Origin: Sternotherus odoratus
Taxonomy: Eukaryota > Chordata > Testudines > Kinosternidae
Length of the DNA stretch: 64,000 bases
Assembly (NCBI GenBank): GCA_032164245.1
Contig: JAVMKO010000003.1
Span: forward strand, 11,480,651-11,544,650
Reading direction: 5' to 3'
The position numbers and the translations under genes are program-made. Of the stretch, positions 1 to 64,000 are shown piece by piece (the first letter of the stretch is position 1; every line of letters starts with the position of its first letter). The notes beneath the pieces are model-generated. The model made no database searches. It worked only from the letters and a program-made list of their open reading frames with translations, and was not told the origin of the DNA.

Positions 1-676
1 TGTATCAGCTGAATATGAGCTCCCAGTGCGATGCTGTAGCCAAAAGAGTTAATATGATCCTAGGATATATATGCAGGGGAATCTCGAGTAGGAGCAGAGA
101 GATTATTTTACCTCTGTATTTGGCACGGGTGTGACCACTGCTAGAATACTGTGTCCAGTTCTGGTGCCCACAATTCAATAAGGATGTTGATAAAATGGAG
201 ATAATTCAGAGGAAATCCCCAAGAAGAAAACATTGTATAGAAAGAGACTCAAAAAAGGTCAATATATTTAACTTAACAAAGAGAAGGATATGGGGTGATT
301 TGATTGCAGTCTATAAGTGTATGGCACCAATATTTAATTGGCTCTGCTCTTCAATCTTTCAGAAAAAGGTATAACACAATAACACACAGTATAACACAAT
401 AACACAATCCAACAGGAAATTGAAGCTAGCCAAATTCAGCTTGGAAATAAGGTGTACATTTTTAACAGCCAAAGTAATTGACCAGGGAAACAATTTACTA
501 AGGACTGTGGTGGATTGTCCATCCCTGACAATTTTTAAATCAAGATGGGATGTTTTTCTAAAGGATCTGCTCTAGGAATTATTCTGGGGAAGTTCTATGG
601 CCTGTGTTATACAGGAGATCAGACCAGAGCTCATAATGGTCCCTTGTAGCCTTGGAATCCAGGAATCTATGATCTA
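1..676 (+). mobile_element. CR1 LINE, 3' part, cut by window edge
   Basis: The translation, broken by stops, follows the C-terminal part of CR1 ORF2: residues like LEYCVQFW, then an RGDLIAVYK-like stretch near 290-320, then the 3' UTR ending at an 'aatctatga' tail near 665-675. It is 5'-truncated by the window start. A short tandem 'ataacacaat' duplication at about 372-405 is private to this copy. Decayed and non-coding today. Confidence 0.75.
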
Positions 677-1949
677 TACATTCCATATACCTGCTCAGTC
701 TATTCAGTTTCCTCAGTCTCTCTCTACTCTAGAACCAATCTGTACTTGTTGCCGTTCTGAGAGATGTATTCTTGATGTTTTTCTTGGATTTTGGTTCTTT
801 TTTATGGTGGAACTGTGACTAAAGCTTCACATTATTCTAACAAACGTCTCATTGAAATGGCCTTGGAAAGGTCTTTATTGCAAATAACTTAAGCTCGTAC
901 CTCTTGGACTAAGTTATTGCCATCAGAGATATCACTGTGAGCTGGGTACATCTGAACTGGGGTCCCATTCTCCCCAGCTTCTTCTGGCTCAGTAAGCAAA
1001 TTTCCTGAAATGGTTGGTAAAGACAGGTCTCCTGTCCCATAGGAAATGATGTACATTACCAGCCAGTGGCAAGAGCATCTCTCAAAGCAAGCTCCCTTAA
1101 TTTGTACAGCAGTCAAATTGCATTCAATTTAAGACGCTCCCTGGGCTTTACATAGAGTAAAATACAAAGGTCTTTCACTGACTCCATCAAAACAGTGTAG
1201 TCAGAGTTAGGCCCCCTCACCCGCTGGGCTTTTGAGCTAAGACAGGGAGGCCCTTCCCCCTCTGTCCCAGCTTCACCCAGAAATACCCCATGGGAGGTGG
1301 CAGTCAACCCTTTTTATCTTGCCTGCCGAGTCCTTCCAGTCACTGGAGGACCAATTCTGGCTGATCACACCTATAAGTTATCCTAAGCAGCCTTTCTAGG
1401 CTCTGGAGATCTAAACTTGCTGCTCTTTTTTATTTACCCCCAAAGGACACCTGCATTGGATGGGGTGAGCCAAGACAGTGGGGCCTCCAGCAGGGGGCAC
1501 TAAATGTCTGGTATAGCCAGTCACACAGCCAAACCATATATGGTCCCACTCCTAAACCTGCTGTGAATTGGAACCCAGGGATCAGTCCTCAGCTGATGTA
1601 AATCAGCATAACTCCATTGGCTTCAACTGACTTCAGTGCAGCTATGCTGATTTACACCAGATGAGGACCTGACCCCATAAGTTTTACTTGTGAAATGCTG
1701 GTGGCATGGCCCGTCATAGAAACAAACAAAGTTTTTACTTTATACACTCCATATAAACTAGCAGAATTTTTATGTTTTACTATAAATTTTATACTCAATA
1801 TCACTACAGAGATATAGGAGCTTGATATTATTATAATTTACTGAGCCCAAGGGGCTTGATTCAGTGGGAATTACTGGTATCCTGGGACTGGAGAACAAGG
1901 GCTATGGAGTGGAATAAGTTGTTTAGGGCTGTCCAGGAGGCTTTAAAAA
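677..1949. other. No gene seen; unique-looking sequence with one foldback
   Basis: Short open frames here (about 60-75 codons) have no recognisable domain and look like chance. The only structured item is the foldback at 1598-1655. Confidence 0.5.
1598..1655. repeat. Foldback motif with 13-bp perfect arms
   Basis: GTAAATCAGCATA (1598-1610) is the exact reverse complement of TATGCTGATTTAC (1643-1655), with a 32-bp spacer containing 'ccattggcttcaactgacttcagtg'-like sequence. Fragments of the same motif recur near 3220, 3350, 7690 and 38400, so it is a dispersed repeat unit and not a local palindrome. Class unknown. Confidence 0.6.
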
Positions 1950-2157
1950 AAGCAGTGGTATGAAAATGAGCCAAAGAAACTTTTGGCTGAACATCAGAAA
2001 AATGTTCCTAACAATGAGGTCTATTAGTCTGTGGAATGGTCTCCCGAGGGAAACAGGGGAAGCTGACTAGACAAAGCAATGAGGAACATATTGTAGGGAG
2101 CAAGCCTGCAATGGCAAGATGACCTAATGGTATTTTCCAGCTCTAATTTCTATGATT
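1950..2157 (+). mobile_element. CR1 LINE 3' fragment
   Basis: Sequence matches the CR1 tail pattern: an 'LWNGLPRE'-like stretch (tgtggaatggtctcccgaggg near 2031), then the 'gatgacctaatgg' and 'ctctaatttctatgattc' 3' end at about 2119-2157. Short, 5'-truncated copy. Confidence 0.7.
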
Positions 2158-3890
2158 CAGCCGGTACGCGGGTGCTCTGTATGACTACTGCACTTTGCCA
2201 CATCAACTACTGCTTTGGGCAGAGCTCCACAAAGCCAGCAGTCAGGATGGGAAAGGCATCAATGCGTTAACATCTAGACACCTTCAAAGGTTCTACCACG
2301 CGTGGGTTGCTTTTGGTGGGGCTATGAGTATGCACCATTCTTGATCATGCCCCATATTGTTCTATAACTCTGTACATGTCAAACGTACACTTTTTTCGTT
2401 CTTGTACTATTCTTTTCTTTGTGTTTTCTTCCTGGCTTTTCTGTGCATTTGTTTACAGAGTTTTTTCACACTCAGAAACTATTGGTTCTGATTACAATTT
2501 TCCCTGGGGGGGAATTTGTTAGAGTTTGGCACGCAACAGATTAGAGAGAGTCCCAAATTGCAGGATTCAGAACGTGATGCAGATTATCTAGCATCTCAAA
2601 GTTTGGCAGATGTCAGGAGTCAACCAGGGCTCTCCAGAAATAAAAGCATGGTCTGCTACAGCTTGAGCTAAAGAGACGAGCCTTTCTCTTTCACCGCTGT
2701 TACAGACCCACATACTCTAATGCTCAGGCACAGAAGAGGACATGTAGCTCACTGGTCAGCAAGTTAAATTCATATACGTGGTTTTAATTCAGCCATAGTG
2801 TTAGTGGCTAACTAATCCTGAGGAGATGTTATCATTCTGTTTCCTGAGTATTGCTTTTTAAATATGAGAAGCCCATCAGCTAAAGCTGGTTGGGGATTTT
2901 TTGACAATACGTTTTTTTGTGAAAACATTGCTGATTCATTTAAACCAAAACGTTGCATGAGGAAGGATCAGTTCTGAAGAATTTCTTAACTTGACATGTT
3001 TTCGAAGAAAGTTGAGATATTATTGAAATGCCCTTTGGACATTTTCAAAATGAAAAGTTCTGTTTTTTTCTGTTCAAAATGACTTTTTGTTTCAAAATTT
3101 TAGGTAGCTGGAGTTATCTTTTCTAAAAAGAGTGTTCTAAATCAAAACAAAACATTTTGAATGACACAAACGGATTTTTTTTTCAAATGGCCAAATCCTT
3201 AGTGGAGGATGTAAATTGTTGTGGCTCCATTGAAATCAAGCTGATTTATACTAGCTCAGGATCTGGCCCCCAAAGTGCATGTTTTGGAAAACATAACAGA
3301 CCTATTATATAGGCAGGGGAACAAATTCAGAGGTGGTCCATACTAAGAGGACATAACTCCATTGAAATTAGTGGAGATACATTACTTTACACTGAGTCTG
3401 AATTTGGGCCACTTGTAAACTTGGGATTCACATTTGGTTTTCAGCCGAGTTCAGCAGTGTGAATCTGAGGGTGTGATTCACACCCATCCGAGACAACATA
3501 CATGTATGCTCACAAATAGCAATCAAAAGAGCGGTTTGGAGGAAGAGATAAGTAAATCTAGAGTTCACAGATGATTATCTCTGTGTTCAATGGAAGCTTA
3601 CTGCAAAGTATAAAAGTAAATACTCAGACTGAATGGGTAAATTGCGGGGGGGAAAAAGCTTCTAGAAACAGAAGTTACCTGTGAATGTTTAGAAAGAAAT
3701 TACCCATCAGTTAGTAAGTAATGACTGATTGGAGAACACATTAGGACACGGCAGGACGGCAAAGACTTGCTAGTGTTTATGTAGTCATCGTCTATTTAAT
3801 AGCCAACCTTTGTTCATAATAATCCTTTAACAGAGACTTTTTAAAAAACATTCCTAGATCTCTCTCTCATCCTCAGGTTGCCGATCCCTG
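2158..3890. other. No gene seen; includes a T-rich stretch
   Basis: No open frame of note. Positions 2880-3200 are rich in 'ttttcaaaatg'-type words on both strands, like old non-autonomous DNA-element sequence, but I cannot define ends. Pieces of the dispersed motif described at 1598 occur near 3220-3260 and 3345-3410. Confidence 0.45.
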
Positions 3891-4297
3891 CAGTAGAACC
3901 TGAGCATTACAAACACCTCGGGAGTGGAGATTGTTTGTAACTGACATGTTCGTAAGTCTGAACAAAACATTGTGGTGGTTCTTTCAAAAGTTTACAACTG
4001 AACATTGGCTTAATGCAGCTTTGAAAATTTATTATGCAGAAGTAAAATGCTGCTTTTAACCATCTTCATTTAAATTAAACAAGCCCAGAAAGAGTTTCCT
4101 TACCTTGTCAAATCTTTTTTTTTAAAAAAACTTCCCCTTTATTTATTTTTAGTGGTTTTCGTTTAACACAGTGCTGTACTGTATTCACTTTATTTTTTCT
4201 GTCTCTCTGCTGCTGCCTGATTGCATACTTCCAGTTCCAATGTGAGGTTGGCCAATCAGTTTGTAACACTGGTGTTCTTAGCTTTCAGGTTCTACTT
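3891..4297. mobile_element. Tc1/mariner-type MITE (TA-flanked)
   Basis: The left end CAGTAGAACCTGAG and the right end, read as reverse complement (AAGTAGAACCTGAA), form imperfect terminal inverted repeats continuing to AACACC on both sides. A TA follows the right end (4298-4299); the left flank is TG, probably a decayed TA. No coding capacity. I recognise the sequence as a vertebrate pogo/Tigger-like MITE pattern; the superfamily is inferred from TA and the ends. Confidence 0.65.
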
Positions 4298-4365
4298 TAG
4301 TTCCTTTCTCCACTCTCACAACCATGAATGGAGAAGCTCAATGTGCGAAGAGGATAACAGCGATT

Positions 4366-4652
4366 AAGAACATAAGAACATCCATACTGGGTCAGACCTC
4401 TGGTTTATTTAGCTCTGTACCTGTCTCCAGAAGTAGTCAGTACCACAGCTTCAGGGGGAGTGTACGGAACAGGGCAATGCTGGAGAGCTCCATCCCTGTC
4501 TTCCCCTCCTGGCTTCTGCCAGTCAGAAGTTTACAGTTGCCATGAGTGTGGGGTTGCATCCCTGTCTATTTTGGCTAAAAGCCATTGATGACCTACCCTC
4601 CATGAACTTATCCAGCTCTTTTCTGAACCCAGTTATACTTTTGGCCACCTAG
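4366..4652 (-). mobile_element. CR1 LINE 3' end
   Basis: Starts with 'aagaacataagaac', the reverse complement of the CR1 TTCTTATG terminal repeat, followed by 'gggtcagacc' and, at the far side, 'tccatgaacttatccagctctttt...', the reverse complement of the CR1 'LDKFME' coding end. Truncated at about 4652. Confidence 0.8.
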
Positions 4653-4789
4653 AACAAGAAAGACTATTGTGTTCCTACTGATACTCATAATAATTCTTAC
4701 ATTCGCATAGCACATTACATCCTAAAGAGTTCCATAGCACTCCATCCACCACCCACTTCCTCCACCCCCCAAAAAGGGAGGCAGGCTGA

Positions 4790-5025
4790 GGCAGTGTGAT
4801 CCAAGGAACAGGGCTTTCAACTGGACTTTTAGGAGACCTAGGTTCTATTCCCAGAAGTGCCACACGTCTATTAGATGACTTTCTAGGCAAATCATTTCAC
4901 TTCTTATTGCCGCATCTGTAAAATGTAGATAACAACACTGGCAGCCTGGTTCCTTTGCAAAAGACTTGGAGTTCTGTGGAGGAAAACACTATATAAGAGA
5001 CAGATATTAATTATTATGATGATGA
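4790..5025 (+). mobile_element. MIR/CORE-like SINE with L2-type tail
   Basis: B-box-like 'ggttctattcc' near 4850, a core 'ctaggcaaatcatttcac' near 4882, 'gcatctgtaaaatg' at 4912, and the tail 'aaacactatataagagacag' followed by (TTA/GAT)n at about 4985-5028. Old, diverged. Confidence 0.7.
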
Positions 5026-5028
5026 TGA

Positions 5029-5308
5029 TGGTTTAGGCACCAGACTGGGAAGCAGGAGTTCTGGGTTAATTATATGGTTCTACCACCGGATTCACATGTG
5101 ATCTAACGTAAGTCACTTAATCGCTGTGTTTCTGTTCCCAGTCTTCAGCTTGTATGTTGTATCCCTTTGTCTTATCTCTTTATACTGTCACCTCACCTCA
5201 TTAGGGCAGGGACTGTCTTCTACTATGTGTACGCACAGCACCTAACACAATGGGGCCCTGATCTTGCTTGGGGCCTCTAGGCGCTACTGTAATTAAAATA
5301 ATAAATGA
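5029..5308 (+). mobile_element. MIR-like SINE with second tail type
   Basis: Head 'accagactgggaagcaggag', core 'taagtcacttaatc', then a tail different from the previous copy: 'gggcagggactgtctt', 'agcacctaacacaatggggccc' and '(aataat)n'. The same tail appears at 13.4, 18.6, 25.6, 31.9 and 63.6 kb and, inverted, at 47.9 kb. It was placed directly behind the previous MIR copy. Confidence 0.65.
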
Positions 5309-6027
5309 TAATAACATAATGTAATGTAATGACCTCTAGTGTGGAAAGTGACATCTTTCTGGTGGACTCCATTAGACTCCTTCTGCTAATCTCTGCTGGG
5401 TTCTGTCTGTAGACCAGTAATCCCCCAAACCAGAGCACTGACAGATCCACTGCTCTGTTCGAAAACATAGTTGCCAAATAGATGCAGCTGAAAATATTTA
5501 CCTAGTATTCCCAGTATGACTATTTAACTGTGCCAGCTGCACCATTTGAGGGGTTTAGATGCAGTTAATGAAGAATATTATTGTGTAGGTAAGTTTTAAT
5601 TAACCAACTGGACTTTAACAAGGGCACCAGGCTGTGCAACCCTTTCTCTTAAGAGAATTGCCTGCAATAGATGGACGGATCACAAATGGTCAGGATCTCA
5701 GCTGTGCATCTCACCCGAAAGATGGCACCGCTGGCACCATCGACACCCTTGTGCCCCCAAACAGCACACGGGGGCATAGTATCAGAATCAGTACTAAGTC
5801 AGCCAGGGAAGAGTGCCACCCACTGAATCACTGGCACTGCAGCTACTCTATTCCTTCCCTTTACACTTCTGCAGAATCTCACTCCCTTCTGGTTACAAGT
5901 GAAAAACAGAAGTGCACCATTCCTGTGAGTCTTTGCTTGAGGAAACCTGCCAAATTGGTCCCCACTGGTCTTAAGACAAATGCCACCTCTTAATACTGAT
6001 GAGTGCAAGTATGACCTAGTATCAGTA
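5309..6027. other. No gene seen
   Basis: A 119-codon plus-strand frame at 5634-5993 shows no domain and overlaps a longer frame on the other strand; both are treated as chance. Confidence 0.45.
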
Positions 6028-6115
6028 CCGTATATACTCGAGTATAAGCCGAGTTTTTCAGCCCACTTTTTGGGCTGAAAAAAGCCGCCTCGGCCTATAC
6101 TCGAGTCAGTGAAAA

Positions 6116-6403
6116 ATGTGCGCCCTGGTTCCTCCCCTCCCCGCCGGACAAAAAAAAAAAAAAAAAAAAGCGCCTCGCTCTCCCGTCCCCGCCGCGCGGG
6201 CGGGCTGCCGGGAGCGTCCCGGTTCCCCCCTCCCCGCCGCGGGCGGGCTGCCGGGAGCGCTCCCGGCAGCCCACCCGCGGCGGGGAGGGGGGAACCGGGA
6301 CGCTCCCGGCAGCCCGCCCACGCGGCGGGGACGGGAGAGCGAGGCGCTTTTTTTTTTTTTTTTTTTTTTGTCCGGCGGGGAGGGGAGGAACCGGGGCGCA
6401 CAT
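6116..6403. repeat. 288-bp CpG-dense palindrome
   Basis: Two arms of about 143 bp are centred between 6258 and 6259 (gggagc/gctccc). From the outside inward both arms carry atgtgcgcc, a cctcccctccccgccggac block, a run of about 20 A (T on the right arm), a gcgcctcgctctcccgtcc block, and a ccgcgggcgggctgccggg block. Arms are almost identical apart from run length and a few substitutions. The core 'ggctgccgggagc' is perfect. Confidence 0.85.
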
Positions 6404-6700
6404 TTTTTTTTTGGTCCGGCGGGGAGGTGGGAACCTCGGCAGCCCGCCCGCGCAGCGGGGACGGGAGAGCGAGGAGCTTTTTTTTTTTTTTTTTTTGTCC
6501 GGCGGGGAGGGGAGGAACCGGGGCGCACATTTTTTTTTTGGTCCGGCGGGGAGGGGAGGAACCGGGGCGCACATTTTTTTTTTGGTCCGGCGGGGAGGGG
6601 GGAACCTCGGCAGCCCGCCCGCGGCGGGGAAGGGGGAACCTCGGCAGCCCGCCCGCGCAGCGGGGACGGGAGAGCGAGGCGCTTTTTTTTTTTTTTGTCC
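6404..6700. repeat. Tandem units copied from the palindrome arm
   Basis: After the palindrome, pieces of its right arm recur in direct order: (T)n-gtccggcggggagggg, ggaaccggggcgcacat, aacctcggcagcccgcc and gcggggacgggagagcgag, ending in the poly-T run at 6683-6696. Unit lengths differ, so this looks like unequal exchange or replication slippage. Open frames through it on both strands are artefacts of stop-poor GC and A/T runs. Confidence 0.8.
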
Positions 6701-6809
6701 GGATTTGATATCGGCTTATACTCGAGTCAATAACTTTTCCAGCTTTTTGTGGTAAAATTAGGTGCATCGGCTTATATTCGGGTCGACCTATACTCAAGTA
6801 TATACGGTA

Positions 6810-8068
<1,259 letters not shown>

Positions 8069-10029
8069 GGGACTATAGGCTCCTGCTGTTTAAAAGCACA
8101 AGAGCAAGGCCCCAGGGTGTCATCTTTAAATAACCCCACTCCCAGTTTTGTGTTTTGCTTCATTATTTTATGTTTAGATTCGTAACAGTATACCATTGAA
8201 AAGTGCCTATTGTCAGCCCTGGCTGCCTCTGCCAATCCTGAACATGTAATTACACTAACAGAAAAGCCAGGAACTATTCCACCACCCACATGCCAAAATT
8301 AACCAACCACAGTAAAAATCAAGGCCAACAACACTCCCCTTCCAAACATGGCCCCCTCTTTCCCCTCTGCTGGTAAATAAATAGGCTTTATAGCATAGCC
8401 TGAAGGTCAATACACTTAGGTTCCAAAACTGAGGCCCCTTCAATCATCTCTCCTTATACTGAGAGGGCATCTATCTTGAGCATTTCTGTTAATTGCAGTC
8501 TGACTCAAACAGAAGATCTGGCTGGGTTGAGTCAAACAGAGGACAGGGTGGCTTATATCAGCATGCTGAAAGCACTGTTGCCCCTTCCTCCTCAGTAAAT
8601 CCCCCACTGGTTCCATATACATGAGACAAGAAGGAACCTTTTGAGCTCTGCACAGCCGCACCTTTAGAACTAAAGAACAATTTCCCAGTGCCACGCTTTG
8701 GGAACACACAGTTAGAAGGGAGTGGAACCACATGAGATAGATCTAGCAATACCTGCACGGGCAGCTAGTATTCACCCATCACCAGGAGAAGATCATGAAC
8801 CAATATCACCAATGTCTGCTCCACACCCATGTCTGACAAGAGCCAAGGAGACATCAGGAATCTAGGTACTCTTAGAACATACCCTATGACCTGGAGCACA
8901 AAGGGAAGATTAGACACTGGGAAATGGTTAGCTAGATTACTGGTAGCAAGAAGTCACAGGACAGAAGCAATCTGATAAGTATTCCAATTCCATCAACCTT
9001 CAAGGGGGCACCATTCAAACACGTCGTCCTTTGTGTGATTGATCCTTGACAGTGGCCTAGTTTTCAGCTGTCTAACCTCCAATCCTGGCCCCACCAATAG
9101 ATTGAGAATGTGGCCAGCTATGTGAGTTAAGACAGGAGCCACCTGAAATAGTCCCAGGGTCATCATGGTGGCTATGAGATCCTGAGCTGATTCTCAAGAT
9201 TTGTCATGCATGCCATTGCTTTTCATCTGAGTTCCTCTTCTCGGCAGAGAGTAGCTGCAACACCACTTACCTGCTGTCAAGAAATAATTTAAAAGCAGCC
9301 GAAGGATGCATGAGGACTCTGAGGCTGGATTGACATGGATGGGATATGTGAAAAACCCTGTGTTTAGTAGGTATTTGTTTGCACACAATAATTGTCCTGT
9401 GTAAAAAAAACCCTGCCAATTCAGCTTTGATTGGGCTACATTCATGCTAGATTCTAGACCCTGGCCGATACCCCTAGCCATATAATATCTGCTGCGGTGG
9501 CACCGAAGTTGCAGCGGCCATAACTTTTTCTGAGTCGGGCAAAGGATTAGGAGGATAATGTCACCTGAAAAGTTGCTGTGCAGAGGTCTGGCCAGGGCAA
9601 ACCATGTGCTGATTCAGCACAGCCTCTCTGCAGACTGTACAGTGGGATTCCTGGAGGATTTGAAAGCTGCTGCCACCCAGTGGAAACCCAAAGGATGAGC
9701 CATGTGCACTCCCTGGGTTGAATTTCCATTGGGATGCAAGGAGTCCGGTTGGAACATGGAAGTGCAAACTGTACATCGCTGTGCCAAATTCAGTATATCT
9801 GGACCAATCCCATCAGCGCCAAAGGCCTTTGTCTCAGAGGGCCTGCAGCCAGACCACCTTCCACTGGGATTTCGCCATATCTCACGAACGAAGGAGGAGT
9901 ACGGTCCTTGGATGGGAGAAACACAAGGAAAAGCTGGGTTGCTGGGTGAAGCGGCATGAGTGACTCAGTGCAGTCCTCTTCTCCTTGAATTAGGACTGAT
10001 CCAGTGCTCCAACACAATACAATGGGGCC
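8069..10029. other. No gene seen
   Basis: Several overlapping 60-97 codon frames on both strands show no domain. GC is a little higher at 9480-9960 ('gcggtggcaccgaagttgc', 'ggccataac'), perhaps a repeat fragment of a class I do not recognise. Confidence 0.4.
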
Positions 10030-10190
10030 CTGTGCTGCTGGCGGAGTTGTTCTTTGGATGAGATATTAAACTAATAAAACTCAGAGGAGGTCCTGAACAC
10101 TTGTGGTCATTAGAGATCCCATGACTTTTTTGCAATGGCTTTGGTGTCCTGGCCACATTCCAACTTGGAACACTTTGTCTAGCTAAACTC
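10030..10190 (+). mobile_element. Old SINE-like fragment (class uncertain)
   Basis: 'ggatgagatattaaac', 'gaggtcctgaacacttgtgg', 'cattagagatcccatgac' and 'ggtgtcctggccacattcc' in this order match a conserved repeat pattern found across vertebrates. I place it with ancient SINE core repeats but cannot name the family. Confidence 0.45.
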
Positions 10191-10199
10191 CCCACACAG

Positions 10200-12229
10200 T
10201 TTCTACTCTAATCCTAAATTGCCATTACATTGAATTCCAGACATGGCCACAGTGGATAAATAATAATAATGATAATAATTAGCAAGGAAGTGGAGAGTCT
10301 GTGTAGTTTGTACATGAGGCTGAGAAAAATGTTTTGGGCTAAAAAATGCTATATAGATGGATGATACTATTAAGTCTCTTCTTGGGTTTCTAAGAACTGT
10401 AGGTAGGGTTCTTTCCATGGAATCACACCTAAGTAATTGCTATCATGATAAGCAGAGCTCTTATAATGCTTAGAATTTAAAATTCAGACCATACATTGAT
10501 AATGACTGATTACAGTTCTCATGAGATGCATTCGCACAAGAAAGTCAGCCTAGCAAACCAGGACTCAGGATTTGTATTGGGTCCCTTTTGAAAAACAGAA
10601 CTTTATATCACATTCAGCACTATATCAAGCGATGCCCAGCACACTTCCTGTCACTGTCTGGATGAAAAGGTCAGATGTGTGAGAATCCAGGCCATTAAGC
10701 CTGCTATAAGTTAATAAAATACACCACATCCAGATAACATTTGCTTTAAGATTTTCATTTTCACGGCCTTACACAGTGAGAGCAGCTTAAGAAGCCTCCT
10801 GTTTAAAGCCTGATTTGTGATTTAGAGTGATTTATAACAGCACTAAAACCTCCCACAAAAGACAAATTAATACTCAGATGCTTTTTCAGCACCTCCTTTG
10901 AGAAAGAGGGTTTTGGTTCAGTGCCAAGAAGTGGGAGGCAAGTATTTCTACTGAAACACAAATGGGTGGCAAGCTCTGTAATAACATTTTGGCATGAGAT
11001 ACGCTCTAAATTTTTGGAGTCTCTTCTCTTTAGAAAGCCTGAAACTTTCAATTTCTTAAATGAAATGTTCCCTAATAAAATCAGTTGGTGGTGAAAAGAA
11101 AATTAATTTAAATTATGGATAAAGGTCTCCTCAAATGTTTTTTGCACATTTGCATTTTAAGCTCCCCCCTTCTTCCCCCCGCTCCCCCCCCCCCCGGATC
11201 TGCTACTCAGTTCATGGTGTTTTAAAATAACAAGTACTTTTTTTGGCTCCAGGCATCATATTATATTACCATTAAAATTCCAGCTAAATCCTTCAGGTTT
11301 GTAATTAGAACTATGGAGAGACCCAAAAGTAGAAAACTAAGGGCTGCAGAGCGTCAGTAGAGGAAATTGTGGAAGAATTCAGTGCCGGAAGAGCTGGGTG
11401 AAACTCAAAGGAATAAAACAATGGAGCAGATGGGGGAAAGAGAACATGTCCAAAGGACAATTAATGTATGCCTGAGTGCTATGCGCACTGCTTAGCAATG
11501 CGTGGGCTAAGGTTAGACAGAGGCACGATGAAGTGCAAAAAATAATTAGGGATAAGAGAGATACACAGATTCACACTGTAAGAGGTCAGTGAATCAAAAA
11601 TTCTGCCTAGAGTTTAAAAGGTCAGGTTTATTTAATGATCAGCAACATAATAAAGGATAAATGTAATCAAATCTCATGATTCAGGCCATAAACGGATAAC
11701 CAGGAAATATTTTTTTCCTCTCAAGAATGTTGCACTAGATGATGGTTGTTTTGTGTTGCCAGACCTAGAGACCTTGGTGGGACCAATCCGATCTTCCTAT
11801 GAAAGGTACAAAATATAAAGTAAGAGAGGAGATGAATCTGGATAGAATTAGGGCTTAATTCTGCCTTCATTGCTCTGGCAAAACTCCCAGTGGAAAAGAG
11901 GACAGAAGAGACTTCAGAGCATGGAAAGGACAATTAAAGCAATCAACCAGAACTGAATATTGGAGGAAAGAGGTGAAGATGAAATAGTTAGGTATCTTTT
12001 GATTACCCAAGAAACAGGGCAGGACATTGGTGCTGATTCAAAGCCCATTTAAAGTCAGTGACAAGACTCCCATTAACTGCAAATGGTTTTGAATCTGTCC
12101 CGGTATGAGAATTTCAGAGTTAAATTTTGATTTTAATGAAAGAGAAAAAAACACCCTGACAAAATTATTTCCCTTGGTATCCACAGAGGTGGGTGAAAGG
12201 TCAGACAGACAGCAATAAAGATTCATATC
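10200..12229. other. No gene seen
   Basis: AT-rich, mostly unique. A short (ATA/ATG)n stretch at about 10257-10280 and a C-rich run at 11163-11197 are the only low-complexity features. Confidence 0.45.
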
Positions 12230-12713
12230 CTAAAGAGGGATATGATAGAGGTATATAAAATTATGAGTGGTGTGGAGAAAGTGAATAAGGAAAAGTTATT
12301 TACTTGTTCCCATAATATAAGAACTAGAGGCCACCCAATGAAATTAGTGGGCAGCAGGTTTAAAACAAATAAAAGGAAGTTCTTCTTCACACAGCGCACA
12401 GTCAACTTGTGGAACTCCTTGCCTGAGGAGGCTGTGAAGGCTAGGACTATAACAGGGTTTAAAAGAGAACTGGATAAATTCATGGAGGTTAAGTCCATTA
12501 ATGGCTATTAGCCAGGATGGCTAAGGAATGGTGTCCCTAGCCTCTGTTTGTCAGAGGGGGGTGATGGATGGCAGGAGAGAGATCGCTTGATCATTACCTG
12601 TTAGGTTCACTCACTCCGGGGCACCTGGCATTGGCTACTGTCGGTAGACAGGATACTGGGCTAGATGGACCATTGGTCTGACCCAGTAGGGCCGTTCTTA
12701 TGTTCTTATGTGG
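12230..12713 (+). mobile_element. CR1 LINE 3' end with intact ORF2 C-terminus
   Basis: An open frame at 12242-12511 (89 codons) encodes the CR1 ORF2 C-terminal end: an [11 protein letters not shown] start, a [18 protein letters not shown] stretch, a [18 protein letters not shown] motif and an [14 protein letters not shown] end. The 3' UTR follows, with 'gggctagatggaccattgg' and the terminal 'gttcttatgttcttatg' repeat at about 12696-12711. This is one of the best-preserved CR1 tails in the window. It is 5'-truncated, so it cannot move. Confidence 0.9.
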
Positions 12714-13234
12714 AAGAAAGACATTAGGATTGTGTCAAAACAGGCACAGAATTAAAAACTCTTTAGTTGAAAAAGCTACAGGGCCACCCAATACCTATCC
12801 TCGACTCCGGAAAGAAATGGCCAAAGAGAAAGGAGAAACGTTTAGCTTTGACATTTAAAATCCTTAAGGAAACAGGGATGCACTGTGGGACTCAGAATAG
12901 TAGGGCTAGCTTCTGCACTAGCATACACCGCAAAGTAATCACACTGAAGTTAACACAAACCCCTGCAGAATTTGGCCCATGAACTCTTCAGGACCAAACT
13001 CTTCAGGCAACATTATTGAATGGGTGTAACTAAGAGCAGCATTTGGCTTCCTATTTAAGAAGAGACCTGGGAAAGAGTAAAAAAGTTGTAAGCCAGTAAA
13101 CTGGACAGCAGGAGTTGGTAGATAATTGCAAGATAGCCCTGTATATAGAAGGGGAACAGCCGCAATGTCAGCGGTGAGGGTTGATAAGAGGAAGTTGCAG
13201 ACAGGCAGTTAACTAAAATGAAGGGGAAACTGGT
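12714..13234. other. No gene seen
   Basis: Short unique stretch between a CR1 tail and a SINE; no recognisable feature. Confidence 0.45.
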
Positions 13235-13534
13235 TTTGTGATTAAGGCTTCAGAGTGGGACTCAGCAACCAAGGTGCTATTCCCGGCTATGTGAGTGTTG
13301 AAAGTCACTTAATTTCTCTGTGTTTCAGCTCCCATCTGTACAGTGGGGGCAACAATCACGCCCCTGGCCCACCCTTTGTCTATCTTGTCTCATCAGATTG
13401 TAAACACACTCACAATGCATGTCCACAGTGTCTGGCACAGCGGAGGCCTAATCTTGGGAGGGGGGGAGGGGGGTTTGTAGGTATTAAAGTTATACCATCA
13501 GTACTAATAATAGTAATAGTAAATCCTGCTACTG
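13235..13534 (+). mobile_element. MIR-like SINE with second tail type
   Basis: Head 'gattaaggcttcagagtggg', B-box-like 'ggtgctattcccgg', core 'aaagtcacttaatttctctgtgtttcagc' (first 20: aaagtcacttaatttctctg), then the 'ctggcacagcggaggcctaat' tail and an '(aatagt)n' end. A G-rich run (13457-13474) interrupts the tail. Confidence 0.65.
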
Positions 13535-15555
13535 CTAATAAAATGGTTTCCTTCATTGCCTTGAAACATTATTAAAAATATTCTGTTCTCCCTAACAAAA
13601 GCTATGCACGCTTGCAGGTCAAGAAGGCTTTTCCTCTTCCAAAGCTGACAGTGCAGGGCATTGAAAATAGGGCTGAGAAGGGGACTGTGATTGCATGGGT
13701 TGTTCACGGGAGCAGTAGCCTCTTCCTGGGCTATATGTTGCAGGATCAGGGCCTTAACTATAAAAACTTTCTCTGCTGCCAAAGCTCTGACATATGGAAT
13801 AAACCGGTGAGAGCAGAAATAAGAATGGGCATAGTAAAAATAAGCATTAAGTAGATGAGAAAACAATATTGTAGCAATACATCTGCTAAATCAACATGAG
13901 AGAACATGGGCATAATAGATGGAGTTCCTGGAAAATGTTTGTTCCTCATATTTTCTGAAAAGTCTAAATCTAAGGGGTTTTTTTCCCCCTGAGTGCTCTC
14001 ACTTTCAACAATTTACTGTCCCTCACAAATGCCTGTAGCAATGGAAGATTCATTTTTTGCTGCTGTAGGAAGTTAGTTCCCCCTTTCTTTAAAAACTTCC
14101 CCCACCCCCAACCTGGCCATTGGACTAGACAGAGACATGGTTGTTTATGATTTTACCTCATAGTAGTGACTCTAAATATCTGAAGATAGTTCCTCAGCTC
14201 CAGAGCCATGTCTGTGTAATGCCTCCCTCTACTGGATTTCTGTGCACAGATAAGACAGTTAATAGGTTATGGGTCCCTGGCAGCACTGGGAATTGATGTG
14301 CTTCTATGCACATTCTAAAAAGGCTAGCAGGTTTGCACTGAGTTTACAAGGATTAAAAGGCTGACGTACATATAGCTTGGATAAATAATGGCCAAAGGGG
14401 CTGTGATAGTAATCTACAGAAAACTGTCAACATACAGGAACTGAAGTTTGCATTTAAGGCATTACACCCATGTTTAAGTGATGGGACTAGGAAGGGGTGA
14501 GCCTTGTGGAGTTTGGAGCTAGTGAAACTCTTGAAGTGTTTTTTGGGGGTTTGCTCGGTTTACAGAACTGGTCTGAGTTCGTAGACTCCCTTTTGTTCTG
14601 GTAATTTAAACCTATGCCCCATTTTGAATTCAATTTTGTGACCATGTGTTTCTGGCACCTGAGAAAATTGTGATATACCCCCCAGGAGAGACTATATAAT
14701 TGCCAGAAATAGCTACCCTGTTGGCAATATATATATGCATAAAATCAACCATTTTCTGCACAGAAATGGATAAAGATCCTGTTAAAGGGAAAAAACCACA
14801 TGCAGCCTTAATTATGGAGATACTATTGTTCACTCTATGTGTTAAAAGTGCCTAGCATCACAAGGCCTTGATCCCTGATGGGGACCCTAGACACTACTGC
14901 AGAACTACTGGTTTTATTCTTTAATTATACTTTTTTTCACTTTCTCCCCTCTCCAACTTTTCTTAGCTCTCACGGGATTTGAAGGCCAGATCCCATTTTT
15001 CACAGAAACTCCCATCGACTTGCAGAATCAAGTCCTTAGAACCAGACTTAGTTTGGCTGTCAGCTGCACCTGTGCTAAACAATTGTTGATGCACAAGAGG
15101 GAACCGTCTCTAGCTCTCTCTCTCTTAGCTGTGTCAGAGGGGTGGAGGAGAGAATGGATGCCATTCTGAGAGAGATATTAATTAGAATGATTACATTTTG
15201 CAACTGAAAAAATATTTGATCTCGTGCATTATCTTTGATTTGGCTGATGATACTCATTAAATGTAAAATGTCCTCCACCCAAAAGCCATTTGTCAAAATA
15301 ATCTAAAAATACTTTGAAAAACTCAGATGGTTAGATTTCATCCCTCCCTCTCTCCCCCTCCCCCCCATCCTCCTCCTAACCTCGTAAATACTGTGCTGGA
15401 ATATGTAACAGGGATCATGTTTCCTGTGGACAAAATTCCTCAATATCTTGCAGCTTGAATTGTAAAGGGTTGCAGAAGCTCCTATCATTGAGAAGGATCC
15501 TGATCTTTGTGTCCCAGTCAGTTCTTATTTCTTGAAGTTGGCCTGAGTTATAGGA
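13535..15555. other. No gene seen
   Basis: AT-rich. Frames of 60-120 codons at 13504-13949 overlap on opposite strands and show no domain. Position 14865-14910 ('aaggccttgatccctgatgg...') may be a short SINE-tail piece. Confidence 0.4.
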
Positions 15556-16113
15556 ACAGAAGAAGATAAGAATGACCATGCTGGGTCAGACCATCTAGCC
15601 CAGTCATATTGTCTGACAGTGGTCAGTGCCAGGTGCCCCAGAGATAGTGAATAGAACAGGCCATCTCCTGTCATCCACTCCCAGTTTCTGGTGAATAGAG
15701 GCTAGGGACCCTCAGAGCATGGGGTTGCGTCCCTGCCCATCCTGGCTAATAGACATTGATGGACGTATCCTCCATGAACTTATCTAATTCTTTTTAGAAC
15801 ACAGTTATAGTTTTGGCCTTCACAACATCTCCTGACAAAGAGTTCCTCAGGTTGACTGTGCATTGTGTGAAGAAATACCTCTTTTCATTTGTTTTAAAAG
15901 TGCCGACTATTAATTTCATTGGGTGACTCCTAGTTCTTGTGTTATATGAAGGAATAAACAACATTTCCTTATTCACTTCAGTCATGATTTTATAGACCTC
16001 TATCATATCCCTACTTAGTTGTCTCTTCCAAGCTGAAAAGTCCCAGTCTTTTTAATTTCTCCTCATAGAGAAGCTGTTCCATACTCCTAATCATTTTTGT
16101 TGACCTTCTCTGT

Positions 16114-16281
16114 GTGTTTTTCCTAGCGTTATTCCCACACTATGGCAGGGTCCGCTTAGACTGGACACAACCAGTGATATGACTGGGGTATACTCCAACC
16201 GATGCGTCATTCCATCTGTCGTTGGAGGCATTTTATACCTACTGCCAGGTGTTAAGCCTACAGCACCTGGTATTCCCAGGA

Positions 16282-16318
<37 letters not shown>

Positions 16319-16370
16319 TTAGCTTCCAATATCAGATGGGATCGGGCGCGTTTAGGGTGATTTAGCCATA
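16114..16370 (-). mobile_element. 5S rRNA-headed retroposon (SINE3-like or chimeric pseudogene)
   Basis: On the minus strand the unit begins with a nearly complete 5S rRNA (116 nt) and continues with about 140 nt of unrelated sequence (tail starting 'aacacctggcagtagg', ending 'gctaggaaaaacac'). The tail lacks the CR1 ATTCTATG end and a poly-A, so its LINE partner is unclear. It could be a 5S-derived SINE or a single readthrough or template-switch product. Insertion into CR1 makes it younger than that CR1 copy. Confidence 0.75.
16254..16369 (-). pseudogene. 5S rRNA-derived sequence
   Basis: The minus strand contains, in 5S order, 'acgcgcccgat' (nt ~24-34), 'ggaagctaagcaggg' (box A), 'gggcctgg', 'tagtacttggatgggagacc' (box C), 'tgggaataccaggtgctgta' and 'ggctt'. 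Only the first few nucleotides are missing or altered; the region of nt 8-20 carries changes (ggctaaatcaccct). The internal pol III promoter boxes are almost unchanged, so it may once have been transcribable. It is not a functional 5S gene: it lacks the T-run terminator, sits singly in a LINE and has substitutions in paired positions. Confidence 0.9.
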
Positions 16371-17411
16371 TTTGTTGACCTTCTCTGTAACTTTTCCAAT
16401 TCAATATACTTGTTTTAGGATGGGACGACCAGATCTGAATGCCGCATTCAAGGGGTGGGTGAAGATTTATATAGAAGCATTATGATATTTTCTGTCTTAT
16501 TATTTATCAATATGTAATGGTTCCTAACATTCTGCACATTGAGAGGATGTTTTAGGAGAACTATCCACAATGACTCCAAGATCTTTGTCTTGAGTGGTAA
16601 CAGCTAATTTAGACCCCATCATTTTGTATGTATAGTTGGGATTATGTTTTTCAATGAGCATTACTTTGCATTTATCAATGCTAAATTTCATCTGCCATTT
16701 TGTTGCTCAGTCGTTCAGTTTTGTGAGATCCCTTTGTAACTTGTTACAGTCTGCTTTGGACTTTACTATCTTGTAATTTTGATCATCTGCAAATGTTGCC
16801 ACTTCACTGTTTACCGCTGTTCCAAATCATTTATGAAGAGCACTGGTCCCAGTACAGACCTCTGGGGGATACTACTATTTACCTCTCTCTATACTGAAAA
16901 TTGACCATTTATTCATATCCTTTGTTTCCTATCTTTTAACCAGTTACTGATCCATGAGAGGACCTTCCCTCTTATCTCATGACAGCTTACTTTGCTTAGG
17001 AGCCTTTGGTGAGTGATATTGTGAAATGCTTTCTGAAAGTCTAAGTACACTATATCCACTGGTCATCCGTGTCCACATGATTGTTGACCCCCTGAAAGAA
17101 TTCTAATAGATTGGTGAGACATGATTTTCCTTTACAAAAGCTATGTTGATTCTTCCCCAACAAATCTTGTTCATCTGTGTGTCTGATAATTCTATAGTTT
17201 AAACCAGTTTGCCTAGTACTGGTGTTAGGCTCTACTGGTCTGTAATTGCTGGGATCGCCTCTGGAGCCTTTTTAAAAAATTGGTGTTACATTAGCTATCC
17301 TCCAACCATCTGGGACAGAAGCTGATTTAAATTATAGGTTACACACCACAGTAAGTAGTTCTGCAATTTCATATTTGAGTTCCTTCAGAACTTTTGGGTG
17401 AACACCAAGTC

Positions 17412-18559
17412 ACATGTAGTCAGCACAATAACAAATAGCCTTAGGTTTTGAGATCTGCCTAGCTCATGGTATTCTTGCAGTTCATTTAGACACACCTATG
17501 TAGCTGGTGTGCTGATACAGTCTGATATGTAAATGACCTGGATTGTGGGTGCAAAAATGGAAAGCCAGATTTTGTAAATGATGCTCAAACTATTAGAGGA
17601 CACGTCCTCCTTTGGCCAATCTAAGGCTATTTTGAAGAATACCTGGAGATCCTTGGGATATCTGTTTTCTTTCCCTACAGTTCCCGAGAAACATTCACAC
17701 CCTCCCTGAGCCTCTAACTCTCTGTGTAAGCAAATATTAATAAAGTATGGGTGTATTCCAAATACCTTTTTAGACTATGAGGACATAGGAAACAAAAGAA
17801 GCCTTTGACAGAAAGAGCATTGTTTTCATGTGTTCTTTTTGCCAGCAGAAGATGCCAGTATCTGTGAGCACATGAGGTCAATACTCCGGTGAGAATCTCT
17901 TTTAAATAATTTGAATATTTCACATATTAGAACTGCAGGGCCAGACTCAAACCAGTCACTGGGATGCTGGAGGAGAGGAAAAGGCTGGGGTGGGGTAATA
18001 AAACACTGATTTTTATTTTTTACATTTGAGAGACGTGGCTTTGCTGGTTCAGTTCTATAAAACTCCCACTTCATCTAGATTTATGGGTGTATGGTATCCA
18101 AATAAAATCACAGTTTAAGAAATCATCTGTGAGCTTCAAAGGGTAGTTCTGTGAATTACACTCAGAAAATATTCCCTCTTCTGCTCCTCATCTGAACAAA
18201 ACAACAACAGAAGGCAGTAACTTCTCGTCCTATTCTGCATCCCTTTTCATGCTGCCCCCATGTAAGGAATGTTCTCTGAAGACACTGCCTGATTCTGATC
18301 TTTCCTGGAACCATAAAGCCAGATTCTGACCCCAACAAAGGCTGCTGCCAGTCACACCAACCATGCAAAACACCCTTAAATCCAGCTTGAATGGCTTTCT
18401 GGACATTCCCAAGTGGCTCTACACCACTCTCTCACAGATCCTGGAATAGAGAGTATGTTGGGGTATGGCCAGGGAAAGGGGGACATGGTCAAGAAGCCAT
18501 AATCTCCATCCATCCCTGGTTGCCAGACCTCACAGGTAGACACAAGCTTAGTCCCTTTC
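17412..18559. other. No gene seen
   Basis: Unique-looking sequence beyond the CR1 truncation point. Overlapping 60-82 codon frames on both strands, no domain. Confidence 0.45.
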
Positions 18560-18675
18560 AGGACTGGGGACTCAGACAGTTAACTCTTTGGAGCAGGGAC
18601 TGTGTTTTTACCCATTTCAATGAAGCACCTAGCACACTTTGGGGGAATTATTATTAATCATGATAATAACAAATA
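18560..18675 (+). mobile_element. MIR-like SINE tail fragment
   Basis: 'ctttggagcagggactgtg', 'gaagcacctagcacactttgg' and '(att/ata)n' give the second tail type described at 5029. The head is not recognisable. Confidence 0.55.
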
Positions 18676-20702
18676 TTTGGGTGAGGAATTGACATTGATT
18701 GACAGATGTCCACAAAGGAATACACACCCTCTGAACCCAGAGGTGTGTTGGTTACTGTACAATAAGATAATGAGACTGTAAAGTAACTTAACAAGTAGAG
18801 GGTTCAGAAGTACTAAAATACAGTTCAGCTATAGTTCTATCAAGCAGAGGTGTGGTCCTCAGTACTATTGTTCTAATCATGTTAAAAGGGTTTTTATCAA
18901 GGCTGCAGCTGGAGAGACCCAGAATAAAGTTTCTAGGTGCAGGGACAAGGCAATTGTTAGCAGTGGGAGATACTAGACTCCTTGCTGGAGGAATTCAGAA
19001 TGAATCCAAATCCTTTCCTTGGCTCAAAATAGAAACACACCTTTTTGCTAACATCTTTCTTGATCTAATGACTCCTATAAAAGCCATCCAAAGATGGGGA
19101 GGAAAATGCCTTTTTAGACATTGTACACTTTCTTCAGCACTGTCGTATGGTGCCGAGATACCAAGCTGACAGATGATGTAGAAATGCCATGGAGGGATGT
19201 ATGAATAGACATTGAAGAACATTCTTTCCCCTGGCACATGTCCTTGGTAAGTGAAATTTAGCAAGCAGCAGGAATGATGCAGTGGTTTACAATGCTTCTC
19301 CCTGTGTGAGTAGCAATTATTTGACAGTGATAGCTAATGACCATCCTGTGTTTCCTCATGTGGGCAGAAACTACTCTAAAATTGAAACACCTTATGGGAA
19401 TGGCTAGATAGTATAACCCTGCTAAACTCACTCATGGCTCTTGCCTTATCTCCCAGTGAGTCTATATCAGCAAAGGGACTGTGGAGATGACATTGCAGGT
19501 CCCATATATGTTCTGTCTCTCCGTGGTGCCATAGGAGAAGTGCTCAGGTTACAAAATACGAGATGAATTTTCTAACTCTCAAGACTGCACATTCAACATC
19601 CTACTGCCATTAAAAACTGTAGCAAAATTCCTCCTCAGGAGCAGGATTGGATCTCAAACTATGGCCCAGAGCATCTCGCATATGGGAAAAATCCATGTAG
19701 GGCACCAGCAACCCCACACAGTGAAGGGCTTGAGCTTCTGTATCATACCTAGGGCCTCTGGACTTCTCCTGGCTCCATGCTACATTGGAACTATACTCCC
19801 ATTGGTTCTCCTATCAGTATCATGCTCCAGAACTTCCCCATGGTGGTAGAGATTAATATCAACTGCCCACAGAGGGTGCACAACAGATGGTTCTATATTA
19901 TCCCCCAATATGCCATGGCGGTCCTGTACCTATGAGTGGCTCCTCAGTTCTCACAAGATCGTGTCTGCTGTCCAAGGGAAGGGGAGAAATGATGCCACAG
20001 AGGGATTGCACAGGGATTGCAGGATAATTATCATCCCTTCTTCCAACAGTGGCTAAAGGGATGATTTGGGCCTCTGTACTTTCTCTCCCTTTAAAAAAAA
20101 TCCAGTGGTTTTCTGCCTGTAAAGCCCTACAAAAATCCCATTTAATACACATGGCATTACAGAATATTGTCAATAAGTCCGCAGTTAGAAATCCATTCAG
20201 TGCTAGCCAATGACTGATTTGGCATCTCACATCCTGAAGGATGCTCTTGGTGATCTACTAATTCTGTTAGTTGTCTTTTCCAGAGAGGTACGTAGGTTAA
20301 GTCCTCTCTGTGGCTCGTTTTCTGAAAGAACTCTGCTGTCGGGGCCAGATTCAAAGCCCACTGCCGTCAGAGGAAGACTCCCATTTATTCTAGTGCCTTT
20401 GGATCAGGCCATTATTCAAAAGTGCCATGATACCACTACCAGTGCTTAATATACTGCCAGTCACCAACAGGGCATAGCTACCACATTTTTCTTGAAATCT
20501 GCCCAGGTCTATGGCTGCCAGGATATTGATTAAACAAGTGCAAGACCAGGGCTTCCTAAAACTCAGGAACTCCTTCCAATCCTGTATCACCTGCTACAAA
20601 TCACTCATTTTGATCCTACTGTGATTTCCATTAATTGGATCCAGTGGCTCAGGTGTGCTATACCCTGCTCTGAATAAAAATGTATAAACACTATGGCAAA
20701 GA
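18676..20702. other. No gene seen
   Basis: Mixed composition. Frames up to 110 codons (e.g. 19898-20230, minus) lack recognisable domains and overlap others. Confidence 0.4.
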
Positions 20703-20793
20703 TTTGCAAAAGTGCCTACATGACAAAGAGTACAAATCCCATTAACTTTTAATGGGATGTATGCTCCGAGGTCATTAAGTACTTTTGAAAATC
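20703..20793. repeat. Small foldback element
   Basis: The centre ATCCCATTAA/TTAATGGGAT (about 20736-20758) is a perfect 10-bp stem with a 3-nt loop. Outer arms 'caaaagtgcctacatgac' and 'gtcattaagtacttttg' also pair imperfectly. The outer words resemble the 63656 foldback, which suggests one family of tiny palindromic repeats. Confidence 0.55.
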
Positions 20794-21350
20794 CCACCCC
20801 AGGTGTGTAGAGATTATTCTGCCTTGCTCATAGATATCCATTCAGTCCTCTCATCTATTCTTCTGCCAAACCTTTCTCCTATTTAGCCTTCACTTCTTTC
20901 CCCAGCCCTGTATGCTTCTTCCAGTGACACAGATATATTCTAGGTTGCATGATTTTTCTTGTTCAATTAATGTGTTTTGCAATTGCCCCTTCAGGTGGTT
21001 GACCTCAGTGCCTAAACTTCAGAAATGCTATACAGCCGGAAGCCAGCTATCCTCTTCTCTTCTCTCTTCCCCGAATAAGTATTCTGAAATTGTTGTGAAG
21101 AACAGAAAAACGGGAGGAATAATTTTCACCAAATTTCTTGAAACATCTTTAAAATCCTGTTCTGGAAAATGTACCACAAAGTTTTCATGATGTGATTCTT
21201 TTACATTCTCCTGCTGCATCATTCGCAGTAATAATGTTTCTGATTCAAGGACTTATCTGACAATTTCGCTGATGATGGACAAGCCATAGTAGAATCTGGT
21301 TCACTCTTCCATAGCTGTGTTGATTCTGTAATACTTGCAGGACTAAAACT
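20794..21350. other. No gene seen
   Basis: No domain in the 64-92 codon frames at 20912-21222, which lie antisense to each other. Confidence 0.4.
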
Positions 21351-21358
21351 CATTTAGT

Positions 21359-21596
21359 CAGATATGATTTGCAGGAACGTAGGGTCAAGTTCTCTTCTGT
21401 TACATTAGTGCAACAGCAATGATGTAGATATGTTGACTATGAAATTGCCTGCTATGCCCTAAAGTCAGCATCAATGCTCCCACTGACTTCAGAAGTGCAA
21501 GATCAGCATCAGTAGTGCAATCACTTTTCTGATTACAAACACACTTTAGTTTGTTCTTGGTCTGCATGGTGGTGATTTGCAACATAATTATAATTC

Positions 21597-21655
<59 letters not shown>

Positions 21656-21926
21656 TATATATATACACACACACACATATATATATATAGAGAGAGATGC
21701 ATCATAATTGTTGCAAATCATCACCACAGAGAACAAGTACAGGCTAAAGTAAGTCTGTAATCGGAACCGTGGTTACAGTGCTGATCTTGTACTGCTGAAG
21801 TCAACGAAAATGTTGATACTGACTTTAGTGCAAACCAGACATCTTCACAGTCAACATATCTACAACTTCGCTGTTGTGCTGATAAAACAGAGGAGAACCT
21901 GACCCTGTGTCCCTGCAAATCATATC
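21359..21926. mobile_element. 568-bp foldback (hAT-like) element
   Basis: Two arms of about 240 bp pair over nearly their whole length, roughly 75% identical by eye: left 'gatatgatttgcagg', 'atgtagatatgttgactatg', 'cactgacttcagaagtgcaa' and 'ggtggtgatttgcaac' each reappear inverted at the right. The flanks are identical 8-bp copies of CATTTAGT (21351-21358 and 21927-21934), the duplication size of hAT elements; the left tip starts CAGATATG. No coding capacity. A transcript would form a long hairpin. Confidence 0.75.
21597..21697. repeat. (TA)n/(CA)n/(GA)n microsatellite
   Basis: About 100 bp of alternating TA runs with two (AC)7 blocks and a terminal agagagag, at the centre of the foldback element. 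Pure TA tracts in a palindrome loop favour cruciform extrusion and expansion. Frames here are artefacts. Confidence 0.9.
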
Positions 21927-21934
21927 CATTTAGT

Positions 21935-23922
21935 TTGCTAACTAAACAAGTTTTATTTTATACATACAAATGTATAAAATGTATATATATACACACACAC
22001 ATACACACACTAATAGCCTTGCACAACTAAGAAGCACTTTACAAATGGTCATATATCACTGCTAAAACTTAAAATAATAAAGGCAGAGGCCCTGACTGAA
22101 GGTTAATGCTGAACAGGGAGTTCGAGATTTTTTTATTAAAGGAATAAAGGGGATTTTTTCCAGTGTCACTGGTTTCAAAGAAGAAACACAGTATTGTTTC
22201 TATGGGGATTTATGTCACAGGGTTTTTTGTTTTTTTACTTTGGTGTAAATCCCAGCTAGAAACAATACGTTTTTTGTGAAGCACTCCCTGCAGAAAATTT
22301 GAGAAATAAATCTTTCACTATCGCTGCTCAAGCTGAAGTTGAGCAGGACTTGAGTACAGAGGATTGGTGCTTGAAGGAAATAAATCATAAAAAATGAAAA
22401 GCAAGGGGGGGGGGAGAAAAAATCTAATTAAATTAAGTTGCTCAGTACTGTGGCGAGTGTGGCGTGTATTCCTGGAGAAGTGTGTCTGGGGCTTAGAACC
22501 CAGCTTCCGTTGCTTTGCTGGCCTGGGGCACAACTATTCTCGGAACATTGCTAATGTTATTGCTTCAAGGATGAATGATAGCACCTCAGGAGAACCGCTG
22601 GGAGGCATTCCCCTGAGATATGATTCTCTCCTTGCCCCACACTTCTCTCCTAGGCAAAGGGGGAAGAGCAATTCATACCAACTCAGCTATGCTGTCTGGT
22701 ACATTGGGGACGCAGAGCCAAATCTCCTCATCCAGCTACTTGACGGGATAGGAGGGAATAAACAGGCACACAGCTCTCTTACTTCTCTGTGTCCAGGCTC
22801 AAGGTGCGGGTAGCTCGTGCAGATGTGGAAGGAGGCATTTGTATTCCTCCTTCCTCCCTTGCACAGAGAATATAGTTGAAGACAGCATCTTGCTCTAAAA
22901 TAGGCTGCAGAAGACAAAAAAACAAAACCAGGGAAGCTTTGTGCCAAAAAGAATCAACAACAAAGAACTCGAGGTCCAATTCTCCCACCCATATTATAGT
23001 CAGTAGTAGTCCCAATTACTATTGACAGAGTAAGTACCCACTCAGCATAAGCAAGGTGCAGGACTGGGCCCTGAATGGCCACCAGCCTTTATGTTTTGTA
23101 CCATTGCAACATATAGAAGGCTGGCTCTTTGATTAGAATGATAGATGAGGACATAGAAGGTCTGGGTTTAAGCCCCCGCCACACGCTCTTTAAGGATTAA
23201 TCCTCCCATGTGGCCTCAACCTCTATGGACATCAGTGGGATTTCAGGGTCCTGTGCACTCACACCTTACAGGATCCAGCCAGTCAATTCAAAGCCCTTCA
23301 GAAAACAGCAATTGTGGATTTGATACTCCCCCCACTCTTCTTCCAGGGTAAATCAAGAGTACCATAGTTGCTAGTTAAATATACGGGCGTTGGACAGGCT
23401 GCCTGGCCCGTGAAGGCATTTAAGAATGCATAGTGCAACCTGCAGATCTAAACAAAGGAGCCGGCCAATTTCCTGGAGAAAGCTACAGGAAATCTTCTCC
23501 TTGGGTACAAGTTTTCTATTGCAGGTGAGAAAAAGGGGAAGTTTCTGAGCAACCATATACTTGGATTTTTATATCCAGTGTTTTTTCATTGGAGTGAAAA
23601 ATAACACTGTCTGCATCAGGTCATATCATTGTTGTTATTATTGTTATTTTAGATACTTATTAATGTTATGGTTAACTTTATCCCCTCCTGTGTTATTGTT
23701 GTTATACCACATATTAATGCAGTGCTTCTGTAGCCGAGAGAAGTATGGTTGAATTACAGTAACAAGCTACAAGCAGGAGGAAAGTGCTGTGGTTTGGCTG
23801 GTCCACTATTAGATATACACCAGCACATCTGGACAGGAGATCATGTGACAAGTAGGAAAGCCAGAAACATATCCTGGATACTATAAAAAATGGGTTCTGT
23901 TAAATTAAAAAGGCTTTAAATA
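21935..23922. other. No gene seen
   Basis: A (TA)/(CA) microsatellite at about 21976-22010 and a G-run at 22405-22415. A 139-codon plus frame at 22394-22813 shows no domain and starts in the G-run. Confidence 0.4.
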
Positions 23923-24567
23923 TTGGCTCAGCTGGTTTCTGTAGAGCATTTTTTAGTAGTCTTGGAATGTGTTGCAAGATTTGTGATCACTGAGAATTTG
24001 ATTAAATATTGCAAATCTATTGTGTTAGTTTATTCACATAGGCCCCTCTTGTCTTGCCAGTTCTCCTGTGCTCTCGTAACTCGAGACATGACTCCTGATT
24101 CTGGATTAGAACTTCGTGTCCTCAGAACAACTTTTGTGAAAGAAAACAAAAATCAAAAACAAAAAACCACAACACTCCCTTTACATCACATTTTAGAGAC
24201 ACCCCATGCTGTAGCCGATTTTCAAGTGCTGTATGATATTAGATATGTCATAATTCCATGTGGTAAAAAGCTACTCAGTAGATTCAGAGGTAGAAGTTGT
24301 AATCTCAGGCCGGACCAATTGCTAAATTTCATCCATTTCTGTCCTGATTTACTAGAATATATTGTTCCTGAAACAAAACATTCTGCTGTCATTGGCCATT
24401 CAAATTTCTCCCCAAGTAACCCTAGTGGGCTGGATAATCAACGGTGCAGATTCTGGTACAGGCAAGTGATCCATTTCCTTTTTTGCACACAAGAACAGCA
24501 GCTCCAGTGGAACAGACGGCTGTCCTGGGAACAATATTACTGGAAGACTATAATAAAGTGTTGCTGA
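23923..24567 (+). other. Unexplained 214-codon open frame
   Basis: The longest frame in the window not explained by repeats or transposon genes. It starts ATG-GCT-CAG and ends at TGA 24565-24567. The protein is mixed, with Cys, Phe and Trp-rich patches, a KENKNQKQK basic patch near residue 70 and no signal peptide, membrane segment or known domain that I see. No obvious upstream promoter, splice sites or poly(A) signal. A probable LTR begins about 75 bp downstream. It may be chance, an exapted exon or the remnant of an unknown element. Confidence 0.25.
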
Positions 24568-24642
24568 CGCATCCCATAGAAAGTCATTATGGTGTTTAAT
24601 CTCATTTGCCTACTGTTGTGCTAACACTTGAAAAGTATATTA

Positions 24643-25165
24643 AGACTGTGATGGGGTGTCTAAACCCTGCACCAGAAAGGAAGGGGTTAAAGAGCAGGCA
24701 TGGACTAATTTAACCCCGCCCTGCTACACCTCTGGTGGGTAATAGGCCTGAGATGGGCTTAAAAGGAGGGAAGCCCAGTAATTGGTAGCTGATGTGGAAG
24801 GCTGCTCCTCTGTGAGGCAAGAAGCCTGGTTGAGGGGTGGAGGGTGTCTGCAGCCTGCCAGAGCCCCTTTGTAGGAGAGTGGGCCTGGCCCCAACTGTTG
24901 GTTTGACTGGAGTTCAGGAACCTGTTGTTAGGCACTAGACCAAACTGTTGCAGCTGAGGGCCTGCCTGCCAGGAAGGGGGCTGAAAGCTGAGCCCGGTTG
25001 GACAGGAGACTCTTTTGTTTGGTGTCTCTGTTGGATTTTGACTCAAGGGCTCCATTATCCTGGGAGGGGCTGAACTCTGAAATGCCTTGGCCAGAGGACT
25101 AAGCCACATCTACAGCGGAAGTGGGCTGAAGCCCGTGTGCGGAACTGGAGGCAGAGCGGCTGCAT
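24643..25165 (+). mobile_element. Probable LTR fragment or solo LTR
   Basis: It starts TGTGATGGGGTG and contains 'gggcttaaaaggaggg' (TATA-like, about 24757) and a GC-richer body typical of turtle LTRs. The end CATCACCA (about 25163) is an imperfect inverse of TGTGATG. No clear target duplication and no AATAAA, so ends are tentative. No internal retroviral genes are present. Confidence 0.4.
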
Positions 25166-25459
25166 CACCACGGCACGTCTACAGGCATTTCACAGCAATT
25201 GTTGAGTGTGTCGTTCAGGGAATTACACTGTAAAAACGTTTCCATTTTTTGACACAAACATATGGTGTTCTCTACAAGAGAGCATCTTCTGTGCTTGGAA
25301 GCAAGAATAACTCCAGCCTCCTCCTCTCTTGGAATGCATGCCATATTATTTATTGCTCACTGAGTGCCAAGTGCGGTTGGCGCTCTGCAGAGCGATAGGA
25401 ACAAACATGAACCCTGATCCAAGGTACTTATAATTGAAATCAGACACAGTCAAGAGAGG

Positions 25460-25725
25460 AAGGATGCAGCAATAGACGGGGACTTGGGAGATCTGGATTG
25501 AATTCCCGGTTCTGTTACAGACTTCCTGTGTGACCTTGGGCAAGGCACTTCTTTTTGTGGGCCTCCACTCCCCATCTGTAAATTGGGGAAAATAATACTT
25601 GATTCTTAGTCCCGGTTTCTGTCTTATCTTTTGAGACTGTAATCTGTTCAGGTAAGGGACTGTCTGTGTATGTACAGGGCCTAGCACAATGAGGCCCAGA
25701 TGATGCAATAACTGATAATACATGT
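25460..25725 (+). mobile_element. MIR-like SINE with second tail type
   Basis: Head 'acggggacttgggagatctg', B-box 'ggattgaattcccgg', core 'gtgaccttgggcaaggcac', 'ccccatctgtaaattgggg', then 'ggtaagggactgtctgtg' and 'acagggcctagcacaatgagg'. This is the most complete example of the chimeric head-plus-second-tail unit. Confidence 0.75.
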
Positions 25726-28390
25726 TGTGGAAGCATGTGCCACACAAAAGACTTTAAAAAGAATATTAAGGGCTAGCGTGAGACCTTACTTCTTGTCCTG
25801 TGTTAGGGGCGGCCTGCGGCTGTATCCTCCTGGGGACAGACCTGGTAAAGTAGTGAGTCATCCCTCTCCACTTACTCCCTGCACACGTGGTTGCAGTGGG
25901 ACTAGCAGCTCCAAGGAGCCTGCTTTCCTTCTATTCCCAGAGTGGTGAACTGGACAGACACACAAGTGAATATAGAGATGGGATTATGCCCCCTTACCTG
26001 TCTGGTAAAAGCTGGCTTAGTATTGATCAAATATTGCAAAGTGAAGCACTCAAAAGTCTCAGAGCCTTAACTCTGACCCTTTGTGTGCATACATCGCAAT
26101 AGAGCCTTTCCTCCTCTGAGGACATATTACATGCCTGCAGAACTCCTGCATCCATCACCTGCCCCCACTTAAATCATTAGCCAAGATCCCACTGACTTCA
26201 GTGGTGCAGGATTGGGCCCTGAGGGAGCAGGATAGGTGATGAATGAGGCAAGATTCTGTAGTGAATGAAGCTGCAGTCTGGGACATTCTTGCCTAATTCA
26301 TCGATGGGGTTGGTTGTCATGCAGAGAATGGGGACGGAACCACACATTAAAAAATGAGTATCTATCTGAGTACGTAGAGAATCCTTTTTACACCCACATG
26401 CACTCACACACACTGTGCACAATTCATTACTTTTTCACACTGCTTTGAGGAAACATCACACACACAGTGTGTACATTATGGTTCATTTTAGGGAAGCTTA
26501 TGGGAATCATTGGGCTCCATGTATTAGTCACAAAGATGATTAATAAGGACTTAAAGGTTCACATGCACATACTTCCATGTTAATGAAGCCCTCATGCTGT
26601 ATGCATGAAGCAGAACACAAAGCTCCGGAAATAGTTCTCTTCAATGTTCTTTCCAATGCTCCGATTTTTCAGGCTGCAACAGACACTGATTTATTTGAAA
26701 TCAGCATAAAATATGTACCAGCTCAGTAAATCCCTGAGAGATTCTCAGCCCTGGTTGAGTGTCCTCAACAGGCAATAAATCAAGGAGGCAATAAAGTATG
26801 TTAAATAGCTTAACCAATCATGATGTGGAGAGCCACCAAATGGCTCATTTAAATACTTACAGGACATTAACCAAATAACAGAGTTACCAGAGAGTCTATA
26901 CATCTCTCTTTCTCTCTCTCTCTGGCTATAGAGAGTGAGAGTGTAGAGTGGAAGTCTGAGGCATAAATAAATACAAAGGAATCACACAATAAGTTATTTT
27001 TCTTACTGTTTGATACAGCGAGGCAAATGAAAAAGTCTACATGGCCTAGGTAACTTCCTGTCTCATAAACCACCCCAGAGCATCCCCAGATGTACCAAGA
27101 TCAATCTGCTCCACCTTCGACAGAAGACCACCTCCATGAAGTCCCTTTGTTGGCCTCCTGAGTAACTGCAAAACATGATTCATTGTGTCAGAAAATAGAT
27201 TTTGATGAGGCCCATGGACATTCAAGCATGTGCTATTACTGACCCACCTCACATTTGCATGAAACCAACTTTCTCGGTTTCCTTGATTCTTTTCTTTCCA
27301 GTTGGCTGCTAGGATTACGTTTTGTATATAAAAAGGGTTTTTTTCAGACACCCCCTCCCTCCCAAAATCAATGAGAAGACTCCCATTGAGCTTTGCATCG
27401 GGCAGTCAGAGAAGGGAAAACACTACACATGATGCCAGGTGGGGTCAGGAATGACTCTTGCTGCCATGGCATATTGACAGGGAAAATGAGCCGTTCACAT
27501 TAACATGGAACACTGGATGTTATTAATCTGTTAGGAATAGGTCGGTGTGTACCAGGCAAGTAACGTCCAAGGACTACAGTGTTGATCTTTGTCCTCCCCA
27601 TCTTTTGGCTTTGTGTTTCTTGGCCTCTAAAAAAATGTGAGGGAACCGCTGCACAGCATCTCTGTGCCCTCTTGGCCAGCAGTTGTTCGTTCACAGCAAA
27701 CTGGAATTAGTTTTCATTATATGAGGTGGGAGCCGTGGTCATGTGGAAAAGTGGAAGGGTTATTCAGAATGAACCAAATGGGAACTTCAGTTCACTCACC
27801 GTTGTCCTTTGCAAACAATCTGGACTCTAAATTAAGCACGCAACACTGTGCTTGTGCATCCTCCAACAAAATGCGGGGAGTGGCCACCTCTACACACAGT
27901 GGAATAACCTTTTCAGATGTCTATTCTCACCTCAGTAGTTGCAGTTCTGTCCAATAGGCATTACAAGGAATAGCAAGCATGAAAAGAGGAAGAATATTGT
28001 TGTCACAGCAAAAAATCAATTGATGACATGAATGGAGGATTAATTACATTTATAGCAAGACTCTTATCTCTTCAAACCATACACACAAATAGGAAATTTA
28101 CACATACAAATAATTTTTGATTGGTGGTAGGAGTTGTTGTCATAGGGTCTGATACACAACACCCTGTAGTTAATGGCAGTCTTTCCATTAGGCCCAGAGA
28201 CATACAAAAATTGCTTGTTTTCTCTATTCCAAACCCCACAGAGATGGAGTCCTGCAGTCCTCCCTCCTGTCAGTGCAAGATTCGGTTTTACTGCTTTGTC
28301 CAGTGAAGCTTTGCATGAACCAGGCAATGGGGATTCTACCTCTTCACTTGGGAGACTTTTCCACACATCATCGGATTACTTATTAAAATA
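25726..28390. other. No gene seen
   Basis: AT-rich. (CT)n at 26902-26924. 'actgacttcagtggtgcagg' at about 26189 is a dispersed turtle repeat word. Frames up to 106 codons have no domain. Confidence 0.4.
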
Positions 28391-28428
28391 TAATATAATA
28401 ATAATAATAATAATATTAAAATAATAAT
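28391..28428. repeat. (ATA)n microsatellite
   Basis: Imperfect run of ATA/AAT triplets, about 38 bp. Confidence 0.85.
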
Positions 28429-28570
28429 TTCTAAGTATTTGCATATTGGTAGCAGCTAAAGAACAACCATTGTTGTATAAACGCTAGATGAAATATAAGA
28501 ATGAACAGTGAATACTGTTTCTCTAGCTCAGAGTGAAAACATCAGAATCAGTGATAACTAAATGAGCCTG

Positions 28571-29465
28571 TGTTGTAATTTGCAAGGCCAAGCTAAACTA
28601 GTTGTACTAGCCAACCTAAAACAAAGTCTGCTTTCAGAAAGAGATAAGTGACTTTGTAAAACAACTGTATGTAGAACCTGCTATCCCTGTTATGCATTGC
28701 TGTTTGTTTCTGTATTTGTGTGATAAATGGGTCAAACAGATTATTGTGATCTGCTATGCCCTAAAAGTAGATATGTTAAAGAAAGAATACCTGAAAGAGT
28801 AAAAGTAGTGAAATGTACGTTAAGTTCATCAGTTAGAAGAATGAATGTGAATGTATGTTTGGTTTATATAATAAAGCAAAGTTACCAGAACCAGCCAAGC
28901 TACTGTTTCAACATTGCTCGGTCGAAGAATACGCAGTATGAAGATAACTGAATGATCCTGAAGGGTGGGCCTAGATCTGCGCAGCCATTGCCAGATGATG
29001 AGGCTGAAGTATGAAGAAAGAAGATAGAGAAGGTACCCCATGGTCGTCATGAAAATACCATCTGCTGATGGATTATCACTTCAAGTGTTGCAACAGCATG
29101 ACAAGGCGATTTCCATAGACCTGAATGGGGACAGACTCCTATAAAAATCCAACTCAGACAAGTGAGAAACTGAGTCTGGTTCTGCGACCATCTATGCTCC
29201 AGGGGCATCCATCTGAAAGATGGATGAGACTCCGCCCCTTCACCCTCGTGGACAGGCTACCTGGCCAGTAGCTTGTCACAAGCAACGTTTAAGGTGATAA
29301 CTATAACAACTTTGCAGAACTTCGTAGGAATGAATGAATAAGTGTGTGTGTAGTAGAGAGAAATAGTGATTGATTGTCTCGTCTTTTCTGTCTGTGCTTA
29401 CAATAAATGTGGCATTTGCCTTCTCCCCTTTATAAGATCCTGCTGGTCTTTATTTGGTACAACGC
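28571..29465 (+). mobile_element. Probable solo LTR
   Basis: The order of signals fits an LTR: a TGTTGTA start, TATA box 'ctataaaaatcc' at about 29140, a poly(A) signal AATAAA at about 29403, a U5-like stretch and an end TACAACG that is nearly the inverse of the start. No internal coding region or second LTR is visible, so it would be a solo LTR. Target duplication not resolved; the exact ends are uncertain by a few bases. Confidence 0.45.
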
Positions 29466-29470
29466 CATGT

Positions 29471-29934
29471 CAGGGTTCTGTTGCACGAACCACTGTACAA
29501 ATACAGTAAATGACATCCCCTGCCCAAAGTCTAACAGAGAAGACATAGCAGGTGGATGAGATGAACAACTGAGTTGGGGAGGGAGGTGGAGGAGACGGTA
29601 TTAAAAAAAATAGAATGCGTGTGAATTGTTAGCCAATCAGAAACAGCAATTACAGCTTGCCAGATCTCACTGTTATGAATCTTCATCCTGGTAACCAATG
29701 TACACTTTTTCTTTCATTTCACCCTATCATGCTTGCTTGCTCTAACATGCTAATAGCTTCAGTGAGCACATAACTTTAGCAGTTCCCTTGAAGAATATGT
29801 GATCATGACAGAGAACGGCTACATGGAAAATTCCATCCTTCTTCTGGTTGGTTAGTCACTTTTTTGTGGGCTTTAATCTTTTTAACAGTGGGTAATCTCT
29901 ATTGACAAAGCAAAAGTGAATAGGTGATTGTCCT
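29471..29934. other. No gene seen
   Basis: Unique-looking sequence between a putative LTR and SINE fragments. Confidence 0.4.
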
Positions 29935-30015
29935 GTTTGACAGATGAAGAAAAATAAATTACGTGACTTACCCAAGGTCACTCAACAAGTCAGAACCAGA
30001 GCCATTAGGCAGGCT
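29935..30015 (-). mobile_element. MIR fragment
   Basis: 'cgtgacttacccaaggtcac' and 'aagtcagaaccagagcc' are the reverse complement of the MIR core and head. Confidence 0.65.
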
Positions 30016-30139
30016 AGTGCTGAAAATTTTCAGCTGGCTCCTATTGGTTCAATTTGGCAACTCTCTAACTAAGCTTCACCTATAGCCCCCATGACCATAA
30101 CATGTGAGAGCATCACAATGTATGTATTTTCACACCACC

Positions 30140-30285
30140 TCTGAAACATAGCAAAATTCTGTGATTCCCATTTTGCAGATGGGGAACTGAGGCATAGGGA
30201 GGCAAAGTGATTGACCCAAGGTCACATAGAAAGTCTCCAGGGAAATGAACCTCGGTCTCCCTGATCCAAGGCAAGTGCCCTAACT
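30140..30285 (-). mobile_element. MIR fragment
   Basis: 'tgattcccattttgcagatg', 'ggggaactgaggcatagg', 'gattgacccaaggtcacata' and 'gaacctcggtctccctga' in this order give a minus-strand MIR core and head. Confidence 0.75.
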
Positions 30286-31732
30286 TGGCACTTCTTTACT
30301 GATTTGTACAAACCTACTGGCTCCTGAGGTGACTGCTCCTGCAGAAGAAACTAACACAGACCAGCTGGAAGAATCTAATGGATTCTCCTGGAATTCTCAC
30401 TGAATGGAGGAGCAGGAGCAGAGGGCTTATGGGAGTTAGGGGACCCAGAGAGGCACTAGGTTGGTCAGTAGGCAGCACACAATTGCGGCTGAGTTCCAGC
30501 AGGGAGAGAACAGAAAGACAGACCTGGAAGAGGCAGGCTGGGTGGAAAGGCCCTGGGGAGAGCTTTCGGCTACAGAAAGGGTTGCATCATTCTGATTCCA
30601 CTGTTGCACTTGGATCAAAAGAGCTGTTCGCAGGACTCTGTGTTTGCTGTGAACTGGAATCAAAGGTCTGAGTGGAATATGGAGAAAAAAACCCACCCAT
30701 CTTAGGACCAAACGTCAATGGGAGGGGGCAAGGCAGGGAAGAAAGCATGTTCTCCGCGGCAGTTGACAATATCCCTGACGCAAGGCCCCTCACCTGACCC
30801 TTTCAGATGAATATTCCTCACTACAATAAAGTCTGTTACCTGGGATTGCCTTTCCATCTCCTCCTCTCCATAAGAGTTCTGAGACCTTCTAGACCAAAGC
30901 TTGAGTAAGTTGGATCTGGGTCCTTATCTCTATAAATTAGGGTCCATAACGCAGCAGATGGGGTTCATACTAAAAAACATCAGTTCTAAGAGCTGGATCC
31001 AATGTCCATTAAAGCCAATGGAAAGGCTGAAGTGGATGCTAGATCTGTCCTTCAAAGTTGATCTTTCTTTCTGCTGCACTCTTGGCTATTGAGTGACACA
31101 CAGTAGCATGAGTCTAACAGAGCATGCCTTTGTAGTCGATCGTTATAATGACCCTGACACACCTTTGTAATTCATATACATAGTAAAGATTTACCAACAG
31201 TCTGAAGTAATTGTTTTATTTTTCACCCCAGGCTGCTTCCCTGGGCATTTCCCTCACTTTTTGTCTGAGAACATGTGATAGGCCATGTATCGAGACGCTG
31301 ACTGGGATGGTATTTGCAAATGTCTTGAAAAGTGATGCTCCCTTCCCCTAGAGAATATGCTGTCAATACCAATGCTGAGCTGAACAGCTTTCAGATGCTG
31401 GACCTTCTCACCTGGCAGCTCAAGCACAGCCTGTGTATGTGTAAACAGGCCTTGGCTAATGATAAATGGGTAGCTGGACAAGCAGTTACCTGATTTCTGT
31501 GTCTAAACCCCTGTCTGGGTGAATAAATAGATGCATGCACAGTTTGATCACATGCAGCTGACAATGCAGCCTTTGCAAAGCAACTATCATCATAGGGTAA
31601 CTGGTTTCAAGGGAGAAGAAATCAGCGAAAGCGGAAAACATGGCCTGACACATTTTTAAACAAATTTTCAATATTATAAAATATGCCTGAGAATTCAGCG
31701 GTTCTAACCCTCAGGTAAGGAGAAGAGATGGG
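30286..31732. other. No gene seen
   Basis: A GC-richer stretch at 30370-30780 ends in 'ctacaataaagtctgttacc' (AATAAA at 30825-30830) and could be an LTR 3' part, but no partner end or TATA was found. The rest is unremarkable. Confidence 0.35.
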
Positions 31733-32045
31733 CTTGAGGTGCTGGATTGGAACTCAGGAGATCTGGGTTCAATGTCCACCTCTGCTACAGATTTCCTTTG
31801 GGACCTGGGGCAGGTCACTCAATCTCTTTGAACTTCAGTTCCCCATCCATACAATTAGGCCCTGATCCTGCAAATATTTATTCACGTCGGCTTCAGTGGA
31901 CCTGCCCCCATACTAAAAATTAAACACATGCATGGATTGTAGGCTCTGCACAGCAGGGCATTACACTCTGTGTTTGACCAGTAGCCCGTACAATGCAGCC
32001 CTGATCTCAGTTGGTACCTCTATGTGCTACTGTGATCTGAATGAT
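31733..32045 (+). mobile_element. MIR-like SINE with second tail type
   Basis: Head 'gaggtgctggattggaactc', 'agatctgggttcaatg' (B box), core 'ggggcaggtcactcaatctc', 'ccccatccatacaattaggc', then 'gtaggctctgcacagcaggg' and 'gtacaatgcagccctgatct'. About 70 bp of the 'ggccctgatcctgcaaat' dispersed word sits between core and tail, as if inserted. Confidence 0.6.
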
Positions 32046-32586
32046 AAATGAACGGTTTGCAATACCTAGCCTTTGCCACCTTCATTGTTGGCAAGAGAAA
32101 TTGTGTTTCAAAAGCATTTTTAAACACAAGTCAAACTGGGTTCCTGCCTAAACAGGAGGTAACCCATTTTAAAGAGTACTCGGGAAGGGTTAAAAACAGG
32201 AATATCCCATTTAAAAAGAAAGTCCCCCCCCTCCCCCATATAGGACCCTTTGCTGCAGGACAGTTTTTAGTGTGGGCAATGGTGTTCTATAAAGAAACAG
32301 ATTATTGTAATGCCATATCTTGATACATTATCTTTCACCCTTGAAGGAGCCTCAGGGTAGGCCTGTCTTCCTCCCCAGTCTCCCCCATTTGAGCTGAGTT
32401 GCTCCCTTTTAAACTTCCCCTTGAGTTGAAGCATGCTCAGCTGGTCTGGAGGGGTGAGGCTACCTGGGCCCAGTACTGTCCTTTATCTGCTTTGTATAAA
32501 GTGTGGGCTTTGCACACTCTGTCACATGGATGTTTACCAGGAATGCCTGCCAAGCACGTGGGGCAGCGTGAAAGTGCAAAGGTGTT
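32046..32586. other. No gene seen
   Basis: No domain in frames of 60-91 codons. A C-rich patch occurs at about 32224-32238. Confidence 0.4.
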
Positions 32587-32597
32587 TGTTTGAAAAT

Positions 32598-32814
32598 AAT
32601 CAGAGAGGTAGCCGTGTTAGTCTGGAATAGCAGAGGTAACATAGTCCTGTGGCACCTTAAAGACTAATTAAAGTTTTCAAGCATAAGCTTTCGTGGGCTA
32701 ATACCCACTTCGTCGACGAACTGCTTGCATCCGACGAAGTAGGTATTAGCCCACAAAAGCTTATGCTTGAAAACTTTAGTTAGTCTTTAAGGTGCCACAG
32801 GACTCTGTTACATC
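32598..32814. mobile_element. Inverted pair of a short dispersed repeat
   Basis: A plus-orientation copy (32598-32715, AATCAGAGAGGTAGCC... to CACTTCGTCG) faces a partial minus copy (32732-32814, CGACGAAGT... to CTGTTACATC). Together they form a palindrome with arms of about 80 bp centred near 32723. The whole insert is bounded by an exact 11-bp duplication, TGTTTGAAAAT (32587-32597 and 32815-32825), so both copies arrived in one event. Single copies occur at 42206 and 56188. Family not identified; unlike a normal tRNA SINE it has no pol III boxes that I can see. Confidence 0.75.
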
Positions 32815-32825
32815 TGTTTGAAAAT

Positions 32826-33443
32826 GTAACACGTGGACAGTGGAAGCTGGTATCATGGGCTGACCAGAGATGAGCATCGACAGCTCGAGAGTGAACAAGT
32901 AGGTTGGGTTTGGGGGATTTACTGTACATGGCCTTGAAAGTGAATGCAAGTGGCTTATGTTTGATGTGATAGACAGAGCAGGGAGCCAGTGGAGAGATTC
33001 AAAGAGAGGGATGAACATGGTCAAAGTCATGGGTTAGGATTATGATCTTCACAGTAGTATTCTGAATGGATCTGATGGGGGAAACTGCATTTTTGAAGGT
33101 TAGAGAGAAGGACATTGCTGTCATCAAGATGTGAGACTGGGAGAGCACGGATGAGAGTTTTAGCTGAGCGGATGGATAGGAAGGGCCATATCTTCGAGAT
33201 GTTATGCAGGAAGAATTGACAAGGTTTAGATATAGCCTGGATGTGAGGACCTAGAGAGAGTTCCGAGTTGAAGATAAGCCAAGGTTATGGGCCTGAGGGA
33301 CAGGCTGGGTAGTGGTGTCATCCACAGTGACTGAGGCAGGAGGTAGCAGGGAGGGTTTGGAGTGAGAGAGAGATTAGGGGCTCTATTTTCACCATGGTTA
33401 GGTTGAGCCGATGGCTGGACATCCACAAGGAGATGTATCAATG
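32826..33443 (-). mobile_element. L2/Rex1-like LINE, RT C-terminal part
   Basis: On the minus strand the decayed translation follows an L2/Rex1-type ORF2: 'MSSHRLNLTMVKIEPLI' (the region after the YADD box), 'PHIQAISKPCQFFLHNISKI', 'SNVLLSNLQKC' and 'FESLHWLPA'. Stops interrupt the frame. Its 5' side (right) ends at the Harbinger insertion; I see no clear continuation past 37760, so it was probably 5'-truncated near there already. Confidence 0.7.
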
Positions 33444-33796
33444 TTAGGGTATGTCTTCACTACAGCAGTAGGTCGATTTCCTTTAAGTCGATTTTTAAAA
33501 ACAGACTGTATAGAGTCGATTTTGTGTGTCCCCACAAAGCACAGCAAGTCGACAGTGTCTGTCCGCACAACTGTTGCAAGCATCGACATAGTGAGCGTTG
33601 CACTGTGGGTACCTATCCCACAGTTCCCGGAGTCCCCATCAGGCACCATTTCTAGTGCTGCACTATGGGTAGGCATTTCATAATTTCACGCCCTTTTTTC
33701 GTGCCGCTGACCCCATTTCGAGCGGTGCACTGTGGGTAGGCATCCCATTATTCGCGCCCTTTCTCCCCGCTTCGCTAACGCCATAGCACTGCAAGC

Positions 33797-35113
33797 ATGG
33801 AGCCCGCTGATGCCACCGTTGCAGTACTGGCCATTGTGCGGACCTCATGCACTGTTGTGGATTTTATGCCGTACCGTCTGCAGAGGAATGCGATCCGTAG
33901 ACAACTGCGCTTTCTGGACCCCGATGACAGTGAGGAGGAGATGGACCTGGACGTGCGCAGCAGGGACAGGGACACTGACATTTTTGGAAGTAGGGTGACC
34001 GACAATCTGGCAAATTTGGTGGCAATGGGGCAGGCTCATGCCATCGAATGCCGATTCTGGGCCAGGGAAACAAGCACTGACTGGTGGGATCGCATAGTGC
34101 TGCGGGTCTGGGATGACTCCCAGTGGCTCAGAAACTTCCGCATGCATAAGGGCACGTTCATGGAACTTTGTGACTTGCTTTTCCCGGCCCTCCGGCGCGA
34201 GAATACCAAAATGAGAGTGGCCCTCACAGTTCAGAAGCGAGTGGCAATAGCCCTCTGGAAGCTTGCAACGCCAGACTGCTACCGGTCAGTCACAAATCAG
34301 TTTGGGGTGGGTAAATCTACAGTGGGGTCTGCTGTGATGCAAGTAAGCAGGGCAATCGTTGAGCTGCTGCTACCCAGGGTTATAAACCTTGGAAACCTGC
34401 AAGCTACAATAGATGGCTTTGCCGCCATGGGATTCCCTAACTGTGGTGGGGCTATAGATGGGACTCATATCCCTATCCTGGCACCGGACAACGAGGCCAC
34501 AGAGTACAGAAACCGGAAGGGATAATATTCTATGGTCATGCAAGCAGTGGTTGACCACAAGGGACGTTTCACTGACCTGTACGTGGGGTGGCCGTGAAAG
34601 GTTCATGACGCTCGTGTGTTCAGGAATTCTAGGATATTTAGACAGCTGCAGCAAGGGATTTTCTTCCCCGACCAGAAAATTACTGTGGGGGGTGTAGAAA
34701 TGCCGATTGTTATCCTTGGGGACCCAGCCTACCCCTTAATGCCCTGGCTTATGAAGCCCTACACTGGAGCCCTGGACAGGGGTCAGGAGCTGTTCAACTA
34801 CAGGCTGAGCAAGTGCAGAATGGCAGTAGAGTGTGCATTTGGCTGACTGAAGGGGAGATGGCGTTCATTACTGATTCGCTCACACATCAGCGACAGAAAT
34901 ATCCCCATTGTTATTGCTGCTTGCTCTGTGCTCCACAATCTCTGTGAGAGCAAGGGGGAAACGTTTATGGCAGGCTGGGAGGCAGAGGCAAATTCCCTGT
35001 CCGCTGCTTACCAGCAGCCAAACAGCAGGGAAAGTAGAAGAGCGCACCATGACGCGCTGCGCCTCAGGGACGCCTTGAAAACCAGTTTTATGAGTGCCCA
35101 AGATGGCGTTTGA
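33797..35113 (+). pseudogene. HARBI1-like DDE transposase, three in-frame stops
   Basis: One frame runs for 438 codons and is broken only by stops: TAA at 34523 (codon 243), TGA at 34595 (codon 267) and TGA at 34844 (codon 350). The first 242 codons are open. Family motifs are clear: 'FWARETSTDWWDRIV', 'MHKGTFMELCDLLFPAL', the helix-turn-helix-like 'YRSVTNQFGVGKSTVG', then the catalytic Asp in 'GAIDGTHIPI' (codon 221), the second Asp in 'LGDPAYPLMPWLMKPY' (codon 309) and the Glu in 'MAVECAFG' (codon 345). Start chosen at ATG 33797, whose reading MEPADA resembles other reptile copies. The third stop fits a CGA to TGA change, i.e. CpG decay. Family role: cuts at the terminal repeats and inserts into TWA targets, together with the Myb-like partner. 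Not functional as written. Confidence 0.92.
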
Positions 35114-35197
35114 GAACCTGTTCCCTTGCTCTGCTCAGCCCTAAGCCTGCCGTCCTTGCACCCTCTTTCCCTCCCCCCTCCCCATGCTTGCAGAGGA

Positions 35198-35235
35198 AAT
35201 AAATTCACTGTTTTAAAAATCATGGTTTCTTTATT
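35198..35235. terminator. Convergent poly(A) signals of the two Harbinger genes
   Basis: AATAAA on the plus strand at 35198-35203 lies 85 bp after the transposase stop. On the minus strand AATAAA at 35235-35230 lies about 147 bp after the stop of the Myb-like gene. The two 3' ends therefore probably overlap by some tens of bases, giving short sense/antisense complementarity. Confidence 0.65.
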
Positions 35236-35381
35236 GCTTTATCACAAATACAAATACAGGGGATCACTGGCAAGGTAGCCAAGAAGGGGTGGGTGAGGAG
35301 GGAAACCAGCAGTCGCAGTGGTGGAGGAGTGGGGAGAGGGCGGGGGGCAAGACAGTATCTTTTACAAGTTTTTAGAGAAAC

Positions 35382-37331
35382 TCAGCCTGCTGCTGCTTCT
35401 GCTGGCTTGTGGGGTAGAGTGGGTCGGTCCCCAGAGCTTCCCCCCCCCCGGGTTCTCACCCCGCGTCTGGGCGGGGAAGCTATGGGATTTGGGGAGGGGG
35501 GGAGATGGTTACACAGAGGCTGTAGAGGCGATCTTTGGGCCTGCTGAAGCTCCACCAGACAACGAAGCATGGCACTTTGCTCCTCCATTATGTGGAGCAA
35601 AGCATCCATCCGCCGTTCTTCACGTTCCTGCAACTTTTCTGCTGCAGCTCTTGATTCTTGCCTTAACTGTAACAATTTTTCCCTCCATTCTGTCTGCCGT
35701 GCGGCCTCAGCATGAGAGTTATGCAGAAGTTCGTTAAACATGTCATCACACGTTTTCTTTTTACGCTTTCGTATCTGTGATAGCCGGCGTGAGGGGCAAG
35801 AGGGAGGATTCAGAGATAACTGTGCAGCTATTGAAGAAAGAAAGGTATAAGGTTGTGAGACACATACAGTCATGGAGAACAATGGGATTACTATGCAGCC
35901 GGGAAACACAGTATTCACAGGCCTGATATGGTTTCTGTACAAGGTCATATTCCTCACCTAAAAGTTACTGGATCAGTCAAAAGTCACAGAATCAACTCAC
36001 GCACGAGAGAGCCTCACCACGGCTGCTGAAATCATCATGCAGCCGGCTATGGTAAGCAAAGCCATACTCTTTACAGCAGCGCTCGGATATTCCAGAGTAA
36101 CCCCACTCCCTTCCCCCCCACCGCGTGGCTCCCAGTGAACTGCGAAATGCAAAACAAAACCAAAAACTCTCTGGCTTCGGGCTGGCTGCAGAAGCATCTG
36201 CTTGTAGGCTCAAAACTCCTCTAACTGCTGTCGCAACGGGCTGGCTGGGGCGAAGGGGGGGACTGGTGGGGGCGAGAGGGGGGGCTGGGGGGCGGGGGGG
36301 GGGGGGGGCTTACAGGCTGTCTCGCTCGCTGTGTCCAGACTAATTGCAGTCCGTATTTCAAACAGGCAACCATGAATGACATAACTCTGCTTAGAATTTC
36401 TCTGGGAGATAGAGTATGCATGTTGTTGGAATCGTTTCAAAGTCCTGGTGCATTCGCCGCAATGCTGTGCTGCTCAATGATACCAGACTATTTACTACTT
36501 TCATGGTGTGGGATGGTCTCCTATCACGGGGGGCCGGACAAGGCGGCTCTCCCCAGAAATCTGGTGCGGAAGATTCATCGCTACCTCCTGGATAGCTTCA
36601 TGGAAATGTCCGTAGAGGACTTCCGGTCAGTACCCGAGTACATCGACAAGCTCTTTGAGTGAAAAGGGACCAGACCAGCAATGAAAGCACGCCAATTCCT
36701 TAGGTCAAGTTAATCATTAACAAATGCTTCCTTTAAAAATCATGAGTCATCTAATCCCTTAAAAAAAAAAAACACTCACCAGAGTTCCCTTCGCCGGCTT
36801 GGGTACCCGCTTGGGAGGGTTGGCTGAGTACTGGCTCCAGGATGATAAAAAGCTCCTGGCTGTCTGGTAATAATACTGTTTCTCCGTTTGCATCCTGCTG
36901 TTTCGTGATATTTCCCTCCTCCTCATCCTTCTCCTCCTCCTCCTCCTCAGGCCTGACCATTATCCCATAGGTGGAGTCCATGCAGACCGGTGCGATGGTG
37001 GTGGGGGCGCCCCCCATTATCTGATTTAGTTCATTGTAGAACCGGCATGTCTGCGGCGGACCCCCTGAGCGTCCGTTTGCCTCTTTGGCTTTCTGGAACG
37101 CTTGCCTCAGCTCCTTAATTTTCACGCGGCACTGTTGCGCATCCCTGTTGTGGTCCCTTTCCAGCATGGCCTTGGAGACCCTGGCGAATGTGTTGGCATT
37201 CCGTTTGTTGTTGCGGAGTTGCAACATCACGGATTCCTCTCCCCAGATAGCGATCAGATCCAACACCTCACGATTGGACCATGCTGGAGCTCTTTTCCTC
37301 TGGCTGGTCTCCTGGCTGCTGAGCTCTGCAT
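35382..37331 (-). CDS. Harbinger Myb/SANT-like DNA-binding protein, two exons
   Basis: Exon 1 (to 36780) carries a trihelix/Myb-like domain: 'KRAPAWSNREVLDLIAIWGEES' region (W at the first helix), 'RNANTFARVSKAMLERDHNR', 'QCRVKIKELRQAFQKAKEAN' and 'CRFYNELNQIMGG', followed by an acidic EEEEEEKDEEE tract and 'LPDSQELFIIL'. The donor is G|GTGAGT at 36780/36779. The acceptor is TTCTTCAATAG at 35828, after a pyrimidine tract; both are phase 1, so the join keeps frame. Exon 2 (35827-35382) has a basic 'IRKRKKKT' patch, a Glu/Arg/Leu-rich coiled coil and a proline-rich tail. In this superfamily the protein binds the ends and brings the transposase to the nucleus. Oddity: the best ATG (37331) is one base out of phase with the domain frame, which suggests a 1-nt indel near 37310 or a missing upstream exon. 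Confidence 0.8.
35828..36779 (-). other. Intron of the Harbinger Myb-like gene
   Basis: GTGAGT donor and a TACCTTTCTTTCTTCAATAG acceptor bound 952 nt. The intron contains an 11-13 base G run near 36295-36308 (plus strand) and the third frame at 36372-36662. Confidence 0.65.
36372..36662 (+). CDS. Third Harbinger frame, 96 codons, unknown function
   Basis: An intact plus-strand frame starts with ATG (MNDITLL...) and ends in 'EYIDKLFE' TGA, within the intron of the minus-strand Myb-like gene and in the same direction as the transposase. The translation looks protein-like, not low-complexity: 'CCSMIPDYLLLSWCGMVSYHGG', 'LPRNLVRKIHRYLLDSFMEM', 'SVEDFRSVPEYIDKLFE', with predicted amphipathic helices and a Cys pair. 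A 'tttcaaacag' acceptor-like site lies just before the ATG, so it could be the last exon of a longer product. I do not recognise a domain. No poly(A) signal is obvious. It could also be a relic of captured host sequence. Confidence 0.45.
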   Translation: MNDITLLRISLGDRVCMLLESFQSPGAFAAMLCCSMIPDYLLLSWCGMVSYHGGPDKAALPRNLVRKIHRYLLDSFMEMSVEDFRSVPEYIDKLFE

Positions 37332-37884
37332 GGCGTCTTGTGATGCTGATTTCTCTGAATGGCGACTGAGCTGTGCAGGTGAGCTGGCCACGCTGACCAA
37401 ACAGGAAATGCTATTCAAATGTTCCCGGGTCTTTTCCTGTCTATCTGGCCAGAGCAGCGAGTTGAGAGTGCTGTCCAGAGCAGTCACAGTGGAGCAGTAA
37501 GGCAGTCCAGAGCAGTCAGAATGGAGCATTGTGGGACAGCCTCTGGAGGCCAATAACATCCCATTTGTCCTCACAAGTCCACAATCGATCCAGAGAGGTC
37601 GATTTCAGCGCTACTCCTCTCGTTAGGGAGGAGTACAGAAGTCGATTTTGAGGGCCCTTTAAATCGACGCAAATGGCGTCTGTGTGAGGACGGGTACAGG
37701 TTTATGTCGAATTAATGTCGCTAAAGTCGACGTTAAGCTGTAGTGGGGACCAGCCCTTACATTACAATGCTGGGACCGTATGGTGTAGTAGGTTGGTAAT
37801 GGCTGTCTCAGGAGACTGTGAAGCAGGAGACTGGGAGCAGAAGATGTGTAACTTCAGTGGGAGTTACCCACATCCTGTAGTGAA

Positions 37885-38060
37885 AGAACTGGGGATATGA
37901 GTTCTACTTTTGATTCTGCCACCCAACTTGCCGTGTGACTTTGGCAAAATCCCAATCTCTCTATGCCTCAGTTTGTCTGTCTGTAATTTAGGGCTAGAGA
38001 ATAATATTTATGTACCCAGAGAAGTGTTCTGAGAGCCTCCAATGAAAGGCATTCTGGGCT
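37885..38060 (+). mobile_element. MIR/CORE-like SINE with L2-type tail
   Basis: 'gagttctacttttgattctg', 'gccgtgtgactttggcaaaa', 'tatgcctcagtttgtctgtc' and 'gaagtgttctgagagcctcc' follow the MIR order. Confidence 0.7.
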
Positions 38061-38164
38061 TGATTCCTCTCCTATTTGAAATCAATGAGAGTCTTTCCAT
38101 TGACTTCAATGGAGCTGGAACAGGTTTTATAAAAGGGAAAAGTTTTGTTATTAATAATAGTAAT

Positions 38165-38551
38165 TTTTAGATGAGGGAAATTTTCTTGGCAACCACTATT
38201 CTCAGGAATGTCTCTGAGGTTGCTAGAGGAAAAATTGTTTTCTACAAGGTATTCTGCCCTCTCTCTGTGTGTAAGAGTGTGAGAGAGAGTGCGAACTAAG
38301 TCCACTTGCATAATAATTTTACAGGTGTTGAAAGGATTATATAATTCACCAGGCAGTCCCCATCAGCAGCACTACTGAGAATGTGGGGCCCAGTTGCCCA
38401 CACTACTACATAAATTTAATTCCATTAACTTCAATGGAGATACACAGACATAAAATAGGTGTAAATGGAGGAACGAATCAGATCCAGATGATCAATTCCC
38501 ATATGGCCAAACAATTGTCAGTTCAGCTATTAGCAAGTGGCTTGATATGTA

Positions 38552-38585
<34 letters not shown>

Positions 38586-38800
38586 TACTATGTGATGAAC
38601 GGAAATCAACTCCTCTCGCATTCTAGCCAACCCAAGTATGACTCAGCTTCCATTCAGATCCACTTTTACCTACAGTTTCCCATTTTGAACTGCACAAATC
38701 TAGAGGGGAAAAAAACAGTTAATGGAGGAATTAAACAAACAAACAAACTAACAAAAATCCTGTTTTAACCATCATGTCTTGGCAACATGCAAGTTTTCCC
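38165..38800. repeat. Gene-free stretch with (TTA)n microsatellite
   Basis: Contains the dispersed 'ccattaacttcaatggag' motif at about 38422 and a (TTA)n run at 38555-38583. (CAAA)n-like 'aaacaaacaaacaaacta' lies near 38734. No gene seen. Confidence 0.6.
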
Positions 38801-40000
38801 ACCCACCCACTTAAATCTCTGGGCATGAATTAAAGCACACGAGAACGGATTCCAAAGCCCAGAGACAATGGCACTGTTAGTCTATTGGCAAGGCAATTAA
38901 CTTGTATGTAATAGACTCGAGAGTTTTCAACTGAGCAAACCATCAGCGCTTGCATGGTTTTTGGTTACAGCCCGCCAGAGCAATTTTCAAAAGGGCTTCA
39001 AAACAAGAGGATGAGCCTCAAGTCAATGCAACTGATGTCGGAGGGATTTTTTTCTTTCCATGGGGAACTGCAAACGGAGTCACAGTCACAATGAGCTGAG
39101 GTTTCTAAGGTTTTCCTTAAAGGATGTAACAAATGTAGGAAACTGTGCAGGAGAACTCTTCCATAAATCAGAACCTGAAGGGCTGCATTGTGTGCTGCAG
39201 CCGCTCTGAACCTTCGACAAGATGTTTCTCGGGCAAGTTTTTTTGGAATTTTGGTGGGCTCTGACCTGCAGTTTTCACTTCCAAAATAACTTGACTTTTC
39301 TAAAGTGGTAATTTCATTTTCATGATAATGCTAAACTCAAGCCACATGTGCTTTAATTTAAAGCAGGGCTCAGGCTGCGGCGCCTGCCAAGAAGCAGTAG
39401 AGAAACATGCTTATTCTACTAGTTTGCTTGAGGCTCTCTGCATTTTTGAATGCCTCGGCAGAAATATCGTTTTTAAATAAGCCAATCCCAGAGAGAGAGC
39501 GGTGGGCTGTGGAGGAGTTATACATTTTTGCCTTAAAGTTTTGTTGGCGTTCCATGCATTGGCTGGTTAATTAAGAACCGATGAATTGGCACCAGAGGGA
39601 CACATTATTTGATGACCTCGTTGGCGATCTAATTTGACAGCTAAGGTGCTGTCCAGGCCCTTTCTCAGCCCCGAACTGGCACATTTGACTTCACCACAGC
39701 ACAGACAATCACACTGGGTTCGTTATGCTAGACCAGCCCTGTTTTGGAACTTTGGTTGTGCAGCTCTTTTGGCTGATTAACCCCCCCGCCTTCCCCCGCC
39801 ATGATGGATTTGTTTACAATGCCTTTGTCGACACTTTTAGGATTATTTAAAACTCCCTCGGGAGGCTGTAAAAAGCAACCCTGTTTTTTTATTTAGAGAG
39901 AGGGAATAAGAAATACAGACAACACAGACAGAAATGAAGAGACAGAAAAAGAGCTTCTCTCCCTTCCTTGGGAAAAGGCAGGGCCCGGATTCTCAGTGGG
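38800..40000. other. Repeat-poor stretch, possible conserved noncoding DNA
   Basis: No mobile element, microsatellite or long frame is visible in about 1.2 kb, unlike every other kilobase here. The part 39360-39720 is balanced in composition and contains words typical of developmental enhancers, such as 'ggttaattaag' (39566) and 'ttgacagctaagg' (39634, TGACAG, a MEIS/TGIF-type site). Conservation is a guess; nothing in one sequence proves it. Confidence 0.3.
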
Positions 40001-41689
40001 TGAACGTTGCTGCTTTGCACCAGCCGAAGATCTGGCCCATTATATCAGTTAAAATGTCTTTCCGAACCACTTATATTAATAGTTTGTAACTGTGGGGCCC
40101 TTTTCCAGCCAGAGTTCTCAAAGCCGATTACTGAGGTGGCGAAGCTGATTAGTCCCCCTTTGCAAACAAGGCAGCGACATGTTAGGATCAGTATTTGCAG
40201 ACTTGCTTTCCACTGGCTTCAGTTGGGAGCTCTGCCCCCTTCCCAATCAGGCCACTTTTATTTACAGGGCCCAAGTGGGTTTTAAATGCCTAACGTTAGG
40301 CATCCGTGTTTGACATGTTGGGCCTATTTTCGCTAGCAGGGAATTTGGATCATTTCCACTGACTTGCACCCATTACATCAGCATAGAATCTGGCCCATTT
40401 CCTAAATGATTTGCCCACGGTTACCCAGAATGTTAGTCATTAGAGTTAGGAAGAGAACCCGGCTTTCCTCACTTCCAGCGCCATGTGCCATCCACTAGAC
40501 CATGGCTGCCCGTCTTGCTGTACCAATGTAGTGACTAAGCCCTTCCCAAAGAGGAAGTCACAGAGGTACAAGCCAAAGCCCACAGAAGTCAATGGATTTT
40601 CAAAGTTCTTCCTTTCCTCATAGTATCTATTGGACAATCTCTTCACTGTAGGTGACCCGATTTCTGAGTATGTGTCCTGCTAGACGTGCTTGTCTAGCTT
40701 GACTTTTCCCTCCTGTGTGTGAGAACCGTTAACACTTTAATCACTATTTCCTCCCTCACTTGTTGCAGCCTTGTTTCGAAATGTCTCTCCCCCCCCCCCC
40801 GCTTAATTACTCAGCCTTCTGCTCAGTATCATGATTCCAAGCCCCCTACAAGGTTCCTCTTATTGGTATCCTGCCATTTCCAGCTCGGAGCTGTGTGCCA
40901 GCTTCACAGTGCAGCAATGAATTTTCTGTTTCCATAGCGTCTGCCTATCGCTGAGACTGCAAGTAGGATCAGTGGGCTTTGCTCATGAGCCTTGATTTCC
41001 ATTTAATTCAGCAGAAAGGCCCTGACAGACTCCATGTGCCCAAGCTCACCCATGCCCCCTGAAAGAAAAAAGACTGTTGCACCCAAGGTATGTTCTTGAA
41101 AATCCCTGAAATTATATCTCAATTTCCCCAAAGCAGCTTTAGACTTGAAGACAACAGGGGGAAGATGTTAAAAAAGGATCTTTAATTTTTAGGCTGCTAG
41201 AGGCCTGCAAACCATTCTTCCCAGGCTGTGGACTGGGCAGCCTAGAGATCGGTTGTTTTACAGTGACATATCTTCAGGAAGAAGTATTTAGAAACTGAAC
41301 CACAAATGTCCCAAGACAGACATGATTCAATGATTTCCCAAAACAGGGATTTGAAATAAACGTTGCATTACATCTTTCTGTATTTTTTAATAAACCAGAA
41401 GTAAAACACATGCAGCAGCTTCTTGGAAGGATGTGCAGGTAGTGAATTATCTATAAGAAATGACACGGGGCTGATTGCTCAAAGCTCCCTTCTTTCCATG
41501 AATTAGCTGCCTGGCTAGTTATTATATAGATTGCACACATAGGAGCGCACACATGCAAACTCTGTTAAAAGATTATTATGGTTGAAAAGTCAAGCACTCA
41601 AAAGTTAGCCAATGCCAGAGTTAACGTTGCCTGACAAGACTTTGTGCCTATGCATTATGATACAGTCTATTATTGAATGATCATGTGAC
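40001..41689. other. No gene seen
   Basis: Weak MIR-like words on the minus strand at about 40405-40510 ('gcccacggttaccc', 'gagaacccggctttcctc', 'ccatccactagaccatggct'). A C-run at 40789-40801. Otherwise unremarkable. Confidence 0.4.
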
Positions 41690-41769
41690 ATTTTTCTCCC
41701 ACCAGATCCCTGTCTCATTCATTCTGCCCTGGGGATGAATCAGAACTGTGTAGCCAGGGAGGATATAGG

Positions 41770-41985
41770 ATCCGCCCCTGGTGCGTTGGTTGCAGAAGCT
41801 GGAATGTGTGTAGTGGATGATGCAGGGCATTGCAACAAGAGAAGGGATGGTCCCATGGTTAAGGTAGTTCAATGTTGCCCTGGAGTACTGGATTCCATCC
41901 CTGCTTTCACCACAAAGTTCCTGTGTGATGCTGGGCAGGTAACCAAGATGTTGTCTGTAGGACCCCTGGCTCATTAGTGACAGAA
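41770..41985 (+). mobile_element. tRNA/MIR-head SINE with upstream extension
   Basis: 'gatggtcccatggttaaggt' (A-box-like), 'tggattccatccctgc' (B-box-like) and 'gtgtgatgctgggcaggtaa' (core). Upstream, 'gtgtgtagtggatgatgcag' is shared with a second copy at 63100-63320 (minus), so the repeat is longer than a standard MIR. Confidence 0.5.
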
Positions 41986-42205
41986 ACTGCACAAAGCTCA
42001 TTTAATGAGGCAGGGAAAAATAGAATAAAAAATAGCTTCTCCTCTCTCCATGTTCACACCCCCCATTCAAATGCTAGAAGAATAACCCACCCTCCCTGAT
42101 TGGAGATAACAAGCTGGTTCAGCCTAATTGGACTAACCTTGTTACCTCCCACCTGGCTCTTGCCTACTTTTCTATACCTGCCTCTGGACACTTCCACTGC
42201 ATGCA

Positions 42206-42325
42206 TCCGACGAAGTGGGTATTAGCCCACGAAAGCTTATGCTTCAAAACTTTATAGTTAGTCTTTAAGGTGCCACAGGACTTTGTTACCTCTGCTATTC
42301 CAGACTAACACGGCTACCTCTCTGA
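42206..42325 (-). mobile_element. Short dispersed repeat (same family as 32598)
   Basis: Minus-strand copy from 'ctctctga' back to 'gcatccgacg': CAGAGAGGTAGCCGTGTTAG on the minus strand, 'gtggcaccttaaagactaac', and the hairpin CGTGGGCTAATACCCAC near its end. No clear target duplication. Confidence 0.75.
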
Positions 42326-42329
42326 AGCC

Positions 42330-42650
42330 TGAGGCAGGTACCCAGCATGGACAACTTCAACCCAAATGGTTGAGGTTTGGCAAAAGCCACAAGCTACTGA
42401 GAACAGGGCCTTATAATGGGATGCGGCAGGGAACCTCAATAATATTGGTGCTACCAGCCCAGCCTATACCAGAAGAGAAATTATCATCTGTTTTCTCCTT
42501 CCATCTGATACCCGTAGATGATCTTGGAAATAGCAAGACACAAAAAGTCGCATTAGGGCCATGCTCTGATAAAGTTCCCTTTCTTTACTACACGTTAGTT
42601 TACCAGATGTCTCAATGCCCCACTGGATACTCTTTATCTCTCTGTAGATC
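42330..42650. other. No gene seen
   Basis: Possibly an unrecognised upstream part of the LINE at 42655; frames are broken. Confidence 0.35.
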
Positions 42651-42654
42651 GTCC

Positions 42655-44345
42655 TTTTAGTTACAGGCCAATCTCCCTCTTGAGCACCATCTACAAGCTG
42701 ACAGAGCACAGGATTCTGAACAGAACTAGGTCCTCTGTGGACACCAGCCTACCCAAGGAGCAAGCTGGTTTTTGACTGAACAGAAGTTTCTCCAACCAGA
42801 TCCTGGCCCTCAAGTCTAAACAGCAGGGCTGGATTCCAATGAAAACTCCAGACTGGTACCGCTTTCATTGATCTGACAGTAGCATATGACACAGTCTGGA
42901 AGGATCCCTGTGTGTGGATTCTCAGGCTGTTAAACACCATGCTTAGTGGCTGACGGATGTGTGTGTATCATGGAGGTCAAACTAGCAAGCTGCACACTTT
43001 GAACAATGGGCAACCACAAGGCTCTGTGCTTGCTCCAACACTCTTCAATGTATACATGCACGATTCGCCTGAATGGACTGCGTAGAAGTTTGCATATGCT
43101 GATGATTTGGCACTTTCAACTCAGGCCTGTAGCTTTAAAGAACTTGAAGTGACCCTTACCTCTGACCTTAAGATCATGGAGAAGGACTTTCAAAAGTGGC
43201 AGCTGAGACCAAATTGGTAGCCTCTACTATCCACCATGACAACAGAATCGCACAAAACATTGACTGTCGAGTTTTGTGGTGACACTGTGCATTAAAACTA
43301 AGGCTAAGGGTGACCATATTTCCCAAAGAGAAAATGGGACACCCCCAGCTGCTCGCCTGAGGCATCATTCCCCCATGAGGCTGGCACCCATTGCGGAAAT
43401 CCTGAGGAGGACCCCTTCAGGAGTCTGTCACCTGCCCCATGAACCTTGCAGGGGGCCCCCTGTTACCTGTCACTGGTCTTGCCTGTGACTGGAACCCTGC
43501 CAGGATCCCACTATCTGCCATCGCCAGAGTCCCACAGTCCTGGGGGTTGTAGCGGAGAATGTCACAGAGGTCTCTGGAAGTCAAGGATTCCGTGACATGA
43601 ATGTAGCCTTAATTATAACCCAAAGCCAACATATCTTGGTGACCACCCACTGACCTTTCATGACCACCTCAATAAAGTAGCCTCTAAAGTGAGAACTCGC
43701 ATCAACATTGTTCAAAAGTTAGCAGAAGAAGCTCTGGATCAACTGCTGTACTCAGTTGCAGAGTAGACAAGAAATTGTCAGCTCAACTTGTGAATAGACA
43801 GCTGAAACAGACAAATCAGCTCTTCTATCGTGGCATTCTGTATGAGCAAACATCAAACCTCCAGCTATCCATTGAGATATAGCCACAACAAGAGAACTTA
43901 AGTGTGCCAAAGACTATCCAGAACTTATAACATATCCCAACAATGTTGTGAATCAAGAAAACCCCTATGGACCACACATGGTCACTTCATGTCTCTGGAT
44001 CCAGCTACGGAATGGCTGTGTCTGGACTTTATCTATCATTCCAAACAAACACATTATTACTAACCCAATACGCCGCTCTCCTGGTTTCGACCTGCTGGGC
44101 AGACTTTGGACCTCACTGAACTACATCTGAACAAACCATGGAAGATGTGGCTACTTGACTGAAAATCAAAGACTCCCCTACGTGTGACTGGGTGGGAGAA
44201 CATTCACACCATCAAACACATCATTGTGCAGTGCCCCAACTATGAGTACAAAGGTGATCTGGATGATAGCAACAAAGTCACAGAGCAGACCTTGAAAGGG
44301 CTTATGGACTTACAACTTCCTCTCTACCACACACACACAAGAGAT
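42655..44345 (+). mobile_element. Non-LTR retrotransposon (LINE) RT remnant
   Basis: The plus-strand translation, with many stops, shows reverse-transcriptase blocks in order: 'YRPISLLSTIYKL' (42658), 'KEQAGF' (42755), 'QPQGSVLAPTLFNVYMHD' (43010), 'KFAYADDLALSTQ' (43087, catalytic YADD), then a gap, 'PTYLG' (43630), 'KVRTRINIVQKLAEE' and, near the end, a C/H motif ending 'IKHIIVQCPNYEYKGD' (about 44215). Overall order fits the Jockey/CR1/L2 side of LINEs; I cannot fix the clade. It is split by a 280-bp insertion at about 43308-43590. Confidence 0.7.
43308..43590. mobile_element. Unidentified insertion inside the LINE
   Basis: Begins 'gggtgaccatatttcccaaa', a start I associate with a reptile DNA-element family, is GC-rich and interrupts the LINE between its 'FCGD' and 'PTYLG' blocks. 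AAGGCTA and TAGCCTT lie at its two borders in inverted order. Ends and class uncertain. Confidence 0.4.
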
Positions 44346-44394
44346 AACTCTGACTGCTAAGACTGAACCGTAACATGGAGGGAAGGTGTGTTGT

Positions 44395-44530
44395 CAAGGG
44401 ATTACTAGAGGGGATGGAGAATTAGTACTGTTGGGTTTGATTCCCAGCTCTACTACTGGCTTGTTCGGTGACTTGGGCAAGTCATTTAGCCAACCATTTC
44501 AAATGGGAGTGCCCCAAAGTTAGGGATTTA
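44395..44530 (+). mobile_element. MIR head fragment
   Basis: 'gggtttgattcccagctcta' (B box) and 'cggtgacttgggcaagtcat' (core). Confidence 0.7.
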
Positions 44531-44589
44531 CCACCATATTAAGATATCTAGCTAAGCGGCCTGATTCTCAGGGGTACTGAGAATAAGCT

Positions 44590-45180
44590 CTCACTTATTT
44601 GGGGACTGAACTGGAGACCGCTAAGATTCAAAATGTTAACCTTAATCTAGAAATGTATAGGAAAGTATGTTTTTATATAAGGTTAAATTGTGCACAAACT
44701 GATGAGATCGTCGGAAGGCTGCTGGTATACTGTTGCATACCAGCTGAGACTGAACTCTTAGGTTGGCTAGTGAACTGCACAGATATTTCAATGGCAATTC
44801 AGGCTTTGGTCACCTCCCAGTTAGACTTCTATAGTGTTCTCCATTTGGGTTTACCACCTCTAAAAAGTATTTCAAACCTTCAGGCGGTGCAGAACACAGC
44901 AGCCCTCCTCATGATTGAAACGGGTCATGCTGGGTACATCACCCTGGTGTACTAGTTACTTATTTTATTTTGGGTGCGAACCAAGACATTGGCTACAAGT
45001 TTTAACATAGTGAATTCTCTAGGGCCCAGCTGCCTGAAAGATTGCCTCTCTCCATATACCTCATCATTGAAGTAGAGACCATCTGGGTTGCTTTTACAGA
45101 CAGTTCTTGGAGTTTCATTGTCCTGGGCTTTCCAGACTTGGGCAACTCACTGTCTCTGGCAGCCTGACCTACATTCTCAA
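44590..45180 (+). mobile_element. L2/CR1-like LINE fragment
   Basis: A 118-codon open frame at 44599-44955 ends in a recognisable LINE stretch: 'VTSQLDFYSVLHLGLP' (compare the LDYCNSL block), 'ISNLQAVQNTAALLM' and 'AGYITLVY'. Beyond the stop, 'gggcccagctgcctgaaaga' and 'cagttcttggagtttcattg' continue the pattern. The first half of the frame is not recognisable. Confidence 0.6.
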
Positions 45181-46994
45181 AAGGGATTAGTGATTTTGCT
45201 TGCCTTGATTTTTGGGTGCCCAGCAGAGGAATATTAAAAACACCTGAACATCAGAAACTGCTGAGCACCCACTCTGAAAATCAGCTCCCCCCAGAAGGGG
45301 ATCAAAAATGGAAGCACCCCAAAATAGCCAGTTACTTTTGAAACCCTTGTCACTGTGTTTAACCAGTGTTATATCCTATTCTTACAAGGGTCTGAGCTGA
45401 GTACCCACCTCTCCCACTGAGTGATCTGCACCTGGCAGGAACAAACTCCTATAGCACAATGCAGGACATATTTACTAACTGAGGCTTTTAATTAAAGATC
45501 ACACCACACCTTCCAGTTCATTCATTTTAAAGCTCATTATCTGTGATTAAGAGACTGTTCTGGAGCCTGCTCCCATATTACTCAGTGAGAGGAGAACTGG
45601 GCCTTAGATGACTTTTCTGCTGTTTGTTATGATGCACAGATTACATGGCAATGAGCAAAATTAATTCATTAAGCAAAATATGAATTAAAAGACTTTAATG
45701 CTAGATGGGACCATTCTAATCATTCAGTCGGACATCCTACATAACACGGGCCCATAGAATTCTGCCCAAATGATGAAATACGTATACCTTTCTCCTAGCT
45801 CTACCTAAAATATCTTCTCAAACTCTATGGAAGAAGATAGTAGACCAACTATTGGATTAATCAAACACACTTGATTTCTGCCCATAGGAACTGAAAAAAA
45901 TGGCGCTAAAGCTCAAATTAGAGAAAGCATGAGTTTCTTCAATGAATTATGAGAGCCAAGAAATATGTTTTTTTTCATGGAGAACTATGGAAAGCTCACT
46001 ATGAATGGGCTGAGAAAAGCTGTTCCACTGTATTCAGATAATAACTTTCTACTTCCACCTCCTTGTTTCAGACAGAAGATCCATGATGACTCAGAAGGAC
46101 TGGAGCCCCAGTGAAGGAAGCACTGATTTTAATGAATGTAACACTTCCAGGTCAGACAAGATGATCAAGTGGTTCCTTCTGGCCTCAAAGCCCATGAATC
46201 ACTGTGCCCTCTCACCTGTGATCAGCCTTACCAGGCATCTCAGGCCAGTTGAGGGATAAGCTCATTTAAAGTGAACTACACACAATTAAAAACAAACTTG
46301 TGCGAACTGTGCACAACTTCGGCCATTTAGACGTCCAAGAATCAGCTTCGTGGGCATCTAAATTGCATCTGCCACTATGTAAAAATATAGCCCTAGATGT
46401 CTAACAAATCTCTCCCTCTGAAACACTTGCAGGTTTAGCTCTGTGAATGTTAAATAATCCCGCTGTGGCTCTGCTCTACCTTGTGGGAAAACTCCTGTAG
46501 CTTTACTGTAAACATAATTATGCTGTGTGGAGCTTTCATGAATCTAACACAAAACCACAGGTCACATGCATCAGGGTGTTTTTTTCCCCCCTTCTGGAAT
46601 CTGCCCTTACTTGCAGTTGCCGCATGGCACTTATTTGTATAGCATGAGCTTTTTGCAAATGTCCCATCAAAGACTAAATCTCCCCTGTTCTTTACATTAT
46701 GATAACTAAACAGAAGGTGTCTAATAATAGGGAGTTCCAGGTGGGCCCTTTCCTTGAGCCATTACTTTTCAGACTGAGGCTTGGCTGTTTGGCTCAATGG
46801 ATATGCTATCCTGTGTACTGGGCTGTTGTGTTAGCAGAAGTAGCAAACTATAGCACCGGGGTTAAAAATGCAGACTATGAAATAATTTCAGAGACGACTG
46901 GACAATCAAGGTAGTTTCCTTTGTCCCATGGTCATGGTTTAATCCTCCACGAGCGGGGGGAAAATATCTGGGGTCTTTTATTCCATTTTAGGGT
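45181..46994. other. Gene-free, with two small CR1 fragments
   Basis: 45690-45775 (minus: 'atgctagatgggaccattct', 'cggacatcctacataacac') and 46100-46200 (plus: 'gatgatcaagtggttccttc', 'tggcctcaaagcccatgaatc') are CR1 3' UTR pieces. The rest is unremarkable. 46785 'tggctcaatgg' resembles a pol III A box but has no B box behind it. Confidence 0.5.
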
Positions 46995-47230
46995 GTGCAC
47001 CTTAAGCTGAAAGAGGCATGGTCTAATGACTTGAGTACAGGCCTAGCAATCGCAGATTTAATTCTTGTAACCTCAGGTACATTTACATGATCTCCCTCAA
47101 TTTCCAAATCTATAAAAGAGGGAGAATGACACTTACCTACTCACTGTACAGGGCTATGGGGGAAATTAATTAGAAGTAATGTTTGTATAGTGCTTTGAAG
47201 ATGAATACGGCTAATTATTATCATTCAGAG
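46995..47230 (+). mobile_element. MIR/CORE-like SINE with L2-type tail
   Basis: 'aaagaggcatggtctaatga' (head), 'cagatttaattcttgtaacc' (B-box region), 'aatttccaaatctataaaag', 'acttacctactcactgtaca' and 'gtatagtgctttgaagatga' with an (ATT)n end. Confidence 0.75.
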
Positions 47231-47345
47231 CTGGAAATCTGCAGCAGGGCCTCCTGTTTGCCTGAAGGATTGCAATTAAACATGGACAAAACGGAGTGTG
47301 GTTTTTGGTTTTCAAGAATTTCGGCAGTTCAGGGATGGGTTGTCC

Positions 47346-47368
47346 TGTGTGTGTGTGTGTGTGTGTGT
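47346..47368. repeat. (TG)n microsatellite
   Basis: 23 bp of pure TG repeat. Confidence 0.9.
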
Positions 47369-47454
47369 AACCAAAATCTGGTGGTTCAGATGCGTTTCTT
47401 TGACCAAAACTGTAAAATCAGGTAAATTTCTGATAAATTATTCCAATTCTGACG

Positions 47455-47640
47455 CATGGCATTGTTTAGTGGTTAGAGCACAGAGAGGCATAGAAAGGAG
47501 AGTTAAGGGTACACTCATCTCTGTCACTGACTTGTGTGACTTTGACCAAGTCACTTCACCTCTGAGTTCCTTCATTTCCTGGTATGCCTCAATTTCTAGT
47601 GCAGGTCTATTGTAGGTTTGTGGGGTGTTTTTACTAGTAC
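47455..47640 (+). mobile_element. MIR fragment
   Basis: 'tagtggttagagcacagaga' (head), 'gtgtgactttgaccaagtca' and 'ggtatgcctcaatttctagt'. Confidence 0.65.
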
Positions 47641-47864
47641 CCTGCGCGCATGGGTTTCCTCCCTACATATATAACCAACATTTCCTGCACCCTCACTGTG
47701 ACTATCATCCCATCCTCCCAACCTGTAGATTATGAGCAGCATCCTCATATCCTACCACCACTTATAAAAATAGAAATCCTCTTTCCTCGCTTGGATTTTT
47801 TCCCATCATTCTCTTACTTCCTGAGCCAATTTCAGCCCAGATGCAACATTCATGTCAATTATCA

Positions 47865-48125
47865 TTACTTGTCTTACAAAAGCACCTAGAGGCCCCAACT
47901 AAGATCAAGGCCCCATTGTGCTAGGTACTGTACAAACACATAGGAAGAGCCGGTGCCTTCCCCGAAGAACTTAGAGTGTAAACAGACATGGCAAACTGAA
48001 GGTGGGGAGGGGAAACAGGCACTCAGAGGTATAGTATCTTGCCCAAGTTTACAAAGTAGAAAAGTGGCAGAGAGGAGTAAAACTGAGTCTCCTGAGACCT
48101 TGTTTATTGCCCTGCCCCCTGAATC
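47865..48125 (-). mobile_element. MIR-like SINE with second tail type, inverted
   Basis: Begins 'gcacctagaggccccaacta' and 'ccattgtgctaggtactgta' (inverted tail), then 'ccgaagaacttagagtgtaa', 'gaggggaaacaggcactcag', 'tatcttgcccaagtttacaa' and 'ggcagagaggagtaaaactg' (inverted core and head). With 25460 it shows that head, core and this tail form one unit. Confidence 0.75.
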
Positions 48126-48957
48126 ATGCTACTGGCACTAGATCACTTGGCCAGAACGGCTTTGGTGCTGCATGATTTGACTGTTACTGATCCATTCCCA
48201 GACCCTCAGACTGGCACCCAACCAGCTTTGACTTTTGGCCTGCATCTGGACTCTGGCTGTGATACTGACTTGGTTAGCCTATGGACTCTGACCCATGGCC
48301 TGTCCCCGGACCCCGGTTTCAGCCTTGCCCTCAGAGAAAGTTCTATCTCCTGCACAGACAAGCCTTACTCTTAACTCTGTGGGTAGGTACTGTAGTGTAG
48401 ATAGGTACAGCATTCCTATACTTAGGTCATTTCTCATTATTAATAAAACCACAATGTTCTTGATGCCATCTTTAGCAGTATTGCCTCCCGGGAGTGACAC
48501 AGATCTTTCAGATACCACAAAAAAACATGGCTGGTAAGTAATTATTTAGGAATGTGCAGATAGATTTGCATACCAAATATTTAATGATCTGCCCATTGCT
48601 AATCCTCTATCACAACTAAAACATCTAGCAAATGTAAAGGAATGCTGTCAAGAAGTTTGGGGTCTATTTGTTCAAGAAAAATTACAGGACGTAAGGGGCC
48701 AAATTCTGAATAACTTTCTTAGGGACAGAGTCTGCAACCCATAATCAAATTGTGTAGTTTCTTACTTAGTGAGTAATGGGACTGCACATGGAATATTATA
48801 CTATGCAACACAAGGAAGGGCAACAAAATCTGGTCCTTTTTTGTTGTTGTTGCTTGCACTGTTTTCAATAAGTGTTTTGCTTGAGTAGTAAGCACTCTTG
48901 TATTTGGCTCAGTCTGGATGGATGTGTTTCCATGAACTAAAAACCCCAGTTAAATGT
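48126..48957. other. No gene seen
   Basis: A run of 'ctctgac', 'ccatggcc', 'ggactctgg' words at 48190-48310 gives weak internal repetition. No domain in the small frames. Confidence 0.4.
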
Positions 48958-49140
48958 TCAGGAGAAGAATGGTCCAGTGGTGAGGACCCCAGAATGGGAG
49001 ACGGAGGTTCAATTCCCGGCTCCATCATACACTTCCTGTGTGAATTTGAGCAGGTTGTTTAGTTTCTAGGAATTTGCCTCAATTTCCCATTGGCAACAAT
49101 GCAGCTAGTTACACAACACCCCTGTGAAGTACTAAAAAAA
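48958..49140 (+). mobile_element. MIR/CORE-like SINE
   Basis: 'agaatggtccagtggtgagg' (A-box region), 'ggttcaattcccggctcc' (B box), 'cttcctgtgtgaatttgagc' and 'tgcctcaatttcccattggc'. Confidence 0.75.
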
Positions 49141-49159
49141 ATGTTCAAAGATTCTTAGG

Positions 49160-49576
49160 GCATGTGTAGCAGGGCGGCGACTCACCCCTGCAACGCCTTC
49201 TGCTGGTCCATCCGGGAATTAGCTCACCAGCGTCCGGAGCGCCCTCTGCAGGCCGAAGTCCCACTTGCTGCTCTGGCCCAGTGTCCCTCCCGGACCCTGG
49301 TGCCCTCTTACTGAGGGTGCTGCACCCCTGCAGTATCCCCACAGGTACTAGGGTCTCCCCTCCCTGGGGAACCCCCACCCTCTATCCCCACCTTGCCTCA
49401 GTCTAGGCAACTTCCAGTCACCACTTATCCCCATTCACAGTCACCCCACTACGGCATGGTCTACACTACGTCTGGGTGTGAACTTCCCCACACAAGTTCA
49501 GACACACTAGTGCTCTAAAAATTGCTGTGCTGATATTGCAGCTCAACTTCTCAGGCCCAGATCCAGCCCAATGCCG
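49160..49576. other. GC-rich unidentified repeat plus DNA-element fragment
   Basis: 49170-49440 ('agcagggcggcgactcaccc', 'gcgccctctgcaggccgaag') looks like LTR or satellite-derived turtle sequence, but no ends were found. 49452-49560 starts 'acggcatggtctacactacg', resembling a Harbinger-type terminus. Confidence 0.35.
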
Positions 49577-49580
49577 ACAG

Positions 49581-50874
49581 TGTGACAGGGTCAGGCCAGA
49601 TGGCTACAGGAGAGTGATCCTATTGGGATCCAGGAAGTGGGCGGGCTTAAAGGACCCCCCCACAGCCTAAGGGGAGTATCCACAGGACCTGGAAACCAAA
49701 TAATTCCCGGGGACAACTAATGAGATAACAGAGACAAGAGTGAGGTCCAAGGGTCAAACAAAGGGAACCTGATGGGGAGACAGAGCAGAGAACCCCGGAC
49801 AGTGTCCACTGCTCCACAAAGGCATCAAGGGAGCCAGCGGACGCCACTCAGAGGAACTCTGCTCAGATGCATGAGTGGATGGAGATCGGAAGGAGGTGAT
49901 AGAAGGTAAATATATTAGACCCAGATTAAGCAAGTCCCTTTCCCCTGAGTAAGATAAAGGGCTGTTCCAGAACAATCAGGAAGTTGCTGGAACCAATTAA
50001 GACAGGCAGCTTAATTAGGACACCTGGAGCCAATTAAAAAGCCACTAGAATTAATTAGAACAGGCACGCTAATCTGGGCACCTGGTATTAAAAAGGACCT
50101 CACTTCAGTTAGCAAGGTGTGTGTGAGGAGCTGGGAGCAAGAGGCACTAGGAGCTGAGAGAGGGAAGGCATACTGCTGGAGGACAGAGGATTACAAGTGT
50201 TATCAGACATCTGGAGGAAGGTCCTGTGGTGAGGATAAAGAAGGTGTTGGGAGGAAGCCATGGGGAGCTAGCCAGGGAGTTGTAGTTGTCATTGCAGCTG
50301 TTACAGGAAACATTGTAGACAGCTGCAATCCACAGGGCCCTGGGCTGGAACCTGGAATGGAGGGTGGGCTCAGGTTCCCCCAATCCTCCCAACTCCCAAT
50401 TTGATATAAGAGGAGTTGACCTGGACTGTGGTTTCCAACCAGAAGGGAAGGTCTCTGACCTGTCCCCCGACCCACTAGGTCAGGGGTCTCCAAACTTTGA
50501 GATGATGGCCCTATTAGATTTTTGAAGGGGCTTTGTGGGCCAAAGTGACGGTGGGAAAAAATAAATATATGCAAATCGTAAAAAAAACACTACTGTGTCA
50601 GTGTTGCATTAAATTCTAAATCAGGTTGGGGGACCGAACAAATCGAAGCTGTGGGCCGGATCCGGCCCTCGGGCCGTAGATTGGAGATCCCTGCACTAGG
50701 TGGGTCAGCAGAGGTTGTGGGGATTGTTCTTCCTTTTCCCCATGCTGGCCAGTGATGAGGTTAGCTGAGTGGATGGCAAAAGTGGTCAAACTGATGGCTG
50801 CCGTGAATCCCTGAGGCGAGCAAATCTGCCAATAAGCACAGGACTCACCAAGGCAGAGGAGGAACTTTGTCACA
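49581..50874 (+). mobile_element. Solo LTR, complete, 4-bp duplication
   Basis: It starts TGTGACAGGG and ends TTTGTCACA (TG...CA with a 7-bp inverted tip). Both sides carry ACAG (49577-49580 and 50875-50878), the 4-bp duplication expected of an LTR element. A TATA-like 'ggtattaaaaagg' lies at about 50085. No internal genes remain, so the provirus or retrotransposon body was lost by LTR recombination. A hAT MITE is nested inside; without it the LTR would be about 1.07 kb. Orientation inferred from the TATA-like box only. Confidence 0.7.
50481..50693. mobile_element. hAT MITE nested in the LTR
   Basis: The ends CAGGGGTCTCCAAACTTT and, inverted, CAGGGATCTCCAATCTAC are imperfect 18-bp terminal repeats of hAT type. 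An exact 8-bp duplication CACTAGGT flanks it (50473-50480 and 50694-50701). The inner 'gggccggatccggcccgc'-like block near the right end is typical of this MITE group. No coding capacity. Confidence 0.88.
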
Positions 50875-50878
50875 ACAG

Positions 50879-52493
50879 CTATTTATAAAGCACTAGCCTG
50901 AGTCTGTGAATCCGGACATGTCATTAGGTGCACAGATATTATAACAAGCTCCATGTAAGTACCATAGATAAGAGTTGTGGTCTGTATGCATCTTTAACTT
51001 TAAACATGGTCCTTACACATATTATCCTGAGCATTTCAGTGATCTATTTCATATCAGTAAAATGTTCAAATGGCCATGTGTAGTGGTGGTATGAAGCAGG
51101 ACGTGATATCAGTGCTGGTTTTGCTGAGTGTATATGCCCCAACTTGGTCATGATATCAAGCCACATTCCTTGCATGAACTAGAATTTGCATGTGATTTGG
51201 ATTTAGCAACATAACTGAAATTCTTATTTTCATGAGGACTGATTGAATTTTTGAATAACTGGTTCCTGTGCAAAAAAAAAAAAAAAAAAAAGGATGTCCT
51301 AGAATATCCTACCTTGAACATTTATGAAGACTGACTCCAGGAAACAGAGTGAATGCCAAGCACGTTGTTCTGCAGACCTTTTTGACTGGTTTCTCTTTAG
51401 TTTGCATGAAGGGCTGGTAGGTTGTACATGGAAAATATTTCAAAACTAATTAGCTCTGACTGTTCATTATGCATCATAAAAGGAAAATGTCTAATTTCTT
51501 CTTTATTTTTCAGATTGCATATTTTCTTTATCAAATAGCTGAAAACAGTTTAACTAGAAAGATTATGACAACTCGTCTCAGGAATAACAAAGAAAATATT
51601 TTTTTCCATAGTTATAAAAAAAATTTCTACCTTACATAATTGGGTCAAGGGTATTTATCTTTGGAATGAACACAGAACCATGATTTCCTGGCTCCCAGGT
51701 CCGGGTTCCAACCACAGGAACAATTTTCTTCTCACATATCTAATATATTCTTTCTTAATTTAAATGGAACGCCCTGAGCTACAGGACATTCATTTAAATT
51801 CATATAGATCAATCTTAATTTGTAATAATCTTTATTTAGTTTCAATTCTTCTTCCATGCCTCTTTTTAATCATATTCTCTAAAGACTAAATAATCCCAAT
51901 TTTGGTCAACCCCTTTTCCATGTGAGCCATTCTGTTGCATTTATCATTTTTATTATCCTAGGCTGTGCTCTCTCCAGTTTAAATAGATCTTTTTTCTAAG
52001 TAGCTATTTATGAGTCAATTTCAGTTTTATATATTAGTTAATAAATATCCTCAAATGACCCTTCACATTCTTATCCCAGCTAACTTAACTGCAAATCCTA
52101 TTCCTAGTTATACATGTCATGTTTCTAATCGCAGTACAATATTTGCAATAATATGTTGCATATTCCTATTATCCAATTTAATGGCCTGATCTGACATCCA
52201 TTGAAACTGGCGAGAGCGATTCCATTGATTTCCATGGGCTTGTGTGGAGCTCTGTCCATACCAACAGAGGTGGCTAACTGCTGTTAGGAAGCCAGGAGCT
52301 GCTGCTGAGAGCCTGCTGCGGCTTCGATTGAGCAGGGAGACTCAGAGATGGTTAGTGGCTTCCCTGGAGCCAGGGCAGAGATTCTTGCCTTGCCTAGAGC
52401 TGACTGAGGTGGGCCTGGTGTGAGTAACCACCACCCTTACTTGGGAAAGTACTTGCCAGGGAAGGGGAACATCAAAGAGATTCTAAGGGTACC
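50879..52493. other. No gene seen
   Basis: AT-rich, with an A20 run at 51272-51291 not preceded by a recognisable retrocopy. 52260-52480 is GC-richer ('ggagctgctgctgagagcct') and may be part of an unrecognised repeat. Confidence 0.4.
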
Positions 52494-52496
52494 TGC

Positions 52497-52794
52497 TCAC
52501 TACCCAGATCAGTGAGTAGTGATCGATCTATCAGGGATCGATTTATCGTGTCTAGTGTAGATGTGATAAATTGATCCCCCTTCGCTCTGCCTTCAACTCC
52601 TGCAATCCACCAAGACGAGAGGCAGAAGCGGAGTCGACAGAGGAGCGGTGGCAGTCGACCCTGCGCCGTGAGGACGCGAGGTAAGTCGACCTAAGATACG
52701 TCGACTTCAGCTATGGTATTCTCGAAGCTGAAGTGGCGTATCTTAGGTCGTTTCCACACACACACACACACACACCCTCAGTTTAGACCAGGGC
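52497..52794. mobile_element. Harbinger-type MITE
   Basis: The left tip GGGTACCTGCTCACTAC and the inverted right tip AGCCCTGGTCTAAACTG resemble the termini of the 33447 element; the flanks are TAA and TCA, near the TWA target. Inside, 'gatcgatttatcg' and a hairpin 'taagatacgtcgacttcagc' pairing with 'agctgaagtggcgtatctta' (about 52691-52745). A (CA)n stretch at 52753-52775 has replaced part of the right arm. Confidence 0.65.
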
Positions 52795-52799
52795 TCAGG

Positions 52800-53295
52800 G
52801 ATTGTTTAAGCCTCAGAAGAGGCAGAGAGGTCTTCTCAACAAATCAGAACTCATTCTTGCTGACATTTGGTTAAAACCATTCCAATCTTCAAAGGGATTT
52901 ACGTAGCTTGTTGCCTTGGCTGGACTGATACACGAGAGCAACAGAGTGCTGTCTCCATTTTCAAGATCTCCAAGCATGCCCATGCAAGTGTTTAGAACTC
53001 TGAAATCCAGAGGAAGGTGCATGCAGGGGGTAGGGCAGATGCAAATCTGAGACAGATACAAATAATTCAGTTTAGCACTAACCTCTAGACAAATGTCACC
53101 ATAGCTCAGGAGAACACTAGGACTCCCAGTCACGTCATCCTATATTTAATGTTTTCGTGCACCCATGTGGTTGGAGTTAACTCAGCCTTTGGCAGTATTT
53201 TGAATTTAACCTGCTTGCATGTACTTTACTGATATTATTGTTCCCTGCTCTGCCTTAGGGCTGTCACGCTGCTATGAAACTCCCTGCTTTGACCT
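52800..53295. other. No gene seen
   Basis: A 106-codon minus-strand frame (52813-53133) has no recognisable domain. Confidence 0.4.
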
Positions 53296-53655
53296 TGTGT
53301 CACAGGGTCCACACAGGTTTACTCGCTCCTGAGCCTGTGCCCAGGCTGACAGAATAAAGAGTCCGCCACGCCTTCTTTTGCTGGTTCACCCAAGTGTCTT
53401 TATTTACAGTATTCGTGAAATTCTCAGATCCCCCAACAGCTAGTGCCCCACAGACCTGCCACAGGAGCTCCTGGCCTTTGAGGCTTCCTTGCTTAGTAAG
53501 GAGACAGCAATACTGCCCTCCCGTCTCCTCTCGGGCTAGCCGCCTCACTGAGGTTTGCCCAGGGCTTTTATAGCCCTCCCATGCCGCAGCCCAGCTGTCA
53601 GCACTTAGCTCAGCATGTTCCTCTGAGCCAGCCCTCGTTAGGGCCTGCAGCTGGG
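53296..53655 (-). mobile_element. Probable LTR, minus strand
   Basis: On the minus strand: TATA box GGGCTATAAAAGCCC at about 53562-53576, AATAAA at about 53399-53404 some 160 bp downstream, and an end ACCCTGTGACACA near 53296. The order promoter, poly(A) signal, end fits an LTR. The 5' end is not defined and no duplication was found. Confidence 0.5.
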
Positions 53656-55594
53656 CTCCCTGCTGAATACCTGCATCTCTACTGGCCAGAGACAGGACAG
53701 ACTCCAGCCTTTTTGCTGCCCCAAGCGGCGCAAAACAAACAAACGAAAAGCCATTAACCTGAGCTGCGGCTGAAACGCCGCTGCCGCCAGAAGAAGCAGC
53801 GAAGCGGGTATGTCCACCGAAATGCCACCGAAAGAAGTGTCATGCCGACCCTCAATGCTTGCCACCCCAAGTCTCAATGTCTACCACTCCAAGCATGTGC
53901 TTGGGGCACTGGCCAGAGAGCAGGCTGCAGCCAGGATTTTGGCAGATCCTTAAAGGGGTTTACCCCTGCCCTGCCACACATTGTACTGAACCCCATTGTG
54001 GGACAGAAACTGGGCTTGACCAGGACTTTCAGCCCCACAACAAAGACCTCTGGCACTTGGGTGGAGGGACTAGTGGCCCAAACTAGAATTTCCATTGACT
54101 TCAATGTGTGCCGGACAAATTTCTAATTTTGTTAATGTAATTGATAGCAGGATGGTATCCCAAGGGGATCAGCCACAGCTACATACCCTCTCCCCACCAA
54201 AGGAAGCTCATTGCAAGTACAGCTGCTCTAAATTTTTATGGAACAACACAGTTTCACCAAAGTGTAAATTTTTTCACTAAGACCAGCTCCAAGGAGGTGT
54301 AAGAGGCAGGCAGGATCATGTGTTTGCTCTGTCTGATTCAGAGCAGGAATTTAAATGTGGGTCTCCCACATCCCAGGGAAGTGCCCTAACTACCGGACTA
54401 TAGAGAGTGGACCTTTCTGTCTCATGTTTCCTGCGAAAGACCTTGTTTTCTTTCCTCGCTGGAACAAAAATTAAAAACCTTAAATATTTTGATGAAATGA
54501 AATTGTTCTCCAGCCAGTCTCAGTTACTAGTGCCTGAGAATCTAAGCTCCCGTTCAGGAGCTATTTTCATAATAATGAAGAACGGTGATTATGAAAGTCA
54601 AAAAGAATCTCTTATCCAGGAGCCAAAGACTGAGGAATGCCATAGAAGTGACCCACTGGAATTGTACAAGACCCTAGGCAGGTTCTGTAGTTATTTCTGT
54701 GAGGAATAAAGGGCAACTGGAATGTGCATGATGGCTCGGTTCACGCCACAGGCAGAACACTTAGTAACAGTGTATGGATCTCATCAAAGACAGACTGAAA
54801 ATGGGAGCCTTATTGGTTTGTAGTCCTCCATGCCCTGCCAGTTCCATTCACTTTGATCACAGCATTCCTTCTCACTGCAATTTCAAGGAAATGGGGAGAA
54901 AATGCACAAAGTACATTGGAAAAATTCACTGGAGCTTTTAGAACAATTTTCTGTTAAGGATTCAATATTTTGTCTCCAAGTGGATTTACAGCATTTCACC
55001 CAGTACTGAATAGGAAACTAAACCAACCTGTCACTAAAAGTAAAATGTTGACTCATGTTGACATTTGAGCTAAGACTTATAACAGGCCTTGGAAAGAACA
55101 TTTAAGATGCCTTGCATCTGCTTCCTATCTGGCAGTGGAGAATTTTATCATGTTGCTTTCCTTTTGACTAACAAAAACATGAGGTCTTAACAAGAAAAAG
55201 GTGAATGGCAATTAAAAAATAATGATAAGATGTATTGTAAATAGCATCTCCCATGGACAAGTATCACAGGCTGAATTACAGAATTATACTATTACAGGAA
55301 TAAATAAACTGCTCACCGTTAAAATCTTTCTCATCCCCATATGCAAGAAATTATTGTATCCACAGTACTAATGGAAATAAGGAGAGGAACTACCATGGAT
55401 TATGTACCATTAGCATTAATGGATTACAACAGCCAAATTATGAAGGTTTGAATAGTGAGCACAGTATATATAAGGATACTGTGCCATAACAGCAGATGTT
55501 TTAATTTGGGGTCGCTCCATTTTCCATTGAGCTGAGGACCTGATCAAGTCATATCTCAGATCAAAAACATAACAAATAAACTATTCATCCTTCC
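53656..55594. other. No gene seen
   Basis: GC-richer at 53660-54060, with 'aaatgccaccgaaagaagtg' and 'cttgccaccccaagtctcaa' words of an unrecognised repeat. 54407-54709 holds a 100-codon frame with no domain. AT-rich afterwards. Confidence 0.4.
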
Positions 55595-55665
55595 AGAAAG
55601 AAGGATGTGGACAAACTGGAGAGAGTCCAGAGGAGAGCTTTAGAAACAGAAGTGGTGAGAGCTTT
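55595..55665 (+). mobile_element. Small CR1 fragment
   Basis: 'gaaggatgtggacaaactgg' and 'agagagtccagaggagagc' are the CR1 'KDVDKLERVQRRA' stretch, detached from the longer CR1 copy that starts near 55900. The sequence between (55666-55890) is GC-rich and unidentified. Confidence 0.6.
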
Positions 55666-55894
55666 AGAAAAGCTGAAAGAACTGGGCAAGCCCACCGACA
55701 GCAATTGTGGGCCCCAGGGTAGAACTGGCAATGGGCCCACATCCAAAAAAAAGCCACACCCATGCACGTACAAGCCGCACCCACGTGGGCAATGACACTT
55801 GGGTGGTGCTGCACCTGCGCTGGCTGGTGCCCAGTGACCTGCTGGCCGTGCTGCTGGGAGTGTTTTTCCAGCATGGCCAGTACTTCCACATGCC

Positions 55895-56766
55895 TGCCTG
55901 GTAGGGTTGTCAATTGTCTAATTGCGCAAACCCAAAGACCTTACCCCATGCCTTTCCTGAGAAGCTGGCTATGAGTCAACAGTGTGCCCTTGTTGCCAAA
56001 AAGGCTAATGACACTTTGGGCTGTATAAGTAGGAACATTGCCGGCAGACCAAGGGACGTGATCATTCCCCTCTGTTTGGCATTGGTGAGGCCTCATCTGG
56101 AGTACTGTGTCTAGTTTTGGGCCCACATTACAAGAAGGATGTGAAAAAATTGGAAAGAGTCCAGCAGAGGGCAACAAAAATGATTAGAATCAGAGAGGTA
56201 GCCATGTTAGTCTGGAATAGCAGAGGTAACAAAGAGTCCTGTGGCACCTTAAAGACTAACTAAAGTATTGAAGCATAAGCTTTCGTGGGCTAATACCCAC
56301 TTCATCGGATGCAATGATTAGGAGGCTGGAGCACAAGATTTATGAGGAGAGGCTGAGAGAATTGGGACTGTTTAATCTGCAGAAGAGAAGAATGAGGGGG
56401 GGGGGGATTTGATAGCTGCTTTCAACTACCTGAAAGGGGGTTCCAAAGAAGATGGATCTAGACTGTTCTCAGTGGTACCAGATGACAGAACAAGGAGTAA
56501 TGGTCTCAGGTTGCAGTGGGGAAGGTTTAGGTTGGATATTAGGAAACATGTTTTCACTAGGAGGGTGGTGAAGCACTGGAATGGATTACCAAGGGAAGTG
56601 GTGGAATCTCCTTCCTTAGAGGTTTTTAAGGTCAGGCTTGACAAAGCCCTGGCTGGGATGATTTAGTTGGGGATTTAGTTGGGGATTGGTCCTGCTTTGA
56701 GCAGGGAGTTGGACTAGATGACCTCCTGAGGCTCCTTCCAACCCTAATATTCTATGATTCTATGAT
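55895..56766 (+). mobile_element. CR1 LINE 3' part, split by a short repeat
   Basis: Frames give CR1 ORF2 C-terminal blocks in order: 'MSQQCALVAKKANDTLGCI' (55970), 'LCLALVRPHLEYCV', 'KKLERVQQRATKMI', then, after the insertion, '[17 protein letters not shown]', '[19 protein letters not shown]', '[18 protein letters not shown]' and '[13 protein letters not shown]' (stop 56664-56666). The 3' UTR ends in 'attctatgattctatga', the canonical CR1 terminal repeat (56749-56765). Only one in-frame stop (after LEYCV) and the insertion spoil the frame, so it is fairly young. Confidence 0.92.
56188..56312 (+). mobile_element. Short dispersed repeat inserted in CR1
   Basis: 125 bp from AATCAGAGAGGTAGCC to CATCGGATGC, bounded by exact copies of AATGATTAG (56179-56187 and 56313-56321). 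CR1 sequence is continuous if the insert and one copy are removed. The left tip is identical to the copy at 32598, which fixes that end of the element. Confidence 0.88.
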
Positions 56767-57536
56767 AAGGATAGTTAAATACTGGAATAGGTTACTTAAG
56801 TAGGTTGTGGAATCCCTGTCACTAGAGGGTTTTAAGGACAGGTAATACAAACACCTGTCAGGGGGAACAATATTCTAGAAATGACACAGAGAACACCCTG
56901 CCCTTAGCTCCCTAACAGGTATGAATGATCAGGAATTATGCCCTAATCCTCCCTTCTTCTGTTCATATACAATTAGATGTAACTTAAAACTTCTTCCACT
57001 TCTACAAAAATAGATGGGAACCTTACTTCAATGTCTATCTTTGAAGATAGGTTAGTGCAGATATTAGAGCCTAAGCTTGGTATTTATGAGACCAAAGCTG
57101 AAAATTGGACTAGTTCTGTGATTATTCTTCTTAACTAATCATCTGATATCAGACGTGCCCAACCACACACAGTTCTCACTGATTTCAGTAGGAGCGGCAG
57201 ATGTTCAGAACCTCTGAAAATCAGGTTTAGTGTTTTAAAAGTTTAGTGTTTATGCCTTTGGCCTTTGGCACCTGGTTTAGTGTTTATGCCTTTGCCCCTG
57301 GTCTTCTGTGTTCGTTATCAGAATTCTAAACTCTAGAATTCTAAACAACAGGATACAGCTTCTCATGCTCTACTTTGCTGGGGACCTGTGAGAAAAAATT
57401 GCAATATTTAGACCTGCAGGTGGGCTCATTGTGAAAGTTTCTCTGGAACAGGGGAGGAAGCCATGTCTGTTCTAGATTTCTGCATTCTTTACTATTTCAT
57501 TTGCATTTTAAAAACTTTTAAGGATGTTGTTTAAAA
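56767..57536. other. Gene-free; a further CR1-like scrap
   Basis: 56770-56850 ('aaatactggaataggttact', 'tggaatccctgtcactagag') is a second CR1 'YWNRL..EVVESLSLEGF' scrap directly behind the first. 57235-57300 holds a short duplicated 'gtttatgcctttg' stretch. Confidence 0.5.
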
Positions 57537-57538
57537 TA

Positions 57539-57737
57539 CGGGCAATCCTCGGACTCACAACACAACTGGTTCTTGAAAATTGCCTTGTAAGTCAAATTGT
57601 TGTAACTCGGAACCATTGCAGGACCAAGCATGGTAAAGTCAAAACCAATTGTCGTAAATCAAATCAGGGGGTCAATTCAGAAACATTGTAAGTGCTGTTC
57701 GTCGTAAGTCGAACATCATAAAGTTGAGGACTGCCTG
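57539..57737. mobile_element. Tc1/mariner-type MITE, 199 bp
   Basis: TA at 57537-57538 and 57738-57739. The left end CGGGCAATCCTCGGACTCAC and the inverted right end CAGGCAGTCCTCAACTTTAT are related terminal repeats. The interior repeats 'gtaagtcaaattgttgtaac'-like words on both strands. No coding capacity. Confidence 0.7.
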
Positions 57738-57739
57738 TA

Positions 57740-59969
57740 CATGTAGCTCTTGCTCTTCATCCAGTCTTGATGATCCATTTCCTACCCAATAAGCCCTTCT
57801 GCAAATGAACTATGCTAGGTCTGCTACATGTTTGTCTTTCTATGAGTATGTGAAAATGAGCAATAGGCCAGGATCCCACAAACACTGATGGCGTTAATGG
57901 GACAAAACACATGCACATGTGTTTGCAGGATCAAGCCTTCACAGGGCTGTCCATTGAGGTCTCCTAATTAAAGGCCAAATCCTGTCAACACGTATTCATG
58001 TGCATGGTTCCATCAAAGCCGACAGAACCATTCCCATGAGCAAAGACAATTTGCATGAATAACTATTTGTAGCATCAATTCCTAAGAAGAGTGTAATAAA
58101 AATCATTGATGTAGGTAAGGTAAAGACTATAGGTATAGACAATCTGTAACAGTTACACAGGTGCAGTGAGAAGACACTACAGATGTGACTTTATCAAGCC
58201 TCTGTAAGGGTTTTTGTCCATGATAATATTTTTTTTAATGTCCCTTAAAATAGCATAAGCTCTCCCACTCCATAGAATGCTAGTGGCTAAAAAAGTCCTC
58301 CATTTTCTTCTGTTTTCACCATCATTCTAATGAAGTGAAATCATTTACTATCTTAATTATCTCTGCACTAAATGAGGCTAGAAGGAACAACTTTCACTCA
58401 TTAATATATGTGAATTTAACATCCAACATCCTGTTAATCTGTTTTCCCATGACCGGTGGCTCAGAGCTACATCTGGCAATATTTCTACTGCGGGGGCTGG
58501 GGGTGGGGTAAAATGTACAAACCAAGTCTGAATTGATGGAGTCTGGGACTGAGAACCTCCTAATGGCTGGCTTTCAAACAATCTGGGTGGGAACTGACTT
58601 TCTTCCCTTCGGGCTGCAGGGTTAGTTTGTCTAAAATAACTGTTCCATCTGCACAACAAAGAGGGATTACAATAATCAGTAGAGATGGGCGGCCTAGAAT
58701 AAATGAATATTTGTGACAATAATTAATTAGGGATGTTACAAAGCACTTTGTTCAGAGGGTACCAAAGATCAGGCTTTAAATCTAATGTGAACTCAAACCC
58801 AGGTCATAAAACAGAGAACAGAACTGGTTGAAATAAATGACTTATTCAAGACAGCAGAGATCATTCATGGATAAGCAACACTGTAGACATGGGAAAGCTT
58901 TCCCATCACAATTCTTTAGAAACCATGGTCAAAGGGGACATCTCAGATCACCTAGGAATGAAGCAACAAAGGGTTCAGCTTGAGGAAGACCTTTGAAGTT
59001 TGGATTACAGGGGAGAAGGTTCAGTGAATACTCTAAATTCAACTGAGAGCAGAACCAAGCCCAATGTATGGATAACGTATCCTATTATGGCTTTTGGTTT
59101 CTTGACTAGAGCGGAGGAATGGGAAGATCTTCCTCGAGTTTGGAGCTATTGATACATAATCTTAATTATTTTACTAATGTTGATTCTTCCTCTCTTTCAG
59201 GCAAAGCCCAAGATCCGCCAACTCAAGCTAATTTCTACTCATTTCAGTGAGTTGGGACCACTGGGGCGCCCCTGGTTGGTTTCTCACTCAATGCAAAAAA
59301 TTGGATAAACTCTGGAAATGAGGTTTGGGCTGGGATTGGGGGTCATTGGGATGGGCTGGATTGGGACTTGCCAACTGTAGATCATTACTGCCTGCGGCTT
59401 GGGATGTGGGCTGCTCTTTGTCTCTGTTGCTGTGCAAGACCCAAGCTTGCTTTACTGGAGTACTGATCTATTAGTAGCTTAGCTGAATGTTATGGGCCAG
59501 ACCCTGCACTAGATTATTGGCACCTTTGTCCTGCTGCTTTGGCCCAAAGTTGCCTGAAAGCTGGCATGGTTGGCCATTGGAGGTCTCTCCAGTGAGGAAA
59601 TTCTTGGGTGGCATGGATCTGTCCTAGCAGCGCCTTTGCCATTCCCATCTAGCTATGGCCGACTCAGGTGTGGCTTTACCCCAGGGATGCCTAGCTGCAG
59701 CAATGGCCTATTGGGGCCATTGGCAGTCAGTGTCAGGGGAGACTGGCTCAGCATCAGACCCCAGAATTGGTAAGTTGTCTTTTACTCACACCCTTGATGA
59801 GCTGCTCTGAATGCACCTCAGATATAGCAGAGGATCTGGCCCTAAGGTTTTGTCAATTCATTCTAAAGGTAGAATAAAATGTAGTAGATTTTGATATGAA
59901 AGAATGAAGGAAGTATACATGACTAAAAAGGGTGTATTTTTGAAAGTTTATAATGAATAATATATAGAT
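57740..59969. other. No gene seen
   Basis: Mostly unique. 59190-59790 is less AT-rich and has a 67-codon frame (59570-59773) followed by 'tggtaagt', a splice-donor-like site, but no domain and no partner exon. Confidence 0.4.
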
Positions 59970-60126
59970 ATACCTCCTTGAAATGTCATTGAGTCTAGTC
60001 CCCTGCCTTCACTAGCAAGACCCTGACAGATTTTTTGTCCCATGTCCCTAAATAAACCCCTCAAGGATTGAACTGACAATCCTGGGTTTAGCAGGCCAAT
60101 GCTCAAACCACTGAGCTATCCCACCT
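59970..60126 (-). mobile_element. Turtle tRNA-derived SINE
   Basis: On the minus strand: 'tagctcagtggtttgagcat' (pol III A box), 'tggcctgctaaacccagg', 'ttgtcagttcaatccttgag' (B box), then 'atttagggacatgggac' and 'gggactagactcaatgac'. This is the pattern of the tRNA-Lys-related pol III SINE of cryptodiran turtles. Substitutions and a changed tail show it is an old, inactive copy, not a tRNA gene. Confidence 0.82.
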
Positions 60127-61244
60127 CTGCTTATAATAAGTGATGCTCCAGGGTAAGGAGAGCAAAGATGCGGGGGGGGGGGGGGAATGACAAACTAAGT
60201 TTCACCTAGAGCGCAAAATATCCTTGCCCCCACTCTTCTCTCACTGCACTCTCTTCCCACTCACAGCATTGTAATCTGGCCAGTTTGTGAGTTGGCCATC
60301 CGGCCAGGTCATGCTGTGATTTCCCCTTCTGGGGGAGTCTTTCAAACTCTCTCTCCACAAGCAGCATCAGGCAGTGCTCAGACCTCCTTTCCTAGCTACC
60401 TCACCCCCACAGTGATTCAGGCAGTCTCCCTGTTCACTGCCCCCAAGCAATACCACATGCAGTGGATGGTAGGAGAACCCCAGCTAACTCTCTACTTTGG
60501 GCTCCAGTCAAGAGCCTTGTAGCCAGTATCTACACACTCCTTACTGCTCTCACCCCTGGATTCCTTCTTACTGTGCTTCTCCCCACCCTCCTTTCCTTCT
60601 CACTTAATCTTAGGGAGACAGACTACAGCCTTCCTCCCTGCTCCCAATCTCCTGCTTTTATACAAGCCCCTCCTGTTCCCTCACAGGTGAGCTTCCTCCT
60701 AATTAGTTCCTTCCACTGCCTAATTCTCCCCTTTCACTCCACCGCACTCCTTTGCAGCTTAACTGGATGACTGGGCCCACTTGGACTAATTCAGCTCTTT
60801 CAGGGTCAGGTTGGTGAGTACACATTATAGCATATTTGCTGTTGTCCTGAGGTATTGATAAAGTGGCTGTTAAATAGCCCTATGTTGTCCTGGCAGATTG
60901 TGATGGTTTGTAGTTGGCTCCAAAGGCAGCTGCAAGAGCTCTGTGCTTGTCAAGATCAGGCCACAGGATTGTAAGCAACTTTGGAGGTTTACCTTTGTGA
61001 GGTACCGAGTGCTCTCAACTCCCACTGAATTTCAGGGATCTCAGAGGATTGGGCTGGAGTTCTGTTCTTTGTTTGGCACTACTTATTTATTGCACAGCAC
61101 TGAACCAACCCCCCCCAAAAGTCAATGTCAGTCTTCCATTGATTTCAGTAAGCACTGGATCAGGCCCTCATATTAGCACTAGATAAATAATGGCTGTTAT
61201 TGCTATTGTTTCTTCAGGTTGAAACCAGGGTCAGGGGCCCACAA
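60127..61244. other. No gene seen
   Basis: G-run at 60172-60184. 60290-60780 is C/T-rich with 76-102 codon frames lacking domains. 'caatgtcagtcttccattga' at about 61121 is a dispersed repeat word. Confidence 0.4.
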
Positions 61245-61420
61245 CATTAGAGGCTGTACAGAGACATAGTGAGGGACAGTCCCTATCCTAAAGCCTACAT
61301 TCTAAATAGGCAAAACAAAGTGTGGGAGGGGAAAAACAAAAGCACAGTGAAGAGAAGTGACTTACCAAAGATCAAACAGGATCTCAGATACTATGGGGTG
61401 AGAGCAGTGTAAGAACCTGA
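61245..61420 (-). mobile_element. MIR-like fragment, second tail type
   Basis: 'ggacagtccctatcctaaag', 'cctacattctaaataggcaa' and 'agaagtgacttaccaaagat' follow the inverted order seen at 47865. Confidence 0.6.
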
Positions 61421-63099
61421 ATAGAACAGACTTCACCTAACTATATAGAAAACCCAACATGCTATCAATTACAAAACCAGAACCGGATCTGTCAGTCCTT
61501 ATTCAGACAAACTTTAGAAGTCAATGGGGAATTCACCCTCAGTTAGGACTCACCATCCCAGCTTTTACATTTGCTGCGTCAATATTGTTTTTCTTTTTTC
61601 TTTTTTACTTTTTAAGTTATTTTTTCCCAATAAAATGTTTTCAACCAAGCACTTCCCCACACCTCAAAATGATCACCTCAATCTTTCCTTTTTTTCCCCC
61701 TCGTCTCCTTTTTTGGTTTTCCACATTTGCAGTTGAGAAGGGCTGTGTTCTAGGAAGAGAATAGCAGTCTCTTAGGAAATCTGTCATTTAAAAGCAAACA
61801 ACCAGAAACTAAATGCCAGTGTCAGTCAAAATGAAAAAGGATCGTCAAATTCTTAAGCAAAAGCTACAGATAAAGTGAGCCAGACACCAAGCTGATTTTT
61901 TATGCCTCCACGTTAGCATAAATAGGCAACTGTCAAAACACAGCATCTTGTCCTTTGACAAAGTGAAATTCCACTAAATTGAATCAAGTTGAACAGAGAG
62001 TTGACTGTAGTTTAGACAGCCTCTCCCTTCCCTTCTGAGATCAGGGGCCGGCTTGGCAGAGCTCTCAGGTTCCAAATGAAAGAAATGTGTTGGAATAGAA
62101 TGAGTGATGAAAAAAAATGTCCCTAACAGGAATTCCATTAATTAAAACCCAAGAGGTTGACAAGCCTTGGGCAAATAGTTTGCAATGTTAGGAGAGGGGA
62201 GCTATACTTCCCAGTGGCTTGAACCAGTTTGATCCCCATCTCTATTAACAGATTAATTTATAAAATATAATTTATAGAGTATTGACGTCTTGCTATCAAT
62301 AAATACAAATAAACACGGTATCGATAAAACTCAGAAGAGAGTTTACCATTCATACAAGTCACTTCTGCTAACTATTATGTAGTGCCTTGGTCTCTACGTT
62401 GATCAATGTTTAAGCTATCTATTTTAGGGATTTATATTGTTGTCCATTACCACTGTATCTCCTACATAAAACAGATTAGCAATTGTGAAGTTGTTGGTGG
62501 ATGCACTGCTCTACTTGGCAGAGGTTGACTGTTTTGTTTGGTTGGTTGATTTGTTTGTGCAATACTTTGGGATCTTTTAGAGTTTCCTTGAATTTGTATT
62601 TCTTATGGGTTTGATTTTTTGGGAGGGCAATGGGTGATGGATGATGGCTGGAATGGGGTGTCAGTGTTCTAGGTTATGTGGAAAGGCACGGTTAAAGGCA
62701 AAGATTTTGCAGCATTTGTAGAAGGAGGTTAGGTTGCCTACTCGCCTCTTACTTCCACTGACGCAAACTTTGAACAAAGACGATAAAGATTGTTCAGGTA
62801 GTTCTGTCTATAGTTAGGTTGCCCAACACTTCCCATTATAAGATCCTGTTTCAGTGGCTTATATCTCTGTCAAACTTTAACATGTTCAGACTGAATTTTT
62901 CCATGCTGGGCATCTGCCTCCAGCTAAATTTCTTTTGAAATTTAAAGTTTCAGCAAAAATGGTTTAGCCATTTCTAAAAATGAGGTTAGGGGGAAATATA
63001 TTGTTTTGCCCATATTAAAAATGGGGGTGAGGGTCAGATTGAGGAGCCTGGGGTGTTTTGTGGCAGGAGAATGGAACTGCCTGGACAAAGAACCTGGGT
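61421..63099. other. No gene seen
   Basis: AT-rich, with T-rich tracts at 61587-61630 and 61686-61700. No domain in the small frames. Confidence 0.4.
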
Positions 63100-63320
63100 A
63101 AATCAGCTGATTAGCCTGGGGGTGATGGACTTTGGAGCAGCATTCAACTGCCTTAACCATGAGACCTTCTTTTCTCTTCCTGCAATCCCTTGTCTCATTC
63201 ACTACACACCAGGCAGATTCATTCCCTGCTCCTTCCCCCTCTTTTGGGATAGCTGGTGCCACCAAGGTTGCTCCTTCTTATGAGAAGAGGTCTCGTAATT
63301 GTAGCTGGCTCCTATGCAAA
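63100..63320 (-). mobile_element. tRNA/MIR-head SINE with extension (second copy)
   Basis: The minus strand repeats the order of 41770-41985: 'gtgtgtagtgaatgagacaa', 'gggattgcaggaagag' and 'ggtctcatggttaaggcagt'. Stretches of at least 100 bp align without large gaps. Confidence 0.5.
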
Positions 63321-63544
63321 GGATGCAAAAATGGGAAAGGTGCTTGGCATTCACCCCCTTCCTTGCACGACCCCAGAGGGGCTGGCCTAAACTCCCCTTT
63401 GCTGTGATGCGTACAAAAGACTTGACAATGGTTACGCTGCTGGTGTGCTGAGACCACAGCTTATCGTGATGACCAATATTGTGTCACTGTTTCTTTGTAC
63501 CCCCCCCCCCCCAGCCATCAGTCTGGATTCATCTGTTGACTCAT

Positions 63545-63745
63545 GTCTTAGATTGTAAGATTTTTGGGGCAGAGATTAATTTTAATTCTGTGTTTGTACA
63601 GCACCTAGCACAATAGGGTCATGGTTCATGACTCAGTTTCCTAGGCATTACAGATGGGATTCACAAAAGTATTTAGGTGCCTAACGGCCAGTGAGAGGTG
63701 ACTAAATTCTTTTGTGAATCCCAACCAGATAAATAAATAATAATA
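63545..63745 (+). mobile_element. Second-type SINE tail interrupted by a foldback
   Basis: 'ttttggggcagagattaatt', 'gtacagcacctagcacaata' and 'cctaggcatta' lead to the expected (aataat)n end, but 70 bp of palindrome is placed just before it (63656-63725). Confidence 0.7.
63656..63725. mobile_element. 70-bp foldback insertion
   Basis: GGGATTCACAAAAG (63656-63669) pairs exactly with CTTTTGTGAATCCC (63709-63722). CAGAT flanks on both sides (63651-63655 and 63726-63730). The loop contains 'tttaggtgcctaa', itself palindromic. Confidence 0.6.
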
Positions 63746-64000
63746 AATGGACCAAATTCTCTGCTAGTATCAGTGCATGTAATGCTGTTGATGTCAGTGG
63801 CACGGACAACAAGGTGCCCAGCACTTTGCAAGCTCAAGTAGGCTCTGCTGACAACAGCAAAACAGAAGGACCATGTTAGCTTAGAGGGCTGGTTGCATGT
63901 TCCATAACATAGATATGGAACAACAGCATTTTAGTATGTGGTGTCATAAATGTGGTGAAAGGGTGCTGGGAGGTTCAACCACTAAAGGTAGAGGGCAGTA
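63731..64000. other. No gene seen; window end
   Basis: After the SINE's AATAAT tail the sequence is unremarkable. 'ggtgtcataaatgtggtg' at about 63940 could be the first bases of an LTR cut by the window edge. Confidence 0.35.

What the first reader, a model, noticed from the sequence alone, without database searches (positions are those of the whole stretch)
16096..16388. A 5S rRNA-headed retroposon sits inside a CR1 LINE with an 18-bp target duplication
The minus strand of 16254-16369 is an almost full-length 5S rRNA with intact-looking pol III control boxes, joined to about 140 nt of unrelated sequence, and the unit is flanked by perfect copies of TTTGTTGACCTTCTCTGT. 5S-derived SINEs (SINE3 class, AmnSINE1, fruit-bat and springhare 5S SINEs) are known, but I know of no turtle family with this short body. 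If other copies share the same 140-nt body it is a new SINE family; if not, it is a one-off 5S chimera, perhaps from template switching.
Basis: partly seen in the sequence, partly recalled or inferred. Interest (0 to 1): 0.8.

Follow-up and report, generated by a model that had tools for sequence, protein, structure and literature searches.

The report
5S-headed SINE family in a reptile
The finding is one copy of a short mobile DNA family that borrowed the start of a ribosomal RNA gene and copied itself about a thousand times or more in this reptile-like genome, and a second, larger family shares the same borrowed start but carries a different rest.

Summary
A 257-bp insert (16114-16370, minus strand) lies between perfect 18-bp repeats; its first 117 nt are 5S rRNA nt 4-120 and the other 140 nt are unrelated. 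It is not a one-off chimera or a plain 5S pseudogene. In the window's own 1.76-Gb assembly all 40 scored matches (the window copy among them) cover nearly the whole unit, the 39 others at 95-97% identity (2,538 first-look candidates were not all scored). The 5S/body junction occurs 1,050 times with up to 3 mismatches, 0 for the reversed pattern. Of 87 copies, 63 have clear target duplications, against 5 of 1,715 mismatched flank pairs. The genuine 5S genes end in a T-run with a spacer unlike the body. The unit is therefore a 5S-headed SINE ('type A'). Unexpectedly, a second family ('type B', 2,345 body matches) carries the same derived 5S head on a different body: 15 of 15 type B heads share six changes with type A. 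The partner LINEs were not found; 'turtle' and absence from Repbase/Dfam were not tested. I file it as a new member of a known kind (5S-derived SINEs, SINE3-like).

The parts
16114..16370 (-). Complete copy of the 5S-headed SINE, type A (257 nt)
   Evidence: the 39 other scored genome matches cover it at 95-97% from nt 1-7 to nt 256-257; consensus of 40 copies is also 257 nt
16254..16370 (-). 5S rRNA-derived head (5S nt 4 to about 120)
   Evidence: Rfam RF00001, 87.9 bits; aligned to the native 5S genes of the same genome
16277..16326 (-). Region of the 5S internal pol III control elements (5S nt 48-97; position of the boxes recalled)
   Evidence: only positions 63 and 72 differ from the native 5S gene, and both differences are in the family consensus
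16114..16253 (-). Family-specific body, 140 nt
   Evidence: shared by the 40 aligned copies; absent from the native 5S spacer; no Rfam match
16114..16136 (-). 3' terminus GGGAATAACGCTAGGAAAAACAC, in some other copies followed by a few AC-type repeats before the target duplication
   Evidence: 1,198 genome matches with up to 3 mismatches, reversed-pattern control 3; ends listed
16096..16113 (.). Target-site duplication, left copy
   Evidence: exact 18-bp repeat
16371..16388 (.). Target-site duplication, right copy
   Evidence: exact 18-bp repeat
15541..16095 (.). Host CR1-like element, left part (limits approximate)
   Evidence: 72% identical to 12230-12711 of the window; CR1 name recalled
16389..17460 (.). 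Host CR1-like element, right part (limits approximate; only its first bases were compared)
   Evidence: its first bases continue the paralogous copy at 56148-56187; CR1 name recalled

Best explanation
16114-16370 is one full-length copy of a SINE family, here called type A. RNA polymerase III, directed by the 5S internal control region in the head, transcribes head and body as one RNA of about 260 nt (inferred). A LINE enzyme nicks genomic DNA at a T/A-type site, primes on the 3' end of that RNA (AAAAACAC and AC repeats) and copies it in, which leaves a target duplication, mostly of 15-20 bp (the duplications and nick preference are shown; the enzyme is inferred). This copy landed in an older CR1-like element. 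The head was taken from a 5S gene, gained fixed differences, and now also heads a second, more numerous family (type B) with a different body and a GA-rich 3' end. So one 5S promoter module serves two retroposon families.
For: Shown: 40 of 40 scored hits, the window copy included, cover the unit nearly end to end, the 39 others at 95-97% (only 40 of 2,538 first-look candidates are scored). Junction 27-mer: 540+510 places with up to 3 mismatches, reversed control 0+0. Tail 23-mer: 612+586, control 2+1. Target duplications: 63 of 87 distinct copies versus 5 of 1,715 mismatched pairs; nick site T at -1 in 44 of 54 and A at +1 in 37 of 54 copies with a strong duplication. Native 5S array at C2:153.70 Mb ends in a T-run and its spacer lacks the body. 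The consensus differs from the native 5S at 9 of 116 positions, so most of the window copy's 14 differences are inherited; its differences from the consensus are 4 of 237 non-CpG and 3 of 20 CpG sites. Type B: body 27-mer 1,139+1,206, control 0+0; 9 of 10 such places fetched carry the 5S head directly upstream; 15 of 15 type B heads share with type A the six bases that differ from the native gene at 10, 12, 35, 72, 105, 106. Head 25-mer 1,691+1,736, control 0+0 (native genes fall within its tolerance). No TTTT, which would end a pol III transcript, in the type A consensus or in a type B body typed from six copies.
Against: 24 of the 87 type A copies have no duplication by the fixed rule. No LINE with a matching 3' end was found: a profile of the type A tail found only SINE copies in the window plus 99 of 139 fetched loci, and the reverse-transcriptase search of the genome never ran. 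No transcription data. The samples are biased: the 39 nearest copies, or copies chosen by an exact 27-mer or 23-mer. The +1 A at the nick may partly reflect ambiguity with the AC tail.
Confidence: 0.95

Rival explanations
1. A one-off chimera: a LINE reverse transcriptase switched from some RNA to 5S rRNA, as in 5S/L1 and U6/L1 chimeras.
For: Near full-length 5S ending at the junction, plus a target duplication; such chimeras exist in mammals (PMC13174262, passages).
Against: 1,050 junction matches in the genome; copies share differences from the native 5S; 5S/L1 chimeras are typically antisense and truncated at nt 46 or 90. A single such event may still be how the family began.
Confidence: 0.02
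2. A processed 5S pseudogene or a read-through copy of the 5S gene with its own spacer.
For: The head is nearly a whole 5S gene.
Against: The native gene is followed by a T-run and a spacer with no match to the body at E below 15 (L108 and L109).
Confidence: 0.01
3. Types A and B are two subfamilies of one SINE whose middle and end diverged or were replaced stepwise, not one head joined to two independently acquired bodies.
For: Older-looking type B copies (L133, L138, L139) share with type A a short stretch CCAACGACAGA..TGGA and a hairpin whose stem differs by one compensating pair; alignment scores reached by 9-30 of 1,000 shuffles.
Against: The similarity is marginal and these copies were picked by eye; the type A body and the common type B body align over only 7 bases.
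Confidence: 0.3

Closest known systems
SINE3 / 5S rRNA-derived SINEs (Kapitonov and Jurka 2003, seen only as a reference in PMC3747384)
   Same: 5S-derived pol III head, short non-autonomous body, many dispersed copies with target duplications
   Different: Type A's body does not match Deu (recalled letters) or type B's; the 5S part is kept to its last bases; partner LINE unknown
AmnSINE1 / DeuSINEs (PMC3747384 passages)
   Same: 5S-type head in amniotes
   Different: No Deu-like region by local alignment against recalled letters (294 of 300 shuffles score as well for type A, 111 of 300 for type B). PMC7983390 (passage) speaks of degraded AmnSINE copies; here the nearest 39 copies are 1.4% or 1.9% (another alignment) from the consensus at non-CpG sites
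Ped-1, springhare 5S SINE with a BovB partner (PMC3747384 table row)
   Same: 5S head with a different 3' part
   Different: Different host; similarity to a BovB tail was not tested
Tortoise Pol III / Cry SINE (PMC3747384, PMC7983390 passages)
   Same: The turtle SINE named in these passages
   Different: tRNA-Lys head and PsCR1 partner; here the head is 5S
5S/LINE-1 chimeric insertions (PMC13174262 passages)
   Same: 5S joined to another sequence; 20 of 27 have 7-17 bp target duplications in that paper
   Different: Separate single events, typically antisense and truncated; here a repeated unit, nearly full length

Membership tests
5S-derived SINE (SINE3 in the broad sense) | 5S rRNA-derived 5' head with the internal control region | tested here: met
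   Rfam 87.9 bits; nt 48-97 differ from the native gene at 2 positions
5S-derived SINE (SINE3 in the broad sense) | Short multicopy unit with common 5' and 3' ends | tested here: met
   the 39 other scored hits near full length; 1,050 junction and 1,198 tail matches
5S-derived SINE (SINE3 in the broad sense) | Target duplications at independent sites | tested here: met
   63 of 87 copies, control 5 of 1,715
5S-derived SINE (SINE3 in the broad sense) | 3' end shared with a partner LINE | tested here: inconclusive
   Tail profile found no LINE in the window plus 99 of 139 fetched loci; the genome-wide reverse-transcriptase search did not run
5S-derived SINE (SINE3 in the broad sense) | Transcription by RNA polymerase III | not testable with these tools
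   No expression data; only the absence of TTTT inside the unit was checked
AmnSINE1 / DeuSINE | Deu central domain | tested here: not met
   Local alignment to recalled Deu letters no better than shuffles; no database copy was available
Tortoise Pol III / Cry SINE | tRNA-derived head | tested here: not met
   The head is 5S; ARAGORN finds no tRNA in the window
5S LTR element (Cassandra, Ajax) | Two LTRs and about 5-bp target duplications | tested here: not met
   18-bp duplication; BLAST of the unit against the window shows no second match inside the unit
One-off 5S/LINE chimera | Single insertion event | tested here: not met
   1,050 junction matches

The most novel reading that the evidence does not exclude
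One 5S-derived promoter module, captured once and then diverged, heads two retroposon families with different bodies and 3' ends that are copied by two different LINE machineries. Target duplications look longer for type A than for type B (p = 0.0097 overall with 9 type B values, but p = 0.10 when only older type A copies are used). That would be a clean natural case of a SINE head moving between LINE partners in a non-mammalian vertebrate, in families not yet described.
Probability: 0.35. Interest if true: 0.6.

Novelty: new member of a known kind. Interest (0 to 1): 0.42.

Why it matters
[quoted passage not shown] A young family with thousands of copies gives insertion markers for reptile phylogeny. 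A shared head on two bodies also makes the question of how SINEs change their LINE partner testable. In annotation it matters because heads this close to real 5S genes (about 3,400 matches) can be miscounted as 5S rRNA genes.

Tried and rejected
One-off chimera and 5S pseudogene: rejected by copy number and by the native spacer.

Early dating argument: before the genome search answered, the 18/18 target duplication seemed too perfect for the window copy's divergence from recalled human 5S (7 of 99 non-CpG sites; probability about 0.07 at 7%). The consensus resolved it: most of the divergence was inherited. A concentration of changes upstream of the control region seen at that stage (against recalled human 5S) was not used further.

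Body as an H/ACA snoRNA or other known RNA: no Rfam match even at E up to 5 apart from 5S and a chance U6 hit in the flank. Its 53-nt hairpin is no better than the best window in shuffles (242 of 500); folding of the whole body is only mildly better than shuffles (10 of 200). The body is open in one of six frames for 46 codons; not pursued.

Searches of phages, plasmids, viral contigs and genome contigs gave nothing. They carry no weight: the vertebrate 5S patterns were themselves absent from the two contig collections.

LINE partner: L083 (tail only) and the L107 fragment were considered as LINE ends. I read both as 5'-truncated SINE copies, L083 weakly since it shows no clear duplication. 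A type A tail profile found nothing else. For type B the tail is no commoner than the body (2,136 versus 2,345), so no abundant LINE shares it at 3 mismatches.

Literature: the listings showed me no paper on a turtle 5S SINE. What I saw of each paper is in the full report. Kojima 2015 on snRNA-headed SINEs (seen as a reference in PMC7397244) was not held. Supplements, Repbase and Dfam could not be consulted.

Full report
What is in the window. On the minus strand, 16370 down to 16114 is a 257-nt insert between two exact copies of TTTGTTGACCTTCTCTGT (16096-16113 and 16371-16388). Its first 117 nt are 5S rRNA nt 4 to about 120 (Rfam RF00001, 87.9 bits, the only match above its cut-off in the 64 kb). 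The other 140 nt match no Rfam family and have no significant match elsewhere in the window. The flanks look like a CR1 LINE (name recalled; the left flank is similar to 12230-12711 and 4549-4646). A second CR1-like copy, read on the minus strand at 56187-56148, passes through the same point uninterrupted, so the duplicated 18 bp is single there.

The genome answers the main question. The window is C3:11480651-11544650 of an unnamed 1.759-Gb assembly in 218 contigs. Searching it with the 257 nt gave 40 scored hits (the limit; 2,538 first-look candidates). One is the window copy; the other 39 are 95-97% identical and run from nt 1-7 to nt 256-257. The 27-mer across the 5S/body junction occurs 540+510 times with up to 3 mismatches, and 0 times reversed. 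The 23-mer of the 3' end occurs 612+586 times, reversed 2+1. Flanks differ from copy to copy, while the 5' and 3' ends are shared. From the 99 loci L009-L107, 12 were dropped as duplicates or because the best alignment stopped short of the 3' end; of the 87 left, 63 have a target duplication by a fixed rule, against 5 of 1,715 mismatched flank pairs, and 24 do not. Most duplications are 15-20 bp. In the 54 copies with the strongest duplications, T precedes the nick in 44 and A follows in 37; the A may partly reflect the AC tail. This is a SINE family.

Origin of the head. The best-scoring 5S genes lie in an array at C2:153.70 Mb with about 2.2 kb between genes. They end in a run of T, and the spacer in the two loci compared (L108, L109) has no match to the SINE body at E below 15. 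The type A consensus (40 copies, chosen as nearest to the window copy) differs from the native gene at 9 of 116 positions (6, 10, 12, 35, 37, 63, 72, 105, 106); at 6, 37 and 63 at least 8 of the 40 copies carry the other base. Two of the nine, 63 and 72, fall within nt 48-97. The window copy has 14 differences from the native gene, the same nine and five more. Against the consensus it has 4 changes in 237 non-CpG sites and 3 in 20 CpG sites. The nearest 39 copies average 1.4% non-CpG divergence by local alignment (1.9% for the 40 in the end-to-end alignment), and 30 copies taken in chromosome order by an exact 27-mer average 3.6%. These samples favour young copies.

A second family. Among the top 47 5S-like places (of 70,373 first-look candidates), several outside the gene array carry a different body right after GGCTTAACA. 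Of the 12 with loci, 7 are the gene array, L114, L115, L117 and L118 are type A, and L116 is not. Of the 35 without a locus I fetched ten, leaving out places already known as type A: 5 are type A (L121, L124, L126, L127, L129) and 5 are type B (L120, L122, L123, L125, L128). So the A:B ratio here means nothing. The heads of these five type B copies match the type A consensus over nt 1-121 at 96.7-98.3%. In all 15 type B heads examined the six derived bases at 10, 12, 35, 72, 105 and 106 are those of type A; positions 6, 37 and 63 vary. The type B body 27-mer occurs 1,139+1,206 times, reversed 0. I fetched 10 of the first 15 places listed: 9 have the 5S head directly upstream; the tenth (L136) I read as a truncated copy. 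In one search, 11 type B copies were tested for shared flanking strings; the value for L134 is an artefact (the script compared a stretch with itself) and is dropped. Of the other 10, 9 share 8 or more bases and L135 shares 5; control 3 of 110. The head 25-mer occurs 1,691+1,736 times, reversed 0; the native genes lie within its tolerance. Type A junctions plus type B bodies (1,050 + 2,345 = 3,395) come close to this, but the probes differ, so the agreement is only a rough check.

Are A and B related beyond the head? The type A body and the common type B body align over only 7 bases. Older-looking type B copies L133, L138 and L139 share a short stretch and a hairpin with type A; the alignment score is reached by 14, 30 and 9 of 1,000 shuffles. 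These copies were picked after looking, so I count this as a lead. Target duplications by one exact-match measure are longer in type A (76 of 79 with at least 8 bases, median of those 15) than in type B (9 of 10, 8-13 bases), p = 0.0097; with only older type A copies p = 0.10.

Mechanism. Shown: head, body, common ends, dispersed insertions, target duplications, nick preference. Inferred from how SINEs work in general: pol III transcription from the 5S control region and copying by a LINE in trans. Not found: the LINE. No TTTT occurs in the type A consensus or in the type B body typed from six copies, as expected of a pol III unit.

Comparison with print. PMC3747384 (passages and table rows) lists the tortoise tRNA-Lys SINE and, among vertebrate 5S-headed SINEs, AmnSINE1/SINE3, a salmonid SINE and springhare Ped-1. 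PMC7983390 (passages) speaks of about ten SINE families in reptiles, with Cry limited to turtles. PMC4054807 (passages) describes painted-turtle SINEs as predominantly MIR-like. PMC7397244, PMC7718744 and PMC5451010 (passages, and one section of the last) name no 5S SINE in what I saw. PMC10886601 (passages) says SINE3 arose several times. PMC13174262 (passages) describes 5S/L1 chimeras, typically antisense and truncated. PMC4316615 and PMC7197720 (passages) were read for CR1 and turtle 5S background. The listings showed no paper on a turtle 5S SINE. Repbase and Dfam could not be checked, and a family of this size may well have an entry there.

Verdict. The locus is an ordinary copy of a 5S-headed SINE family; the interest lies in the family, in its sister with the same head, and in the unknown partners.

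Noticed in passing
56148-56313, 42202-42325, 32600-32816: Another repeat (CATCCGACGAAGTGGGTATTAGCCC ... GGCTACCTCTCTGA) occurs three times, once as a head-to-head pair; at 56190-56313 it sits in a CR1-like copy a few bases from the point where the SINE sits in its own CR1 copy, flanked by CTAATCATT repeats.
   Followed up: partly
6036-6800: GC-rich inverted and tandem repeats with long T and A runs inside an element bounded by TATACTCGAGTATAAGCC-like ends.
   Followed up: no
21361-21926: A 566-bp near-palindrome, 74% identical to its own reverse complement.
   Followed up: no
G000 C2:153698008-153713412 (L108-L113, L119): Native 5S rRNA gene array with about 2.2 kb between genes; genes followed by a T-run.
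   Followed up: partly
L114 and L117 (C11): The same SINE insertion with near-identical flanks at two places about 0.87 Mb apart, so probably a segmental duplication carrying the SINE.
   Followed up: no
L121, L124, L126: Type A variants with insertions or deletions in the body; L124 and L126 have AAC- or AAAT-type tails instead of AC repeats.
   Followed up: partly
L085: Several type A pieces, in opposite orientations, at one place.
   Followed up: no
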